Origin: Victivallaceae bacterium
GTDB taxonomy: Bacteria; Verrucomicrobiota; Lentisphaeria; Victivallales; Victivallaceae
Length of the DNA stretch: 64,000 nt
Direction of reading: 5' to 3'
Assembly: GCA_028709805.1 (NCBI GenBank)
Contig: JAQUTL010000005.1
Span: 1 to 64,000 of the forward strand
Shown: one piece after another, positions 1-64,000 of the stretch
How positions within the stretch are numbered: position 1 is the stretch's first letter
Layout: each line of letters starts with the position of its first letter
The notes under the pieces: generated by a model
What the model was told of the DNA's origin: nothing
What the model saw: only the letters and a program-made list of their open reading frames with translations
Databases searched by the model: none
Made by a program: the position numbers and the translations under genes

Positions 1-567
1 ATCGTCACGCTGTTTCCGTAGCGGATAATAGACGGCATTGCGGATTTCAGTATAGGAAACAAAACAAATGGATGCAAAAGCCTTTTCGCTTTTCAACACA
101 AACTGTTCGCCGAGTTTGCCAAGTTTCCTCGCATAGCTTAACTGGTGCAGCGAGATTTCATTGTTCACAAACGCACGGGCAAAGGAGAAATAGGAATCGT
201 CGGCGCGATATCCGATAACAGCGTCAAAATCCTTGAGTTCAATCAGATAATGCGCGGTCAGCCATTCCACGGCACGTTGCATCACCGGCGTGGACACGCG
301 AACCATCCGGTAGTGCATCAGCAAAGCCAGCCAATGCAGTATGGTATAGTCATCGGAAGAAAGGTTCAAGATGTTCAGCTCATCGGACGGGATCTCATAT
401 TGATTCACATACCCATCGGAATTTTCACTGCATGCCCATTCCTTGGCTAGCTCGATATTCTCGGTACAATAGAATCCCTGACCGTAATCGTTATACGGTT
501 TTCCTTTGCCGAATTCCGGCTTGGAAATAATTTCCGGCGAGCCGTGATATAAGGTCAGTTTGTTCAT
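1..567 (-). CDS. DUF3990 domain protein (3' end cut by window edge)
   Basis: An open frame starts at the ATG at 567 behind a good ribosome site (AGGAG, read on the minus strand) and stays open to base 1, giving 189 visible residues. The N-terminus MNKLTLYHGSPEIISKPEFG, then DYGQGFYCTENIELAKEWAC, matches the DUF3990 family: a short strand, YHGS, and a GFY(C)T step. From memory of the family, this resembles the fold of ADP-ribosyltransferase-like proteins, but no function is established. Family members are usually about 160-200 residues, so little is missing. The gene is rather AT-rich compared with its neighbours, which fits an accessory gene. Its promoter carries a 12-bp direct repeat (separate entry). 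Family call good; function unknown. Confidence 0.8.
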   Translation of the reverse strand, partial: MNKLTLYHGSPEIISKPEFGKGKPYNDYGQGFYCTENIELAKEWACSENSDGYVNQYEIPSDELNILNLSSDDYTILHWLALLMHYRMVRVSTPVMQRAVEWLTAHYLIELKDFDAVIGYRADDSYFSFARAFVNNEISLHQLSYARKLGKLGEQFVLKSEKAFASICFVSYTEIRNAVYYPLRKQRDD

Positions 568-582
568 TTTTTCTCCTGTAAA

Positions 583-625
583 ATACTTCCATAGAGTTAT
601 CCTTGTGATTAATATACTTCCATAG
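583..625 (-). repeat. 12-bp direct repeat, operator candidate
   Basis: The word ATACTTCCATAG occurs at 583-594 and again at 614-625 (minus-strand reading CTATGGAAGTAT). The copies start 31 bp apart, about three helical turns. One copy sits between the -35 and -10 elements and the other sits just upstream of the ribosome site. This is the layout of a repressor operator pair. No regulator gene is visible in the window. Confidence 0.5.
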
Positions 626-638
626 ACGCACTTTTTCA
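611..638 (-). promoter_or_regulatory. Promoter of the DUF3990 gene
   Basis: Read on the minus strand, TTGAAA (633-638), 16 bp, TATATT (611-616), about 44 bp upstream of the start codon. One copy of a 12-bp repeat lies between the -35 and -10 boxes. Confidence 0.6.
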
Positions 639-909
639 AGTGGCGTTTTGAAACAAAACTATTTTTACGGCTCCCATCGGCCGTTGTAAGTGAAATTTCT
701 AAAAAACCGCGAAAAGTAAGTGTTTTGATAAAAAAGTAAGAGTTTCTGCAAAACCTGATATGCCGCAAATGGACGCAATTTCGGGCCGATTTTCCGACGG
801 GACGTTTTTCCTGTTATTCCGGTGTCCAAATGTAATTCATCTAAAATTGACGGCCTTTTGTTGCCTTGATGGAAACCGAGTTTCTTGCTCAAAATATGCG
901 ATTTATGAC

Positions 910-938
910 TTGACAAAATCTCCGTTTGACAGTATCAT
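910..938 (+). promoter_or_regulatory. Orphan sigma-70-like promoter
   Basis: TTGACA (910-915), exactly 17 bp, TATCAT (933-938). It is a near-consensus promoter on the plus strand, but what follows is the terminator and 3' end of a minus-strand gene. It could drive a short antisense or untranslated RNA, or be chance in AT-rich DNA. Confidence 0.35.
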
Positions 939-1020
939 ATATTACTGTGTATTCGGCATGCGATAGACAAAGTTTAGAAGAATCACACTTGCTCTACGTT
1001 TTTTTGCGGCATAAAAATGA

Positions 1021-1048
1021 AAAGCCGCAACGGTTTTTCCGTTGCGGC
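1021..1048 (-). terminator. Rho-independent terminator of the symporter fusion
   Basis: A perfect 10-bp stem GCCGCAACGG / CCGTTGCGGC (1024-1033 and 1039-1048) has a 5-nt loop. On the minus strand it is followed by TTTTCATTTTT. It lies 34 bp past the stop of the symporter gene. Confidence 0.8.
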
Positions 1049-1081
1049 CATATGGACTCTGCGGCAGGCGTGCCGCCGCCG

Positions 1082-3235
1082 TCATTGTTTTTTCAGGATC
1101 ACGTTGTTCAGAATGGACCAGCGCTCCGGCTTCGGCTGGACGTTGATGCCTTTGATCCAATAGTCGTATCCGCGATCAAATTCGCCGTTCAGCCGCTTGA
1201 GTTTCAGCCACAGGTTTAGGTATTCCAGAAACTGGGTGTCGCCGTTCTCAATGCCGTAGGCGATAATGTCACGGAACTGGCGTTTGGGGATGAACAGATC
1301 GTATTCCGGATGCAGAATAGTCCAGGCCGACCCGGTCTCGGCGGTGGTAAGCAGCGCTTTGGCCGGACATTTGCCGCTGAAAAATTCATCGTAAGAGTTC
1401 AGCTTGACCAGCAGATGGTTCGGAAGATATTTCTTCAGCCGGTCGAAATCGGCGCCGGCAAGGGCGGCGATGGCGAATGACGGCGTGAGGATCATCCGTG
1501 GATTTTTTATCAGTTCATCCTTGCGGTAGTCGGGCACTACCAGCGCCAGCGACAGTTCAAGATAGTGGTCGGTAAACGCCAGCTTTCCCAGCCGTCCGGC
1601 GCTGATTGAAAGATTGCTCATGACGATGTCCACCTGGTTGGCGTTGAGCGGTGAGGCCGGATCGTCGAATGATATCGGATAAAATTCAATGCGCGTGCAG
1701 CCGAGGTCGGTGGCCAGCTGGTGGGCCATTTCCACGTCCAGACCGATCAGTTCGTGACGGCTGTTGAAGAATGCGAACGGCATCATGTTCATGTTGCTGC
1801 CGACGCGCAGAACCCCGGTCTTGCGGATGCGGTCGAGGTGTCCGGTTTCGCACGGCGGCTGCGGCGGCGGCAGCGCGGCGAACACTTCGGTGTCCAGCGT
1901 ACTTTTGATGCGCATCGCGTCGAGCGTCTGCCGTTGGTCGGCCGGAGGACGCACCACGTTGGAAAGCACAAAACCCAGACCGGCGAGAACCGGTGCCGAG
2001 ATTACGCCGATAATTATCAGTCTCGGAGCCAATTTGCGCCAGCTCCAGACGGCCCGCCCGGTCATCCACGCCGCGAAAAGCGCGGCGAAGCAGAATACGG
2101 CGAACGCCTCCACCGCATATTTCACATTGTCGGTAATCACGCTGGAGACCGTAAACAGCTCGAACATATCCGACGGCAGTTGGAAGATCGAAAGCAGGAA
2201 CGGAATCGCCACCTTGGCGCTCCCGAACAGCGTCAGGGTTCCGGTGCCGTACAAATTGAGGTAATCAAGCGGCGCGAACTGCACGTTGTTGAACCACGCC
2301 GCAAACAGAATGAACAGCAGATCCATCAGCTGGCCGGCGCACGGCAGAATAAATGTTATCGGGATGATGATCTTCGCCATGTTCCGGCTGTCTTCGTTGC
2401 TTATCCGGTGCAGTTCAAAAAGCTTTTTGGTGTTGTCCACCAGCAGCGGCAGCACGATGAACAAATTTCCGGTGAGCAGCACGGTGAGCATCGCGGTGCG
2501 GCTTACCACCATGAGCTCGCGGTATTTGAACGGCGTGAACGCGGTGAGCAACAGCGGCAGGATAAGAAAGAACAGCAGTCCGCCCATGGTCAGGAACGCG
2601 GCGAGATAGACCACCAGACGGCTGAGCTGTTCGGGGTACATCGTTCCGGCCGCGTCGGCCACCAGCGCGAAAATGCCGATCGGCGACAGTTTCACCAGCA
2701 GCAGTGTCAGCCGTGACAGCACCTCGCCGGAGACGTCCAGCAGCGCGAGCAGGTTTTGTTTGCGGGGAATTCCCATCAGCACAACGCCGCACATTATGCT
2801 GAACAGCGTGACGGCCGGAACCACATTGTTGGCCAGTGCGTTGAATGGATTGGCCGGAATGAACAGCTTGATGTAGTCCAGATCATTTGTACCGATGAGG
2901 ATGCTCGGGCTGAAGAAAGAGGAGGACTGCCAGTTCGGAAACGTCAGCGGCATCAGCGTCATCAACGCAAACACCACCGACCACAGCGCCAGCACCATGA
3001 TTATGCCGCGCTTGGCCAGCGATTTCGCCTGCCCCGGATCAAGACAGCCGAAGCTCTGGATCAGAGAAACGAAAATATAAGGCAGCACACTGACCTGCAT
3101 CAGCGCGATGAACGCCTGTCCGATGACTTTCAGATGCTGACACCATTCACCCAGAAAAAGTCCGGTGAGGATTCCGAGAGCAACCGCCAGCAGGATCATT
3201 ATCAGCAACAGCGAGGAACCGTTTTGTTTTTTCAT
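1082..3235 (-). CDS. Cation:dicarboxylate symporter (SDF) fused to periplasmic solute-binding domain
   Basis: This 717-residue protein has two parts. Residues about 1-420 form a polytopic membrane domain of the DAACS/SDF (GltP/DctA) family. Residues about 460-700 match a family 3 extracellular solute-binding domain (IRKTGVLRVGSN, then LIGLDVEMAHQLATDLG). The two are joined by a last membrane segment near 405-430, which would put the binding domain in the periplasm. Such fusions are known as a subfamily and are thought to import amino acids or dicarboxylates. Oddly, the usual SDF substrate motifs are degenerate: the serine-rich hairpin region reads TGNLFIVLP, and the NMDGT motif region reads PCAGQLMD. 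The transported ion and substrate may therefore be unusual. The ribosome site before the chosen ATG is weak. The gene appears to be transcribed alone and ends at a strong terminator. Confidence 0.85.
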   Translation of the reverse strand: MKKQNGSSLLLIMILLAVALGILTGLFLGEWCQHLKVIGQAFIALMQVSVLPYIFVSLIQSFGCLDPGQAKSLAKRGIIMVLALWSVVFALMTLMPLTFPNWQSSSFFSPSILIGTNDLDYIKLFIPANPFNALANNVVPAVTLFSIMCGVVLMGIPRKQNLLALLDVSGEVLSRLTLLLVKLSPIGIFALVADAAGTMYPEQLSRLVVYLAAFLTMGGLLFFLILPLLLTAFTPFKYRELMVVSRTAMLTVLLTGNLFIVLPLLVDNTKKLFELHRISNEDSRNMAKIIIPITFILPCAGQLMDLLFILFAAWFNNVQFAPLDYLNLYGTGTLTLFGSAKVAIPFLLSIFQLPSDMFELFTVSSVITDNVKYAVEAFAVFCFAALFAAWMTGRAVWSWRKLAPRLIIIGVISAPVLAGLGFVLSNVVRPPADQRQTLDAMRIKSTLDTEVFAALPPPQPPCETGHLDRIRKTGVLRVGSNMNMMPFAFFNSRHELIGLDVEMAHQLATDLGCTRIEFYPISFDDPASPLNANQVDIVMSNLSISAGRLGKLAFTDHYLELSLALVVPDYRKDELIKNPRMILTPSFAIAALAGADFDRLKKYLPNHLLVKLNSYDEFFSGKCPAKALLTTAETGSAWTILHPEYDLFIPKRQFRDIIAYGIENGDTQFLEYLNLWLKLKRLNGEFDRGYDYWIKGINVQPKPERWSILNNVILKKQ

Positions 3236-3341
3236 CTGTTTACCGTCGGACGACGCCTTTCGTGTTCTTTGAAAATCCGGTGTCTAATATACATCGTGAT
3301 TGAAAAAAGCCATAGCGACTTTATGTTGCCGGTCGAATAAA

Positions 3342-4361
3342 TCACAGCGCATTCCTCATGAACTGTCCGTGCAGGTCGCCGAGCATGGCGAAACGTCCGC
3401 GTTTTGCCCGGTCATAGTCGCCCTGCCGGGCGGTCAACACGATGGCGAAGAAGCCGTTTTCAAGATCGGCGATCATGGTTTGGCCGCTCCATCCGGAATG
3501 ATAGACGGTGCGCGCCGGAAAGCCGGTCGGCTTGAACGGATCGTCGATCAGAAAGCCGACGCCGCGCTTGATGTGCAGCGCGGCGGGAATGGTGTTGGTG
3601 GAAAATTCCGCGATATCGGAGGCGTTGAGCAGTGGCGCGCCGCCGTTCAGCAGCATAAGGTTGAACTTGGCCAAATCGGGGGCGGTGGTGAAGGCGCCGG
3701 CGTTGCCGGCGCAGAGGCCGTCGCGATAAATGCGGAAGCTGGTGGGGTCGGATATTTCACCGGCGTGCGGCATGGCAAAGGTGCGGGCCAGCCGCGAAAT
3801 GTCGTCCGTCACCGGACGGCCGAGTGAAGTGTCGTTCATTTTCAGCGGCGCAAATATCGTGTGTCGGCAGAACGTATTGAGCGGTTCGCCGGAAACTTTT
3901 TCCACGATCGCGCCCAGCAGCAGAAAGTTCCAGCAGGCGTACTCGTAACGGGTGCGCGGCGGGAAGATCGGCGGACGGCGCAGAATGTCGCGCATCATGG
4001 CCCGGCCGTCTTCGGAGAAATAGGGAATCGGGCCGCCGTTCAGGGCGAAACCGCTGATGTGGGTGGCGAGGTCGCGGACCGTGACCGGCGCAATCAGGGC
4101 GGCGTGAAAATCGATATAGTCGGTGAACGGGCGGTCCATATCCACGCCGAGCAGCCGCAGCGCCGGAGCGACGGCGATGACTTTGGTGATACTGGCGACG
4201 TCGAATATGGAATCGTCGCGCATCGGCACTCCGCCGCTTCTGTCGGCGAACCCGAAGTGTTCAATCCGTTTGATTCCGGTGCGGTCGCCGGCGCAGACCA
4301 CCGCGCCGTCTATTACTCCGTCCGCGATTTCCGCGGCGATCTCATCTTGGTAGGCGGACAT
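3342..4361 (-). CDS. Serine hydrolase of the beta-lactamase/class C esterase family
   Basis: The 339-residue protein has the class C beta-lactamase/DD-peptidase fold. The catalytic motif SITK is at residues 57-60, and a late HSGWSG block corresponds to the third (H/K)-x-G motif. The second motif, normally Y-x-N or Y-S-D in YSNxxYxLLG, reads YACWNFLLLG (141-150), so the third residue is cysteine. There is no signal peptide, so the protein is probably cytoplasmic; an esterase or a peptidase are both possible. The ATG at 4361 is preferred over the one at 4379 because a GGAGG lies 11 nt before it and overlaps the upstream ATG. The gene lies downstream of the SIMPL genes but after a strong terminator, so it probably has its own promoter. 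Confidence 0.8.
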   Translation of the reverse strand: MSAYQDEIAAEIADGVIDGAVVCAGDRTGIKRIEHFGFADRSGGVPMRDDSIFDVASITKVIAVAPALRLLGVDMDRPFTDYIDFHAALIAPVTVRDLATHISGFALNGGPIPYFSEDGRAMMRDILRRPPIFPPRTRYEYACWNFLLLGAIVEKVSGEPLNTFCRHTIFAPLKMNDTSLGRPVTDDISRLARTFAMPHAGEISDPTSFRIYRDGLCAGNAGAFTTAPDLAKFNLMLLNGGAPLLNASDIAEFSTNTIPAALHIKRGVGFLIDDPFKPTGFPARTVYHSGWSGQTMIADLENGFFAIVLTARQGDYDRAKRGRFAMLGDLHGQFMRNAL

Positions 4362-4390
4362 GCTGACAACAACCTCCATTGCTTATTACG

Positions 4391-4419
4391 AAAAAGCCGC
4401 CGCGCAACGGCGCGGCGGC
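4391..4419 (-). terminator. Rho-independent terminator after the SIMPL genes
   Basis: A 10-bp GC-only stem, GCCGCCGCGC (4396-4405) with GCGCGGCGGC (4410-4419), has a 4-nt loop. On the minus strand it is followed by TTTTT (4395-4391). It ends the SIMPL pair before the serine hydrolase gene. Confidence 0.75.
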
Positions 4420-4434
4420 GGCGGAATCGAAATG

Positions 4435-5127
4435 TCATTTTACCGAATAGTCGGCGTACAACGCCAGCGAAACGACCAGCTCGGCGCCGTTCCCGCTGTC
4501 GATGCTTACGCTGCGCGGCGGCTCGGCCTTCAACAGTTTGCCGACTCTGAATCCGCCGGAAGCGGCAATCCGTTCGGCTTTGGTCTTTGCGTCGGCTCCG
4601 GCGGCGGCAAGCAACTCGTCGTAGCACTGCCTCGGCTCGGAGCAGGTGTAGTGGATGGACGAAACGGACACTTCCGCCCCCTCGGCCATCAGCTGCTGCG
4701 GAAGCTGACTGCCGTAGTCGGCCAGCGGCAGATTGGCGGTGGAGACGTCGACGGTGCGGCTGAGTACGAAGAAGCGGATTTCCGCCGTGTCGAAGCCGTT
4801 GCGGTCACGGACGAACGTTGGCATGAGCGTTATGGGCGAGCTGGAAAGCTCGTCGGCCTTGAAGCCGGCGCCGTACATGAGATTACGGGCTTTGGCGCAT
4901 TCGGCTTCGAGCCGGGCGTAGCCGGCGGAGATGTTTTTGCTGTTGACGGTGACGGTGAAGGAAAATTCGGCGCGGTCGGCCGGAACCTTTCTGCTCGCCA
5001 ACCCGATTACGTTGATGGTGTCGCTTCCGTCCTTGAAGTTGATCTTGAGATTGGAGAGCAGCAGGGCCGAGGCGATGGCGGCAACGCCGATGATTCCGGC
5101 GCAGACAACGATGGTTTTATTAAACAT
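4435..5127 (-). CDS. SIMPL (DUF541) domain protein, second copy
   Basis: The 230-residue protein has an N-terminal membrane anchor (about 6-26) followed by a SIMPL/DUF541 domain: DTINVIGLASRKVPADRAEF, a helix with DELSSSPITLMPTF, then a C-terminal strand set. SIMPL proteins are envelope proteins of unclear function that form oligomers; some bacterial members are linked to oxidative stress. The gene follows the first SIMPL gene by 10 bp on the same strand and is a diverged tandem copy of it. A GC-rich terminator follows directly. Confidence 0.85.
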   Translation of the reverse strand: MFNKTIVVCAGIIGVAAIASALLLSNLKINFKDGSDTINVIGLASRKVPADRAEFSFTVTVNSKNISAGYARLEAECAKARNLMYGAGFKADELSSSPITLMPTFVRDRNGFDTAEIRFFVLSRTVDVSTANLPLADYGSQLPQQLMAEGAEVSVSSIHYTCSEPRQCYDELLAAAGADAKTKAERIAASGGFRVGKLLKAEPPRSVSIDSGNGAELVVSLALYADYSVK

Positions 5128-5137
5128 TTATTTACCT

Positions 5138-5881
5138 CTAACGGGTGGAAAATTCCAGTGCGACGACGATTTTTATGACCTTTTCCGGCGACGACGTGTC
5201 ATATACGCCATAATCGGACATCTCCGATGACGCCGGCCGGTTGATCTGGATTACTCCGAGTCTGGCCGAAAGCAGTTCCTTGAGTTCCGCTCCGCCCTCC
5301 TTGGCCATGATTTCGGCTCTGGCGGCGGCGCTTTTGCTGGCTTCGGCGGTCAGCGCCAGCTTGTAGGCCTCCGGATTGCTGATGAAATACTCCGGAACGG
5401 CCACGTTTATCTGGATGCCGTTGGCCAGCAAGGTGTTGAGCTTTCGGTAGTTGTCGCTTATTCGTTTCACGTCTTTTGTACAGATGCGGATGGTCTGGCT
5501 GAGGTTGAAATAAAGAAGCTCGCCGGTCTCTTCGCCGTTGACATAGCGGAACACCCGGTTGAAAACCACGCCGTCCACGTTGATCTCCTCCGGTTTGAAT
5601 CCAAATTCGGCCAGCATTTTCGTGACTTCCGCGCATTGCGTTGAAATGGTCTTGTATCCGGCGGCGAGGTCGGTTGACTGCACCGTAAGAGCGGCGGAAA
5701 AACTGCCGAGGTCGGCGGTTACCAGTTTCTCGGCATAGCCTTTTGCCGAGATGGTGGTTTCCCGCTGGATCTTTACCATGAAACGGCTCAGCAGCCATGC
5801 CGAAGCCACCATCGCCAGTGCCAGAAAAATGCTTCCGGCGGCAACCATCATGAATTTGCCGCGGGGGGCGGTGAATGTCAT
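5138..5881 (-). CDS. SIMPL (DUF541) domain protein, first copy
   Basis: This is a 247-residue protein with an N-terminal anchor (about 10-33) and a SIMPL domain (ETTISAKGYAEKLVTADLGS, LAEFGFKPEEINVDGVVFN). The longer frame that reaches 6343 is not used: the ATG at 5881 has a GGAGAGAAGAA ribosome site, and a promoter lies just upstream. It is organised like the downstream paralogue (anchor, SIMPL strand start, alternating helix), so the pair arose by duplication. A conserved cysteine occurs in each (STQCAEV here, EAECAKA in the partner). Confidence 0.85.
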   Translation of the reverse strand: MTFTAPRGKFMMVAAGSIFLALAMVASAWLLSRFMVKIQRETTISAKGYAEKLVTADLGSFSAALTVQSTDLAAGYKTISTQCAEVTKMLAEFGFKPEEINVDGVVFNRVFRYVNGEETGELLYFNLSQTIRICTKDVKRISDNYRKLNTLLANGIQINVAVPEYFISNPEAYKLALTAEASKSAAARAEIMAKEGGAELKELLSARLGVIQINRPASSEMSDYGVYDTSSPEKVIKIVVALEFSTR

Positions 5882-5921
5882 TTTCTTCTCTCCTTGTTTT
5901 TTTATTTCAGACTTGTTATAA

Positions 5922-5950
5922 ACGATACCATTCCGGCGGCGCGATTGCAA
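5922..5950 (-). promoter_or_regulatory. Promoter of the SIMPL pair
   Basis: On the minus strand: TTGCAA (5945-5950), 17 bp, TATCGT (5922-5927), about 40 bp upstream of the start at 5881. Confidence 0.5.
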
Positions 5951-5994
5951 GCATTTTTTCGAAAAAAAGATATTTACCGGAATCGTGCCGCGAT

Positions 5995-6022
5995 TTGACT
6001 TTTTATTTTTATAATGTATATT
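5995..6022 (+). promoter_or_regulatory. Promoter of the 6113 secreted-protein gene
   Basis: TTGACT (5995-6000), 16 bp, TATATT (6017-6022). It is divergent from the SIMPL promoter and leaves a leader of roughly 85 nt. Confidence 0.65.
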
Positions 6023-6112
6023 CCGTTTCTCAAGAGGAAAAGAGAAAAATTCGCCGTTTCCGGCGCATTGTATTGCATTGTTCTGCGCAACCCAAAAGAA
6101 GAGGAGGATCGT

Positions 6113-6637
6113 ATGAACAGAAACATCGTTGTGTCTTTGTTGGCCGCCGGTGTCGCGGCCGCGGTCGGCGGAGCCTTTGCCGTCAGTCGTGCGTCGGCGG
6201 AGGACTCCGCCGCGACAACCACCCAGACCTATGCGCCGAACCGGTTCGCGCTTTTGGCCGGCAAGGTGGATGTGAATTCCATGGTCAGCGGTCAGCAGTA
6301 CACTATGAACACCATTGTTCTGCTGGACGGGCAGACCGGCCATGTGTGGATGCTGCAGGCCACCGTGAGCCAGAACAATGTTCCGGTGCTTTCACAGGCC
6401 ACGTTTGTTCCGGCGCAGGTGAGCAATCAGGCGCTGCTGCCGCCGCCGGGACCGAACTCGGAGTTCAACGGCGACATTCAGCCCAATGCCGAAGGCGTGG
6501 ACATGCCGATGAGTCAGACCGGGCCGAACGGTCCTTACGGCGGAGACATCACCACCAATCCCAACGGCAGTGTTTCCACCAACGCCGTTGGAGTGACCGC
6601 GCCGATGGGCGAAGCCGCGACGATGGGCGGAATGTAG
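6113..6637 (+). CDS. Secreted protein of unknown function, Asn/Gly/Pro-rich tail
   Basis: The 174-residue protein is not recognised. The start at 6113 is chosen because a GAGGAGG ribosome site lies just before it and the N-terminus is then a clean Sec signal peptide (MNRNIVVSLLAAGVAAAVGG, with cleavage likely after SRASA). The mature part begins with a hydrophilic segment (YAPNRFALLAGKVDVNSM), a strand-rich core (NTIVLLDGQTGHVWMLQA) and a low-complexity tail rich in N, G, P and V. The N-terminal core looks like a short beta fold found in small exported proteins, but no family is claimed. The gene is flanked by its own promoter and a terminator-like hairpin. Confidence 0.7.
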   Translation: MNRNIVVSLLAAGVAAAVGGAFAVSRASAEDSAATTTQTYAPNRFALLAGKVDVNSMVSGQQYTMNTIVLLDGQTGHVWMLQATVSQNNVPVLSQATFVPAQVSNQALLPPPGPNSEFNGDIQPNAEGVDMPMSQTGPNGPYGGDITTNPNGSVSTNAVGVTAPMGEAATMGGM

Positions 6638-6651
6638 TCGTTTCCGGGCTG

Positions 6652-6696
6652 GCGCTGTCGTGCGGCCGGATTCTTTTTCATGGCCGCACGACGCGC
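6652..6696 (+). terminator. Hairpin terminator after the 6113 gene
   Basis: An 11-bp perfect inverted repeat, GTCGTGCGGCC (6657-6667) and GGCCGCACGAC (6682-6692), is extended by GCGC on both sides. A weaker T-run follows only at about 6711-6715, so termination may be partial. Confidence 0.5.
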
Positions 6697-6728
6697 TCCG
6701 GACGTTTGGCTTTTTAAGAAAACCCGAC

Positions 6729-6756
6729 TTGAAATGCGGTCATTCGGTGCTAAATT
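6729..6756 (+). promoter_or_regulatory. Promoter of the 6801 lipoprotein gene
   Basis: TTGAAA (6729-6734), 16 bp, TAAATT (6751-6756), 45 bp before the start codon. Confidence 0.55.
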
Positions 6757-6800
6757 CTACACCGTCATCAAATGTAACTTGAACGCAATGGAGGTCGGTC

Positions 6801-7466
6801 ATGGAAATGGGAAAGATGCTGAAGAGTCTGATTGTCGGAGCGGTCGCGGCGGTCGCCGCCGGCTGCAACGCGCCCTACGGCGCCGGCGTGCTGACGGCGG
6901 AGTGGACGCCGTTTCAGATCGGCGCCCGCCCGTTCTTCGCGCTGTTCAACACCGAGCGGTGCACGGCGGACAAGGACCACGAGATAGACTTCACGGAGTT
7001 TCCGTCGGTCTACGGCGCGGAGTTCAACTTCTACTGCGGCGGCATCGACAATCTTGTCGGCATCGGCGCCGGACTCGCCAGCATGACCGCCAACAATTAC
7101 GGTATTCAGGTTTCGGCGCTGGCCGGAACCCGTTACAACAACTATTTCATGAATATGATCGGCGTATGGAACTTCTCGGCCGGCAACAACTACGGGTTTG
7201 AATTCGCCACGTTCAACCTGCCGCTGGAATACGACCGGATGAACCGCAACTACGGTGTTGAACTCGGCGCCGCCAACATTCAGGAGAATCACGGCGTTCA
7301 GATCGGTCTGGTCAACGTCTCCGGCGGAAAGACCGCGGAGGATGTTTCCGGACTTCAGCTTGGCGTGTTCAATGTCAATGACACCGACGCCGACGGGCGC
7401 TGTTGTCAGATCGGTTTGCTTAACATCAACAAAGGCTGGTATGTGCCGCTGATACTGTACCGGTAA
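6801..7466 (+). CDS. Lipoprotein with LA_2272-type surface repeats
   Basis: The 221-residue protein begins with a hydrophobic stretch ending in AAVAAGCN, a lipobox-like site, so it is probably a lipoprotein. The second half carries repeats of the pattern G-x-Q-[IL]-G-L-x-N: GVQIGLVNVSG, GLQLGVFNVND, CQIGLLNINK, with looser copies before (YGVELGAANIQ). This is the signature of the LA_2272 surface-repeat family; the repeats probably stack as short strands. Function is unknown. The start has GGAGG 6 nt upstream. The lipocalin gene follows within 60 bp, so the two may be co-transcribed. Confidence 0.65.
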   Translation: MEMGKMLKSLIVGAVAAVAAGCNAPYGAGVLTAEWTPFQIGARPFFALFNTERCTADKDHEIDFTEFPSVYGAEFNFYCGGIDNLVGIGAGLASMTANNYGIQVSALAGTRYNNYFMNMIGVWNFSAGNNYGFEFATFNLPLEYDRMNRNYGVELGAANIQENHGVQIGLVNVSGGKTAEDVSGLQLGVFNVNDTDADGRCCQIGLLNINKGWYVPLILYR

Positions 7467-7523
7467 AAATTGCGTCAGTTTCTTGTTCCGTCCGGCCAAA
7501 ACAATAAATGGGGGGAGTGCGGT

Positions 7524-8114
7524 ATGGAAACGACGAAAAAGGCAAAACATTTTCTGACGCTTCTGGCGTCGGCTTCCGTGTTATGGCTCGGAAGCGGCTG
7601 CGGCGGCGCGGCGGGAACCGGCGACATTCCGGCGGTGACCGGATTCGATGCGGAAAAATATCTCGGCGTGTGGCATGAGGCCGCCAGACTGCCGCAGTGG
7701 TTTGAACGCGACACCACCGGCGTGACCGCGACCTACACTAAGCTGGATGACGGCCGGATCAAAGTTGTGAACCGCGGCCGGCGCCACGGAGAAGCGGTCT
7801 CGGCCGAGGCGGTGGCGGTGTTCCGCGACACTCCGGACATCGGCTGGCTCCGCGTCAGTTTTTTCCGTCCTTTCTACGGGGATTACAAAATCATTCTGCT
7901 GGCGCCGGACTATTCGTCCGCCGTTGTCACCTCGGATGACCGGGACAGTCTGTGGATATTGTCGCGCACTCCTGAGCTGCCGCCGGAAATCATGGCCGGT
8001 TATCTGGAGAAAACCGCGGCATGGGGGTTCGACAACTCAAAACTTGAGTTTCCGGTGGCGTCGACCGGAGCCGCCGCGAACGCCGATGCCGGCGCGTCAG
8101 CGGATTCACTTTGA
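7524..8114 (+). CDS. Lipocalin-family outer-membrane lipoprotein (Blc-like)
   Basis: The 196-residue protein has a signal peptide with lipobox (LGSGC) and the lipocalin signature: FDAEKYLGVWHEAARLPQWF, then VTATYTKLDDGRIKVVNRG, then GDYKIILLAPDYSSAVV and SLWILSRTPEL. Bacterial lipocalins of this group are anchored in the outer membrane and bind fatty acids or lysophospholipids, often under envelope stress. The start at 7524 is chosen over an upstream frame start at 7470 because it has a GGGGGAG ribosome site and a proper signal sequence. The last 9 bp overlap the convergent methyltransferase gene. A short Ala-rich tail follows the lipocalin domain. Confidence 0.9.
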   Translation: METTKKAKHFLTLLASASVLWLGSGCGGAAGTGDIPAVTGFDAEKYLGVWHEAARLPQWFERDTTGVTATYTKLDDGRIKVVNRGRRHGEAVSAEAVAVFRDTPDIGWLRVSFFRPFYGDYKIILLAPDYSSAVVTSDDRDSLWILSRTPELPPEIMAGYLEKTAAWGFDNSKLEFPVASTGAAANADAGASADSL

Positions 8115-9032
8115 ATTGCGTTCGAGAAATACGCCGTTGTCAAAGCCTTGTATTTTCCGGTCGCATCCGGCTTTTTCGAGCCGGGCGGCGGTCCAGCGGC
8201 AGTATTCCCGGTTCATCTCCACCGCGCAGTAGCGGCGGTTGAGTTTCCGCGCAGTCACCGGAGTGGTGCCGCTGCCGGAGAACGGATCGAACACCATGTC
8301 GCCGGAATTGGAGCTGGCCAGAATAAGTTTGGCCAGCAGTTTTTCCGGTTTCTGGGTGGGGTGGTCGGTGTTTTCCGGCATAGACCAGTAGGGTACGGAA
8401 ATGTCATCCCACAGGTTTGACGGACAGGTCAGCCGGAATTTTTCGCCGTTTTCATCCTGAGTCCAGTCTTTGGGAACGCCGTTTTCGCGGTATGGTGCGA
8501 GCACGCGGCGCTTCTGTTTAACCGCGTCGAGATTGAAGGTGTAGCGGCCGCTTGTTGTGGCGAACCAGATGTCTTCCGAACAGTTTTTCCAGTTGCGCAG
8601 TGCGCCGCGCCCTTTTTCCCGCTGCCAGGTTATGCGGTTGCGTATTGTCAGATATTTTTCCAGAAGCGTGAAGCAGGCGGCCGAATTGTGCCAGTCGCAG
8701 CAAAGATAGACCGAGGCGTCCGGTTTGAGCAGCCGGAGCAGCGGCGGAAACCATGACTCAAGATATTCCAGATATTCGGCGTTGCTTGAGGCGCGGAACT
8801 TGACTCCGTGAAAATCCTTGTCCAGATTGTACGGCGGGTCGAGAATCAGCAGATCGACGAATTTGTCCGGGAAAAATTCGAGGCATTCCGGCACTGCGGC
8901 GTTGAACACCCGGTTTTCGGCGTCTGCCGCCGACAGCGGAAGCCGCGGCGGCGGCGACACCATCGCGTCGAATTTTGCAGCGGCCTCCGCGTCGAGCCGC
9001 AGCGTCCGGTTGTTGGGGGCTGGATTCTTCAT
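8106..9032 (-). CDS. DNA methyltransferase, DPPY type (orphan)
   Basis: The 308-residue protein is an amino-group (N6-adenine or N4-cytosine) DNA methyltransferase. The catalytic motif DPPYNLDKDF starts at residue 65, and the S-adenosylmethionine motif FDPFSGSGTT comes late in the chain (about residue 245), the beta-class order. HPTQKPEKLLAKLI lies just before it, as is usual. No restriction endonuclease or specificity subunit lies next to it, so it is likely a solitary enzyme for regulation or protection. No Shine-Dalgarno sequence is clear in front of the ATG. Its 3' end overlaps the lipocalin gene by 9 bp. Confidence 0.9.
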   Translation of the reverse strand: MKNPAPNNRTLRLDAEAAAKFDAMVSPPPRLPLSAADAENRVFNAAVPECLEFFPDKFVDLLILDPPYNLDKDFHGVKFRASSNAEYLEYLESWFPPLLRLLKPDASVYLCCDWHNSAACFTLLEKYLTIRNRITWQREKGRGALRNWKNCSEDIWFATTSGRYTFNLDAVKQKRRVLAPYRENGVPKDWTQDENGEKFRLTCPSNLWDDISVPYWSMPENTDHPTQKPEKLLAKLILASSNSGDMVFDPFSGSGTTPVTARKLNRRYCAVEMNREYCRWTAARLEKAGCDRKIQGFDNGVFLERNSK

Positions 9033-9154
9033 AATGGTTTAAAATACACCGAAAAACCGGAAAAACCAGTTTTTATTGTTTTAAACGTGCGCGAAGCGGT
9101 GTATATTAAGAAGTTCAGTATGAAATCAACGTTTAAGTTTTCAGGAGATATCCA

Positions 9155-11815
9155 ATGAGCCACATCCACGAACTGCCCAAGGCCTACGTTCCGGCGGACG
9201 CCGAAGCGAAATGGTACCCGTTCTGGGAGGAAAACAAACTTTTTCACGGCCGGGTCAATCCGGACAAGCCGGCTTACAGCATAGTAATTCCGCCCCCGAA
9301 CGTCACCGGCATATTGACGATCGGCCACGTCCTCAACAACACGCTGCAGGACATTCTGATCCGTTATCACCGGATGCGAGGCTATGAAGTGTGCTGGTTC
9401 CCCGGGACCGACCACGCGGGCATCGCCACTGAAAGCAAGGTCCAGAAGAGCCTGAAGGCCGCCGGACAGCCGGGACGCGACGAGCTCGGCCGCGAGAAAT
9501 TCATCGCAAAGGTGTGGGACTGGAAGGAGAAATACGGCGGCACGATCATCAGTCAGCTGCGCAAACTCGGAACCGCCTGCGACTGGGAGCGGGAGCGCTT
9601 CACCATGGACGAGGGGCTGAGCCGCGCGGTGCGGAAGGTGTTTGTCGAGCTTTATAAGAAAGGATATATCTACCGCGGCCAGCGGATGATCAACTGGTGT
9701 CCGGTGTCGAAGACGGCGCTGTCGGACGAGGAGGTCATCTACAAGGAGGTCGACGGCAAGTTCTACCATATCAAATATCCGCTGGCCGACGGGTCGGGAT
9801 TCCTTGAGGTGGCGACCACCCGTCCCGAAACCATGTTCGGAGACACCGCCGTGGCGGTGAATCCTGATGACCCGCGCTACCGGCATCTGATCGGCAAAAT
9901 GGTCAAGCTGCCGCTGACGGACCGGGAGATACCGATCATCGGAGACGAGCATGCCGATCCGGAAAAGGGGTCTGGCTGCGTGAAGATCACTCCGGCGCAC
10001 GACCCGAACGACTTTCTGGTCGGCCAGCGCCATAATCTTGAGGTCATCAACATTATGAACGCCGACGCCAGTCTGAACGATCGCGCCGGAAAGGAGTTCT
10101 CCGGGCTGGATCGTTACGCCGCCCGCGACAAGGTGATGGCTGAACTTGAGAAGCTTGGACTGGTCATCGGGGTGGAGCCGATCCGGCACGCGGTCGGCTT
10201 CTCCGAACGCGGCGACGTTCCGATCGAAACGCTGATAAGTTATCAGTGGTTCTGCAATATGAAGGAGCTGGCCAAGCCGGCGATCGACGCGGTGGAGTCC
10301 GGAAAAATCAAGTTTTACCCGGAGCGTTGGAGCAAGACCTATTTTCACTGGATGGAGAATATTCAGGACTGGTGCATCAGTCGGCAGATATGGTGGGGAC
10401 ACCGGATTCCGGCATGGTACAACGACGCCGCCGGCGAAGTCTATGTGGGAATGGAGGCTCCGTCCGCGCCCGGAAAGTGGCGGCAGGAGGAGGATGTGCT
10501 GGACACCTGGTTCAGTTCGTGGCTGTGGCCGTTCTCCATTCAGGGGTGGCCGGATGACACGGCCGAGCTGAAATATTTTTATCCGACCTGCGATCTGGTC
10601 ACCGGCCCGGACATCATCTTTTTCTGGGTGGCGCGCATGATTATGGCCGGCTGCGAGTTTATGGGCGAAATACCGTTCCGAAACGTCTATTTCACCAGCA
10701 TTATCCGGGACGACACCGGCAGGAAGCTGTCGAAGTCGCTCGGCAACTCGCCCGACCCGCTGGACGTGATCGCGGAATACGGCGCCGACGCGCTGCGTTT
10801 TTCGATCATTTACATCGCGCCGGTGGGAATGGATATCCGGTACAGCAATGACAAATGCGAGCTTGGCCGCAATTTTGCGAACAAACTGTGGAATTGCTGC
10901 CGGTTCCGTCAGATGCAGGGCGAGGTCAGCGACAGTTTCCGCAAACTGAACGCCGATCCGTCCGGGCTGACCGCCGACGAAAAATGGATGATCGCGTCGA
11001 TCGACGCCGCGGTCGGATCGATCGAGACGGCGTTCCGGGAGTTCCGCTTCCATTCGGCCGCCCACGAACTGTACGAGCTGGTCTGGAGCAAGGTCTGCGA
11101 CTGGTTCGTCGAGTCGGAAAAAGTCCGGCTGCGCGGCGGCGAGGCGGAAAAGCTTCAGGCGGTCCGTGTGCTGGACTATGTGATATTCAAGGTGTTACGG
11201 CTGCTGCATCCGTTTATGCCGTTCGTCACCGAGGAGCTGGCGCATTCGATGGGTTACGTCGAAGACGGCGAGAGCATTATGAACGAACGCTACCCGGAAC
11301 CGGGCGAGGACGGCGTGTTTGCCGATGCGGAAATTGTCAAGTATGTGGAAAGCAAGTTTGCGCTGGTTTCCGCCGGTCGGGCGCTGCGCTCAAACTGCGA
11401 CATTCCCGATAACCGCAAGGTCCGCTATTACATCAAGGCGGTCGATGCCGCCGCCGCCGATTTCCTGAATACCGAGGTTGAATCGCTCAAAATGCTGATG
11501 AACGCCTCCGATGTGGAGATCGGTCTGGCGGACTACGACGCGGCCGGCAGCGGCGCCGCGCCGTCGGCGATCGGAGACATCGGCACGGTTTATCTGCCGC
11601 TGGCCGGTGTGATCGATCTGGACGCCGAACGCGCCAAGTTGAAAAAACAGCGCGGCGAGTTCGAGGGATGGATCCGCGGCACCGAGGCGAAACTCAGGAA
11701 TGAGCGTTTTGTCGCCAAAGCTCCGGCCCAGGTGGTGGAGGACGCGAAGCGGCAGCTTGAAGAACTCAAGCAGAAACTTGAGCGGGTTAATGAACTTTTG
11801 TCGGCGTTGGACTGA
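9155..11815 (+). CDS. valS: Valine--tRNA ligase
   Basis: The 886-residue class I synthetase charges tRNA-Val. It has PPPNVTGIL, then TIGHVLNN (residues 55-62) where most family members have HIGH or HMGH, the CP1 editing domain (TTRPETMFGDTAVAVNP), the KLSKS loop near 525-530 (KLSKSLGNSPDPLDVI), an anticodon-binding helical domain and a C-terminal coiled coil (about 825-886). Length is usual. The ribosome site AGGAG sits well before the ATG. dapA follows after 25 bp, suggesting an operon. Confidence 0.97.
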   Translation: MSHIHELPKAYVPADAEAKWYPFWEENKLFHGRVNPDKPAYSIVIPPPNVTGILTIGHVLNNTLQDILIRYHRMRGYEVCWFPGTDHAGIATESKVQKSLKAAGQPGRDELGREKFIAKVWDWKEKYGGTIISQLRKLGTACDWERERFTMDEGLSRAVRKVFVELYKKGYIYRGQRMINWCPVSKTALSDEEVIYKEVDGKFYHIKYPLADGSGFLEVATTRPETMFGDTAVAVNPDDPRYRHLIGKMVKLPLTDREIPIIGDEHADPEKGSGCVKITPAHDPNDFLVGQRHNLEVINIMNADASLNDRAGKEFSGLDRYAARDKVMAELEKLGLVIGVEPIRHAVGFSERGDVPIETLISYQWFCNMKELAKPAIDAVESGKIKFYPERWSKTYFHWMENIQDWCISRQIWWGHRIPAWYNDAAGEVYVGMEAPSAPGKWRQEEDVLDTWFSSWLWPFSIQGWPDDTAELKYFYPTCDLVTGPDIIFFWVARMIMAGCEFMGEIPFRNVYFTSIIRDDTGRKLSKSLGNSPDPLDVIAEYGADALRFSIIYIAPVGMDIRYSNDKCELGRNFANKLWNCCRFRQMQGEVSDSFRKLNADPSGLTADEKWMIASIDAAVGSIETAFREFRFHSAAHELYELVWSKVCDWFVESEKVRLRGGEAEKLQAVRVLDYVIFKVLRLLHPFMPFVTEELAHSMGYVEDGESIMNERYPEPGEDGVFADAEIVKYVESKFALVSAGRALRSNCDIPDNRKVRYYIKAVDAAAADFLNTEVESLKMLMNASDVEIGLADYDAAGSGAAPSAIGDIGTVYLPLAGVIDLDAERAKLKKQRGEFEGWIRGTEAKLRNERFVAKAPAQVVEDAKRQLEELKQKLERVNELLSALD

Positions 11816-11840
11816 TAAATACTTACAGGAGAAGAAGAAA

Positions 11841-12713
11841 ATGATGTTCAGGGGCGTATATACCGCGTTGGTCACTCCGTTTTCCGGAGGCGAGGTCGAT
11901 TATGGCAAACTGCGTGAACTGGTGGAGCGTCAGGTGGAAGGCGGCGTGGCCGGCATCGTTCCGGTCGGCACCACCGGCGAGTCGCCGACGCTCACGTATG
12001 AAGAACATATCCGGGTCATCGAAGAGACGGTGAAGCAGGCCTCCGGTCGCTGCGCCATTATCGCCGGAACCGGAGCCAACTCCACCCGCGAGGCGGTGGA
12101 AATGACGCTGAAGGCCAAGGCCGCCGGCGCCGACGCCACGCTTCAGGTGGTTCCCTATTACAACAAGCCGACGCAGGAAGGCATGTACCGCCACTTTATG
12201 ACCGTGGCCGAGCAGACCGGAATGACGGTGGTGCTTTATAATGTGCCGGGGCGGTCGGGCGTGGGGTTGAACGTCGATACAATCGCCCGGCTGCGCAAGG
12301 CTTCGCCGCTGATGGCGGCGGTCAAGGAAGCGGCCGGGAGCGCCGAACGGGTCTCCGCCATACTTGATCTGTGCGACATCGCCGTTCTGAGCGGCGACGA
12401 CGCGTTGACGCTGCCGATGATCTCGGTCGGCGCGATGGGGGTGATCAGCGTTACCAGCAACCTGCTGCCGGGAAAAATGGTTGAACTTGTGGAGCTGTTC
12501 TTCGCCGGAAAAACCGCCGAGGCGCTGAAGCTCAACCGCGAGTTGTATCCGTTTTTCCGCGATCAGTTCATCGAGTCGAATCCGATTCCGATCAAGGCCG
12601 CCATGGCGATGTGCGGACTTATCTCCGAAGAATATCGGCTGCCGCTGTGTGAACTTTCCGCCGTCAACCGTGACAAGCTGGCCGCAACCATGAAGCGGAT
12701 GAATCTGATATAG
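11841..12713 (+). CDS. dapA: 4-hydroxy-tetrahydrodipicolinate synthase
   Basis: The 290-residue protein is a class I aldolase-fold enzyme that condenses pyruvate with aspartate semialdehyde in lysine and meso-diaminopimelate synthesis. Diagnostic segments are FRGVYTALVTPF, GTTGESPTL, VPYYNKPTQEG, YNVPGRSGVG and AVKEAAGS, the last holding the Schiff-base lysine. The longer frame from 11700 runs over the end of valS; the ATG at 11841 is chosen because AGGAG lies 9 nt upstream and the length is then normal. It lies between valS and the heparinase gene with short gaps, so it is probably co-transcribed with both. Confidence 0.96.
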   Translation: MMFRGVYTALVTPFSGGEVDYGKLRELVERQVEGGVAGIVPVGTTGESPTLTYEEHIRVIEETVKQASGRCAIIAGTGANSTREAVEMTLKAKAAGADATLQVVPYYNKPTQEGMYRHFMTVAEQTGMTVVLYNVPGRSGVGLNVDTIARLRKASPLMAAVKEAAGSAERVSAILDLCDIAVLSGDDALTLPMISVGAMGVISVTSNLLPGKMVELVELFFAGKTAEALKLNRELYPFFRDQFIESNPIPIKAAMAMCGLISEEYRLPLCELSAVNRDKLAATMKRMNLI

Positions 12714-12726
12714 CCACCGGAGCGAG

Positions 12727-15642
12727 ATGAGATTTTCGTTGATGTTTGCGCTGGCGGCGCTGGCTGTCTGGACGGCGGCCGGCGGAGACGCGGGACGGAT
12801 CGTGTTCGAGCGAGTGCCGTTTGAGCTGAAACTTGCGCCGGGAGAGGGTAATCCGGGAAATAAATTCGGCGTAAATGTTTTCAAACTGGCCGGGCCAACG
12901 GATTTCCGCGATTCCGCAATCGAATTTGATATCGCTTCGGTTCCGAAAAACTGGAGCTATCTGCGCGTCAGGTTCTACAACGCCGGAAGCGATATGCCGT
13001 GTCTGGGGTTTGTGACCTGGAGTGTGCGGCCGGGGCACGTCCGGCTGCTGCCGTATCGCGCGGCCCGGCAGCCGTGGTACTGGCAGACCGTCGGCCTGCG
13101 CGAGGAGGTGCCGGATCGGATCGACCGGATGGAAATCGCGGTCGGTTCGGCGGGCGACGCCGAGCCGGTGGCATCTGAAATCTCAAACGTGATGCTGGTG
13201 CCGGCAAAAGTGGAGCCGACGGCGTTTTCAGCGCCGTCCGACGCTCCGGCGGCAGTTGAGCATCCGGCGTGCGACATCGCGGCGGCGGACATTGAACGCG
13301 GCCGCGTCAATATTGCAAAATTCAAATGGGCAGCCGACCGGCTCGAATTTTTCTGCGAACAGTCGGCGGAGATCATGCGTCTGCCGGTCTCCGAGATCAT
13401 ACCGGACGGCGATGTGATCGACTGCGTGTACTGTCCGAAGTGCGGCGGCGGCGACGACTCGTTCTTTCTCACTGCCGACGGCGAACACCTCGAATGCCGT
13501 TACTGCGGCGTGGAGTTTCCCTCCGCCGAGCTTGCGGAGGAGTCGACGTTTGAGGTGCTTCCCGGCGTTTTTTATCCCTGTCACGTCGGCGACCGCGAGA
13601 TGTTTGTCGGAGATGACAGCGTGGGCAACCGCTATTATCTTACGCTGCTGCTGAACAACCGCAAGTTTCAGCGTTCTTTCAAGCTGCATTATCCGGCCTA
13701 TGTCTACGCGCTTACCGGAGATATCAAATACGCGGCCCGGGTGCGCGAGGTTCTGCTGGCGGCGGCCGACCGCTATCCGAAGAATCTGCTGAAGTTCCGG
13801 ACCTCGTTTTATCAGACTCCGCTGTTCAATTATATGGCCGGCCGGCTTGGCGGCTGGAAATTCGGCGACAGTGTAAGGGTAGCCAATTTTGCCGCCGCGT
13901 ATGACCTCACCGTCAACTCCGGACTGTATTCCGAGGCGGACCGGTTGAAAATAGAAAACGACCTTTTCCGGGAGTTCGTCAATATCATCATCGCCCATCG
14001 TCCGAATGCCGACGTCACCAGCAATGCGGTTCCGGCGCATCTTACCGGTGTGGCGATGTGCGCCGCGCTGCTTGGCGAAGATCGGTTGATCGAGGATTAT
14101 GTTGTGAACGGCGAAAGCGGCTTTGCCGACTTTGTCCGTAGAAATTACCGGCGCGATGGAACGTGGACAGAAAATTCCGCGTCATATGCCGAAATGAGCA
14201 CCACGCCATTCATCAAACTGGTTGAGCTGCTCGGGAGGCGCGGCGTTGACCCTGAACTTTACCGTCACATTTTTTCCGCTCCCGGCCGTCAGGTGATGCC
14301 GGACGGGTTTCTGCCTCCGGTGAACGACTCCAATTACCGCGAATATTACCGTCCGGAATACGCCGAACTCGCCTATCGCCATTTTCCGACGCCGCGCAAT
14401 CTGGCGCTGCTTCTGCGCACCGTTGCGCCAGACGCCGGGAGCGACTATTCTTTGTTCCGGCGCGACGCCGCGCTGCCGCCTCCCGATCCGGCGCAAAACC
14501 TTTTTTTCGACCGGTCGACGGTGATCGCCGGCTGCGACTGGACAATCCTGCGGCCAGAACGTTCGCCGCGCTCGACCGCGTTGCTGCTGGACTGGGGATC
14601 ATATCCCAACGGACACAGCCATTTCAGCGTGCTTAATTATCTGTATTACGATCGGGGACGCGAACAGTTGTTCGATTACGGTTATCTCGGCTGGGCGCAT
14701 CCGCTGCGCGGGTGGCAGGTGTCGCCATTGGCGCACAACACCGTGACGGTCGACGGGCGGATTCCGGCGGTGTCGCGGCAGGGCAGACTGGAGTACATGG
14801 GCGGAAACCTGGACGTTCAGGTGGTGTCGGCCGAAGGCGCCAACGCCTATCCTGGCTGTTCCACGCTGCGCCGCACGCTGTTTCTGGTCACCGGAGACGA
14901 CGGCGGAAATATGTTGGTTGAACTGACGCGGGTGCGCGGCGGCTCGGAACATCTCTACACCGTTCATCCCGCCGGACGCGGACTTGAGCCGGGCGCGGAA
15001 ACGACACCCTTTGAGTGGGGCGATCCGGCTTCCACCGGCGCGAAATATATGAAGACGCTCGATGTTTCGCCGGACTCCGGCATTGACGACGGCGAATTGT
15101 TTGTGCCATGCGCCTCCGGGCAGACTGTCTATCGGTGCGAAGTTCCGGCTTTGCGCGACCGCCGTCGTCCCGACGGGCGCGAGGTGTGCGGAATGTACGC
15201 GGTGAAAATTGCCGGCGGCGCCAGTGATTTTGTGCTGGGGTTCAACTGCCGTCCGGAGCGTTTGGCGGTAATTGGCGACGGTGCGGCGGTGAAGTTCGGA
15301 GAATATGTCGCGGCGGTCAAATATTCCGGCGTCCGTCTGTCGGCCGGCGGCATGGATTTTTATGACGACTACACGGTGGCGCGCAACGGCGAAGTCATTT
15401 TCCGCTCGGCGCCGGACACGGAGGGAAGAGTCGTTGACATTCTTCCGGAAAAAGATCATAAAATTCTTGTTGACTTTAATAAAAACGGTGATATTTTTAA
15501 TTCAGCGTATATTTTCTTTGACCGTCGCGCCGGGGCGTGCCGCATTTTGGGGAGAGATGGCGGCGTGCTGGAGCTGGATGACGACGAAGGCAAATTTATG
15601 CGGAGTGGTGACACATTCCGTGCCTTCAATGTGTCGAAATGA
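12727..15642 (+). CDS. Heparinase II/III family protein (polysaccharide lyase) with internal zinc ribbon
   Basis: The 971-residue protein has a short signal peptide (about 1-19), a beta-sandwich-like N-terminal region, a four-cysteine ribbon (CPKCGG near 237 and CRYCGV near 257), an alpha/alpha-toroid region, and a heparinase II/III C-terminal beta-sheet domain (WGSYPNGHSHFSVLNYLYYD, SPLAHNTVTVDG). The family cleaves uronic-acid-containing polysaccharides such as heparan, alginate or related glycans by beta-elimination. The His in NGHSHF and the Tyr-rich strand fit the active site. The export signal points to periplasmic action. Only 13 bp separate it from dapA, so it is in an operon with housekeeping genes rather than in a polysaccharide locus. 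Confidence 0.85.
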   Translation: MRFSLMFALAALAVWTAAGGDAGRIVFERVPFELKLAPGEGNPGNKFGVNVFKLAGPTDFRDSAIEFDIASVPKNWSYLRVRFYNAGSDMPCLGFVTWSVRPGHVRLLPYRAARQPWYWQTVGLREEVPDRIDRMEIAVGSAGDAEPVASEISNVMLVPAKVEPTAFSAPSDAPAAVEHPACDIAAADIERGRVNIAKFKWAADRLEFFCEQSAEIMRLPVSEIIPDGDVIDCVYCPKCGGGDDSFFLTADGEHLECRYCGVEFPSAELAEESTFEVLPGVFYPCHVGDREMFVGDDSVGNRYYLTLLLNNRKFQRSFKLHYPAYVYALTGDIKYAARVREVLLAAADRYPKNLLKFRTSFYQTPLFNYMAGRLGGWKFGDSVRVANFAAAYDLTVNSGLYSEADRLKIENDLFREFVNIIIAHRPNADVTSNAVPAHLTGVAMCAALLGEDRLIEDYVVNGESGFADFVRRNYRRDGTWTENSASYAEMSTTPFIKLVELLGRRGVDPELYRHIFSAPGRQVMPDGFLPPVNDSNYREYYRPEYAELAYRHFPTPRNLALLLRTVAPDAGSDYSLFRRDAALPPPDPAQNLFFDRSTVIAGCDWTILRPERSPRSTALLLDWGSYPNGHSHFSVLNYLYYDRGREQLFDYGYLGWAHPLRGWQVSPLAHNTVTVDGRIPAVSRQGRLEYMGGNLDVQVVSAEGANAYPGCSTLRRTLFLVTGDDGGNMLVELTRVRGGSEHLYTVHPAGRGLEPGAETTPFEWGDPASTGAKYMKTLDVSPDSGIDDGELFVPCASGQTVYRCEVPALRDRRRPDGREVCGMYAVKIAGGASDFVLGFNCRPERLAVIGDGAAVKFGEYVAAVKYSGVRLSAGGMDFYDDYTVARNGEVIFRSAPDTEGRVVDILPEKDHKILVDFNKNGDIFNSAYIFFDRRAGACRILGRDGGVLELDDDEGKFMRSGDTFRAFNVSK

Positions 15643-15738
15643 CACAGCAAATGGAGCAGTCCGGCGGCGTTCGACAATGGCATGGAAAATGCTGAACGGT
15701 TGTAAACAGGCAAAATCACAACGCGGAGGAGGCGGGTT

Positions 15739-16761
15739 ATGCAGGAAAACAACATTCAGGAAAATCAGTTGAAGATCAAGGAGAAGTCGGCGTTCATTCC
15801 GGCGCTTCGCACCGAAATGTCGAGGGTGATTGCCGGTCAGGATGAGTTGATAGACCGGTTGATAATGGCGCTGATCGCCGGCGGGCATGTGCTGCTCGAA
15901 GGCGTTCCGGGGCTGGCCAAGACTCTGGCGGTCAAAACGCTGGCCGACTGCGTGTCGGGAACTTTTTCCCGGCTTCAATTCACGCCCGACCTGCTGCCGG
16001 GAGACCTGATCGGCACCCGGATATACAATGCCGAAACTCACGATTTCTCCACCCGGCTCGGCCCGGTGTTCGCCAATATCGTGCTGGCCGACGAGATCAA
16101 CCGGGCTCCGGCAAAAGTGCAGAGTGCGCTTCTGGAGTGCATGCAGGAGCATCAGATCACCATCGCCGGAGAGACGCATAAACTGCCGGAGCCGTTCATG
16201 GTGATGGCCACCCAGAACCCGATCGAGCAGGAGGGGACTTATCCGCTGCCGGAGGCTCAGGTGGATCGGTTCATGATGAAGCTCAAGGTGGGGTATCCGT
16301 CGCGTTCGGATGAGCGCATTGTGCTGGAGCGCATGGCGCATCCGGCACCGAAGGTCGCGGCCGGAAAAGTGGTGACGCTGGAGGAGATATCCGCGGCGCG
16401 CGAGGCGATGGATCTGGTGTATGTGGACGAGAAAATAACCGATTACATCCTTGATATAGTGAACGCCACGCGGCCGGGTTGCCGCGGCGCACTGTCCGAT
16501 CGGCAGTCGGAGGCGAAACTGAACGATCTCCAGAACCTGATCGAATACGGCGCTTCGCCGCGTTCCGGAATTGCGCTAAGTCTGGCCGCCAAGACGCTGG
16601 CGTTCATGAATGGCCGCGCCTATGTGGTGCCGCAGGACGTGAAGAGCGTGGCGACGGACGTGCTGCGCCATCGGCTTACGCTCAGCTATGAGGCCGAGGC
16701 CGAGGATGTGACTTCGGACGAGATTGTCAAGCGTTTGCTTAACGAACTGCGTACGCCGTAG
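15739..16761 (+). CDS. MoxR-family AAA+ ATPase
   Basis: The 340-residue ATPase has Walker A GVPGLAKT (near residue 55), Walker B with VLADEINRAPAKVQSALLE, the sensor segment MATQNPIEQEGTYPLPEAQVDRF, and a C-terminal lid domain ending in a helix. MoxR proteins act as chaperones for von Willebrand (VWA) domain proteins encoded next to them. Here it heads a Bat operon with two VWA proteins, its likely partners. Start chosen at 15739 with a GGAGGAGGCGGG ribosome site. Gaps to the following genes are short (21 bp, then overlaps). Confidence 0.95.
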   Translation: MQENNIQENQLKIKEKSAFIPALRTEMSRVIAGQDELIDRLIMALIAGGHVLLEGVPGLAKTLAVKTLADCVSGTFSRLQFTPDLLPGDLIGTRIYNAETHDFSTRLGPVFANIVLADEINRAPAKVQSALLECMQEHQITIAGETHKLPEPFMVMATQNPIEQEGTYPLPEAQVDRFMMKLKVGYPSRSDERIVLERMAHPAPKVAAGKVVTLEEISAAREAMDLVYVDEKITDYILDIVNATRPGCRGALSDRQSEAKLNDLQNLIEYGASPRSGIALSLAAKTLAFMNGRAYVVPQDVKSVATDVLRHRLTLSYEAEAEDVTSDEIVKRLLNELRTP

Positions 16762-16782
16762 TGCGCGTGGCGGAGGTGCATT

Positions 16783-17661
16783 ATGAATCCTGCTGAATTG
16801 CTGAAAAAGGTTCGGCAACTGGAGATTCGCACCAACCGCGAGGTGGACGAGGCCATCGGCGGCGCATACAAGAGCGTCTTTCAGGGGCGGGGCATCGAGT
16901 TTGACGAGGTGCGCGAGTACGCTGAAAGCGACGACAGCCGCGATATTGACTGGAACGTCACCGCACGGATGAATTCTCCATTTGTCAAGAAATACACGGA
17001 GGAGCGCGAACTTACCGTGATGCTGCTGGTGGACGTTTCCGCATCCGGAGATTTCGGCACATCGGGCGTCACCAAGCGCGGTCGCGCCATTGAAGCGGCC
17101 GCCATGCTGGCGTTGAGCGCGATCCGCAACAACGACAAAGTCGGTCTGCTGATGTTCAGCGACCGGGTGGAAAAATTTCTGGCGCCGCGGTCGAGCCGCC
17201 GTCACGGTCTGCGTCTGATCCGCGAGTTGGTGGCGCATGAACCGGGCAGCCGCGGAACCGATATTGATCTGGCGCTGCGGGAATGCCGCAATATTCTGCA
17301 TCAGCGCAGCGTGGTGTTTCTTCTGAGCGATCTGATCGCCGGGACGGACTTCACCAAGTCGCTGCGCATACTCAACAACCGGCATGACGTGGTGGTTATG
17401 CGGCTGAGCGATCCTTCGGAGCTTGAGATTCCGGCGGTGCCGGGGTTTGTGCTGGAGGACGCCGAGAGCGGTGAAACGCTGGATTATCCCGGCGGCTCCG
17501 CCGCGCAAACTTACGGCGCGGAAGGGAAAGCACTTTGGGAGCGGCGCAGATCGGAATGTGAAAAGTCCGGTGTGGAGGTTGTTGAAATCTCCGCCGCGCA
17601 AGACGCGCTTGACCCGATGATCCGGTTCTTCCGCAATCGGCGGAGAAGGAGACGGCCATGA
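16783..17661 (+). CDS. DUF58 domain protein of the Bat/MoxR cluster
   Basis: The 292-residue protein has the DUF58 signature with GRGIEFDEVREYAESDDSRD, followed by IDWNVTARMNSPFVKKYTEE, then a VWA-like fold (TVMLLVDVSASGDFG, a DxSxS-like metal site). DUF58 proteins are MoxR partners of unknown biochemical role; they are thought to work in assembly of envelope or redox complexes. GGAGG lies 6 nt before the ATG. The stop overlaps the next gene by 4 bp (ATGA). Confidence 0.93.
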   Translation: MNPAELLKKVRQLEIRTNREVDEAIGGAYKSVFQGRGIEFDEVREYAESDDSRDIDWNVTARMNSPFVKKYTEERELTVMLLVDVSASGDFGTSGVTKRGRAIEAAAMLALSAIRNNDKVGLLMFSDRVEKFLAPRSSRRHGLRLIRELVAHEPGSRGTDIDLALRECRNILHQRSVVFLLSDLIAGTDFTKSLRILNNRHDVVVMRLSDPSELEIPAVPGFVLEDAESGETLDYPGGSAAQTYGAEGKALWERRRSECEKSGVEVVEISAAQDALDPMIRFFRNRRRRRRP

Positions 17662-18665
17662 TTAATTTTTCAATGAAAGCCAGAAGATGGACAGTTCGAC
17701 TTTCCGCGGCGATGCTGATTTTGCTGCTGGCGCTGGCGTCGGCGGTGTTTTTCACCGCCCGGAGTTCGGCGGTGAGCGGTGAGGTCAGAGTGGTTGAGCC
17801 GCTGCGGTTTAAGAGCGGGACGGCGGTTTTGGGCGGCGGCGTTGCCGCTTCCGCCGTGATCGCGGTGCCGTGGGGACAGTCGCTGACCGGGGCGGTGGCC
17901 GAATTGGATAAAGCCGCCGGAGTGTTTGAGCTTGGCGCGGTCTCCATTCGTCACGAATGGCTGCATTGGGGGTACTCGCTGTACAAAGTGGGCGTCACGC
18001 TGGTGCCGTACCGCACCGGCACGGTGGCGCCGGGGAAAATGGTATTCGACTATGATCGCGAACGAGCCACATTTGAACTTGATCCGTCCGCCGCGGCGCT
18101 GGCTTTTCCCGATATTGAGGTGAAGCCGCTGGAGGTTGACCGTCAGAGCGGTCTGCCGCTGGCCGGAGAGCTGCGCGGCGAAACGGTGAAGCCGAATTAT
18201 GTGAAATGGGGCCTGATCGCGTTTCTGGCGGCGTCGGCGCTGGCGCTCGGCTGGGTGATTTACCGCCATCTGCGGAGCAAGACTGCGGAGTGGCTGGCAC
18301 CGCCTACGGCATGGGAGGCGGCGCTGCGCGAACTTGGCGAATTGCGGGGAGAGTCGCATTCCGGCTATCCGGCGGTCTGTTTTGCGCGGTTGAGCGACAT
18401 TCTGCGGCGTTACATTGAACGCCGGTTTTCGCTGCCGTCCACCACCACCACCACTCCTGAATTTATGGTTGAACTGCGGCGCACCGCGTTGCCGTTGACC
18501 GCAGCGCAGCGTTCCGGGCTGGCGGCGTTTCTGGAGACCGCCGACATGGTGAAATTTGCAAAGCGCGAGCCTGATGAAACGACGCTGGACGGCGCCATCA
18601 GTCAGGCCGAACAATTCGTCCGTGAGACGGTTCCGCCGAAGGACGGGGAGGGCGCCGATGTTTAG
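17658..18665 (+). CDS. DUF4381-like membrane protein of the Bat cluster
   Basis: The 335-residue protein has an N-terminal membrane segment (about 14-34), a beta-rich periplasmic part, a second membrane segment (about 183-200), and a cytoplasmic helical tail with ARLSDILRRYIERRFSLP, then TTPEFMVELRRTALPL. This tail is typical of DUF4381-type proteins that sit between DUF58 and batA in Bat operons. Function is unknown. It overlaps DUF58 by 4 bp at its start and BatA by 8 bp at its end. Confidence 0.75.
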   Translation: MINFSMKARRWTVRLSAAMLILLLALASAVFFTARSSAVSGEVRVVEPLRFKSGTAVLGGGVAASAVIAVPWGQSLTGAVAELDKAAGVFELGAVSIRHEWLHWGYSLYKVGVTLVPYRTGTVAPGKMVFDYDRERATFELDPSAAALAFPDIEVKPLEVDRQSGLPLAGELRGETVKPNYVKWGLIAFLAASALALGWVIYRHLRSKTAEWLAPPTAWEAALRELGELRGESHSGYPAVCFARLSDILRRYIERRFSLPSTTTTTPEFMVELRRTALPLTAAQRSGLAAFLETADMVKFAKREPDETTLDGAISQAEQFVRETVPPKDGEGADV

Positions 18666-19698
18666 TTTTACACATCCTTATCTGTTGCTGCTGCTGCCGG
18701 CGGTGCCGGCGGTGATGTACTATATTGTCAAAGTGCGGAAGCGGCCGAGTCTGGCGGTGGCGTCGGCTGAGCCGTTCGGCTTTGCGCGGCGGAACAAGTC
18801 ATGGGTGTCCGCTTTTGTCTGGAGCGACTGGTTTTATCTGGCGGCGTTTACGCTGGTGCTGATCGCACTGACCCAGCCGCGCTGGGGTACGGAGCGGTTT
18901 GTGGTGCGGGCGGAGGGAATCGACATTGTTCTGGCGCTCGACCTGTCCCAAAGCATGAGTTTGTATGACGCTCCACCCGGAGTCAACAGCCGCTCGGCGC
19001 TGATTTCCGGAGTGAAGGACGGCGAGATCAAGGATCGCATCGCGGTGGCGAAGGAGGCGCTGATAAAGTTTGTCGAGGCACGGCCGAATGACCGGTTCGG
19101 GCTGATCGGATTCGCGCAGGCGGCGTACAATTTTGCTCCGCCGACGCTGGATCATAAATTGATAATCGCGTATCTTGACGCGCTGGAGCCGGGGGCGTTG
19201 CGCACCGGTTCAACCGGTATCGCGTCGCCGATCATTTCCGGCGTCAGGCGGCTGGCGAAGTCGTCGGCGCCGCGCCGGGTGCTGGTGCTGTTTACCGACG
19301 GTGTGAACAACGTTAAGCATGCCGCCACGCCGCTTGAAGCGGCGGAATTGGCCAAGGCCAAGGATGTTGCCATCTATACTGTCGGCATCGGGTCGGGGCG
19401 CGGGTTCACGGTGTACAATGATTTCGGCGGACTTGAAGTGGAGCCGGTGCCGGACGGATTTGATGAGCCGCTGTTGCGCGAGATCGCCGGAATCACCGGC
19501 GGGCGTTACTTCACCGCGTCGGACGGCGAAGAGATGACCCGGGTCATGAACGAGATCAACAAGCTGGAAAAAACCAGCGCCGAACAGCCGGTGGTGATGG
19601 ATTACCGCCATTTTGCGCCTAATTTGGCGCTGTTGGCGCTGATTTTGACGCTGGCCGGGTTCACGCTGGAGTCAACGGTGCGGCTGAGACTGCCGTAA
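18658..19698 (+). CDS. batA: BatA: VWA-domain membrane protein
   Basis: The 346-residue protein has two N-terminal membrane helices (about 6-21 and 60-77), a VWA domain with the metal site DLSQSMSL (DxSxS) and VLFTDGVNNVKHAATPLEAA, and a C-terminal membrane helix (about 318-336). Bat proteins (Bacteroides aerotolerance) are linked to survival of oxygen or envelope stress, although later work questions a direct role. The start at 18658 overlaps the previous gene; the longer frame start at 18556 lies inside it and is not used. The VWA region should bind Mg2+ and partner MoxR. Confidence 0.9.
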   Translation: MFSFTHPYLLLLLPAVPAVMYYIVKVRKRPSLAVASAEPFGFARRNKSWVSAFVWSDWFYLAAFTLVLIALTQPRWGTERFVVRAEGIDIVLALDLSQSMSLYDAPPGVNSRSALISGVKDGEIKDRIAVAKEALIKFVEARPNDRFGLIGFAQAAYNFAPPTLDHKLIIAYLDALEPGALRTGSTGIASPIISGVRRLAKSSAPRRVLVLFTDGVNNVKHAATPLEAAELAKAKDVAIYTVGIGSGRGFTVYNDFGGLEVEPVPDGFDEPLLREIAGITGGRYFTASDGEEMTRVMNEINKLEKTSAEQPVVMDYRHFAPNLALLALILTLAGFTLESTVRLRLP

Positions 19699-19725
19699 TA
19701 TGGTCTCGGAACAAGGAGATATGAT

Positions 19726-21975
19726 ATGAAATTCATCAATGGATATATGCTGTTTCTGATCCCGGCGGTGATCGTGTTTGCGGCGGTATTGATCTGGAAT
19801 GCCGCCGTCCGCCGGCGGAGCGGTCTGCTGGCGCTGTTCGGTCCCGGCGGCTCGGCCGGCAAGGTGCGTCTGTCGCATTTCAAGCGTCAGGTGCGGTATC
19901 TGACGCTGATTGCGGCGATGCTTTTTCTGGGGCTGGCGGCGGCTCGGCCGTGGTGGGGGGAGGAGCAGGTTAACAGTTCAGGTCGCGGGCGGGACATTGT
20001 TTTTGTGCTGGATGTTTCCAAGAGCATGTGGGCGGAGGATGTGGCGCCGTCGCGGCTGGCGCACGCCAAATACCTGATCCGTGAAATTATGGCGGACAAT
20101 CCGGGCGACCGTTTTGCGCTGGTGGCGTTCGCCGGAGACGCGATGCTCAGTTGTCCTTTGACCAATGATTCGGCCAGTCTGGACATGATGCTTTCGGAGG
20201 TCGGGCCGGATTCGATTCCGGTCGGCGGCACCAATGTGGCGGCGGCGCTGAAGCTGGTGCTTAGGGCGTTCGCCGGAGCGGAGTCGGAGAGCCGCGCCGT
20301 GGTGATGATCTCGGACGGCGAAGAGTTGGAAGACGATGCGTCAACGTTGCTGGCGGAGCTGAAAAGCCGTCATGTGCCGTTGTTTGTGCTGGGCGTGGGC
20401 AGCCGGACGGCGGGGGCGATGATCCCGGTGCGCGGCGAGTCCGGTCAGCTCAGTTATCTGCGTGACAATCAGGGCAGCGTGGTTCAGACAAAACTGAACG
20501 AGGTGTTGCTTTCTCAACTTGCCGAATCCACTGGCGGAAAATATTTCCATTCCGGCAGCGTGGACACCCGGCTGGCCGACCTCAATGCGGCTTTGCGCCA
20601 TGTCTCCGCCGCCGAGTTTGAAAACGGCGAGAAGCCGCGGGTGATTGAGCGGTTCATGCCGTTTGTTTCCGTTGCAGCGATATTATTGCTGGCGTTCATG
20701 ATGATCTCGGAGCGGCCGTACCGCAATGCGGCGGCGCTGTTGTTGTTGTGCTGTGCGCTGCCGGTGTGGGGGAAGGACGTGCCGCCGGCGGTGCCGGTTG
20801 CGGCCGACGCTCCGGTTGCAGCCGGGCAAAGCGTGCCGGACGAGCCGGCCGGACTTGAGAACTGGCAGTATTATCAGGCCGGGCGCACCGCGCAGCTGGC
20901 CGACGAGCGCGACAAGGCGCGCGACAATTACGAAGCGGCGTTGCAGAACACCTCCGGCGCCCGTCATGAGCTGGTGCAGCTTTATTCCTATCACAATCTC
21001 GGCGTGCTTGAACACGAGACGGCGCGTGACGCGATGACAAAAGCCAAACAGAATGTTCGCGGTCAGCAGCTTGACGGCGCGTTGAAAGAGCTTGAGTCGG
21101 CCGGAAAACGTTTGGATCGGGCGGAGGAACTTTATTTGAATGCCATGCACAATGCCGGTGCCGGACAAATCAATCCGGCGACGCCGGAGGTGCAGCAGCA
21201 GCTTTTGCTGGACCGTTCCGAGGTCGAACAAATGAAACGGCAGATCGAGGAGCTTAAAAAGCAACAGGAAGAGACAAAAAAACAGATTGACAAGGCTCAG
21301 CAGCAGAACCAGCAGAACCAGCAGGATCAGCAGAACCAGCAGGATCAGCAGAACCAGCAGGATCAGCAGAACCAGCAGGATCAGCAGAACCAGCAGGATC
21401 AGCAGAACCAGCATAACCAGCAGAACCAGCAGGATCAGCAGAACCCGCAGGATCAGCAGAACCAGCATAACCAGCAGAACCAGCAGGGGCAGTCCGACAA
21501 GGCGCAACAGTCTGCGGAGTCCGCAAAGCAGGCTGCGGAAAAACTGGCGGAACAGGCGGATCAGCTTGGTCAGCAGGAGATGAAACAGCAGGCGGAACAG
21601 GCGGCGAAGGAACTGGACGAAGCCAAAAATCAACAGGATCAAGGCGACTACCGCAAGGCCGGAGAACATCTGCAGAACGCACTCAACCAGTTAAACCGCA
21701 AAACCCCGCGTGATAAAGAGGAAAAAAAGCAGGATCAGCAGCAAAAGAGCGGAGAGGAAAAGCAGGAGTCGAAAGACCGTAACGGCGAGGACAATTCGGA
21801 GCAGCCGGCTGGCGAGAGTCCAAATGATGCGTCATCCGGGCAGAACGGCGAGAAGATCGACGGCGACATGGCCGACCAGATGCTCGACCGGTTGAATCAG
21901 GACGAACGCGATTTGCGCAGCCGGTTGAACCGGCACGGCGATTCCGCCCCGTCGCGCGTGGGAAAGGACTGGTAG
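19726..21975 (+). CDS. BatB-BatC fusion: VWA domain, TPR and Gln/Asn/Asp repeat
   Basis: The 749-residue protein joins two Bat functions. Residues 1-330 are BatB: membrane helices at about 8-25 and 60-75, a VWA domain (VLDVSKSMWAEDVAPS; VMISDGEELEDDASTLLAEL) and a helix near 313-330. Next comes a signal-peptide-like stretch (about 333-350), then a TPR region (about 370-480) and a coiled coil typical of BatC. Residues about 523-590 are a repeat of Q-N-Q-Q-D-Q. The tail is highly charged (KEEKKQDQQQK and similar). The buried signal-like segment suggests that two formerly separate genes fused. AAGGAGA lies upstream of the ATG. batD follows after 3 bp. Confidence 0.85.
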   Translation: MKFINGYMLFLIPAVIVFAAVLIWNAAVRRRSGLLALFGPGGSAGKVRLSHFKRQVRYLTLIAAMLFLGLAAARPWWGEEQVNSSGRGRDIVFVLDVSKSMWAEDVAPSRLAHAKYLIREIMADNPGDRFALVAFAGDAMLSCPLTNDSASLDMMLSEVGPDSIPVGGTNVAAALKLVLRAFAGAESESRAVVMISDGEELEDDASTLLAELKSRHVPLFVLGVGSRTAGAMIPVRGESGQLSYLRDNQGSVVQTKLNEVLLSQLAESTGGKYFHSGSVDTRLADLNAALRHVSAAEFENGEKPRVIERFMPFVSVAAILLLAFMMISERPYRNAAALLLLCCALPVWGKDVPPAVPVAADAPVAAGQSVPDEPAGLENWQYYQAGRTAQLADERDKARDNYEAALQNTSGARHELVQLYSYHNLGVLEHETARDAMTKAKQNVRGQQLDGALKELESAGKRLDRAEELYLNAMHNAGAGQINPATPEVQQQLLLDRSEVEQMKRQIEELKKQQEETKKQIDKAQQQNQQNQQDQQNQQDQQNQQDQQNQQDQQNQQDQQNQHNQQNQQDQQNPQDQQNQHNQQNQQGQSDKAQQSAESAKQAAEKLAEQADQLGQQEMKQQAEQAAKELDEAKNQQDQGDYRKAGEHLQNALNQLNRKTPRDKEEKKQDQQQKSGEEKQESKDRNGEDNSEQPAGESPNDASSGQNGEKIDGDMADQMLDRLNQDERDLRSRLNRHGDSAPSRVGKDW
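21298..21492 (+). repeat. 18-bp coding tandem repeat in batBC
   Basis: The 18-bp unit CAGCAGAACCAGCAGGAT (QQNQQD) is repeated about ten times with small changes (CATAAC, CCGCAG, CAGGGG variants). All changes keep the frame, so this is a coding minisatellite encoding a polar linker. Slippage could change its length between strains. Confidence 0.9.
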
Positions 21976-21978
21976 TAA

Positions 21979-24504
21979 ATGAGGATCGAATTCGCAAAAT
22001 TGCCGATTTATCTGCTACTGTTGACGACGCTGTCGTTCACCGCGACGGCGGCAACGTTGAGAAGCTCGGTTATGCCGCCTGTCGTGCGGCAGGGCGAGCC
22101 GTTCAATCTGATATTTGAATCCGACACCGAGACGCCGCCGCAGTTACTGTCGGCGGTTCCCGATGTCCGGCTGATCGGCACTTCGAGTTCGGTTCGTCTT
22201 ACCAACGGGGCGGCGGTCAGCACCGCCGTCTATACCGGCGTCGCCGGCCGGAGCGGTGAATTGAACATACCGCCTCTGGAGCTGAACGTCGGCGGCAATT
22301 CGATGAAATCGGAGCCGTTGAAGCTCACCGTGCGTCCGGCGGCGGTTCCGCCGCCGGTGGAGGAGAAAAAATCCACCGGCGCTCCGACGGTCGTCTCTCC
22401 TGCGAACGATAATTCACCGGGATACGGCGAGCCGTCGCCCGGCAAGCTGGTGTCGGCGGTCGGGGTGCTTCCGGGCGGGCGAACCCGTTTTTACGTCGGT
22501 GAAGTCATCCCGCTTGAACTGCGACTGTTCTTCAAGCCGGAATATTTGTATCTGGATCGGATAGAATATCCGGATATGCAGCTCGGCAAGTCGCTGATAA
22601 CCGATTTCGGCAGCATCAACCGCCGCAATCCGCAGTTCGCGTCAATGACCCAGAACGAGGTGACGGTGCGCGGCGTGCGTTATGTGCTGATCGACTTTCT
22701 TACCTCATTCAAGCCGATTTCGGTTGGAACGATAAAATTGAAAGCCACGCAGAATCTTCGCATGAACACCATGGACGGCCGCGCCGAACAGACGCTGGAC
22801 TATTCGCTCCCGGAAATAACGGTGGAGCCGCTGCCGCCGCCGCCGGCCGGATTCAAATCGCTTAATCTGCTTGGATATTGGGAGGTCAAGGTTGAACAGA
22901 ATCTGACCAGCGTTCCGGCGGGGCAGGCGGTTTCATTGACCGTTACCGTGGTCGGAGACGGCTCGCTGGACAATCTGAAGCCGCCGGAGCTTGAAATACC
23001 GGACTGCCGGGTCTATCCGCCGGAGATCAAAAAATTCGACGGATATAATACCGCGCAAATCTGCTATATCGTGGTACCGCTTAAGCCGGGCAAAATCGAT
23101 TTTCCGCTTGATCTGGCCACCTTCGACACCGCAACCGGGACTTATCGGACGGTTGACGGCGGTTTCCGGCTGACCGTCGGGCTTGGCGAGACCGCCGCAC
23201 CGCCGCCAATTCAGGCCGCCGTGGAAAACCAGCCGTCCTCGACGGAGACGCTGCCGCTTAATTTCAAACTTCACCGGATGGGCGAAGTCAAACTGCCGCT
23301 CTGGAAAAATCATCTGTGGATTTCACTGATTCTGCTTTGCGCCGGTCCGGTTGTGCTCGTGGTGTCCGAGTTGGCGCGCCGCCGTCGCCGTCGCCGGCTG
23401 TCCGATCCGGAATGGGCGCGGCGCAGTCGTGCGGCCGGCGAGCGCGGCGGCGTGCTTTCCGCGTTGAAGACGGCGCCGGATGAAAAATTGGCCGGAACCG
23501 TCAACCGCATGCTGGTTCCGTTTCTGAACGACGCTTTCAATTATCCGCCCGGGACGACCGCGGCCGAGATCGCCGGACGCACCGGCGACGCCGAATTGGC
23601 AGAATTGCTGTTCAAGGTGGCTGACGCCGATTATCTGCCGGCCGATGAAAAGAAACTGGCCGACCCCGGAACGTTTCGCCGTCGCCTGATCAAGGCGGTG
23701 CGCCGACTTACCGTTATTGCCGTCGCGCTGCTGCCGCTGACCGGATTTTCCGCGACGGATGATTCCGCCGAATGGGATAAAGCATGCAACCTGTTCTACG
23801 GCGACGATTCCGCCGCCGCCATGCGCGCCTTTGCCGATATGCGCAACGTCTCCTCCGCCGACCCTGCCGTGCTGTTCAACTTCGGCAGCGCCGCCGTCCG
23901 CGCCGGAGAACATCCGGCGGCGCTGCGCGCGTTTGAGCAGGCTCATCTGCTTGCACCGCGCGATTCGGACATACTCAATTCGCTGAACACCCAGCGCCGT
24001 CGTTTCTTTATTCCTCCGGCAGGCCGCAACGGCACCACCGTTCAGATGCTGCTGTCGCTGCGCGATTCGTTCCGGCCTGACGAGTACCTGTTCGGCGGCT
24101 CGCTCGCGGTGTTTGCCTTCTTTATGCTGCTGACGTTTCGCCGTCATGTCGGGAAATGGCAGCTTCTCTGCGGACTCGGACTGTTCTTCGTGGTGGCGGC
24201 CGGTATGTTCGGCGCGGCATGGAGCCAGAATGTGGCGGCCTACAGCCCGAACCGCGCCATTGTAATCAAAAATAATGTGCGGCTGCGGACACTGCCATCC
24301 GACGGCAACGGCGTCGGCGGCATTCCGGTTCAGGTCGGCGGACAGGTGGCGATAACCGATCGGCGCGGCGGTTTCTATCAGGTGAAAAGCGGCGATTCCG
24401 TCGGCTACCTGCGCCGGGACGAGGTGGAGAAACTGCTTGCACCGCCGGAGAGCGGCGGATCGGAGACGACAACCGCCGAAACGCCGGCGGAGCGGCCGCG
24501 ATAG
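21979..24504 (+). CDS. BatD-BatE fusion: oxygen-tolerance BatD, TPR and SH3 domains
   Basis: The 841-residue protein has a signal peptide (about 1-24), a BatD region of repeated immunoglobulin-like domains (25-420), a membrane helix near 436-455 followed by an arginine run, a second signal-like hydrophobic stretch (about 577-594), a TPR-like region (595-680; LFNFGSAAVRAGEHPAALRA), two more membrane helices (about 696-748), and a bacterial SH3-type domain (NVRLRTLPSD ... GGFYQVKSGDSVGYLRRDE). TPR plus SH3 after BatD matches BatE. As with BatBC, the embedded signal-like segment marks the junction of two fused genes. It closes the Bat operon. Confidence 0.85.
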   Translation: MRIEFAKLPIYLLLLTTLSFTATAATLRSSVMPPVVRQGEPFNLIFESDTETPPQLLSAVPDVRLIGTSSSVRLTNGAAVSTAVYTGVAGRSGELNIPPLELNVGGNSMKSEPLKLTVRPAAVPPPVEEKKSTGAPTVVSPANDNSPGYGEPSPGKLVSAVGVLPGGRTRFYVGEVIPLELRLFFKPEYLYLDRIEYPDMQLGKSLITDFGSINRRNPQFASMTQNEVTVRGVRYVLIDFLTSFKPISVGTIKLKATQNLRMNTMDGRAEQTLDYSLPEITVEPLPPPPAGFKSLNLLGYWEVKVEQNLTSVPAGQAVSLTVTVVGDGSLDNLKPPELEIPDCRVYPPEIKKFDGYNTAQICYIVVPLKPGKIDFPLDLATFDTATGTYRTVDGGFRLTVGLGETAAPPPIQAAVENQPSSTETLPLNFKLHRMGEVKLPLWKNHLWISLILLCAGPVVLVVSELARRRRRRRLSDPEWARRSRAAGERGGVLSALKTAPDEKLAGTVNRMLVPFLNDAFNYPPGTTAAEIAGRTGDAELAELLFKVADADYLPADEKKLADPGTFRRRLIKAVRRLTVIAVALLPLTGFSATDDSAEWDKACNLFYGDDSAAAMRAFADMRNVSSADPAVLFNFGSAAVRAGEHPAALRAFEQAHLLAPRDSDILNSLNTQRRRFFIPPAGRNGTTVQMLLSLRDSFRPDEYLFGGSLAVFAFFMLLTFRRHVGKWQLLCGLGLFFVVAAGMFGAAWSQNVAAYSPNRAIVIKNNVRLRTLPSDGNGVGGIPVQVGGQVAITDRRGGFYQVKSGDSVGYLRRDEVEKLLAPPESGGSETTTAETPAERPR

Positions 24505-24558
24505 CGGCGTGTTAAGACTGCGGCTCCGGCCGGAAATATCCGCGCCGGGGTTAGGAGT

Positions 24559-25164
24559 TTAGTCCAGCATTTGCCGGTGGGACAGCGCGGCGGCGATGGT
24601 GGCGCCGTCGGCGTAATTAAGGCTGGCTCCGGCCGGAAGACCCTGCGCCGGGACGGTGATTTTTTCCACCCGGCCGCGATATTTTTCGGCCAGAAAATAT
24701 GAGGTCCCCCGCGATTCCACATCCGAACCCAGCGCAATTATCAGCTCTTTTACGCCGCCGGAAGCTATCCGTAAGGTCAATGACTCAAGATTGAGGTCGG
24801 CTTCGGTGCGGTTGTCCAGCGGCGACAGCTTGCCGCCGAGTATGTGGTACAACCCGCGGAAACTGCCGCTTTTTTCCACCGTATAAAGCTGCGCGAGATC
24901 CTCGACAACGCAGATCAGCGACCGGTCGCGGCCGGGATCGGAACAGATCGGACATTCTTCGCCGTCTCCGGTAAGATTGCCGCAGACCGGGCAGCGGACC
25001 AGACTTTCAGGCAACCGCCCGATCAGGCCGCCGAATGCCCGCAGATTGTCCGCCGGCCATTTGAGCATGGCCAGCGCCATGCGCTCGGCGGAGCGGCGGC
25101 CGACGCCGGGCAGCCGCCGTATCTGTTCGATCATTTCCTCAAGATCGGCCGGATAGTCGCGCAT
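24559..25164 (-). CDS. recR: Recombination mediator RecR
   Basis: The 201-residue protein has the RecR layout: helix-hairpin-helix (IRRLPGVGRRSAERMALAML), a four-cysteine zinc finger (CPVCGNLTGDGEECPIC), a Toprim domain (SLICVVEDLAQLYTVEKSG) and the C-terminal ATP-binding-like stretch. RecR works with RecO and RecF to load RecA at gaps. It lies 3 bp downstream of the ybaB homologue, a pairing common across bacteria. The usual third member, dnaX, is 6 kb away here on the other strand. Confidence 0.97.
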   Translation of the reverse strand: MRDYPADLEEMIEQIRRLPGVGRRSAERMALAMLKWPADNLRAFGGLIGRLPESLVRCPVCGNLTGDGEECPICSDPGRDRSLICVVEDLAQLYTVEKSGSFRGLYHILGGKLSPLDNRTEADLNLESLTLRIASGGVKELIIALGSDVESRGTSYFLAEKYRGRVEKITVPAQGLPAGASLNYADGATIAAALSHRQMLD

Positions 25165-25167
25165 AAA

Positions 25168-25479
25168 TCAGAACAGTCCGGGGATATTGAGTCCGCCGGT
25201 GGCCTCGCGGATTTTTTCCTGCATCGAACTTTTGGCGTTGTCCAATGCGGCGTTCACCGCCGCCGCCGCCAGTTCGCCGGCTTCGGCCGCGTCGACGCCG
25301 GGAGCAAACGACACACTGACTACCCGGAGATCGCCGGTCACCACCGCAACGGCTTTGTCGCCGCCGGCGGAGGCTTCAAATGACGCGGTCGCCATTTCCT
25401 CTTTGATCCGTTTGATGTTCTCCTGGATTTCCTTGGCCTGTTTGACCGCCGCCGCCATCGCTCCGAGATTACCGAACAT
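25168..25479 (-). CDS. YbaB/EbfC nucleoid-associated protein
   Basis: The 103-residue protein has the YbaB/EbfC fold: a long N-terminal helix (MAAAVKQAKEIQENIKRIKE), then EASAGGDKAVAVVTGDLRVV, then a C-terminal helix and a GLNIPGLF end. These dimeric tweezers-shaped proteins bind DNA and are encoded next to recR. Expressed from a promoter that diverges from the PurF-like gene. Confidence 0.93.
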   Translation of the reverse strand: MFGNLGAMAAAVKQAKEIQENIKRIKEEMATASFEASAGGDKAVAVVTGDLRVVSVSFAPGVDAAEAGELAAAAVNAALDNAKSSMQEKIREATGGLNIPGLF

Positions 25480-25541
25480 ATTATTTCAGCCTTTCATTGA
25501 TGTTTTTGCCATATAAAACGCGGCAGCGCCGCTTTTCCAAT

Positions 25542-25570
25542 AATATAGCACGCCGCAATACCGGTTTCAA
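25542..25570 (-). promoter_or_regulatory. Promoter of ybaB-recR
   Basis: On the minus strand: TTGAAA (25565-25570), 17 bp, TATATT (25542-25547). Its -35 box nearly touches that of the divergent promoter. Confidence 0.7.
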
Positions 25571-25571
25571 C

Positions 25572-25600
25572 TTGAAGAAAACACCGCGCGGGGTTATATT
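25572..25600 (+). promoter_or_regulatory. Promoter of the PurF-like/aroA operon
   Basis: TTGAAG (25572-25577), 17 bp, TATATT (25595-25600), 29 bp before the start codon. It is back to back with the ybaB promoter. Confidence 0.7.
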
Positions 25601-25628
25601 ATCGGAAAGATAAACTCGGAGGATATCA

Positions 25629-27065
25629 ATGGGCGGCTTTTTCGGCGTGGCGGCGGACTATGATTGTGTAAGCGAACTTTTTTACGGCACCGACTATCAC
25701 TCACACCTCGGTACAAAACGCGGCGGTATGGCGGTGGCCGATCACACCGGAAGGATCACCAGGTCGATCCATGACATCACCAACGCGCAGTTCAGGTCAA
25801 AATTCGACGACGATCTGTCAATATTTTCCGGGAATGCCGGCATCGGCATCATCAGCGACTTGGAGGATCAACCGTTGCTGATAACTTCACGGCTCGGGAA
25901 TTTCGCCATCGTCACGGTCGGAAAAATCAACAATATCGAAGACCTTACCGAGCGGATGCTGAAAAACCGCTTCGCCCACTTTTCCGAGACCGGCGACGAC
26001 GAGCTTAATCCGACCGAACTGGTGGCGGCGCTCATCAGCCAGAAGGACTCCTTTGTCGACGGCATCAAGTACGCCCAGAGTCTGATCAAAGGCTCGTGCA
26101 GCATCATGATACTTTGCGGGCAGACCATCTATGCCGCCCGCGATCTTTACGGCCGCACTCCGGTCATCGTCGGCGTCAAGGAGGGCGCCCACGCGATTAC
26201 CATGGAGACCACGGCGTTTCCGAATCTCGGCTACGAGCTGAAATATGAACTCGGTCCCGGCGAGATCGCCGAAATCACCTCCGACAAGGTGGTGCAGAAA
26301 CGCGAACCTCTGGCCGAAATGCAGATATGCTCCTTCCTGTGGGTCTATTACGGTTATCCGTCCAGTTGTTACGAGGGGATAAACACCGAGACCGTCCGCT
26401 ACGCCAACGGCGCGCTGCTGTCGGAGGCCGACGGCAAGGTGGACGTCGATTCGATCTGCGGCATTCCCGACTCCGGAATCGCCCACGCCATCGGTTACAG
26501 CAATCACTGCAAGATACCGTATCAGCGCAGTTTCGTCAAGTACACCCCGACCTGGCCGCGCAGCTTCATGCCGCAGAACCAGTCGGTCCGCAATCTGGTG
26601 GCGAAAATGAAACTGATCCCGGTCAAGGAACAGATTCGAGACAAGCGCCTGCTGTTTTGCGACGACTCCATTGTCCGCGGCACCCAGCTGCGCGACACGG
26701 TGGTGCGGCTGTACGAAGACGGTGTAAAGGAAGTGCATATGCGTTCGGCCTGCCCGCCGCTGGTGTTCGGCTGTAAATTTCTCAATTTCTCACGTTCGCG
26801 CTCGGAACTTGATCTGGCCGCGCGGCGGGCGATCCAGAAATTCGAGGGTGAAGACCCGTCAGATGAAGTCATTGCCGGCTATCTGGTGTACGGCAGCGAA
26901 AAATATGAGAAAATGGTTGAATCAATCCGGAAGGAACTGAATCTGTCGTCATTGAAATTCCAGTCTCTGGACAATCTGGTGGCGGCGATCGGTCTGCCCA
27001 AGGAGCGGCTCTGCACCTATTGCTGGGACGGGTATGAGCCTGAATCGGCAAAAGCGGAAAAATGA
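25629..27065 (+). CDS. Amidophosphoribosyltransferase-like protein lacking the glutaminase cysteine
   Basis: The 478-residue protein has the two-domain PurF layout. The N-terminal part is Ntn-hydrolase-like (LFYGTDYHSHLGTKRGGMAV; ARDLYGRTPVIVG). The C-terminal part is a PRTase domain with the PRPP loop LLFCDDSIVRGTQLRD (about 341-356). True PurF begins M-C-G-I/V, the cysteine being the glutaminase nucleophile; here the start reads MGGFFGVA, so glutamine hydrolysis should be lost. The ATG is firm (GGAGG and promoter directly upstream). As I recall, a conserved subfamily in Bacteroidetes and others begins the same way, so this is not a sequencing error. Possible roles are ammonia-dependent phosphoribosylamine synthesis or a regulatory PRPP sensor. 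It overlaps aroA by 4 bp. Confidence 0.85.
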   Translation: MGGFFGVAADYDCVSELFYGTDYHSHLGTKRGGMAVADHTGRITRSIHDITNAQFRSKFDDDLSIFSGNAGIGIISDLEDQPLLITSRLGNFAIVTVGKINNIEDLTERMLKNRFAHFSETGDDELNPTELVAALISQKDSFVDGIKYAQSLIKGSCSIMILCGQTIYAARDLYGRTPVIVGVKEGAHAITMETTAFPNLGYELKYELGPGEIAEITSDKVVQKREPLAEMQICSFLWVYYGYPSSCYEGINTETVRYANGALLSEADGKVDVDSICGIPDSGIAHAIGYSNHCKIPYQRSFVKYTPTWPRSFMPQNQSVRNLVAKMKLIPVKEQIRDKRLLFCDDSIVRGTQLRDTVVRLYEDGVKEVHMRSACPPLVFGCKFLNFSRSRSELDLAARRAIQKFEGEDPSDEVIAGYLVYGSEKYEKMVESIRKELNLSSLKFQSLDNLVAAIGLPKERLCTYCWDGYEPESAKAEK

Positions 27066-28339
27066 TACTGGAAGTAAAAAAATCAAAACTTGACGGTCGG
27101 GTGGCGGTTCCCGGCTCGAAGTCGCACACCATCCGCGCGGCGGCGGCGGCGCTGCTGGCCTCCGGCAAAAGTATTCTGCACAGTCCGCTGATTTCGGCCG
27201 ACACCGTGAGTACGCTGAACGCGGCCGAGGCGCTGGGCGCCGCGGTGTTGAGGGTTGACGACCGCTGGGAGATAACCGGAACCGCCGGACGGCTGACCGA
27301 CCCCGGAAGAGTGGTCGACATGGGAAATTCCGGCACCGGGCTGCGCATGCTTTCCGCGTTGTGCGCGAACTGCGGCTTCCCGGTGACGTTTGACGGCGAC
27401 GCGAGTCTGCGGACCAGGCCGATGAAAAATCTTGCGGCGGCGCTGCGTTCGCTCGGCGCGGAGGTATCGGCCGATTTTTGTCCGCTGACAATCCGGGGGC
27501 CGCTGACCGGCGGCCGCGCCGAAGTCGAAGCGGTAAGTTCGCAGTTTCTTTCCGCATTGCTGTTCGCCCTGCCGCTGGCGCCGGATGATTCGGAGCTGAC
27601 GGTTACGCTGCTTAACGAGGCGCCGTATGTCGGTATTACGCTGGACTGGCTGAAACGCTGCGGCATCCGGGTCAATGCGGCGGCGGACTATCGGCGGTTT
27701 GAGGTTCCGGGACGGCAGAAGTATCTGGCGTTCGACGCGGCGATTCCGGCCGACTTTTCCACCGCCTGCTTCCCGCTCGGCGCCGCGATGACCACCGGCT
27801 CAAAAATCATTATCGACAATCTCGATTTCAATGATCCTCAGGGCGACAAACTGGTGTTCGACCACTTCGCCGCCATGGGGGCGGAAATCGAACGCGGCGC
27901 CGGCGGAACCGCCGTGTCGCGCGGCAGGAATTTTATCGGACGCGACATCGATTTGAATTCGACTCCGGACGCGCTGCCGGTCATGGCGGCCTGCGCCTGT
28001 TTTGCCTCAGGCGTCACCCGCCTGCTCAACGTTCCGCAGGCGAGAATCAAGGAGACCGACCGGATCGCGTGCATGACGGCCGAACTGCGCAAAATGGGCG
28101 CGAATGTCGAGGAGCTGCCCGACGGAATGGTGATAACCGGCGGCGCACTGCACGGCGCTGAACTGGACAGTCATGACGACCATCGCATCGCCATGGCTCT
28201 GGCGGTCGCCGCAATGGGAGCCGGCGGCGCGCCGAGCACAATCCGGCACGCCGAGGCGATTGCCGTGACCTATCCGGGATTTGTAAATGACTTTGTTCGA
28301 CTCGGCGCGGCAATGCGTCCGGCGGTAGGAGCGTGCTGA
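27062..28339 (+). CDS. aroA: 3-phosphoshikimate 1-carboxyvinyltransferase (EPSP synthase)
   Basis: The 425-residue enzyme adds an enolpyruvyl group to shikimate-3-phosphate in aromatic amino acid synthesis. Seen: the substrate motif GSKSHTIRAAA, GNSGTGLRML, a late RIKETDRI and DDHRIAMALAVAA. Two-domain inside-out barrel; length is normal. Its ATG overlaps the stop of the PurF-like gene (ATGA). The acyltransferase gene starts 2 bp after its stop, so these genes form one operon. Confidence 0.96.
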   Translation: MILEVKKSKLDGRVAVPGSKSHTIRAAAAALLASGKSILHSPLISADTVSTLNAAEALGAAVLRVDDRWEITGTAGRLTDPGRVVDMGNSGTGLRMLSALCANCGFPVTFDGDASLRTRPMKNLAAALRSLGAEVSADFCPLTIRGPLTGGRAEVEAVSSQFLSALLFALPLAPDDSELTVTLLNEAPYVGITLDWLKRCGIRVNAAADYRRFEVPGRQKYLAFDAAIPADFSTACFPLGAAMTTGSKIIIDNLDFNDPQGDKLVFDHFAAMGAEIERGAGGTAVSRGRNFIGRDIDLNSTPDALPVMAACACFASGVTRLLNVPQARIKETDRIACMTAELRKMGANVEELPDGMVITGGALHGAELDSHDDHRIAMALAVAAMGAGGAPSTIRHAEAIAVTYPGFVNDFVRLGAAMRPAVGAC

Positions 28340-28340
28340 G

Positions 28341-29270
28341 ATGGCGCACCGTGAACAATCAAAAATCATCCTTTATCTGGAATATATACCGGTTTTTCTG
28401 CTGTATAAATTTGTGCGGCTGCTGCCGCTGCATGCGGCTTATTGGCTGTCCGCGGTGCTGTTCCGGATATTTTTTGCGCTTGACCGCAAACACCGCGTCC
28501 GCACGATCCAGCACCTGATGCACGCCAAGGTGGCGCCGGACCGCCGGCGCGCGGTAGCGATGGCCAAGGAGTGTTTCCGGCAGTTCAGTATGCTGCTGGT
28601 GGAAATCTTCAAGGGCGACCAGATGACGCGGCCGGATTCGGTGCGCATCGTCGGCAACCTCGAACTTGCAGCAAAATGCGGAGCCTTCGGCGAAGAGCGG
28701 CGGGTCTATAAAAACGTCATCATCGTCACCGCCCATTACGGCAACTGGGAAATTGCCGGTGGATTCTGGGTCAGATGCGCCCATACGCCGATGCTTTCGG
28801 TGATGCGCAGCTTCACCAATCCGTATGTGGGTGAACTGATTTTGCGCAACCGGCGCGCCCCCGGTCACGAGCTGGTGGACAAGGTCGGTGGCTTCCGGGC
28901 GGCTTACCGGGCGCTGAAACAGGGAAAGAGTCTGGCGCTTCTGGTCGATCAGCATGCCAATCATACCGAGGGGGTGGAGACCACGTTCTTCGGTCAACCG
29001 TGCCGGACTCACGCGTCGGCGGCGCTGCTGCATCTTAAAACCGGGGTTCCGCTGATACCGGAGGTGACCAGAAGAGCCGGCAATAATTTTAATTTTGAGT
29101 TCGTCGTCGGCGATCCGATTGAGTACGAGCCGACCGGAGATCAGGATAAAGACGTCAAGGCGGTCACCCAGATTATTACCTCCAGACTGGAGAAACTGAT
29201 TGCCGAAAAACCCGAGCAGTGGCTCTGGACGCACCGCCGCTGGTTGAATATCAATCGCAAATCGCGTTGA
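28341..29270 (+). CDS. LpxL/HtrB-type lysophospholipid (lipid A) acyltransferase
   Basis: The 309-residue protein belongs to the lipid A late acyltransferase family. It has an N-terminal membrane anchor region and the catalytic HX4E motif in TAHYGNWEIAGGF (about residues 132-140), followed by a substrate block GKSLALLVDQHAN and FFGQPCRTHASAALL. Enzymes of this family add secondary acyl chains to lipid A or acylate related glycolipids at the inner membrane. It implies a lipopolysaccharide-bearing outer membrane. Which acyl chain and position cannot be told from sequence. It begins 2 bp after aroA. Confidence 0.88.
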   Translation: MAHREQSKIILYLEYIPVFLLYKFVRLLPLHAAYWLSAVLFRIFFALDRKHRVRTIQHLMHAKVAPDRRRAVAMAKECFRQFSMLLVEIFKGDQMTRPDSVRIVGNLELAAKCGAFGEERRVYKNVIIVTAHYGNWEIAGGFWVRCAHTPMLSVMRSFTNPYVGELILRNRRAPGHELVDKVGGFRAAYRALKQGKSLALLVDQHANHTEGVETTFFGQPCRTHASAALLHLKTGVPLIPEVTRRAGNNFNFEFVVGDPIEYEPTGDQDKDVKAVTQIITSRLEKLIAEKPEQWLWTHRRWLNINRKSR

Positions 29271-29275
29271 CCGGT

Positions 29276-29304
29276 TTGCTTTTTTTCAAATCAGGTGCTA
29301 TTGT
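29276..29304 (+). promoter_or_regulatory. Promoter of accD
   Basis: TTGCTT (29276-29281), 17 bp, TATTGT (29299-29304), 37 bp before the accD start. Confidence 0.45.
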
Positions 29305-29341
29305 AATGAGGTTTTGCGAATTTTAACGTACGGATTTTGTC

Positions 29342-30196
29342 ATGTCATTTTTCAATACCGGAAAATATGCGACGATGCGGCTCAATCAGGAGCCTCACAG
29401 CCGCCACATGGAAGTTCCCGCCGGAGCATGGATCAAATGCAAGGCGTGCGGACGGACGCTTTATGTGGATCAGCTGGAACAGAATCTCAACGTTTGCCCC
29501 TACTGCGGTTGCCATCTGCCGATGACCGCCGCGCACCGGATAGAAAGTCTGTGCGATGCCGAGAGTTTTGTCGAGCTTGACGGCGGGCTGCGGTCCACCG
29601 ATCCGCTCAAGTTCTTTGATTCAAAATCATATCAGTCGCGGCTGGCGGACAGCGAGGAAAAAACCGGTCTCACCGAGGCCGTGGTCTGCGGAACCGCCAC
29701 GCTGGACAAACATCCGTTCGCCCTGGGCGTGATGGATTTCCGCTTTATGGGGGCAAGCATGGGGTCGGTGGTCGGTGAGAAGATAACCCGGATGCTCGAA
29801 TGCGCCGTTGAACACAAAATCCCGGCGGTGCTGGTTTCAGCCTCCGGCGGCGCCCGCATGCAGGAAGGCATACTTTCACTGATGCAGATGGCGAAAACCT
29901 GCGGTGCGGTGGAAAAACTTCACGCGGCGAAACTGGCGTTCATCGTGATAATGACCAATCCGACCTACGGCGGCGTCACCGCGTCGTTCGCATCGATCGG
30001 AGACGTGATTCTGGCCGAACCCAAGGCGATGATCGGCTTTGCCGGTCCGCGGGTGATTCAGGAAACCACCAACAGCAAACTGCCGGAGGGGTTCCAGACC
30101 GCCGAGTTTCTGCTGGACAAAGGATTGATCGACCGGGTGGTCGAACGTAAAAATCTGCGGCGCGAGCTTAGCTTGTGCCTCGAATATCTGTCATAA
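29342..30196 (+). CDS. accD: Acetyl-CoA carboxylase carboxyltransferase subunit beta
   Basis: The 284-residue protein has the N-terminal C4 zinc finger (CKACGRTLY ... CPYCGCHL), and the carboxyltransferase core with MDFRFMGASMGSVVGEKITR, ASGGARMQEGILSLMQMAKT and PTYGGVTASFA. With AccA it transfers the carboxyl from biotin to acetyl-CoA, the first step of fatty acid synthesis. No accA is in the window. Its stop lies 7 bp before the SRP RNA. Confidence 0.96.
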   Translation: MSFFNTGKYATMRLNQEPHSRHMEVPAGAWIKCKACGRTLYVDQLEQNLNVCPYCGCHLPMTAAHRIESLCDAESFVELDGGLRSTDPLKFFDSKSYQSRLADSEEKTGLTEAVVCGTATLDKHPFALGVMDFRFMGASMGSVVGEKITRMLECAVEHKIPAVLVSASGGARMQEGILSLMQMAKTCGAVEKLHAAKLAFIVIMTNPTYGGVTASFASIGDVILAEPKAMIGFAGPRVIQETTNSKLPEGFQTAEFLLDKGLIDRVVERKNLRRELSLCLEYLS

Positions 30197-30203
30197 AAAT
30201 TTA

Positions 30204-30310
30204 GCCGTCCGGACCGGACCCCGGCGCTGACGAACTGTGAATCGAGTCAGGTGGGGAACCAAGCAGCTCTAAGCAGCGGGTCAGGCGCCGGGCAATCCGG
30301 TTCGGGCGGC
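30204..30310 (+). ncRNA. ffs: Signal recognition particle RNA (small bacterial, 4.5S type)
   Basis: This region between accD and rph folds as the small bacterial SRP RNA. The apical loop reads CAGGTGGGGAACCAAGCAG (30248-30266), matching the domain IV pattern CAGG-GGAA-AGCAG with a GGAA tetraloop closed by TGG/CCA. The outer ends pair over a long distance: GCCG with CGGC, TCCG with CGGG (one GU), GACCGG with CCGGTT, CCGGCGC with GCGCCGG, then TGA with TCA. A TTTTT run follows at 30311. The RNA binds Ffh and targets membrane proteins. Its promoter probably lies in the end of accD. Ends are set by the pairing and may be off by a few bases. Confidence 0.9.
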
Positions 30311-30343
30311 TTTTTATTCCACAGCGGAGGGAGAAAGCTCGAT

Positions 30344-31105
30344 ATGGGAAGCAGAATTGACGGGCGTGAATGCGACGAACTTCGCCGGATCGAAATAATC
30401 ACCAATGTTCTGGCGCATCCGTTGTCCAGTGTTCAGATAAATTTCGGCGGAACAAAACTGATCTGCGCGGTTTCGCTGGATAAAAGCGTTCCGGCCTGGA
30501 TGCGGGCGCAGAAGGTCCCGGGCGGCTGGCTCACCTGTGAATACGGCATGCTGCCGGCCTCAACCTCCGAACGTAACAAACGGGAAAGCGCATCGGGCAG
30601 ACCGAACGGGCGCAGCATGGAAATTCAGCGCCTGATCGGGCGTTCGCTGCGGTCGGTGGTTGACCTCGGAGGCTTCGGGCCCAATACAATTTATATTGAC
30701 TGCGACGTGATCGACGCCGACGGCGGCACCCGCTGCGCCGGAATCTGCGGCGCGGCGACGGCGCTGCAGCTTGCGCGGCGCACCGGCTTCGGACGGGATA
30801 ATTTCAGCGAAACAATGATGCGGGAAAACGTGGCGGCGGTGTCGGTCGGGATAGTCGGCGGCCGGGCGATGCTCGATCTTTGTTACGAGGAGGACTCGAA
30901 CGCCGAAGTCGATATGAATGTGGTGATGACCGAGTCGGGAAAAATCGTTGAGATTCAGGGAACCGCCGAGCGCGCTCCGTTCAGCCGGGCGCAGGCGAAC
31001 GAGCTGCTTGATTTGGCCGAGCACGGTCTGAAACGGATATTTGAACTGCAGAGGCGCGCGGTGGAAAGCGGAGCTGCCGCGCCGGACGGCGGAGCGGAGC
31101 GATGA
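30344..31105 (+). CDS. rph: Ribonuclease PH
   Basis: The 253-residue 3'-to-5' phosphorolytic exoribonuclease trims tRNA 3' ends. Seen: RIDGRECDELRRIEI, the RNase PH core with WLTCEYGMLPASTSERNKRE (substrate and phosphate site), GRSMEIQRLIGRSLRSVVD and IDCDVIDADGGTRCAGICGA. The start at 30344 is chosen because GGAGGGAGAAAG precedes it; the longer frame from 30251 runs back through the SRP RNA and is an artefact. It overlaps dnaX by 4 bp. Confidence 0.96.
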   Translation: MGSRIDGRECDELRRIEIITNVLAHPLSSVQINFGGTKLICAVSLDKSVPAWMRAQKVPGGWLTCEYGMLPASTSERNKRESASGRPNGRSMEIQRLIGRSLRSVVDLGGFGPNTIYIDCDVIDADGGTRCAGICGAATALQLARRTGFGRDNFSETMMRENVAAVSVGIVGGRAMLDLCYEEDSNAEVDMNVVMTESGKIVEIQGTAERAPFSRAQANELLDLAEHGLKRIFELQRRAVESGAAAPDGGAER

Positions 31106-33120
31106 GCGAATATCAGGTCATCGCCCGAAAATGGCGGCCGAGGACTTTCGGCGATGTGGTGGGGCAGGAGCATGTGCTCCGGACGCTGAAGAATGCGATC
31201 AAGGCCAACCGGACCGCGCACGCCTATCTGTTTGTGGGGCCGCGCGGCGTGGGCAAGACCACCACGGCGAGAATTTTTGCCAAGGCGTTGAACTGCACCA
31301 ATCTGCAGGATGGCGAGCCGTGCGGCGAATGCCCGTCATGCGTGGCGATCAATCAGGACGCGTCGCTGGACGTGATTGAGATCGACGCCGCGAGCCACAA
31401 CTCCGCCGACTATATGCGCGAACTTTCCGAAGAGGTCATGCATCTGCCGATCGCCGGCAAATATAAGATTTATATTATCGACGAAGTTCACATGTTGAGC
31501 AAGGCGGCGTGGAACGCGCTGCTGAAAACGGTGGAAGAGCCGCCGGCGCACGTCAAATTCATCTTCGCCACCACCGAGGCGCACGCGGTGCTTCCGACTA
31601 TTGTGTCGCGCTGCCAGCGGTTCGATTTGCAGCCGATACCGAGCAATCTGATTCACGACCGGCTGGCAAAGATTGCGGCGGCGGAAAAAATATCGATTTC
31701 GGACGGCGCGTTGCAGGCTATTTCGCGCGCGGCGGCGGGCGGCATGCGCGACGCGCAGTCGCTGCTGGATCAGATCATTGCGTTTTTCGGCGGCGCCGAC
31801 GGAACGGAAATCGACGAGGAAACCGTGCTTTCAATGTTTGCGCTTACCGCTGGAAACGAACTTGAAGCGCTGGTTTCCGCGCTTTTGGCCAATGATCCGG
31901 CCAGTCTGGTTCGCGGTGTGTCGGCATTGGCGCGGCGCGGACGCAATCTGGAAACTTTGTTCGAGGACATTTTATCGACATTGCGCGGAATTGAACTGGT
32001 CATGCTGCTCAAAGACCAGGCGGCCGAGGTGCTGGACGAGGACCCGGAAGCGATCGGGCGTTTTGTCCGTCTGGCCGGAATGAGCGACCAGACCACGGTG
32101 CGGCTGCTTCTGGAAACCCTTTCCTCCGTGGGGCGGATACTGCGCGACGCGGTCAATAAGCAGATATTTCTTGAAACCATCATGCTCAAGGCGATGCGTC
32201 AGGCGCACGCGGTCCGGCTGGACGATGTTCTGATGAAGCTGAAAAATCTGCGCGCGGCCGGCGAACTTGAATATCTGGACAAGGTTCCGCCCGGCCGCCC
32301 GCAATCCGCGGTTGCGGCCATGCCGATGCCGGAACCGGTGAAGAAAACGGCGGTTGAACCTGCGGCGTTGAAGACGACGCCGGCGGAGCCTGCCCCGGAG
32401 CCTGTGGAAAAAACGGTGGTTGAGCCGGCGAAGGCCGTTGCGCGGCCGGCGGTTCCGGCTAAGACGGGGGTGACCGGGAAGTCTGCGTCGGAAACGGCTT
32501 CGGCGGTTGAAAAAGAAAAAGTTCAGATGTCCGGTTCGGACGGCGCGGCGCTTTGGGGGAAACTCGCTGAAATGGCCGGGAACGAGTTCGGTCCGGCGTG
32601 GAAGGAACGTTTCGACGGCGCAACCGTGAGCGGATTTGAGGACGATACCTTGAAAATTGAACTGCCGTTTGATCCGGCCGCTCCGGTTCCGACCGACGAG
32701 GTGCGCACTGTGGAGTCGCGGCTGATCGCGCTTATGCAGAATCTCACCGGCAACTGGGCGTCGGCGCTGCGGCTTGAATACCCGGAGTCCGACGGCGGCG
32801 GCGGAGAGCTGATTAAACCGGAGGCGGAGAAGTCATTGCCGTCGGCGATCGACGCGGCGGAGCCGGCGGTTGGTATGGTCGACACCGGGAATGCGGACGT
32901 TGCGGCGGACGAGGCGGCGAGCGGCGACGATTCTGACGGCGACGGTGAGGATGAATGCGTCCCGGAAGCCGATTCTGAAATGACCGCCTTAAATCAGGAA
33001 GATATTTCTCCAAGTCTGTTCAATGATCCGGACGAATACCGCAAGGCTCAGGACGATCCGGCGGTGAGGATGCTGCGCGATAAATTCGGCGGCGAAATCG
33101 TTGATATACACCGTCTTTGA
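31102..33120 (+). CDS. dnaX: DNA polymerase III subunits gamma/tau
   Basis: The 672-residue clamp-loader subunit has Walker A GPRGVGKTT (46-54), a zinc site (C-x8-C-x2-C-x2-C region CTNLQDGEPCGECPSC, about 65-80), Walker B with the IIDEVHMLSKAAWNALLKT helix, and domain III. After about residue 380 comes a Pro/Ala/Glu-rich linker and an acidic tail typical of tau. No clear slippery sequence for a shorter gamma form was seen. The ATGA overlap with rph suggests coupled translation. tgt follows 30 bp on. Confidence 0.95.
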   Translation: MSEYQVIARKWRPRTFGDVVGQEHVLRTLKNAIKANRTAHAYLFVGPRGVGKTTTARIFAKALNCTNLQDGEPCGECPSCVAINQDASLDVIEIDAASHNSADYMRELSEEVMHLPIAGKYKIYIIDEVHMLSKAAWNALLKTVEEPPAHVKFIFATTEAHAVLPTIVSRCQRFDLQPIPSNLIHDRLAKIAAAEKISISDGALQAISRAAAGGMRDAQSLLDQIIAFFGGADGTEIDEETVLSMFALTAGNELEALVSALLANDPASLVRGVSALARRGRNLETLFEDILSTLRGIELVMLLKDQAAEVLDEDPEAIGRFVRLAGMSDQTTVRLLLETLSSVGRILRDAVNKQIFLETIMLKAMRQAHAVRLDDVLMKLKNLRAAGELEYLDKVPPGRPQSAVAAMPMPEPVKKTAVEPAALKTTPAEPAPEPVEKTVVEPAKAVARPAVPAKTGVTGKSASETASAVEKEKVQMSGSDGAALWGKLAEMAGNEFGPAWKERFDGATVSGFEDDTLKIELPFDPAAPVPTDEVRTVESRLIALMQNLTGNWASALRLEYPESDGGGGELIKPEAEKSLPSAIDAAEPAVGMVDTGNADVAADEAASGDDSDGDGEDECVPEADSEMTALNQEDISPSLFNDPDEYRKAQDDPAVRMLRDKFGGEIVDIHRL

Positions 33121-33128
33121 AGCGCTAA

Positions 33129-34247
<1,119 letters not shown>

Positions 34248-34264
34248 AATTTGCTCTTGGAGCA

Positions 34265-34305
34265 TAAAAAAAGACGGCGCTTTTTTACGCCGTCTTTTTT
34301 TTTTT
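34265..34305. terminator. Bidirectional terminator between tgt and the alcohol dehydrogenase
   Basis: Stem GACGGCG (34273-34279) with CGCCGTC (34288-34294) is flanked by an A-run on the left and an 11-T run on the right. It can stop transcription from both convergent genes. Confidence 0.85.
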
Positions 34306-34312
34306 GTATCAA

Positions 34313-35371
34313 TCAGAAGAAAACCACCGGCTTGATCAGATCGGCCGGTTTGTGATTCATCAGCTCAAGCCCCTCCGGAATGTGCTCCATGCCGTAAAAG
34401 CGGTGTGTCACCAGCTTGGCGGGATCGACCCGGCCTGAGGTCACCATGGCCGCCATGCGCTCCATTCGCACCCGTCCGCCTGGAGTGAGTCCGCCGTTAA
34501 GCTGTTTATGCCCCATGCCGACGCCCCATGCGACCCGCGGCAGCGGCAGATAGTCGCCTTCGCCGAAATAATCGACGTTGCCGATCACGCCGCCGGCCTT
34601 GCATATCTTCACCGCCTGCTCCAGAACCGAAGGCGGTCCGCCGGAGATCACCACATGGTCAACACCGCGTCCGCGGGTGGCGTCGAGTATCTGCTTTACG
34701 ATGTCGCCGTTCTTGTAATTCACAATATCGGTGGCGCCGTACTCGCGGGCGACGGCGGCGCAGCGCTCGCGGCTGCCGACCGCGAACAGTCTGGCGGCGC
34801 CGCGCAGTTTCGCCCCGGCCACCGACATAAGCCCAACCGGACCGATGCCGATTACCGCCACGGTGGAACCCAGCTCGATATGGGCAAGCTCGGCGCCGTG
34901 AAATCCGGTGGTCATCATATCCGTCAGCATCACCGCCTGTTCCAGCGAGATGCCGTCGGGGATCAGCGCAAGGTTCATGTCGGCGTCATTGACATGAAAG
35001 AGTTCGGCGAACACGCCGTCTTTGACGTTGGAATATTTCCAGCCGTTGAGCATGCCGCCGGAGTGCTGCGGCGGGACGCCCTCTTCGATGTCGGTGGTGT
35101 GCCAGTCCGGAGTGATCGCCGGAACGATGACCCGGTCGCCGGATTTGAAGTCGCGGACGAGTTCTCCGACTTTGTCCACCACGCCGACAGCTTCATGGCC
35201 GAGAACCATATCCTTCCGCTCCCCGAGCGCGCCTTCGTACACGGTGTGGATGTCGGACGTGCACGGCGCCACCGCCAGCGGTTTAACCAGCGCGTCCAGC
35301 GGACCGCACTCCGGGACCGGTTTGTCAATCCATCCGGCGGCGCCGATGCCGAGCATTGCATAAGCTTTCAT
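34313..35371 (-). CDS. NADP-dependent secondary alcohol dehydrogenase (zinc, medium-chain)
   Basis: The 352-residue protein closely follows the clostridial/Thermoanaerobacter secondary alcohol dehydrogenase pattern: MKAYAMLGIG start, zinc ligands in CTSDIHT and GHEAVG plus the Asp in TDMMTTGFHGAEL, and a nucleotide site GIGPVGLMSVAGAKLRGA followed by VGSRERC and a Tyr in DIVNYKNGD. Those Ser, Arg and Tyr positions fit NADP(H) preference. Such enzymes reduce acetone and other ketones or act on small secondary alcohols, which fits an anaerobic fermenter. A TTG six bases upstream is possible, but the ATG at 35371 has GGAGG 8 nt before it and gives the usual length. Confidence 0.9.
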   Translation of the reverse strand: MKAYAMLGIGAAGWIDKPVPECGPLDALVKPLAVAPCTSDIHTVYEGALGERKDMVLGHEAVGVVDKVGELVRDFKSGDRVIVPAITPDWHTTDIEEGVPPQHSGGMLNGWKYSNVKDGVFAELFHVNDADMNLALIPDGISLEQAVMLTDMMTTGFHGAELAHIELGSTVAVIGIGPVGLMSVAGAKLRGAARLFAVGSRERCAAVAREYGATDIVNYKNGDIVKQILDATRGRGVDHVVISGGPPSVLEQAVKICKAGGVIGNVDYFGEGDYLPLPRVAWGVGMGHKQLNGGLTPGGRVRMERMAAMVTSGRVDPAKLVTHRFYGMEHIPEGLELMNHKPADLIKPVVFF

Positions 35372-35423
35372 AATCAATACCTCCTCGTTTTTGTTTTATA
35401 TTCCCGGCACGACAAGCGCCGTG

Positions 35424-35451
35424 AATATATATTTCCTCATCTGAAAGACAA
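35424..35451 (-). promoter_or_regulatory. Promoter of the alcohol dehydrogenase
   Basis: On the minus strand: TTGTCT (35446-35451), 16 bp, TATATT (35424-35429), about 50 bp before the start codon. Confidence 0.6.
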
Positions 35452-35487
35452 TATAATACAAAATAACAAAAAAGCAAAAAGGCGGTT

Positions 35488-35515
35488 TTGCTTTTTGGAG
35501 CGGCCGGGATATATT
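35488..35515 (+). promoter_or_regulatory. Promoter of the copper ATPase operon
   Basis: TTGCTT (35488-35493), 16 bp, TATATT (35510-35515), 41 bp before the start. No CueR-type long spacer is present. Confidence 0.6.
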
Positions 35516-35556
35516 GCTTTAATGAGGAAATGCGGAGACAAGGAGGAGGAACGGCT

Positions 35557-37728
35557 ATGAAAATGTTATTTTCTGTCGGAGGCATGAGTTGCGCTTCATG
35601 CGCCGCGCATGTGGAGAAGGCGGTGTCGGCGGTGCCGGGCGTGTCCAAAGTGTCGGTCAACTTACTGCGGGACAACATGCTGGTTGAGTTTGAGCCGTCG
35701 GCGGTTGGCGCGGATGCGATTGTCGCCGCAGTGGTGGCAGCCGGGTACAGCGCGGTTCCGGAAACGAACTGGACGGCGGAGTCATCCGGGGTTAAAAAAA
35801 AGGACTTTGCCCGTCAGGAGGCGGCGGCGGTTGGACGGCGGCTGGTCTGGTCGGCGGTTTTTCTGATTCCGCTTGGCGTCATCGGGATGTGGCTTCACGG
35901 CTGGCCGTATGTCCAGCTGGCACTGACCGTGCCGATATTATGGCTTAACCGCGGATATTTTATCGGCGGCGGCCGGCAGTTGCTGAAATTGTCCCCCAAT
36001 ATGGATTCGCTGGTGGCGCTTGGCGCCGGCGCCGGAGTTGTTTACAGCATTTTTGTGTTTGACCGCGGCATGCTATATTTTGACGCGGCGGCAATGATTC
36101 TTACGCTGATCACGCTGGGGAAATATCTTGAAGCGCGGTCGCGCCGGCGCACCGGCGACGCGATCGGCAAACTGCTCAAGATAGCTCCGAGCGCGGCGAC
36201 GGTGGAGCGCGATGGCAAAAAGATTGAGATTCCGGCCGGAGAACTCGCGGTCGGCGACATTGTGATCGTTCGCCCCGGAACGACCGTTCCGGCCGACGGT
36301 GTGATCGTTTTCGGTGACGGCGCGGTGAACGAGTCTGCCTTGACCGGCGAAAGCATGCCGGTGGAGAAACATTGCGGAGACCAACTTATCTCGGCCACCG
36401 TAAACACAACCGGATTTTTCAAATTCCGCGCCGAACGGGTCGGCGGCGACACCACGTTTTCACAGATTGTCCGGCTGGTCGAAGAGGCGTCGAGCAGCAA
36501 AGCGCCGATCGCGAAGCTGGCCGACCGGGTCAGCGCGGTGTTCGTTCCCGCGGTGATCGTCGCGGCGCTGGCGACCTTTATCGGCTGGCGGATGAACGAC
36601 GGGGCTTTGTATGACGCGGTGTCGGCGGCAATCGCCGTGCTGGTGGTAAGCTGTCCATGCGCTCTGGGGCTGGCTACGCCGGTGGCGATTATGGTGGGGA
36701 CCGGAAAGGGGGCGGAACTCGGAGTCCTGTTCAAGTCGGCCGAAGCGCTCCAGACGCTGCACAAAGTTTCGACCGCGGTGGTGGACAAGACCGGAACCGT
36801 GACATTCGGACGGCCGGAAGTGACCGATGTTTATCCGGAGTCCGGCGTCAAGCGCGTTGAACTGCTGAGGATTGCGGCGGCGCTGGAGGTGTTTTCCGAA
36901 CATCCGCTGGCGCATGCGGTCGTCGAAAAGGCGGCGGCCGAGAAGCTGGACGGCGGATTGACGGTAAGCAATTTTCGCTCGGTAACCGGCCGCGGCGTAT
37001 CGGGAATGCTCGACGGAACGAAGATTCTGGGTGGAAAACTTGATTTCATTGAAGAACACGGCATCGGCGTGGCCAATCTGCGGCGCTGGGGACGGACGCT
37101 GGCCGAAAACGGCAAAACCCCGATCTATTTTTCACGCGGCGGCGATCCGCTCGGAGTGATCGGAGTTGCCGACGTGGTGCGCCCGGAGAGCCGGCCGGCG
37201 ATCAAAAAATTTCATGATATGGGTATCACCGTCGTTCTGCTGACCGGCGACAACCGCACCACCGCCGGCGCGGTCGGCCGCGAATGCGGCGTCGACCGGA
37301 TTGTGGCCGACGTTCTGCCGGATCAGAAAGCCGGCGTCATCGGTGAAATGAAACGCTCCGGCGGCGTGACCGTGATGATCGGAGACGGCGTCAACGACGC
37401 TCCGGCTCTGGCCGCCGCCGACGTCGGAATGGCGATCGGCTCCGGAACCGATGTGGCGATCGAGGCCGCCGATGTGGTGCTGGTCAAAAATTCACTGGCG
37501 TCCGCCGTAACCGCGGTGGAGTTGAGCCGGGCGGTTATCCGCAATGTCCGGGAAAATCTGTTCTGGGCGTTCTTCTATAACGTTCTGTGCATCCCGCTGG
37601 CCGCGGCGGGGTATCTGCATCCGGTGGCGGCGGCGGCGGCGATGAGCGCAAGTTCAATCTGCGTGGTCGGCAATGCGTTGCGGCTGCGCAGGTTCGGGGC
37701 GCGCAAAAACGCAAAGGCCGGCGCATGA
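35557..37728 (+). CDS. copA: Copper-exporting P1B-type ATPase
   Basis: The 723-residue pump has one N-terminal metal-binding domain (GMSCASC, Cys 12 and 15), membrane helices, the A-domain TGES motif, the metal path motif SCPCALGLATP, the phosphorylation site DKTGTVTFGRP, the SEHPLAHAV motif, and GDGVNDAPAL. These make it a P1B-1 (Cu+/Ag+) ATPase. The ATG at 35557 has AGGAGGAGGA upstream; the longer frame adds a segment over the promoter. Its stop overlaps the Msr gene by 4 bp, so copper export and repair of oxidised methionine are coupled. Confidence 0.92.
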   Translation: MKMLFSVGGMSCASCAAHVEKAVSAVPGVSKVSVNLLRDNMLVEFEPSAVGADAIVAAVVAAGYSAVPETNWTAESSGVKKKDFARQEAAAVGRRLVWSAVFLIPLGVIGMWLHGWPYVQLALTVPILWLNRGYFIGGGRQLLKLSPNMDSLVALGAGAGVVYSIFVFDRGMLYFDAAAMILTLITLGKYLEARSRRRTGDAIGKLLKIAPSAATVERDGKKIEIPAGELAVGDIVIVRPGTTVPADGVIVFGDGAVNESALTGESMPVEKHCGDQLISATVNTTGFFKFRAERVGGDTTFSQIVRLVEEASSSKAPIAKLADRVSAVFVPAVIVAALATFIGWRMNDGALYDAVSAAIAVLVVSCPCALGLATPVAIMVGTGKGAELGVLFKSAEALQTLHKVSTAVVDKTGTVTFGRPEVTDVYPESGVKRVELLRIAAALEVFSEHPLAHAVVEKAAAEKLDGGLTVSNFRSVTGRGVSGMLDGTKILGGKLDFIEEHGIGVANLRRWGRTLAENGKTPIYFSRGGDPLGVIGVADVVRPESRPAIKKFHDMGITVVLLTGDNRTTAGAVGRECGVDRIVADVLPDQKAGVIGEMKRSGGVTVMIGDGVNDAPALAAADVGMAIGSGTDVAIEAADVVLVKNSLASAVTAVELSRAVIRNVRENLFWAFFYNVLCIPLAAAGYLHPVAAAAAMSASSICVVGNALRLRRFGARKNAKAGA

Positions 37729-38702
37729 AACGGCGGACGGCGGTGGTGCTGTCCGCGCTGATCGTCATCTTGTTCTGCGGCGGCGCGGCGGCGCTTTTGA
37801 CTTCGAGCGATTCCAAAACTGAAAATCCGGAGGTCGGTATGAATGGACAAACCTCGCCCTGCGGCGAACTCTCAACGGCGGAAAAAGCGGTCATCATCGA
37901 CCACGGCACCGAACGGGCGTTTTCCGGGAAATACGACGACTTTTTTGAGCGCGGCGTATATTGCTGCCGCAACTGCGGCCGTCCGCTTTATGTTTCAGAC
38001 GACAAATTCAACTCCGGCTGCGGCTGGCCGGCGTTCGACGACGAACAGCCGGGAGCCGTAAAACGCACTCCGGATCCCGACGGCCGGCGTACCGAAATCA
38101 GCTGCGCCGACTGCGGCGCCCATCTCGGGCATGTCTTTGACGGCGAAGAGCTGACGGCAAAAAATTCCCGGCACTGCGTCAATTCCGTGTCGCTGGTTTT
38201 TGAGCCTCAGACCTCCGGCCGGCTGCGCCGCGCCGTGTTCGCCGGCGGGTGTTTCTGGGGAGTTGAGGCGATGATGAGCCATCAACCCGGCGTGGTCGCC
38301 GCCGTGTCCGGGTATACCGGGGGGAACAAGGACAACCCGTCGTATCGCGACGTCTGCACCGGAAAAACCGGCCACGCCGAGGCGGTGGAAGTGTTGTTCG
38401 ACCCGGAAAAAACCGATTTTGAAACTTTATGCCGCTATTTTCTGGAAATTCATGACCCGGCGCAGAAGAACCGTCAGGGGCCGGACGTCGGCACTCAATA
38501 CCGCTCCGCGATATTTTATCTGGACGACGAGCAGAAGGCGACCGCGGACAAACTCCTCGCCATTTTGCGTAAAAAAGGCGTGTCCGTGCAGACCGAGGTC
38601 GTCCCCTTTTCAAAATTTTGGAGTGCCGAGCCGTATCATCAGGACTACTATGACAGAAACGGCGCGTCTCCATACTGCCACATTTACACCCGGCGCTTCT
38701 GA
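37725..38702 (+). CDS. MsrB-MsrA fusion methionine sulfoxide reductase, membrane-anchored
   Basis: The 325-residue protein begins with a hydrophobic anchor or signal (about 5-27), then MsrB (about 40-170) with zinc cysteines CRNC and CADC and the catalytic RHCVNSVSL, then MsrA (about 175-325) with GCFWGVEAMM. It reduces both R and S forms of methionine sulfoxide. The signal places it in the periplasm, so it probably protects envelope proteins. The order MsrB then MsrA is the reverse of many fusions. It is translationally coupled to the copper pump (ATGA), which fits repair of copper-driven oxidative damage. The in-frame extension to 37587 overlaps copA and is rejected. Confidence 0.9.
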   Translation: MKRRTAVVLSALIVILFCGGAAALLTSSDSKTENPEVGMNGQTSPCGELSTAEKAVIIDHGTERAFSGKYDDFFERGVYCCRNCGRPLYVSDDKFNSGCGWPAFDDEQPGAVKRTPDPDGRRTEISCADCGAHLGHVFDGEELTAKNSRHCVNSVSLVFEPQTSGRLRRAVFAGGCFWGVEAMMSHQPGVVAAVSGYTGGNKDNPSYRDVCTGKTGHAEAVEVLFDPEKTDFETLCRYFLEIHDPAQKNRQGPDVGTQYRSAIFYLDDEQKATADKLLAILRKKGVSVQTEVVPFSKFWSAEPYHQDYYDRNGASPYCHIYTRRF

Positions 38703-38714
38703 TTCACTCCGATA

Positions 38715-38752
38715 AAAAAAGGCGGACCGGAATTTTCCGCTCCGCTTTTTTG
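38715..38752. terminator. Bidirectional terminator between the Msr and isomerase genes
   Basis: An imperfect stem GCGGACCGGAA (38722-38732) with TTCCGCTCCGC (38735-38745) has A-run and T-run flanks, between two convergent genes. Confidence 0.65.
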
Positions 38753-38771
38753 CAGTGACGCTTTTCTCCGG

Positions 38772-39653
38772 CTATTCTCCGTAAACGTCCTTCACATAAC
38801 GGCGGAGGTTGGCCAGGCCGATCTTCAATCCCAGCTCGTTGTCCTCCATCCCTTCGAATTCGATTGAGAGCACGCCGTTGTAGTTCGCCTTTTTCATCAC
38901 GCGCAGGCACTGGACCATCGGCACCACGCCGTGACCGATGATGGCGCCGCGACGGAATTCTCCGGCTCGCGAAGTGAACCATCCCTCGCCGGGATCGGGG
39001 CCGTTGCCGTCCTTCACATAGAAGTCCTTGGCGTGAACGTGGAAAGCGTATTGCATCGCAATGCCGAGCGACTCCGGCGGAAACTGGTCGGCACAGGTGA
39101 AGTTGCCCATGTCCACCAGCCAGCCGAAGTTGGGATGGTTGACCGCGCAGATCAGCTGTTCGACCCGTTCGGCGTCCTGCGAAAAGAACCCGTGGTTTTC
39201 CACCATGGTGCGAATGCCTTTCTTTTCGGCGTATTCGGTGACGGCGCGGCATCCGGCGGCGAGCCGGGGCAGCGCGGCGGCGAAGCTGCGCGCTCCGCGC
39301 ACCTCCGGCAGATAACCGCCGGTGGCATCATGACGCATCCCCGCGGCGCCGAGTATTTCCGCGATGTCGGCCTGCTTTTCCACCTGCGCGATCTCTTTGT
39401 CCAAATCGCCGGCGGAGCCGTTCAGGAAGTCGGCGCCGATGGTGTAGTTGCTGACTTCGTAGCCGGCTTCGTCGCAGGCTTTACGGACTTTCACCGCCCA
39501 TTCTTCAAGTTTTTCGCCCTCCGGAACGGTCAGTCCGGCGTATTCGATCGCGTCGAATCCCATGGCGCGCGCCTTGGCCGGAAACGCGAGATCGTTGAGT
39601 TTACCCTCTTTGTAATAACGATGGAAACTGTATGCGCTTACTCCGATTTTCAT
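38772..39653 (-). CDS. Sugar phosphate isomerase/epimerase (xylose-isomerase-like TIM barrel)
   Basis: The 293-residue protein has the AP-endonuclease-2/xylose-isomerase fold: MKIGVSAYSFHRYYKEG, MGFDAIEYAG, then metal ligands in TMVENHGFF (Glu), WLVDMGNF (Asp), HVHAKDFY (His) and LSIEFEGME (Glu). Such proteins isomerise or epimerise sugars and inositol derivatives; the substrate cannot be told. It lies 3 bp after the oxidoreductase gene on the same strand, a frequent pairing in carbohydrate catabolism. Confidence 0.85.
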   Translation of the reverse strand: MKIGVSAYSFHRYYKEGKLNDLAFPAKARAMGFDAIEYAGLTVPEGEKLEEWAVKVRKACDEAGYEVSNYTIGADFLNGSAGDLDKEIAQVEKQADIAEILGAAGMRHDATGGYLPEVRGARSFAAALPRLAAGCRAVTEYAEKKGIRTMVENHGFFSQDAERVEQLICAVNHPNFGWLVDMGNFTCADQFPPESLGIAMQYAFHVHAKDFYVKDGNGPDPGEGWFTSRAGEFRRGAIIGHGVVPMVQCLRVMKKANYNGVLSIEFEGMEDNELGLKIGLANLRRYVKDVYGE

Positions 39654-39655
39654 GG

Positions 39656-40657
39656 TCAGAACTTCTTTACTTTTACAAATTTACCGGTTGCTCCGGACTC
39701 GGTGACGGCATTGCAAATGGCGATGGCTTCCCGGCCGACGCGGCCCGGAGTCAGCTGGACGGAACGGCCTCGGATCGCTGCAACGAAATTCTGCTGGCTG
39801 TTCTGACGGTATTCCTTGCTTTTTATCTCGCGCGGTTTTTTGGCTCCGGTCTTCTGGTAGTAGACCTTCCAGTCGCGGATGGCGATCACGCCGCCGGTGC
39901 CTTTAAGTTCAAAGGAAAATTCTCCGACCGGAGCGGTCCATGAAAGCTCGATCGTACCCATCGCGCCGTTGTCAAATTTGAATATGGCGGTTGCATTGTC
40001 CACCACGTCGATTCCGGGGAACCGGGTGGCAGTGTAGGCGGCGGCTTCAACGATCTGCCGGCCGCTGGTCCACTGCATGAGTTCGGAAAGATGCACGCCG
40101 ATGTCCTGAATCAGACTGCCTTCGTGCGCCGCCTGAACGAACCAGTCCGCCCCCGGACTCCATGCAAGATGCGGCGGCTGGGTGGCGCAGAAAACGCAGC
40201 TGCCGGTGCAGAAGTCGCCGAGTTTGCCCTGTTCAACCATTTTTCTGATGGTGTGCCCCAGCCCGTTGTAATGCCAGGAGTGGTTGATGTGCAGGAGTTT
40301 GCCGGCCTTTTCGGCGGCCTCGATCATCTTGGTGCACTGGGCGGTGTTGAACGCCATAGGCTTGTCGCAGAGGACGTTGAGTCCGCTGGCGAGGGCGGCG
40401 AGGGTCATGGGGTAATGGCAGTCGTTCGGAGTACAGATGCTGACAGCGTCGAGTTTGGCCGATTTCAGCATTTCGTCGAAACAGGTGTACTGTTCAGGGG
40501 TGCCGAGCTGGTGCTTTTCAATAGTTGAGGTCATTTTTTCCGGCACGATGTCGCAGAGTGCGGCAATTTCGACATTTTTGCAGCTTTTGTAGCCGGGAAT
40601 ATGGTTGCAGTCGGCGATTTTGCCGCAGCCGACGATCCCGATTCTCAGTTTTGCCAT
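39656..40657 (-). CDS. Gfo/Idh/MocA family oxidoreductase
   Basis: The 333-residue NAD(P)-dependent protein has a Rossmann start LRIGIVGCGKIADCNHIPGY, the DKP variant of the EKP motif (VLCDKPMAFNTAQC), and the C-terminal substrate domain with GSLIQDIGVHLSELMQW (catalytic Asp and His region). The start at 40657 has an AGGAG and removes a long unsupported extension. With the downstream isomerase it probably handles a sugar or cyclitol. The substrate is unknown. Confidence 0.9.
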   Translation of the reverse strand: MAKLRIGIVGCGKIADCNHIPGYKSCKNVEIAALCDIVPEKMTSTIEKHQLGTPEQYTCFDEMLKSAKLDAVSICTPNDCHYPMTLAALASGLNVLCDKPMAFNTAQCTKMIEAAEKAGKLLHINHSWHYNGLGHTIRKMVEQGKLGDFCTGSCVFCATQPPHLAWSPGADWFVQAAHEGSLIQDIGVHLSELMQWTSGRQIVEAAAYTATRFPGIDVVDNATAIFKFDNGAMGTIELSWTAPVGEFSFELKGTGGVIAIRDWKVYYQKTGAKKPREIKSKEYRQNSQQNFVAAIRGRSVQLTPGRVGREAIAICNAVTESGATGKFVKVKKF

Positions 40658-40707
40658 TTTCAGGAAACTCCTTGTTTTATTTTTCAAATACGGAAAACTG
40701 TCCGGGT

Positions 40708-40735
40708 AATATAGAGCCTCGCTATAAAAAAACAA
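40708..40735 (-). promoter_or_regulatory. Promoter of the oxidoreductase/isomerase pair
   Basis: On the minus strand: TTGTTT (40730-40735), 16 bp, TATATT (40708-40713), about 50 bp before the start at 40657. Confidence 0.6.
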
Positions 40736-40755
40736 TGGTTTTTTCGGATAAAAAT

Positions 40756-40784
40756 TTGGAAAGTGCCGGCGATAAGTGTATTTT
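40756..40784 (+). promoter_or_regulatory. Promoter of the 40809 gene cluster
   Basis: TTGGAA (40756-40761), 17 bp, TATTTT (40779-40784), 24 bp before the start codon. Confidence 0.55.
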
Positions 40785-40808
40785 AAGGAAAAACGAGGAC
40801 GATTGTTT

Positions 40809-41150
40809 ATGGAAATAAGCCAAGATGAACTGAAAAAAGCCTTGATCGCTTTGCTTGAGGCCAATATGGACGGCAGCGCCGAAGGCGGCGCCATATTTAT
40901 TGATCGTGACGGTCGTGTCGTTTCCGGCGGCGGTCATGCCGACGGACGCGAAAAGGGCTGGCTGCACACTTTATTCGAAGTGAAATGCACCGACGAGGAC
41001 TTTCACCTGATTGTCAACCCGAAACTCAACTTCCGTCAGGAAATCGACCTGATGGACGAGGATGTGCCGGACACCGTTCCTGAAGCCGTCGATTTTTTGT
41101 GGGATGACATCATGTGCGGCGTTTCCGAATACACGGAGTGTTTTCAATAA
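40809..41150 (+). CDS. Small acidic protein of unknown function
   Basis: The 113-residue protein is not recognised. It starts MEISQDELKKALIALLEANM, then a strand pair (AIFIDRDGRVVSGGGHADG), then an acidic C-terminal half with EIDLMDEDVPDTVPEAVDFL. It lacks a signal or membrane segment and is probably cytoplasmic. The start is the ATG at 40809 with GAGGA 9 nt upstream; a GTG at 40776 lies within the promoter and is not used. The GT2 gene follows 46 bp on. There are too few features to guess a role. Confidence 0.65.
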   Translation: MEISQDELKKALIALLEANMDGSAEGGAIFIDRDGRVVSGGGHADGREKGWLHTLFEVKCTDEDFHLIVNPKLNFRQEIDLMDEDVPDTVPEAVDFLWDDIMCGVSEYTECFQ

Positions 41151-41196
41151 TCAGAACATCCGGCCGTCTCGCGCGGCCGGTGAAACGGGACTGAAA

Positions 41197-42336
41197 ATGA
41201 GACTTAGTATTCTGATGGCCTGCTATATGCAGGAAAAATATGTTTCCGAAGCAATCGACTCGATCCTTTCATGCGGATTCGATTTCAAGGATACCGAGAT
41301 GATCCTGTGGGACGATTTTTCGACCGACTCCACTTATAATATTCTTCTCGATTATCAGCGCCGTTATCCGGAGCTTATCCGCGCCATGCGGTCACCCCGC
41401 AACCTCGGCGTGGCCGACTGCGCCGCCGAAATGGTCAAGGCCGCCTCCGGGCGCTACATCCTGCTGTTCGATCATGACGACGTTATGCTGCCGTTCGATA
41501 TCTCCGGCGTCCTCGATTTCCTCGACGCCAATTTGGACTATACCGCCAGCTATGGGCGCAAACTGCTGTTCAATGACCGGAACGGCCTGGAGGGTGCGTC
41601 GCTCGGCGGCCCTTATCACGACTTTCTCCTGCTGCTGCATCCGCCGATCAACAACAACGCGCTGATTATCCGCCGGGAGACCGCGCTTGCGGTCGGCAAT
41701 TTCAAAAGCACCGACGCCGGACGCGCGTCCGGCGCGGCCGACATCTTTATGTGGATCAGGCTCCGGCTTGCCGGGAAACTCCATTTTGATCCCACTCCAA
41801 GACTGCTTCACCGCATTCATCCGCGGCAGGTGACCAGCCGGAACAACCAGTCGAAGGTCTATGTCGACGACTACCGTTTTTTCCTCAACTATACGGCCGG
41901 AATATATCCGGAGCTTTATCACAATCTCAGCACCGGCACCGGACTTAATCTGTCCGCCGACCAGATCGCCCCGGCGCTGATCCTGCTCGGCGGCATGGTG
42001 CGCAACTCGAACAATCCCAAGGATGTTGACCGTTATCTCTTTTATGCCAAGCAGCTCGCTCCGGACGACTTCAGCGTTGACCAGCAGATCTGCGAATTCG
42101 CTTTCCGTATCGGGCGATACGAAGACGCGTTCCGGCGGTATGTCAATTTATTTGTCAAGTACGAGGGGGATTACGAGCGGCTGAACACGCTGGCCGGTAT
42201 GAAAAAAACGTATGAGCAGCTGAAACTTCCGACCGATGACATCGATTGCGGCGCCAATCTGGTCAGCCGGCGCTACTTCTCGCTTTCCCCCGAACACGCC
42301 GCAGTGGTCGCCGGCCTGCGTAAATACGACGCGTGA
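41197..42336 (+). CDS. Family 2 glycosyltransferase with C-terminal helical region
   Basis: The 379-residue protein has a GT2 (GT-A) domain: MRLSILMACYMQEKYVSEAI, LWDDFSTDST, the DxD-type site FDHDDVM, then a loop with IRRETALAVGNF. The C-terminal third (from about 270) is helical and looks like short TPR-type repeats. It would transfer a sugar to an unknown acceptor, probably in the cytoplasm. The stop overlaps the GH20 start by 4 bp (GTGA). The ribosome site is weak, so translation may depend on the upstream gene. Confidence 0.8.
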   Translation: MRLSILMACYMQEKYVSEAIDSILSCGFDFKDTEMILWDDFSTDSTYNILLDYQRRYPELIRAMRSPRNLGVADCAAEMVKAASGRYILLFDHDDVMLPFDISGVLDFLDANLDYTASYGRKLLFNDRNGLEGASLGGPYHDFLLLLHPPINNNALIIRRETALAVGNFKSTDAGRASGAADIFMWIRLRLAGKLHFDPTPRLLHRIHPRQVTSRNNQSKVYVDDYRFFLNYTAGIYPELYHNLSTGTGLNLSADQIAPALILLGGMVRNSNNPKDVDRYLFYAKQLAPDDFSVDQQICEFAFRIGRYEDAFRRYVNLFVKYEGDYERLNTLAGMKKTYEQLKLPTDDIDCGANLVSRRYFSLSPEHAAVVAGLRKYDA

Positions 42337-44198
42337 AAATGAACCGCGCTGTTTTGCATTATGAGCCGTCTTCATGCGGCGGACAACGGGAGCTGACGCT
42401 GTTGAACGCTCTGGCGGAATTTTATCCGCTTTCGACTGTCAGCGGCGATTTGGAACTGGAGCTGACCATAACCGGTGACGGGTCGGCCGCCTGTCGCGCG
42501 GACCGTTGCGGCTCTGGGGGATTTCAGGTGACTGCGGCGGATACCGCGCTGGCCGCCCGCGCCGTCGGTTCGATTCTCGCCGGCGGCGGAGAAATGGCTG
42601 AAAAACGCGACTTCAGAACCTTCGCCGTCCTGCTGGACTGTTCCCGCAACCTCATATTCAAGCCCGATTATCTGCGCCGTTATTTCGCCGCGCTGGCTCT
42701 GTCCGGCTGCAACATGGTAATGCTCTACACCAAGGACGCCTACCGGCTGCCGGGCGAACCGTATTTCGGCTATCTGCGCGGCGCTTACAGCAGCGATGAA
42801 CTGCGCGGAATAGACGACGCGGCCGCCGCGTTCGGCATTGAGCTGGTCGGTGCGATTCAGTCGCTCGGTCATCTTGAGCCGGCGCTGCGCTGGCCGGCCT
42901 ACGCCAAAGTCTGCGACACGCCGTCGGTGCTGCTGACCACCGAGCCGGCCAGCTATGACCTGATCGGGAAAATGCTCGACTTTTATTCCGGAACGCTGCG
43001 CAGCCGCCGCATCCATCTGGGCATGGACGAGACGCACGATCTCGGCCGCGGCCGCTACATGGACCTCAACGGCTACCGGCGCGGCTTCGACATCTACAAT
43101 TCCCATCTTGAGAAAGTCATGGCGATGTGCCGGACTCGCGGCCTTGAGCCGATGATCTGGAGCGACATGTATTTCCGCATGGGCAGCCGGTCGCTCGATT
43201 ATTACGATTTCGACGCGGTGATTCCGCCCGATGTCGCCGCCGCCATCCCGTCCGGCGTTACGCTGGCCTATTGGGATTATTATCACACCGATGAGGGCTT
43301 TTATTCCGAATGGCTCCGCCGCCATTTCGCTTTGGCCGGCCGGCCGGTGATGACCTCCGGCATCTGGACATGGGGGACGTTCTGGTACGACCACGCCGCC
43401 ACCGCGGCCACCGTGGAGCCGTGCGTCGCCGCCTGCCGCAAGGCCGGGGTGGATGAGATCGTCTTCGCCATGTGGGGCGATGACGGCAGTTATTGCGACT
43501 GGGGGTCGGCGCTGGCCGGCGTCGAGTTTGCCGCTTCACGGCTCCACTCCGGGAACGCCCCGGCTCCGGCGGCGCGTTTCCGCGTTTCGGGAAACGGAGA
43601 CTACGATTTGCATTTGAAGTTGGGAAAAATCGGGGAAAGGCTGTGCGGACTCGAACTGCTCGCTCCGGCCGTCCTCTGGGACGATCCGCTGCTTGAGATA
43701 TACTGGAAGGAGCAGACCGCGGCGCACGGCCCGGAGTACTGGCCGACGGTCGAAAAGCTTTATGACGAACTTTACACCGCGGCTTCCGCCGCCGCACCGG
43801 ACGATTCCGACCGCATCTCCGGCGATCTTCGCCACGCCGCGCTTCTGATCGATGTGCTGCGGACAAAACTTGGAATGATCCGTGAAATGCGCACGGCGCT
43901 GACTGACGCCGCCGCACGGAAATCACTTTTGGCTTCCGGCGGATTTGAACGGATCGTCCGGTTGCTGGACCGGCTTGACGAGTCGTTCCGGAGTCACTGG
44001 CTCCGTTTTGGAAAGCCGCAGGGCATGGAGCTTATGCAGATCCGTCTGGCCGGACAGAAGAGCCGCTGGCGCGAGGCGGAGCGCCGGTTTCTCGAACTGC
44101 CGCCCGACGGACATATCGAAGAAATGGAAGAGTCGGCGCCGTCATGCGGCTCCGTAAATCAATATAAATATTTTGCAACCGCGTCATTTTTCATTTAA
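42333..44198 (+). CDS. GH20-type beta-N-acetylhexosaminidase, cytoplasmic
   Basis: The 621-residue protein has the GH20 barrel with the catalytic Asp-Glu pair in HLGMDETHDLG (Asp 232, Glu 233), preceded by the SGCNMVMLYTKDAYRLPG segment and followed by WSDMYFRM and TSGIWTWGTFW strands. A helical C-terminal part (about 470-600) follows. No signal peptide is seen, so the enzyme should act inside the cell on short imported GlcNAc or GalNAc conjugates. The start is a GTG at 42333 overlapping the previous stop, with an ATG at 42339 as an alternative. It precedes a SIS protein, fitting amino-sugar catabolism. Confidence 0.8.
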   Translation: MKMNRAVLHYEPSSCGGQRELTLLNALAEFYPLSTVSGDLELELTITGDGSAACRADRCGSGGFQVTAADTALAARAVGSILAGGGEMAEKRDFRTFAVLLDCSRNLIFKPDYLRRYFAALALSGCNMVMLYTKDAYRLPGEPYFGYLRGAYSSDELRGIDDAAAAFGIELVGAIQSLGHLEPALRWPAYAKVCDTPSVLLTTEPASYDLIGKMLDFYSGTLRSRRIHLGMDETHDLGRGRYMDLNGYRRGFDIYNSHLEKVMAMCRTRGLEPMIWSDMYFRMGSRSLDYYDFDAVIPPDVAAAIPSGVTLAYWDYYHTDEGFYSEWLRRHFALAGRPVMTSGIWTWGTFWYDHAATAATVEPCVAACRKAGVDEIVFAMWGDDGSYCDWGSALAGVEFAASRLHSGNAPAPAARFRVSGNGDYDLHLKLGKIGERLCGLELLAPAVLWDDPLLEIYWKEQTAAHGPEYWPTVEKLYDELYTAASAAAPDDSDRISGDLRHAALLIDVLRTKLGMIREMRTALTDAAARKSLLASGGFERIVRLLDRLDESFRSHWLRFGKPQGMELMQIRLAGQKSRWREAERRFLELPPDGHIEEMEESAPSCGSVNQYKYFATASFFI

Positions 44199-44208
44199 GG
44201 GAGAGATC

Positions 44209-45969
44209 ATGAACGAAAACGCAAAAAGAATGGCTGAGGATTTCCTCAACAACGAAACGCAGTTTCATCTTGGAATGCTGCCGACCGAGCAGTCCAATCC
44301 CAAGACCCGCGATCTGGACAAGGTTTTTGCCCGGAACGCCGCCGAAGGCGTCAAACTGCTTCTGTCGGTGGACTATGATATTATTCCGATGGCGAAAAAA
44401 ATGTTCAAGTCAGAACAGTTCGCCAAACTGGTGGAGACCGGATATGAAACGTTGACCTCCGGCGGGCGGATTATTTTCTCCGGCTGCGGCGCCACCGGGC
44501 GCATTTCGATCATCATGGAGTCGGCGTGGCGGCGCTTTTTCGCCGATCTGCGCGAAGGCCGGCCGGAAGTATATGAAAAAGTCAAGGATTTCGAGAACCG
44601 CGTATTTTCGATTATGACCGGCGGTGACTATGCGCTTGTCAAGTCGGTGGAGTGTTTCGAGGACTTCGCCGAGCTTGGCCGGGAGCAGGTCCGGCAGTAC
44701 AACGCGAACAGCCGTGACATGCTGGTGGCCATCACCGAGGGCGGCGAAACCTCCAGCGTGCTCGGCACCGTTGATGAATTTCTGAATCGCGGCGGCAAGG
44801 TCTTTCTGCTTTTCAACAACCCGGCCGACATCCTGTGCAAGTACATCGAACGCTCGCGCAAGGCGATCGAGGACCCCCGCGTGACGGTGCTTGACCTCTA
44901 TTGCTGCCCGATGGCGATCGCCGGTTCCACCCGCATGCAGGCCACCACCTGCGAACAGATGACCGCCGAATACGCCCAGGAATGCTGGATCAAACGCTAT
45001 TTCAAGGAACGGCTCACTGCGGTTGAATACGAAAGTTTCAAGTGGGTCGATTATGATCCGGCCGAGGCGCTGAACGCCAATATCGACGCCATCCGGCGCG
45101 ACGACAACGCCGAAAGCATCGCAAAACTGCTCAAGACCGAAGTGGAAATCTACAAGGCGCACGGTCTTGTCACCTATTATGCCGACGCTTTTCTGTTCGA
45201 CATCTTTACCGACACCACCGAACGCTCCCCCACCTTCATGCTGCCGGCGTTCAAGAAACATGATGACGCCACTGCGGTTCCGAGCTGGGCCTTTGTCAAG
45301 TGTCCGCTCGGAACCACCGCCGAAACCTGGCGCCGCCAAATGTGCCGCGACCTCCGCTGCCTGGACTGGACGCCTGACGATTACCGCCGGATGAACATCC
45401 CGGATTTCATCGTGGACAATCCTCCCGCCATCAGCGCCGCCGAACTGCTGCGCTTTCAGGTCGGCAATGAGTTCGACGGCGAACGCGTCAGCCGCCATCC
45501 GGCGGTGGCGATCACGATCAACGGCGAGATCGAAAACCGGACCGTCGACAAGTTCAACTGGGAAATGGCCAAGTACGCCCCCAAGTTCGACAAAACTTAT
45601 AAATTGTGGATCGGCGGAAAAACCAATCATGCCGAAGCCGACTTCTTCGTCCGGGCCGAGACGCCGAACTCTCCGCTTCATCTGATGGATAAACTGCTGG
45701 CCAAGCTGGTGCTCAACACCATGAGCAGCGGAACAATGGTGCTGTTCGGCCGCATTTCAGGAAACTGGATGAACTATGTCCAGGTCTCCAATAAAAAACT
45801 GCGCGACCGCGGCATCCGTCTGGTGGTCGAGCTGTGCGGCGTCGATTACAAAACCGCTTGTTATGCCCTGCATGAAACGATGGAGGAGTATTCTCACAAG
45901 GACTTCAGCGGACGGGAGCTTCCCGCGCTGGTTCAGATCACTATTGACCGGGTCGGCCGGAAAAACTGA
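44209..45969 (+). CDS. SIS-domain protein, MurQ/GKRP-like
   Basis: The 586-residue protein has two SIS-type domains. The first contains SGGRIIFSGCGATGRISIIM, the counterpart of the GAGTSGR phosphosugar loop of MurQ, and VAITEGGETSSVLGTVDEFL. A second half (from about 300) is SIS-like but diverged. Length and layout resemble glucokinase regulatory protein and long MurQ relatives, which bind or cleave phosphorylated amino sugars (for example N-acetylmuramate 6-phosphate). The activity is not certain. The start at 44209 has AAGGGAGAG upstream; it lies 10 bp after the GH20 gene and ends at a strong terminator. Confidence 0.75.
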   Translation: MNENAKRMAEDFLNNETQFHLGMLPTEQSNPKTRDLDKVFARNAAEGVKLLLSVDYDIIPMAKKMFKSEQFAKLVETGYETLTSGGRIIFSGCGATGRISIIMESAWRRFFADLREGRPEVYEKVKDFENRVFSIMTGGDYALVKSVECFEDFAELGREQVRQYNANSRDMLVAITEGGETSSVLGTVDEFLNRGGKVFLLFNNPADILCKYIERSRKAIEDPRVTVLDLYCCPMAIAGSTRMQATTCEQMTAEYAQECWIKRYFKERLTAVEYESFKWVDYDPAEALNANIDAIRRDDNAESIAKLLKTEVEIYKAHGLVTYYADAFLFDIFTDTTERSPTFMLPAFKKHDDATAVPSWAFVKCPLGTTAETWRRQMCRDLRCLDWTPDDYRRMNIPDFIVDNPPAISAAELLRFQVGNEFDGERVSRHPAVAITINGEIENRTVDKFNWEMAKYAPKFDKTYKLWIGGKTNHAEADFFVRAETPNSPLHLMDKLLAKLVLNTMSSGTMVLFGRISGNWMNYVQVSNKKLRDRGIRLVVELCGVDYKTACYALHETMEEYSHKDFSGRELPALVQITIDRVGRKN

Positions 45970-46035
45970 CGGAACGTTCCGTCGGACAGCCGGAAAAGTG
46001 CGCGGGGGGCTCCGCGGCTTTTCCGGTTTTTTATT
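45968..46035 (+). terminator. Palindrome plus rho-independent terminator after the SIS gene
   Basis: A perfect 16-bp palindrome GACGGAACGTTCCGTC (45968-45983) overlaps the stop codon. It is followed by a stem CCGGAAAAG (45990-45998) with CTTTTCCGG (46018-46026), an inner GC stem, and TTTTTT (46027-46032). Confidence 0.85.
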
Positions 46036-46087
46036 GCGCCGGAGGCGGGTTGATGAGTAGTATGGTTGAAACCGGCAATGATAATGG

Positions 46088-46212
46088 TAGCTTTTTAAAA
46101 AAATGGTCGTAGGTTCGGCTTTCAGACATTTAGAGGAGTAATTATGAAGAGGAGAAAATTGCGTATAGGTGCCTGAAAGATACGAACCTAAGACCACCTT
46201 TAATATAGCATG
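46088..46212. repeat. Large imperfect inverted repeat with nested tiny ORFs
   Basis: The core arms are TGGTC-g-TAGGTTCG-g-CTTTCAG (46104-46125) and CTGAAAG-ata-CGAACCTA-a-GACCA (46173-46196). Similarity extends outwards in an AT-rich form (TTTTTAAA against TATATTAAA), giving an element of about 125 bp. Between the arms is MKRRKLRIGA (ATG at 46144, stop TGA 46174-46176) with GAGGAG 5 nt upstream. A second ORF of 19 codons (46053-46112, GGAGG 7 nt upstream) ends within the left arm. It lies upstream of the operon promoter, so it is not in that leader. It could be a MITE or IS remnant with a truncated transposase start, or a structured RNA. Confidence 0.5.
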
Positions 46213-46290
46213 GAAAAAATTAATTCCTATACGGCTATGTAAAAAAGAATGAAAATAATTTTTGATCCTGCTTTTTTTGCTGAAAAAATA

Positions 46291-46319
46291 TTGTCTTTTT
46301 CCGATTTTGATGCTATATT
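46291..46319 (+). promoter_or_regulatory. Promoter of the SPFH/ATPase/ABC operon
   Basis: TTGTCT (46291-46296), 17 bp, TATATT (46314-46319), giving a start near 46326 and a leader of about 45 nt before the ATG at 46370. Confidence 0.7.
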
Positions 46320-46369
46320 CTCCGGTATACGGATTTGAAGGGGGCGCAACGGAAAGAGGTACAAATTAT

Positions 46370-48388
46370 ATGGACAATAACGAGAAGCTGTTTCAGGCGG
46401 CGGCCGACCGTGCGGGAACCATGTCGAAACTGGCCGTTTTCAGCGGTGTGGTTTCCGCATTGTTCGCGCTGGTTTCGCTGACCTGCGGCACAATATGGGA
46501 CGAGGTGGCCGGGAGCGACATTTTCAGTCTGGGATTTCCGGTTTATCTTATCGCTTTTATTTTTTCCATGTCGGCGCTGATCTATGCGGTGCTGTCGCGC
46601 GCGTCCAATTTGGAGGAAGCCGACAAGCTTCAGCTGGAGAAGCGCAAGGCGGGGCATCACGCGTTCGATGTGTCGGAGGACGTCCGGTTTACCGCCGGCC
46701 GGAGTTTTGCAAACTATAAAAAATACGCTCCGTATGTGGTCACGCTGCTCGGGGCGGCGCTGCTTTTGCTGCTGCTGTCCGGATACGCCGCCTACTGGGA
46801 GGGGCCGGACCGCATCCGGGCGGGTTCCAGCAATACGCTGAGGTCGCTGATCATTGCGATATTGATGATGACGCTGAGTGGATTTACGGGGGCGTTCTAT
46901 ATCGGTCAGGCGCGCGCGGCGAGTTTCCGCTGGCTGCGCGCCGTCGGCGGATGGTTTATCGTCGGATTCATCCTGATGCTGGGGGCGGCGGTCGAGTCGT
47001 GTCTGGCCCACTTCGGTGTTCACGGCGCGGAAAGCGCCATCGCCTGGACCGGATGGGGGCTGGTGCTGGTGCTGTCATTTGAACTGGTGATCGGCTTTGT
47101 GGTTGACTTCTACCGTCCGCGGACGGTGGAGGAGGCGCGGCCGATGTTCGAGTCCAGTCTGCTTTCGCTGTTCACCGAACCCGGCGGCGTGATGCGCAAT
47201 ATCGCGGACACGCTTGATTATCAATTCGGGTTCAAGGTGTCCGGCACTTATATTTACGGTTTTATTGAGCGGGCGCTGTTTCCGGCGCTGGCGGTGTGGG
47301 TGGTGCTGCTGTGGCTGTTCTCAGCCGTCGATCAGGTCGGTGACGGTGAGGTCGGGCTGCGGGTGCGCTGCGGCCGGCTTGTCAGCGAAAAACCGCTGGT
47401 TCCCGGACTTTACTTCAAACTGCCTTGGCCGTTTGAAACGATAGACCGCTACAACTGCAGCGTCATCCGCGAGATCGTGGTCGGTAACGATCACAGCGCC
47501 GGCCATGTTCATGAGGCCGAGGAACCGGAAGCGGACGACGGCCACGGCCACAGTCACGGTCCGGACAAGGCCGCTTTGGCCGCCGCCGAAGCCGAGGCTG
47601 AGGCGCGAAGCCGTCATCTGATGTTCTGGGACAACCACGAAGGCGAGGAGACGAGCAGCTATATGGTGGCGGTTGCCGCCGCCGGGGCACGCTCCGACGC
47701 AGCGTCCGGCGAGTTGCCGGTGAATATCGCGCTGCTGAATGTGACGTTCCCGGTGCAATACCGGATACGCGAGGAGCGGCTGCTGGATTATGTGTATCAC
47801 AACATTGATCCGTCCGCGATGCTGAAGCTGATCGGCGAGGACGTCGCCACCGAATATCTGGCCAGCGCCAGACTTGAGGGCGTGATGGCCACCGACCGGG
47901 GCAGGGTGACCGAGGCGATGAAAACCGGCATGCAGAAACTGGCCGACGGACTCGATCTCGGCGTGGATATCGTGGATGTGGCGATGATCGACGTGCATCC
48001 GGCTCCGGCCGTGGTCGAGGCGTACCGCAATGTGCTGAACGCGCAGGAGGAAATGCGCGGCGCGGTGTTGGCGGCCATGATTGACGAAATAAAAATCGTG
48101 CCGGCGTCCGAGGCCTACGCCAATGAGATTGTCGCCGCCGCCGAATCTTACAGCGGCGGACAGCGGCGGATCGCCGAGGCCGACGCCAACCGCTTCGGAA
48201 AACAGCTTGAGGCGTATTCGGTTCTGCCGGCGCTGTTCCGGCTGCGCAGCTATCTTGATGTGCTGGAAAGCGAGACGGTGAACGTCCGGAAATATATCAT
48301 CAGCGAAGCGCTGCGCCGCGAGGTGTATGAGCTGAACTTTGAAGAGAGCGTCAATTTCAATTTTTCCGATATGGAACTTGGCAAATAG
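46370..48388 (+). CDS. Polytopic SPFH/Band 7 protein with His-rich loop
   Basis: The 672-residue protein combines about seven membrane helices (roughly 20-42, 55-77, 120-140, 156-176, 192-212, 225-245, 303-322) with a C-terminal SPFH (stomatin/prohibitin/flotillin/HflK) domain, VGDGEVGLRVRCGRLVSEKP, then AMLKLIGEDVATEYLASARL and helical DVIDVHPAP-type segments. Inserted in the SPFH region, residues 374-397 form an acidic loop with six histidines (375, 379, 381, 392, 394, 396; DDGHGHSHG) that could bind Zn, Cu or Ni. Most HflK proteins have a single helix, so the extra membrane domain is unusual. The start at 46370 is preferred to 46262, which lies upstream of the promoter. It leads the operon; two more SPFH genes follow. 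Confidence 0.8.
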   Translation: MDNNEKLFQAAADRAGTMSKLAVFSGVVSALFALVSLTCGTIWDEVAGSDIFSLGFPVYLIAFIFSMSALIYAVLSRASNLEEADKLQLEKRKAGHHAFDVSEDVRFTAGRSFANYKKYAPYVVTLLGAALLLLLLSGYAAYWEGPDRIRAGSSNTLRSLIIAILMMTLSGFTGAFYIGQARAASFRWLRAVGGWFIVGFILMLGAAVESCLAHFGVHGAESAIAWTGWGLVLVLSFELVIGFVVDFYRPRTVEEARPMFESSLLSLFTEPGGVMRNIADTLDYQFGFKVSGTYIYGFIERALFPALAVWVVLLWLFSAVDQVGDGEVGLRVRCGRLVSEKPLVPGLYFKLPWPFETIDRYNCSVIREIVVGNDHSAGHVHEAEEPEADDGHGHSHGPDKAALAAAEAEAEARSRHLMFWDNHEGEETSSYMVAVAAAGARSDAASGELPVNIALLNVTFPVQYRIREERLLDYVYHNIDPSAMLKLIGEDVATEYLASARLEGVMATDRGRVTEAMKTGMQKLADGLDLGVDIVDVAMIDVHPAPAVVEAYRNVLNAQEEMRGAVLAAMIDEIKIVPASEAYANEIVAAAESYSGGQRRIAEADANRFGKQLEAYSVLPALFRLRSYLDVLESETVNVRKYIISEALRREVYELNFEESVNFNFSDMELGK

Positions 48389-48423
48389 CAAATAAAATTT
48401 TTATCACATAGGAGGAGCGTATC

Positions 48424-49506
48424 ATGGAGAATCAGGAGAAGCGCGGAGGATTTTTACGCCATTGGCCGGCGGTTCTGCTGGGCGCGGTGGTCAGTTTGAT
48501 TCTGATTTTTGCGATATTTACATTTCAGGTAAATGAGAACACCGCGGCGGTGGTGACCACGTTCGGGCGGGTGAATACGGAGGCTCCGCAGCCGGGGCTG
48601 CATTTCCGCTGGCCGTTTCCGGTGGAGAAAATTTATAAGTTCGACAAGCGGTCGCGCGCGTTCACCGGAACCGCCGCCGGCGCGGCCGAGGAGATACTGA
48701 CCAGCGACGGGAACAATATCGTCGTCAGCATTTTTGTGGTTTACCACATAGCCGATCCGGTGCTGTTTTTCGAGACGGTCAGCAATCTGTCGTCCGCCGA
48801 GCAGCGTTTGAACGATATGATGCGCAGCGCGAAAAGCTCCACGTTCGGGCGATTCCCGTTTTCAGCGCTGATCAATCCGGACCCGGCCAAGATGAAGCTC
48901 GGTGAGATATCCGAACAGATGCGCGGCGAGATCGCGTCGCAGGCGGAAAAGATCGGGCTGGCCATTGAGCGGGTCGGTATTAATTCGCTCAACGTTCCCG
49001 GCAAGATAACCGAAAAAATCTTCGAGCGGATGCGCAAGGAGCGCGAGGTTAAGGTTCAGGAGTTCCGTTCGCAGGGTGAGAAGCAGGCGCGCAACATCCG
49101 CACCGAGGCGCAGAAAAAAAGCAGTCAGATTGTTTCCGACGCCGAAGCCCAGGCCCGCGAGATCCGGGCCGAGGGTGACGCCGAGGCGGCAAAATATTAC
49201 CGCGAGTTCAGCAAGAATCCGGAATTGGCCGAGTTTTTGCGCAGTCTTGAGTCGATGCGCCAGATACTCCGTACACGCACCACGCTGGTTCTTGACACCG
49301 CCACGCCGCCGTTCGACCTGTTGAACGGCAACGCGCTGGGGCGTCTGTCCGAAGGTTCGGCGGAGGTTCCGGTTCCCATCCCGGCGGCGTCCGGCGAAAC
49401 TGCGGGAGGCGAGGAGGCGGACTTCTCGACGGCGCAGCAGCCGGTCGGCGGAATAGTTCCGGTGTCATCGGCTCCGTCCGTTCCCGCCATCGTGGACAAC
49501 AAATAA
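48424..49506 (+). CDS. HflC-like SPFH/Band 7 membrane protein
   Basis: The 360-residue protein has one N-terminal membrane helix (about 15-33), an SPFH domain (NENTAAVVTTFGRVNTEAPQ, then GLHFRWPFPVEKIYKFDKRS), and a coiled-coil tail with an alanine/glutamate-rich segment (about 215-260) typical of HflC and prohibitins, then a Pro-rich end. HflK/HflC complexes form membrane rings that hold AAA proteases or organise microdomains. No FtsH is in this window. GGAGGAG lies just before the ATG. It sits 35 bp after the polytopic SPFH gene. Confidence 0.85.
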   Translation: MENQEKRGGFLRHWPAVLLGAVVSLILIFAIFTFQVNENTAAVVTTFGRVNTEAPQPGLHFRWPFPVEKIYKFDKRSRAFTGTAAGAAEEILTSDGNNIVVSIFVVYHIADPVLFFETVSNLSSAEQRLNDMMRSAKSSTFGRFPFSALINPDPAKMKLGEISEQMRGEIASQAEKIGLAIERVGINSLNVPGKITEKIFERMRKEREVKVQEFRSQGEKQARNIRTEAQKKSSQIVSDAEAQAREIRAEGDAEAAKYYREFSKNPELAEFLRSLESMRQILRTRTTLVLDTATPPFDLLNGNALGRLSEGSAEVPVPIPAASGETAGGEEADFSTAQQPVGGIVPVSSAPSVPAIVDNK

Positions 49507-49530
49507 CAAGCGGGCCGGAGGAACTGGATT

Positions 49531-50682
49531 ATGAGCGAACAGCCAAATATCTTCAAAAAGGAGCCGGTCGCGCCGCCGATGGAGGCGGGCGGGGCCGTTG
49601 ATTCAGGAGTGAATTCACTGCTGAAGTCGCTGCGCTTTGCGTTTCTGACGCTGGTGGTGATAATCGTTGGAACGATGATTTACTTTGTCACGCTCGGCGG
49701 CTATATTGCCGTGCCGCCGCAGGAGGCGGTGATCGTGCTGAAGTTCGGCGCATACGAGGAGACCGCGCAGCGCGGTCCGCACTGGTTTTTTCCCTATCCG
49801 GTGAATGAATTTGTGCATATCCCGACTTCGCCGCAGATGATCACGGTGGCCTATATGCCTGATGGTTATGAGCGCGACGGAAAAATGCCGGAAAACAGCC
49901 GGCCGTGGATTAATTCCGGCATCGACGGTTATTTGCTGACCAGCGACACCAACATCATTCACACCGCGTGGAGCTTCACCTATATTGTCACCGAGCCGGA
50001 ACTGTACTACACCAAGTGCATGACGCCGGATGATCCGCGCAACGCCGACGAAATGTTTCAGTACGCCAAGACGCCGCCGACCGGCCGCGGACCGCAGACT
50101 CTGCTCAAGTGTCTCTTGAACGAGGCGGTCACCGAGGTCACCGCGCAAATGCCGGTGGATGAGATATTGACCAAGCGTTCGGAGTATCAGGCAAGAGTGT
50201 TCTCGATTTTCGCGCAGTCGGTTGCGGAGATGAACCTCGGCATGGTGATCGACAATCTGACGGTCAGCTCGATCGAGCCGCCGTCTCAGACGCAGGCGGC
50301 GTTTCTTGAGGCCACCAGCGCCGGAACCACCCGCGACACCTATATCACCGAGGCCAACGCCTTTGCAATCAGAACCGAGACCGAGGCGCAGAGCCGCGCC
50401 ACCAAGCTTCTGGCCGACGCCGACAGCTACAAACGGCAGGTCGTTTCCCAGTTGCGTTCGGAAAGCATCTACTTCAACAGCATTCTGGCCGAATACAACA
50501 AGAACAGCAATTCCACGCTGGTGGCGCTTTATTATGATGTGCTCGGCGAAGCTATGTCTGGAGTCGGTGAGAAATTTTTCCTCGGCGGCGACGGCATGAA
50601 GGAGCTTCGTCTGAAACTTAATCCCGAGATCAAAAAGGCCCCCGCGGCCGGGCAACCCCAGAATGGAGCGCAACTGCAATGA
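49531..50682 (+). CDS. HflK-like SPFH/Band 7 membrane protein
   Basis: The 383-residue protein has one membrane helix (about 33-56), an SPFH domain (VPPQEAVIVLKFGAYEETAQ, then GPHWFFPYPVNEFVHIPT), a helical coil (about 245-330) and an unstructured tail. With the preceding gene it forms a probable HflC/HflK-type pair. The SPFH region carries an insertion (TPDDPRNADEMFQYAKTPPT) not usual in HflK. The last 4 bp overlap the ATPase gene (ATGA). Confidence 0.85.
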   Translation: MSEQPNIFKKEPVAPPMEAGGAVDSGVNSLLKSLRFAFLTLVVIIVGTMIYFVTLGGYIAVPPQEAVIVLKFGAYEETAQRGPHWFFPYPVNEFVHIPTSPQMITVAYMPDGYERDGKMPENSRPWINSGIDGYLLTSDTNIIHTAWSFTYIVTEPELYYTKCMTPDDPRNADEMFQYAKTPPTGRGPQTLLKCLLNEAVTEVTAQMPVDEILTKRSEYQARVFSIFAQSVAEMNLGMVIDNLTVSSIEPPSQTQAAFLEATSAGTTRDTYITEANAFAIRTETEAQSRATKLLADADSYKRQVVSQLRSESIYFNSILAEYNKNSNSTLVALYYDVLGEAMSGVGEKFFLGGDGMKELRLKLNPEIKKAPAAGQPQNGAQLQ

Positions 50683-52604
50683 GCGATAAAATAGAAAGAA
50701 AAATCTCCGGAAAGCTGGCATGGCGGATCGGGCCGGCGCTTTTCGGCGGAATATTGACGTTGAATTCATTTCTGCTTTCCTGGCTGCTGCCGGGGCAGAG
50801 TTACGCCGCGCAGTTCAGCGCGATCGCCGGCGCATTGGTGCTGGCGGTGCCGATATTCATAACCGCGATCGCCGATCTGGTGTCCGGAAAAGTGCATATG
50901 AACGAACTGGTGGCGCTGGCGATTCTGGCCGCATTCGCCGGAAGCGATTATCAGACCGCCGGGGTGGTGGCGTTTTTTCTGCTGCTGACCATCATAATTG
51001 AGTCGCGCACCGCTTCCGGGGCGCAGCGGTCGATCGAAGAGCTGATCAAGCTGACGCCGACCACCGCTCACCGGGTGACGGATGGAACGGAGAGCGATGT
51101 CGAGGTGTCCGGTCTGGCCATTGGCGACGTGATCCGGGTGCGGCCGGGCGAGAATTTTCCGGTGGACGCCGCGATTGTAACCGGTGCGAGCACGGTAAAT
51201 CAGGCTTCGATCACCGGAGAATCCATGCCGCTTGAGAAGGGGCCGGGCGATGAAGTGTACGCAGGAACCATGAACCTGACCGGAATGGTCGAACTTACCG
51301 TCACCCGCATCGGAGAGGACACCACGCTTGGGAAGGTGAAGGATATGATTATGGCGGCCGAGCAGTCGCGGACGCCGATTGTCCGGATCATCGACCGTTA
51401 CGCCGGATATTACACGCCGACCGTTCTCATGCTGGCCGGCATCGCGTGGATATTGAGCGACTATCAGCTGGACCGCGTGATCACGGTTCTGGTGATTGCC
51501 TGTCCGTGCGCGGTGGTGCTTGCCACGCCCACGGCGGTGGTCGCGGCGGTGGCCGCCGCCGCCCGTCTGGGTATTTTTATCAAAAATGTCAGCCACCTCG
51601 AACTGGCGGCGAAAGTTCGTGCCTTCGTTTTTGACAAGACCGGCACGTTGACCGACGGGTTGCTGTCGGTGGTCAAACTTCAGCCGATCGGTGAAATTAA
51701 ACCGGCCGGGCTGCTGCGTTATGCGGCCAGCGCCGAAGTACACAGCAATCACCCGACCGCGCTGGCGTTTCAGAAGCTGGCGGAGGAGGCCGGTCTGAAA
51801 CTCGGCGAGACCACCGATTTCACTGAAACTCCCGGCAAGGGGGTGACCGCCAAGGTGGACGGCGAGCATTGCGTGGTCGGCAGAGCGGCGTATCTGGAAG
51901 CGCACACAATTCATGTGCCGCCGCATGAAGGCGGCGAGTCGGACGGGATGAGCGTGGTCTATGTGGCGGTCTCCGGCGTGGTGGTCGGCTGGGTCGGGTT
52001 GAAGGACAAGTTGCGCGCCGAGGCTCCGGAAATGCTTGCCGAACTGCGCGGTCTCGGTATTCGGCACTGCGCCATGGTCACCGGCGACCGAGTCAGCGTG
52101 GCCGAAACGATTGCCGGAAGTCTGCAGATTGACGAGTTCCGCAGTGAATGTCTGCCGGAGGACAAGGTGGAATATGTCGAAAAGCTCAAGAAGAGCATGG
52201 TCACTGCGGTGGTCGGCGACGGTGTGAATGACGCTCCGGCGCTGGCGGCCGGCGATCTCGGCATCGCCATGGGCGCGATCGGCAGCGACATTGCGATCAA
52301 CAGTGCGTCAATTGCGTTGATGACAAATGACCTGCGCAGAATACCGCTGTTGCTGGTTTTGTCGCGGAGGTCGCGGATGATCATTTCGCAGAATCTGCTG
52401 CTCGGTCTGGTTATTGTGGTCGGCGGAACGGTGCTGTCGCTGTTGGGAATGATGACTCCGGTGTGGGCCGCGATGATCCATACCGCAAGTTCAATATTGG
52501 TGATTTTCAACAGCGCGCGGCTGGTGCGTACCGGCGAGGAGCTTACTTTGGCCGAGCAGAAGACCGCTGTCGGGCGCAATTCAACTTCCGAGGGTAAAAA
52601 ATGA
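50679..52604 (+). CDS. P1B-type metal ATPase lacking the N-terminal metal-binding domain
   Basis: The 641-residue pump has the P-type core: A-domain TGESMPLEKGPG, the transmembrane metal site ACPCAVVLATP (Cys 275 and 277), the phosphorylation site DKTGTLTDGLL (Asp 319), the HP motif in SAEVHSNHPTALAF, and GDGVNDAPALAAGD. There is no HMA domain or His-rich tail, so metal must be fed another way. The last membrane helices (HTASSILVIFNSARL) lack the usual copper signature, and metal specificity is uncertain (Cu, Zn, Mn and others possible). It overlaps both neighbours by 4 bp. Confidence 0.88.
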   Translation: MSDKIERKISGKLAWRIGPALFGGILTLNSFLLSWLLPGQSYAAQFSAIAGALVLAVPIFITAIADLVSGKVHMNELVALAILAAFAGSDYQTAGVVAFFLLLTIIIESRTASGAQRSIEELIKLTPTTAHRVTDGTESDVEVSGLAIGDVIRVRPGENFPVDAAIVTGASTVNQASITGESMPLEKGPGDEVYAGTMNLTGMVELTVTRIGEDTTLGKVKDMIMAAEQSRTPIVRIIDRYAGYYTPTVLMLAGIAWILSDYQLDRVITVLVIACPCAVVLATPTAVVAAVAAAARLGIFIKNVSHLELAAKVRAFVFDKTGTLTDGLLSVVKLQPIGEIKPAGLLRYAASAEVHSNHPTALAFQKLAEEAGLKLGETTDFTETPGKGVTAKVDGEHCVVGRAAYLEAHTIHVPPHEGGESDGMSVVYVAVSGVVVGWVGLKDKLRAEAPEMLAELRGLGIRHCAMVTGDRVSVAETIAGSLQIDEFRSECLPEDKVEYVEKLKKSMVTAVVGDGVNDAPALAAGDLGIAMGAIGSDIAINSASIALMTNDLRRIPLLLVLSRRSRMIISQNLLLGLVIVVGGTVLSLLGMMTPVWAAMIHTASSILVIFNSARLVRTGEELTLAEQKTAVGRNSTSEGKK

Positions 52605-53785
52605 GCGAAGCAACGCAAGACAAAAAAATTGTGGTCAAGGCCATCGGTCTGACCAAGGTGTTCCGCGACTTCTGGAACCGGCCGAAAGCCAAGGCGGTCA
52701 ATGATATTGACTTTGAAGTGCGGGAAGGCGAGGTCGTCGGTTTGCTGGGGCCGAACGGATCGGGCAAGTCGACCACCGTCAAGATGATACTCGGGCTGCT
52801 GTATCCGAACGCCGGTCAGTTGACCGTGCTGGGCAAGTCGCCCCGGGCGGTGGACGCCAAGCGGGAGATCGGCTATCTGCCGGAGGATTCATATCTCTAC
52901 AAATATCTGACCGCTGATGAGACGCTGGACTTTTTCGGGTCGCTGTTCAACCTGTCGCGCACCGAGCGCAAACTGCGCATCGAACAGCTGCTGGACATGG
53001 TTGGATTGGCTCACGCCCGCAACCGGCGGGTCGGCGAGTTTTCCAAGGGCATGGCGCGGCGCATCGGGCTGGCGCAGGCGATGATCAACGATCCGGCGCT
53101 GCTGATCCTTGACGAGCCGACCAGCGGACTCGATCCGCTGGGCTGCCGTGAAGTGAAAGATCTGATATTGATGCTGAAAAAACGCGGCAAGACGGTGATT
53201 GTGACCAGCCATCTGCTGAGCGATGTGGAGGATGTTTGCGACCGTGTCGTCATTCTCTACGGCGGCAAGATCCGGGCGCAGGGAACGCTCAGCGAACTGC
53301 TGGAGGTTTCGGATGCCAACCGGATCGTCACGCCGGCGCTGCCGGCGGCGGCGATGACCAGGCTGCTTGAACTTTTGCGCGCCAGTCTGCACGGCGAGGA
53401 GTTCACCATCGACCATCCGCGCCGCTCGCTGGAGGATTTCTTCCTTGACGTTATAAATCGGGCCAAACAGGACAGTGTGGAAACCGCCGGCGTGGTCGGC
53501 GGCGGCCGGATTGCAAATTATCTGCAGGAGGGCGCAACGGACGAGAACAGGGTGTTGGAAAATCTGGTCAAGCCCGACCTTCCGATTATCGCGGCGGAGA
53601 AAAAACGAGAGGAGGAGGCGCTGCGGCGCGCCGAGGAGGAGTCCGAAAAACAGCGTCTGGATCAGGCGCTCGACGGGCTGGATAAAAACGAGGTGCCGGA
53701 GAAAAAACCGGATGACAAGGCCGAAGTCCGCGAAAACGTTGCGGAAGCCGATGAAAAACTAAACAACCTGCTGAACGACAAGTAA
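52601..53785 (+). CDS. ABC transporter ATP-binding protein with charged C-terminal extension
   Basis: The 394-residue protein has Walker A GPNGSGKST (about 49-57), the signature FSKGMARRIGLAQAM, Walker B LLILDEPTSGLDPLG and a switch His (VIVTSHLLSDVED). It resembles ABC-2 type ATPases (drug, lipid, sodium or copper exporters of the NosF type). After residue about 300 a highly charged, Lys/Glu/Asp-rich tail of roughly 90 residues follows (EEEALRRAEEESEKQR), probably a coiled coil. It is coupled to the P-type ATPase gene by ATGA, and the permease starts 1 bp after its stop. Confidence 0.9.
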   Translation: MSEATQDKKIVVKAIGLTKVFRDFWNRPKAKAVNDIDFEVREGEVVGLLGPNGSGKSTTVKMILGLLYPNAGQLTVLGKSPRAVDAKREIGYLPEDSYLYKYLTADETLDFFGSLFNLSRTERKLRIEQLLDMVGLAHARNRRVGEFSKGMARRIGLAQAMINDPALLILDEPTSGLDPLGCREVKDLILMLKKRGKTVIVTSHLLSDVEDVCDRVVILYGGKIRAQGTLSELLEVSDANRIVTPALPAAAMTRLLELLRASLHGEEFTIDHPRRSLEDFFLDVINRAKQDSVETAGVVGGGRIANYLQEGATDENRVLENLVKPDLPIIAAEKKREEEALRRAEEESEKQRLDQALDGLDKNEVPEKKPDDKAEVRENVAEADEKLNNLLNDK

Positions 53786-53786
53786 G

Positions 53787-55397
53787 ATGAAAGCTTTTTG
53801 GACAATCGTAAAACTGACCTGCCGCAACGCGGTCCGATCGCACATCTTCCAGCTGCTGCTGGCAATACTGGTATTGTGCGTGGTGTTTATTCCGGCCACC
53901 ATTGAGGGGGACGGGACGGTGCGCGGCTTTATTCAGGTGTCGCTGAAATTCAGCTTGTTCGCCGTGGCGCTGATGCTGTCGCTTTCCGCAGTATGGTCAA
54001 GCTGTATGACCATGACTCAGGATATCGAGGGCTACCAGCTGCACATGGTTATCACCAAGCCGGTGGGGCGGGTGACGATATGGCTGGCAAAGTGGTTCGG
54101 CATATTTCTGATCCACCTGTCGCTGTTGCTCATCGCCGCGGCGCTGGTTTATGTGGTGGTGCTGGCGCGTTACAACGCGCAGCTGGTGCCGGACGGCGAG
54201 CTTGAACGGGTGCAGACCGAGATCGCCGCGCTTGAGGCGAAGATGCGCACCATGCCGAACACACTGGAGCGTGACGGTGTTGAACTCCGGTTGAATGAAC
54301 GGCGAGACATGGCCAAGTCGCTCGAAAAACGTTTGACCGAGGATGCCAGAATCCGCAATGAGGTTCTGATCGCCCGCCGCGCCTTTGTCACGGTCGGCAG
54401 TGTTCAGCTGGAAGACGGGACTACGGTGGATATGCCGATGGCGACGCCGGAATTTGTGGCGGCGAAGGCCAGGGCCAGGTTCAGGACGATGCTGCGCGAC
54501 AACGAGATACGTGGAGTGGTATGGGATGCCGGCACCCAACGCGAACTGCTGAATGATGTGAAAGTCGATGTTGTCAAAGACGAGTCGGTGGTTCCCTATG
54601 GCGTGGACAAGCGGAAAGTTTGGCGCATAACCGGACTGCCGGTCGGCGGGACCAATCCGCTGTATCTCCGGTTCCGTATTTTTGTGACCAAGATTTCCGA
54701 CTCAACCGAACGCGATACGCTCGGTCAGTGGTTCTACGGCCGGGTAATCAGCACCGGGAACGGTGAAACGGCGGCCAGCAATGTCAGCTGGGAGCCGTTG
54801 AACCAGCTGCCGCGGCTGTACCGTACCAACCACTTTATTGAGGAGCGGCTGCCGTTCGAGGCGGTCGATTCGTCCGGAACCGTGCTGCTGTCGTTCATCA
54901 ATTTCGATCCGCAGCAGGAGGATATGTTCTTTCAGATATGGGACGGTCCGAACATCTATGCCGCATACGGCGGGTTCACGATGAATTATGTCAAATGCGT
55001 GATGATAATCGCAATGGCGCTGATGGTGCTGTGCGGACTGGGATGCGCGGTTTCCGGCGTTTTTTCAATGCCGACCAGTATTTTCTTTGTAATCGCGTAT
55101 CTGTTTGTCGGCGGGCTGGCGGCGGCGGTGTCCAGTCAGGGCTACCTGATAACCAGCGATCCGTTGATTGCGGCTCAGGCCGAGGTCGGGTCGGCGGTGG
55201 GCAAGGTGATTCTGAAACTGGTGATTCCACTGCAGCGGTTTGACGTGTCGTCAAAAGTCGCGGACGGCGTGATGGTGGAATGGATATACATCTTCAAACT
55301 GCTCCTGTATTACTGCGTGATGCGTGCTGTGCCGCTGTGTCTGCTCGGCATTTGGCTGTACCGCCGGCGGGAAATGGGACTGGTGATCAAAAAATGA
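53787..55397 (+). CDS. ABC-2 type permease with large extracytoplasmic insert
   Basis: The 536-residue permease has membrane helices at about 20-37, 49-71 and 108-130, then a long soluble segment (about 135-395) rich in coiled-coil helix (ELERVQTEIAALEAKMRT) and beta strands, then a C-terminal bundle of about three helices (from 408). The order fits the ABC-2/GldG-like type. The insert is probably outside the cytoplasm, where it could touch a substrate or partner. The partner ATPase is just upstream. The stop overlaps the next start (ATGA at 55394). Confidence 0.85.
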   Translation: MKAFWTIVKLTCRNAVRSHIFQLLLAILVLCVVFIPATIEGDGTVRGFIQVSLKFSLFAVALMLSLSAVWSSCMTMTQDIEGYQLHMVITKPVGRVTIWLAKWFGIFLIHLSLLLIAAALVYVVVLARYNAQLVPDGELERVQTEIAALEAKMRTMPNTLERDGVELRLNERRDMAKSLEKRLTEDARIRNEVLIARRAFVTVGSVQLEDGTTVDMPMATPEFVAAKARARFRTMLRDNEIRGVVWDAGTQRELLNDVKVDVVKDESVVPYGVDKRKVWRITGLPVGGTNPLYLRFRIFVTKISDSTERDTLGQWFYGRVISTGNGETAASNVSWEPLNQLPRLYRTNHFIEERLPFEAVDSSGTVLLSFINFDPQQEDMFFQIWDGPNIYAAYGGFTMNYVKCVMIIAMALMVLCGLGCAVSGVFSMPTSIFFVIAYLFVGGLAAAVSSQGYLITSDPLIAAQAEVGSAVGKVILKLVIPLQRFDVSSKVADGVMVEWIYIFKLLLYYCVMRAVPLCLLGIWLYRRREMGLVIKK

Positions 55398-57043
55398 CAA
55401 AATTCAAGACAATTTCAATTTATACGGCGCTGATTTTGGCGTCGCTGGTGATGCTGTTCGGCATCAGTCGGCTTGAACGTTCGATCGAGGGCGACATCAA
55501 GACCCATCACCTCCGTTTTACCGGAGAGATCAAGAATGCTCCGGGCTGGGTGAGCTTCACCACGGTGGCGCTGGGGAGTTTTCGCGGTCTGCTGGCCGAT
55601 TTGCTGTGGCTGCATCAGATTTCGCTGAAAGACCAGGGCAGTTATTTTGAGATGGTTCAGCTGGCCAACTGGATCACCGACCTGCAGCCGCAATTCGCCG
55701 GTTCGGCGGTATATCTCGGCTGGGAAATGGCCTACAATCTGTCGGTGACCTGTTCAAATTTCGAAGATCGCTGGCGTTGGATTCAGGAGGGGCTCAAACT
55801 GTTGCGCGACAAGGCGATGATCTATAATCCGGAAGATACCAACATCTATTTTGACATGACGCGGATTTATACGGAAAAACTCGGCAACGTATACGATGAC
55901 GCCCACCTGTTCTATAAGAACAAACTGTTTATGGAAACCACCCGGGTGATGGGCAAGAATCCCGACTGGGAGGCAATGGCGGCGGTGGTGCCGAATTTTA
56001 GACTGTCTGACTGGGACCCGGCGCGGATTTTCAACGAAAAGTTTCCGCCGAAAAGCGATGCCAGAGCCATTATCGAGGCGGCCGGCTATCCGGATTTTGA
56101 CGCGCTGCTGCAGGCGTACAGCAAGTTCGACCATATGCCGGATGGACTTGGGAAACTTTCCTCCGAAGAGCGCGACTGGCTGAATACCTATTTGCGCGCC
56201 GCATGGATATGGAACGCTTTCCGGCTTAATCCGCACCGGGTGCTGGCCGTGAACCGCGAGTTCGGCGATCTGGACTGGCACACTTGCGAAGCGTTCGGGA
56301 TTTACTGGTCCTATCTCGGTCTGGAGTTTCGTCCGCCGAATCAGCGCCGTCGCCAGCTGGACAATTTCATCGCGATTTCGCTGCAGTCCTCATTCCGTTC
56401 CGGACGGCCGCTGGTGACCGATCCGGAGAAGATGGTGTACTATATCGGCGTGCCGAATTTCAGCGTGGTGGACCGTACGCTCCGCGCGGCGCAGGAAGGA
56501 TACGAACTCAACCGCAACGATACGTCTTTCCTGCTGTCGCGGAACTACTTCCTGCGTGACGCGGTGGTGCTGTTCTACACCTACGGACAGACCGCTAAAG
56601 CGGAGGAGATGTATAGACTGTTGAAGAAATACGATGTCGGCATGACCGACTCCAAGTTGACGCTGGAACAGTTCTACAATCAGGAGCTTGCGGAGACCAT
56701 AAGGTTCGCCACAGTGAAGGACATCGGTGAACTGCTGGTCGGCACGATTTATCGCTCGATCCATTTCTGGGTTTTGGGCGACAACCGTCACGCGGCGGAA
56801 CTTGACGCGTCCGCCGAATGGATGTACAACCGCTTTGTTGAGATGAATAAGGCCCGCGAGCGGGGAGTGGAACTCCCTCCGCTGGAGGTGATTTATCGGG
56901 TTGTGGTCGACAATTTTATGAAGAATGCCCCGAAGCCGCTGGCGGAGCGGTTGCGCAAACTGCTTGAACAGTCGGCGGAACAGGCCAGACTGACAAGAGA
57001 GGCGGCGGCCGCGGCAGAGAACAAACTCCCGGAGATAAAATAG
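55394..57043 (+). CDS. Conserved membrane-anchored helical protein, unknown function
   Basis: The 549-residue protein is not assigned to a named family. It has one N-terminal anchor helix (about 7-24), then a segment with FRGLLADLLWLH (around residue 65), then alpha-helical sequence rich in Trp, Tyr and Phe that looks like degenerate TPR-type repeats (LGWEMAYNLSVT, NPEDTNIYFDMTRIYTEK), and a charged tail. The FRG-LAD-LW motif after one anchor recurs, as I recall, in proteins of PVC-group bacteria. Tight coupling to the permease suggests it is a partner or adaptor of the transporter. The frame start at 55280 overlaps the permease and is not used. Confidence 0.75.
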   Translation: MTKFKTISIYTALILASLVMLFGISRLERSIEGDIKTHHLRFTGEIKNAPGWVSFTTVALGSFRGLLADLLWLHQISLKDQGSYFEMVQLANWITDLQPQFAGSAVYLGWEMAYNLSVTCSNFEDRWRWIQEGLKLLRDKAMIYNPEDTNIYFDMTRIYTEKLGNVYDDAHLFYKNKLFMETTRVMGKNPDWEAMAAVVPNFRLSDWDPARIFNEKFPPKSDARAIIEAAGYPDFDALLQAYSKFDHMPDGLGKLSSEERDWLNTYLRAAWIWNAFRLNPHRVLAVNREFGDLDWHTCEAFGIYWSYLGLEFRPPNQRRRQLDNFIAISLQSSFRSGRPLVTDPEKMVYYIGVPNFSVVDRTLRAAQEGYELNRNDTSFLLSRNYFLRDAVVLFYTYGQTAKAEEMYRLLKKYDVGMTDSKLTLEQFYNQELAETIRFATVKDIGELLVGTIYRSIHFWVLGDNRHAAELDASAEWMYNRFVEMNKARERGVELPPLEVIYRVVVDNFMKNAPKPLAERLRKLLEQSAEQARLTREAAAAAENKLPEIK

Positions 57044-57067
57044 CAATGTATCTGGAAAAGGAAGCGT

Positions 57068-58321
57068 ATGCCGGAAGATGACCGACTGTATCCGCTGCTG
57101 CTGTTATGCGGCAGTATCGGATTTGCGCTGGTGGTGTCGTTCATCTGTTCATTGCTGGAGGCGGCGCTGCTCAGCATAACACCGAGTCAGATGGCCGACA
57201 TCCGGCAGCGCAATTATCGCGCCGGATGTGTGGTTCGCGATCTTAAGGAGAATATTTCCCGGCCGATCGCGGTGATTCTTATCTGCAACACCGCCGCCCA
57301 TACAATAGGCGCGGCGGTGGCCGGCGCCCAGTTCGGCCGGCTTTACGGCAACAACTGGCTGTGGATATTTTCACTGGCGTTTACGCTGGCGATGGTGCAG
57401 TATACCGAGATATTGCCGAAGAACCTTGGGGTCAGGTTCAACCGGCAGATATTGGCGGTGTCGGCCGGGGCGCTGAAGCAGGCGGGAATCGTCATGCTGC
57501 CGCTGATCCGGCTGGTATATTTGATAAACCGGCCGTTTGAGGTGAAGGGAGAAGCCGAGGAAATCGACACCGCGGATGAAATATCGGCGCTGGCGGGCGA
57601 GGCGCGCGATGCGCAGGAGATCAATCCCCGGCAGGAGCGGATTATAAAGGCGGCGCCGAAACTGTCGGATCAGACGGCGCTGCAGGTGATGCTGCCGGTG
57701 GAAAATATTTCGTTTCTTGACGCGAAGCAGACGGTGGAGGAGTCGATCAAAACCGCGCATATCGACTTTCACACCCGGTATCCGGTATGTGAAGACGGCG
57801 ATCGCAACCGGGTGATCGGCTATGTGAATTTCAAGGAGATGGTGGCGCTAAGTCTGAACAGTCCGGACAAGGGGCTGACCAGTATTCTGCGGCCGATCTC
57901 ATTTTCCGGACCGGACGATACCGCCGCCAATCTGCTGGAAAAATTCGCCACGCAGCATGTGCATTTGTCGATCGTTCGCGGTCCGGACAACCGGACGCTT
58001 GGCATGGTCACACTTGAGGACATTGTTGAAGAGCTGGTCGGCGATCTGGATGACGAGTTCGATCCTTTGCCGCGGACATTTTACAGCCCCAATCCCGGAT
58101 TCTGGGTGATCGGCGGCGGCAATCCGATGAGCATGCTGGCGCGCGAACTGCATCAGGAGCTGCCGCGGCGGGCGGAACCGTTGTCCATCTGGTTCAACCG
58201 CATGCTTAAGCATTCGCCGCGGGTCGGAGATGTGTTCCGGTATCGCGGAATGGAGTTTACGGTGCGCAAGGTTCGTCGCGGCCGGGCGCTGGAGTTCAAT
58301 GTCCGAAAAGTACAGGTTTGA
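57068..58321 (+). CDS. CNNM/CorC (hemolysin C-like) transporter with CBS domains
   Basis: The 417-residue protein has an N-terminal DUF21 (CNNM) membrane domain of about four helices (FICSLLEAALLSITPSQMAD), a CBS pair (about 200-335, with LSIVRGPDNRTLGMVTLEDI and VEELVGDLDDEFD), and a C-terminal CorC_HlyC domain (RVGDVFRYRGMEFTVRKVRR). This family exports or regulates Mg2+ and other divalent cations. It follows the 549-residue protein by 24 bp, so it may belong to the same metal-handling operon. Start at 57068. Confidence 0.88.
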   Translation: MPEDDRLYPLLLLCGSIGFALVVSFICSLLEAALLSITPSQMADIRQRNYRAGCVVRDLKENISRPIAVILICNTAAHTIGAAVAGAQFGRLYGNNWLWIFSLAFTLAMVQYTEILPKNLGVRFNRQILAVSAGALKQAGIVMLPLIRLVYLINRPFEVKGEAEEIDTADEISALAGEARDAQEINPRQERIIKAAPKLSDQTALQVMLPVENISFLDAKQTVEESIKTAHIDFHTRYPVCEDGDRNRVIGYVNFKEMVALSLNSPDKGLTSILRPISFSGPDDTAANLLEKFATQHVHLSIVRGPDNRTLGMVTLEDIVEELVGDLDDEFDPLPRTFYSPNPGFWVIGGGNPMSMLARELHQELPRRAEPLSIWFNRMLKHSPRVGDVFRYRGMEFTVRKVRRGRALEFNVRKVQV

Positions 58322-58338
58322 AAATACGAGAGGTGAAA

Positions 58339-58953
58339 ATGAACAGAAATGTGTTCAAACTGCTGGCTGCGGTCTTTGCCGCGTGCGTTGTGTCCGGGTG
58401 TATCGACATTGATTACGTCGGCCAGCGCCTGGATCCGCTGCCGTCGGACATGCCGGTGGTGTTCTTCAACGAAGGACAGGATTTCGATGTGGCGAAATAT
58501 GCCGAGGTCGGCCGGGCCACGGTCACCGCTCCGGATGGAACCAATATGGTTGAGATCAAGGAGAAACTTCAGGACGAGGCGCGTTCCGTGGGAGCCGACG
58601 CGGTTAAGATAATAGCTTTCAAACGGGTCAACGAAGGGGTGATCTACGTCACCGGTGGCGGGAATGACTCGCCGGACGCCTATGTGACCGGAAATCAGAG
58701 CCGATCGGTCGGCGGAGATCCGATTTACACCGACAGTTTCGGGCAGACCGGCAACCTTTCCACCTCGGCTGAACCGCGCTATGTGGTGCGGCTCGACGTG
58801 ATTTTCCTGGCGTTGAAGACCAAATTCGACGCGGCGATGATTGAGCGCCGGCAGCAGCGCGAACAGTCCGCCGCCAAAGCCGCCGCCGACCCGCTACCGA
58901 CGCAGTTGCCGCTGGACGCTCAAGAAGTAACCCGCCCGGCCGCGGAAAATTGA
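58339..58953 (+). CDS. Lipoprotein of unknown function
   Basis: The 204-residue protein has a signal peptide with lipobox (AACVVSGCID), so it should be lipidated and anchored in a membrane. The body has DMPVVFFNEGQDFDVAKYAE, a helix with EIKEKLQDEARSVGADAVK, then IAFKRVNEGVIYVTGGG, a fold like small exported two-layer proteins. A glycine/serine stretch and a charged end follow. The start at 58339 is chosen over one at 58318 because of the GAGAGG ribosome site. It ends the long operon. Not recognised. Confidence 0.7.
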   Translation: MNRNVFKLLAAVFAACVVSGCIDIDYVGQRLDPLPSDMPVVFFNEGQDFDVAKYAEVGRATVTAPDGTNMVEIKEKLQDEARSVGADAVKIIAFKRVNEGVIYVTGGGNDSPDAYVTGNQSRSVGGDPIYTDSFGQTGNLSTSAEPRYVVRLDVIFLALKTKFDAAMIERRQQREQSAAKAAADPLPTQLPLDAQEVTRPAAEN

Positions 58954-58991
58954 CGGACGTTGTGAAGCTTTTGGACCTGAAAAATTAATTT

Positions 58992-59036
58992 CCCCGCTCC
59001 TCCGCAGACTGATGCGGCGTGGGGCGATTATTTTTG
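58992..59036 (+). terminator. Terminator of the SPFH/ATPase/ABC operon
   Basis: A stem CCCCGC, bulge, CCGCA (58992-59006) pairs with TGCGG-c-GTGGGG (59013-59024) and is followed by TTATTTTT (59028-59035). Confidence 0.55.
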
Positions 59037-59158
59037 ACGGCCAACAGTTTGATAAACCGCTTTTTCAATATTCACGCGAGAGTTTTCCCGTACCGGTTGA
59101 GCTTATGTGCGCGGCGCGGCGGATTGCCGAATCCGGCGATATTTTATGCTATTAATAT

Positions 59159-59186
59159 TTGACATTGATTTGTAAACTTGTATTCC
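59159..59186 (+). promoter_or_regulatory. Promoter candidate for the histidine kinase
   Basis: TTGACA (59159-59164), 16 bp, TATTCC (59181-59186). It lies about 80 bp before the start. Other AT-rich boxes nearby could also serve. Confidence 0.35.
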
Positions 59187-59266
59187 AATGGTATTTTATA
59201 TAAAATGTAGTTATGCGTCCGGAAGCAGTGTGATGCCGACGAATCTCTTTTGCCTGGAGGAATCAG

Positions 59267-62200
59267 ATGTTTTTTGCGTCTTTGCCGTCTTGGAGCATGG
59301 AAACGGCAATCATTGGCGGACTGGTGTTCGCAATTGGATTTATGGCGGGAGCGGCTGGCGTCGCCATCGCGGTTGTGCTGCGGAAAAAACGCAAAGAATC
59401 GCTCCGGGCTGCTGACGTAACCGCGCTGAACACGGCCTGCGTCGAAGTGCTCTCAGCTTCGGGGGACGGCGTTGTGTCAATGGATGCCGGCGGACGGGTT
59501 CTGTCTCTGAATCCGGCCGCTGAAAAGTTGGTCGGAGTGAAGTCGGTTGAGGCGGCGGGGCGGCATTACAGCGAAATCGTCCGCATGGTCGAAGCCGAGG
59601 ACGGCTCGACGCCGTTTGACCCGCTGGCCGGCGGCGGCGATGCCGGAAAAGCGGTCATAGCACGGCGGAACTTCAGAATTATGATGCCGGACGGCAAGTC
59701 ATGGAATATTACCGATCGCGTCATGGCGTTATTTTCTCGCGGAAGGTTTCCACGTATGTTCATCGTTATGCACGATGCCGGAGAAAATTTGACGCAACAG
59801 CACCGGTTGCAGGAGGCGCTTGACAATTCCAACGAATTGAATAACAAATTAAATTCACTGATCACCGAATATGAGATGTTGCTCGACACTATGCCGGTGT
59901 ATTTTTATATCGAGGACGCCGAAAACGGGTTCAAACATGTGAAGTGCAACCGGCTTTGCAGTACACTGTGGGGCATCCCGGTCGACGAAATCATCGGAAA
60001 ATCCGACGAGGAGCTGTTTGGAAACGCGGAAGAAGTCAAGAAGTTCCGCGAGACGGACATCATCGCCATGCAGACGGACGGCGTGTATGAAGACGTGCTG
60101 CCGTTCACCGACAAGGCCGGCAACCGGCGTGTCGGCCACTTTTACCGTCGCGGTGTGACCATGCCGGACGGCCATCGCCAGCTGTTCGGTCTGGTCGTCG
60201 ACATTACCGAGGAACAATATCAGCGCGGACGGCTGGACGCCGTAATGAATGCCTTTGAATATGCGTTTGACATGACCCATACCGCGGTATTCCGGCTCGA
60301 CATCGAGACGCACGAGATGTTCGGAGCAAAGAATCTTAATACATTGTGGCCGATTCACAATGGTATAGGTGCGGTATGGACCGAGGTGGTATATCCGGAA
60401 GATATTGAAAAATTTGCCGCTGAACAGGCAGATCTGCTGTCCGGGCGAATTGAAAAAATGAATGTCAACTATCGTTCCACCTGTTTCGGCGAGTTGAAAT
60501 ATTACCGGATGGAGGCCGGTCTGGCTCGCATAACCGGCGGCAAGACCACCATAGTCGGCATTATACAGGACGTTACCTGCGACAAAAAACGCGAACTGGA
60601 ATACAACGCGGCGCTTCAGCAGCAGAATTCCATACTTAACGCGATTCTCAGTTCGATACCGAGTCAGGTGTTTATCAAGGACGTGAACGACGGATTCCGC
60701 TATAAACTGGCCAATCGCAATTTCACCGAGTACTATCGTATGAACAAAGACGATGTGATAGGACATACCGACTATGAAATATTCCCATCCACGGTTGCGC
60801 AGCAACTGCGCGACCATGACCTCAAAGTGTGCTCGTCAACCGGGACGGCGTTCAGATTTGACGAGGATATTTCCTATTGTCAGTCCGGCAATGAGATATT
60901 CAAGTCATTGAAGGTCTGCTTTGAAACCGGGGACCACAACAAATATCTGCTTGGCGTCTGTGTGGACGTAACCGAGCTTGAATGCGCGAAAAAGCAGGCC
61001 GAGGAAACCGCCGAATGGCTGCGGCTTACCTTGAACAGCATTGGCGACGGCGTGCTTACCACCGATCTGGACGGCAATGTCTCCATGATGAATCCCGTGG
61101 CCGAACGAATGACCGGCATACCCCTGAAACAGGCCAAGGGACAGCCGCATGAGCGGGTGTTCCGGATTGTCAGCTCGGTGGATGACGAGCCGATGGCTTC
61201 GCCGTTGACACGGGCGATCCGCACCGGCAACGTGGTTGAGCTGGCCAATCATACCGATCTGATCGGCGCCAACGGCGAGCGTTATCACATTGCCGACAGC
61301 GCCGCTCCGATTTTTAACGCCGGACACGAAATCATCGGCGCGATTCTGGTTTTCCGGGATGTGACCGATGAGTATCTGCGGCGGGATATGCTGCGTGCCG
61401 CCATGGCGCAACTTGAACTCGGCGCTGAAATGACGCGCGTGGCCACGTTCCGGGTGGAGCCGGAGACGCGGCGGATAAGCGGCTCCAGACTGTTGCCGGA
61501 GCTGTGGCCGTTAAATGGAGACATCGCGGAGAAACCGGAAAACTGGGTGTTTCAGGACGATCTGAAAGAGTTTATGGACGTGGTATATTCCCTGTCGGAC
61601 GGGGAGTCCGGTACAAGAAGCTGTGTGTATCGCGCCGGCGCGGCTGGCGCGGTGCGGCAGTATCAGATCAGTATGATTCCCGACCGGATGAATGGCCGGG
61701 TCAATGACATTGTCGGCGCGATTCAGGACGTTACCGAAATACGGGAAAACGCCGCCAAGTTGAAAGCCACGCAGGAGTTGTGGGAGCTGGTCATCAACTC
61801 GATTCCGATCATGCTGTTCGCCAAAGACGCCGATGACGGATTCCGCTATGCGGTATGCAATCAGGCGTTCGCTGAATTTTTGGGTAAGACTCCGGCCGAA
61901 GTGATCGGGAGAACAGATGCTGAACTGTTTGAGCTGCCCGGCGAAATCGAGCAATATGCCAGCAAGGACCGGCTGGTTATGGCTTCCGATGCCGGCGACA
62001 GGTTTGAGGAGGTGTCAACCGATTTCCGCGGGATGAAGCATTTCATCCGTTCCTTCAAGCGCCCGATAACCGGGGTCGGCAATCGGAATTTACTGCTTGG
62101 CGTGTGTGTGGACATTACGGAAATGCATAATTTGCTGCAATACGAACATGTCAGCAACACGCTGCTGACCTATGCGGTGTCGGTGCCTGACTTTGCTCCG

Positions 62201-64000
62201 CTGGTTGAAAAGGTGCTCGGAACCGTGCTTGCGTCGCTGAAATGCGACCGGGTGATATTTGCCGTGATCGGGGAGGACGGGCAGCTGCACCGTTATCGTG
62301 ATATTTATTCGGACCGGTGCCTTCCGCTGGAAAATATAGGCGTTGACGTTCATGAGGGACTGTGGAATGTTCAGCTCGACCGCTTTAAGAACGGGGAGTT
62401 TGTCGCTTATGAAAAATTTTCCGATATTCCCGGCAGCGAAAAGTTGCTGGCGATTAATCCGGCGTATCCGATCCGGTCGGCTGCCGGGGTGCCGGTCTTT
62501 GCCGGGCGGGATTTTGTGGGTGTGCTGTTCGTGTCGTTCACGGAGCATCACACCATTGAGATTTTTGACGACCGGTTTATGCATGCCGTGGCCGGTATGA
62601 TTGCGCTGGCGCAGATACGGGAAATTCAGCGTCAGGCCGTCAAACGGGCGGAGGAGCGCAATCAAACCATTCTGGACAACTTGAATATTCCGATCTGGCT
62701 TTATGATCTCAACGGAGCGGTTGTGCAAACCAACAATGCGTCGGAACAGCTTTTTCCAGGCGTTATGAGCAACCCGTCGCCTTATGCCTGCCGCGGCATA
62801 CTCGACTGCCGGAAATCGGATGATGAGTGTCCGGTTCGCCAATGCATAGTCGGCGGCAAGGCTCAACAGTGCGATTACGAGCACATCAACGGCCATTCGT
62901 TCATCGCGGAGACGCGGCCGATATTTGACGGTGACGGCAAGATGATTAATGTGGTGAAGAGTTTTTTTGATATAACGACGCTTCGGGCCATGATCGGCAA
63001 CCGGCAGATGGTGAACGAATGTCTGGCCAATCTGCTGCGCGAAAAAGATATTATGCGCGCGCTGGAGCTTTCATTGAAGTCGATTTGCGAACATGCCGAC
63101 GTGGACCGCTGCGTGATTATGCGGTTCAACCCGGAGCGGAGGACGCTTTCAAGTTTTATTGAAGTGGCGCGATCCGGTGTTCCGCCTTCGCTGGGCGACT
63201 GTCACGAGCAGCCGTATTCGGTCGAGCCGTCCTGGGAGGAGCGATTCAGGCGGCAGCCGATATTGGCTATTCCCGATTTGCCGGGCAGTATCGATGCGGA
63301 GGGGCTGACAAGCTGGAAGACGGTGATCGACAATTATGATTTGCGCTCTTTTTATGCGCACCGGATAAAATTCGACGGCAGAATCTGGGGCTATATCGGT
63401 ATTATTTACGAGAAACGCCGGAAAGTTCTGACGCCGGAGTCACTGGACTTGTTCGGTTCACTGGCTTCGTGCGTGGAGTTGACGCTGGATCGGCGGAAGA
63501 ATCAGCAGGAGGTGCTGGCGGCGCTGGAGAAGGCCAAAGCCGCAGATCGCGCCAAGAGTCTTTTTCTGGCGTCGATGAGTCACGAGATCCGCACGCCGCT
63601 CAATGCGGTGATCGGATTCTCCGAACTGCTGAAGGACGGCTCGCTGCCGCCTGACGAACGGCAGGACTACCTTGCCAATATCACGACCGCCGGCAACGCT
63701 CTGCTGCTGCTGATAAATGATGTGCTTGACTTGTCCAAACTTGAAGCCGGTCAAATGGTGTTGACGCCGGAGCCGGTTGATTTTCCGGCGCTGGTTCGTG
63801 AGGTCGGCGGAATCTTCAAGCAGAAATGCGCCGAGCGCGGGATCAGTCTGGTGCTGGATGTTCCCGGCGATATGCCGACAATATGGCTGGCGAAACTCCG
63901 CATCCGGCAGGTTCTGTTCAATCTGCTGGGCAATGCGGTAAAATTCACCGATCACGGCGGAGTCACGGTGAAGGCGGAATTTTTGAGAAAGAGCGACACC
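59267..64000 (+). CDS. Multi-sensor histidine kinase (eight PAS, two GAF), cut by window edge
   Basis: The frame is open for 1578 codons from the ATG at 59267 (GGAGG 7 nt upstream) to the right edge. One membrane helix near residues 11-36 is followed by PAS1 (about 55-170), PAS2 (204-315), PAS3 (325-437), PAS4 (455-568), PAS5 (585-700), PAS6 (705-823), PAS7 (835-950), GAF1 (960-1120), PAS8 (1131-1236), GAF2 (1245-1415), HisKA with the phospho-acceptor His 1439 (SMSHEIRTPLNAVIG), and the start of the HATPase domain with the N-box (FNLLGNAVKF, Asn 1552 and 1556). PAS8 has a cysteine cluster (CRGILDCRKSDDECPVRQC). It should respond to several signals, probably redox or small molecules, and phosphorylate a partner regulator not seen here. 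A receiver domain could follow past the edge. Confidence 0.9.
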   Translation, partial: MFFASLPSWSMETAIIGGLVFAIGFMAGAAGVAIAVVLRKKRKESLRAADVTALNTACVEVLSASGDGVVSMDAGGRVLSLNPAAEKLVGVKSVEAAGRHYSEIVRMVEAEDGSTPFDPLAGGGDAGKAVIARRNFRIMMPDGKSWNITDRVMALFSRGRFPRMFIVMHDAGENLTQQHRLQEALDNSNELNNKLNSLITEYEMLLDTMPVYFYIEDAENGFKHVKCNRLCSTLWGIPVDEIIGKSDEELFGNAEEVKKFRETDIIAMQTDGVYEDVLPFTDKAGNRRVGHFYRRGVTMPDGHRQLFGLVVDITEEQYQRGRLDAVMNAFEYAFDMTHTAVFRLDIETHEMFGAKNLNTLWPIHNGIGAVWTEVVYPEDIEKFAAEQADLLSGRIEKMNVNYRSTCFGELKYYRMEAGLARITGGKTTIVGIIQDVTCDKKRELEYNAALQQQNSILNAILSSIPSQVFIKDVNDGFRYKLANRNFTEYYRMNKDDVIGHTDYEIFPSTVAQQLRDHDLKVCSSTGTAFRFDEDISYCQSGNEIFKSLKVCFETGDHNKYLLGVCVDVTELECAKKQAEETAEWLRLTLNSIGDGVLTTDLDGNVSMMNPVAERMTGIPLKQAKGQPHERVFRIVSSVDDEPMASPLTRAIRTGNVVELANHTDLIGANGERYHIADSAAPIFNAGHEIIGAILVFRDVTDEYLRRDMLRAAMAQLELGAEMTRVATFRVEPETRRISGSRLLPELWPLNGDIAEKPENWVFQDDLKEFMDVVYSLSDGESGTRSCVYRAGAAGAVRQYQISMIPDRMNGRVNDIVGAIQDVTEIRENAAKLKATQELWELVINSIPIMLFAKDADDGFRYAVCNQAFAEFLGKTPAEVIGRTDAELFELPGEIEQYASKDRLVMASDAGDRFEEVSTDFRGMKHFIRSFKRPITGVGNRNLLLGVCVDITEMHNLLQYEHVSNTLLTYAVSVPDFAPLVEKVLGTVLASLKCDRVIFAVIGEDGQLHRYRDIYSDRCLPLENIGVDVHEGLWNVQLDRFKNGEFVAYEKFSDIPGSEKLLAINPAYPIRSAAGVPVFAGRDFVGVLFVSFTEHHTIEIFDDRFMHAVAGMIALAQIREIQRQAVKRAEERNQTILDNLNIPIWLYDLNGAVVQTNNASEQLFPGVMSNPSPYACRGILDCRKSDDECPVRQCIVGGKAQQCDYEHINGHSFIAETRPIFDGDGKMINVVKSFFDITTLRAMIGNRQMVNECLANLLREKDIMRALELSLKSICEHADVDRCVIMRFNPERRTLSSFIEVARSGVPPSLGDCHEQPYSVEPSWEERFRRQPILAIPDLPGSIDAEGLTSWKTVIDNYDLRSFYAHRIKFDGRIWGYIGIIYEKRRKVLTPESLDLFGSLASCVELTLDRRKNQQEVLAALEKAKAADRAKSLFLASMSHEIRTPLNAVIGFSELLKDGSLPPDERQDYLANITTAGNALLLLINDVLDLSKLEAGQMVLTPEPVDFPALVREVGGIFKQKCAERGISLVLDVPGDMPTIWLAKLRIRQVLFNLLGNAVKFTDHGGVTVKAEFLRKSDT

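Follow-up and report, generated by a model that had tools for sequence, protein, structure and literature searches.

The window, meaning the whole 64,000-nucleotide stretch of Victivallaceae bacterium contig JAQUTL010000005.1 that was analysed, carries an operon at 46370-57043 whose seven genes comprise three SPFH genes, a P1B ATPase gene, an ABC pair and orf7. They are arranged in the order spfhA, spfhB, spfhC, P1B ATPase, ABC ATPase, ABC permease-like and orf7, and SPFH-A is the product of the first. The genes and the features within them are as follows.

46370..48388, + strand: SPFH-A, a seven-TM protein whose C-terminal SPFH (HflK-like) domain bears the His loop
46370..47155, + strand: N-terminal six-helix membrane domain of SPFH-A, with a possibly CDF-like fold and without the CDF metal site (AF2, Foldseek)
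47249..47320, + strand: TM7 of SPFH-A, counterpart of the single TM in HflK/HflC, after which the SPFH domain is predicted to be periplasmic
47492..47562, + strand: His/Asp/Glu-rich loop of SPFH-A, residues 375-398 (AF2 confidence low, about 45-70)
47534..47551, + strand: DDGHGH core of the loop, SPFH-A residues 389-394, conserved in the family
48424..49506, + strand: SPFH-B, HflC-like (TIGR01932 above cut-off)
49531..50682, + strand: SPFH-C, HflK-like (TIGR01933 E=3.5e-32, below cut-off)
50679..52604, + strand: heavy-metal ATPase of P1B type, lacking both an HMA and the His/Cys tail seen in most relatives (TIGR01525 E=5e-161)
50679..50732, + strand: short pump N-terminus MSDKIERKISGKLAWRIG, in place of the relatives' tail
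51501..51509, + strand: CPC in TM6 of the window's pump (replaced by CPG, CPV, CPL or VPA in other lineages that have the loop)
52479..52493, + strand: HTASS motif in TM8 of the pump
52601..53785, + strand: ABC transporter ATP-binding protein
53787..55397, + strand: ABC permease-like partner (unmatched in Pfam and NCBIfam)
55394..57043, + strand: orf7, last of the seven conserved genes (likewise unmatched in Pfam and NCBIfam)

The operon and its seven-helix SPFH protein

The seven-gene order recurs in nearly all relatives with long enough contigs, whether the loop is present or absent, and the operon ranges over Lentisphaerota and some of the Verrucomicrobiota. In this genome, the FtsH gene lies on a different contig. 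The genome is incomplete; among the genes classified, the spfhA-B-C triad is apparently its sole HflK/C-like set, with further Band_7 genes lying on C25 and C46. Elsewhere in the window, a second P1B ATPase (35488-37728) has an N-terminal HMA, the sole HMA match in this genome, and the ORF that follows it, up to 38702, resembles a fused methionine sulfoxide reductase.

The frame of SPFH-A extends for 672 aa from the ATG at 46370. Its sole Pfam domain is Band_7 (residues 322-367, E=1.8e-7, 31.8 bits vs a gathering score of 23.6), and the DUF1490 domain of PacL is absent. The HflK model TIGR01933 matches residues 452-645 (E=2.6e-24) with 86.1 bits, under its cut-off of 159.4. HflK 7vhq is the top PDB match both by sequence and by fold, and a Foldseek search returned HflK, stomatin, prohibitin and erlin. 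The Band_7 score and the SPFH fold both place the protein in the SPFH/Band 7 superfamily; the sub-threshold TIGR01933 score and the seven TMs, rather than a single N-terminal one, do not fit HflK/HflC, although HflK is the closest fold. In 84 of 84 aligned SPFH-A proteins, a His-Pro pair (DVHP, residues 543-544) is invariant and possibly represents a ligand or structural residue. Two SPFH-A homologues (L276:1302-4469, minus strand, and L277:1062-4097) carry approximately 400 additional N-terminal residues, a region with no Pfam match.

Seven TMs were predicted for SPFH-A from family-averaged hydropathy. Read from the N-terminus, the K+R counts are 2.6 / 0.8 / 8.7 / 1.6 / 3.0 / 0.9 / 6.5, with means of 2.6-8.7 inside vs 0.8-1.6 outside, and this alternation places the N-terminus inside and the SPFH domain beyond TM7 outside. 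In HflC, a protein whose SPFH domain lies in the periplasm, the single TM corresponds to TM7 in the alignment. On these grounds, the loop is predicted to be on the periplasmic side, opposite the cytosolic tail and entry of the pump.

The histidine-rich loop

Bases 47492-47562 encode HSAGHVHEAEEPEADDGHGHSHGP, residues 375-398 of SPFH-A, with histidines at 375, 379, 381, 392, 394 and 396 (47492-47557); two further histidines, 416 and 423, lie beyond the loop. Six His per 24 residues was reached in 12 of 20,000 shuffles of SPFH-A. The preliminary description had reported six histidines among acidic residues in an SPFH protein; the sequence bears out the cluster, and the Band_7, HflK-model and 7vhq matches uphold the SPFH assignment. 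Its location was also correct, although the residue numbers given (374-397) were one off. It had further regarded the site as one where the domain is not usually interrupted, which is wrong because every orthologue has a variable spacer there, 21-55 aa long between the same anchors (window residues 366 to 420). The alignment of SPFH-A to HflK likewise breaks exactly at this site, and the loop sits in the gap between the Band_7 match and the HflK-model match. In the AF2 model, it forms a low-confidence segment between strands 367-372 and 431-435/452-466. Many orthologues have short loops at the same spacer.

Within the window's family, DDGHGH is present in all 23 loops of at least 42 aa. Residues flanking the core vary freely in these long loops, while G-H-G-H is invariant, and synonymous variants occur at six of six core codons (GAC/GAT, CAC/CAT and, for the first Gly, all four of its codons). 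Given its retention in 23/23 long loops together with synonymous change at every codon, the core is, as judged from this codon pattern, under selection. The cluster resembles a metal site and is probably a metal-binding element, most likely of the Zn2+ type.

Loop and pump across relatives

The operon pump scored 537.3 bits against TIGR01525 (cut-off 346.25) and contains CPC, TGES, DKTGT, SNHP and GDGVNDAP; the model match, the CPx motif and the catalytic motifs all identify it as a P1B heavy-metal ATPase. Most relatives' pumps have an N-terminal tail of 30-110 aa rich in His/Cys, which is built of C-x-C-G-H-D-H type repeats and ends in G-x-GHDR(S/A)MGR. By comparison with these relatives, the window's pump is one that has lost its tail. 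The preliminary description had correctly stated that the P-type ATPase three genes downstream lacks an N-terminal HMA, and had tied the loop to this absence. That tie holds to the extent that the loop is found together with pumps that have no metal-binding N-terminus (11/11, and in a second clade). It fails for the HMA itself, which was found in 0 of 60 sampled operon pumps, with or without the loop, so that an HMA-less pump was ruled out as a distinguishing feature and the loss of the His/Cys tail is what is special. Compensating His clusters were looked for in the remaining proteins of operons from tail-less lineages, and none was found (maximum of 3 His per 25 aa).

The tail-less set was drawn from 108 non-redundant operons and consists of pumps whose sequence ahead of TM1 has no Cys and no more than one His. 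In the window's order, it comprises 11 pumps (the window, L111, L047, L049, L114, L058, L064, L096, L126, L127 and L057), all 11 of which belong to DGHGH-loop operons. CPC was also lost in nine of them (CPG, CPV, CPL), with the window and L111 retaining it. Ten loop operons retain both the pump tail and CPC, and the loop is thus not merely a substitute for the tail; as a tendency, the loop has 2-5 His in tail-retaining operons vs 5-7 in tail-less ones. A pair of operons from one genus, sisters on the tree, combines both states, with L043 having the tail, CPC and no loop, and L057 having the loop, no tail and CPL.

The same arrangement appears in a different family of the same class, where the seven sampled operons (L205, L206, L207, L210, L211, L213 and L215) all have a loop with 5-9 His and pumps with no tail and CPC replaced by VPA. 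The TM6 alignment underlying this replacement is unambiguous (MSVPAALVIATPSA vs MSCPCALVIATPSA). Outside the window's family, the exact DDGHGH occurs in L205 and L206. Members of neighbouring families (L208, L212 and L214) have the tail and CPC and no His loop. The VPA clade is, on these alignments, an independent repeat of the loop/tail-loss pattern. The catalytic motifs are intact in all tail-less pumps with the region covered (the L127 sequence is cut short), and a dead pump in the CPC-lost lineages was ruled out on this basis wherever the region is covered. As CPC has been lost in most of the lineages with the loop, the pump in these may no longer move a soft metal.

A tree of 119 operons was divided into the following classes.

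No loop, tail, CPC: 87 operons
Loop, no tail, not CPC: 15 operons
Loop, tail, CPC: 10 operons
Loop, no tail, CPC: 3 operons
No loop, no tail, CPC: 3 operons
No loop, no tail, not CPC: 1 operon

At least three loop histidines were found in 28 of the 119 operons overall, in 15/16 of those with CPC lost and in 18/22 of those with the tail lost. Pagel's test of correlated change gave an LRT of 22-23 for tail vs loop (19-25 over other thresholds, all thresholds being picked after the data had been seen) and 18.9 for CPC vs loop. The observed LRT was reached by 0 of 22 simulations under the independent model, a small number, for which the 95th percentile was 8.0. Independent-pairs sign tests for the loop/pump association were underpowered and gave p values of 0.06 or more. 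In an AU test, a tree uniting three of the Lentisphaerota tail losses was not rejected (p=0.325); within that group, the tail losses may go back to a minimum of two events in addition to the f10 clade, and the number of independent losses is small. In four operons (L110, L080, L219 and L220), a tail-poor pump is not accompanied by the loop. Most operons are without the loop, which is therefore not essential to the system. The preliminary description had held that its proposal would fall if orthologues with the same operon lacked the histidines; most orthologues do lack them, yet in a patterned and not a random way. The overall distribution suggests that metal handling may have moved from pump to scaffold in lineages like that of the window.

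SPFH scaffolds and metal exporters

True fusions of metal transporters with SPFH domains were encountered among the relatives. A CDF domain (PF01545) is followed by SPFH in one ORF at L270:1032-2576, L271:786-2354 and L275:668-2212, and a P1B ATPase is followed by SPFH in one ORF at L272:36-2954 and L273:1867-5109 (minus strand). HflC-like and HflK-like SPFH genes adjoin the L270 and L272 fusions, and profile matches indicate SPFH genes beside the fusions in the remaining loci as well. A literature search of a mainly open-access collection returned no relevant paper on SPFH fusions with P-type ATPases or CDF proteins, which is a weak sign of novelty. In a 2009 survey of the SPFH proteins of prokaryotes, none of the words metal, cation, transporter and ATPase occurs.

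The six-helix domain of SPFH-A was itself compared with CDF transporters. Modeled alone with AF2 (pLDDT 91.9, pTM 0.90), its best Foldseek PDB matches were YiiP, ZnT8, ZnT3, ZnT1 and ZnT4, with probabilities near 1, E values of 0.03-0.2 and TM-scores of 0.36-0.49. SPFH-A differs from CDF proteins in having no PF01545 match at E 0.01, in that neither TM2 nor TM5, where the HxxxD/DxxxD site would lie, has a conserved His or Asp, and in that TM7 and the SPFH domain follow. Sequence homology of the domain to CDF was considered and not claimed, the hhalign probability of 4% being too weak. With moderate confidence, the domain is probably a CDF transporter that has degenerated and now serves as a scaffold.

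The structurally nearest system is the HflK/HflC cage around FtsH (7vhp, 7vhq, 7wi3, 9cz2), which has a periplasmic SPFH domain after a TM, as predicted for SPFH-A, and likewise an HflK-like plus HflC-like pair. However, SPFH-A has six extra TM helices, there are three SPFH genes rather than two, and the genes they are linked with encode a P1B ATPase and an ABC transporter instead of FtsH. The pump resembles ZntA/CopA-type P1B ATPases in its TIGR01525 score, its CPC in TM6 and its intact catalytic motifs, whereas the operon pumps lack HMA, mostly have a His/Cys tail, carry HxxS[ST] in TM8 and have lost CPC in several loop lineages. PacL1, a mycobacterial membrane scaffold with the zinc motif DLHDHDH, shares an operon with the P1B ATPase CtpC and forms efflux platforms; it was called flotillin-like in function by its authors and acts without flotillin (PMC9374683, PMC13043812). 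SPFH-A and PacL1 have in common a scaffold and a P1B ATPase in one operon and a short Asp/His motif (DLHDHDH in PacL1, DDGHGH in SPFH-A). By contrast, PacL1 belongs to the DUF1490 proteins, is small, has one TM and carries its motif on the cytoplasmic side, whereas SPFH-A is a genuine member of the SPFH superfamily that has seven TMs, with the loop predicted to be periplasmic; the operon and the motif thus agree with a PacL-type scaffold, and the side of the membrane, by prediction, does not. No sequence relation between the two was found, and PacL1/CtpC is best regarded as the nearest functional analogue of SPFH-A and its pump, unrelated to them by descent.

We propose, with a probability of approximately 0.5, that the loop is a selected, probably metal-binding periplasmic element on the SPFH scaffold of a P1B/ABC metal-export platform. 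The three SPFH proteins would surround or cap the P1B ATPase and the ABC transporter, together forming the platform, and the loop, on the exit side and close to the base of the SPFH dome, would capture, buffer or sense metal that has been exported or is present in the envelope. In lineages like that of the window, metal binding would have shifted from the cytosolic tail of the pump to the outer face of the scaffold.

Alternatively, the loop could sense periplasmic or envelope metal and regulate the platform while the pump works on another, non-soft or unknown, substrate, without any capture at the exit. The replacement of CPC by CPG, CPV, CPL or VPA in most loop lineages, with catalytic motifs intact where covered, would agree with this, but the window and L111 retain CPC and ten loop lineages retain both CPC and the tail, which leaves it a modest chance. 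That the triad is an ordinary HflK/HflC-type modulator of FtsH, with a His loop that only stabilises or tunes cage assembly and a pump that is incidental, appears unlikely: although HflK and HflC are the nearest structures and the triad is apparently the sole such set found in an incomplete genome with FtsH encoded elsewhere, the seven-gene linkage with the P1B ATPase is kept across two lineages, loop and pump change in correlation, and SPFH domains are fused to metal transporters. We consider it quite unlikely that the loop serves as a flexible, charged spacer or as an epitope for protein binding, using His for contacts rather than metal. Its acidic low-complexity surroundings, the low AF2 confidence and the short loops of many orthologues would suit such a role, yet G-H-G-H is invariant amid free change, loop histidines are more numerous where the pump tail is lost (5-7 vs 2-5), and His-rich loops arose independently in another clade. 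Although the loop is found alongside pumps without a metal-binding N-terminus, delivery of metal to the pump, or replacement of its HMA on the entry side, as the preliminary description had envisaged, is highly improbable, since the loop is predicted to be periplasmic whereas the pump takes up metal from the cytosol, and HMA is missing from all pumps, loop or not; capture, buffering or sensing on the exit side fits the loop better.

The association of SPFH scaffolds with metal exporters, to which they are both tied and fused, is more interesting than the loop alone. To our knowledge, little is established about what bacterial SPFH proteins enclose beyond FtsH. Taken together, the fusions, the long-conserved operon and the correlated loop/pump change lead to a concrete hypothesis of SPFH cargo, namely metal exporters, which would extend the idea of metal-efflux platforms, up to now documented for mycobacterial PacL scaffolds, which are unrelated, to true SPFH proteins. 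More tentatively, these systems may constitute an undescribed class of SPFH metal-export machine, in which the dome would form a periplasmic exit chamber over the pumps, a CDF or P1B transporter would sometimes be fused to an SPFH subunit, and metal ligands would have moved several times between the cytosolic tail of the pump and the outer-face loop of the dome.

At the L270 locus, the ORF directly upstream of the CDF-SPFH fusion (L270:30-1007) encodes a parvulin-type PPIase with a His/Cys-rich C-terminus.
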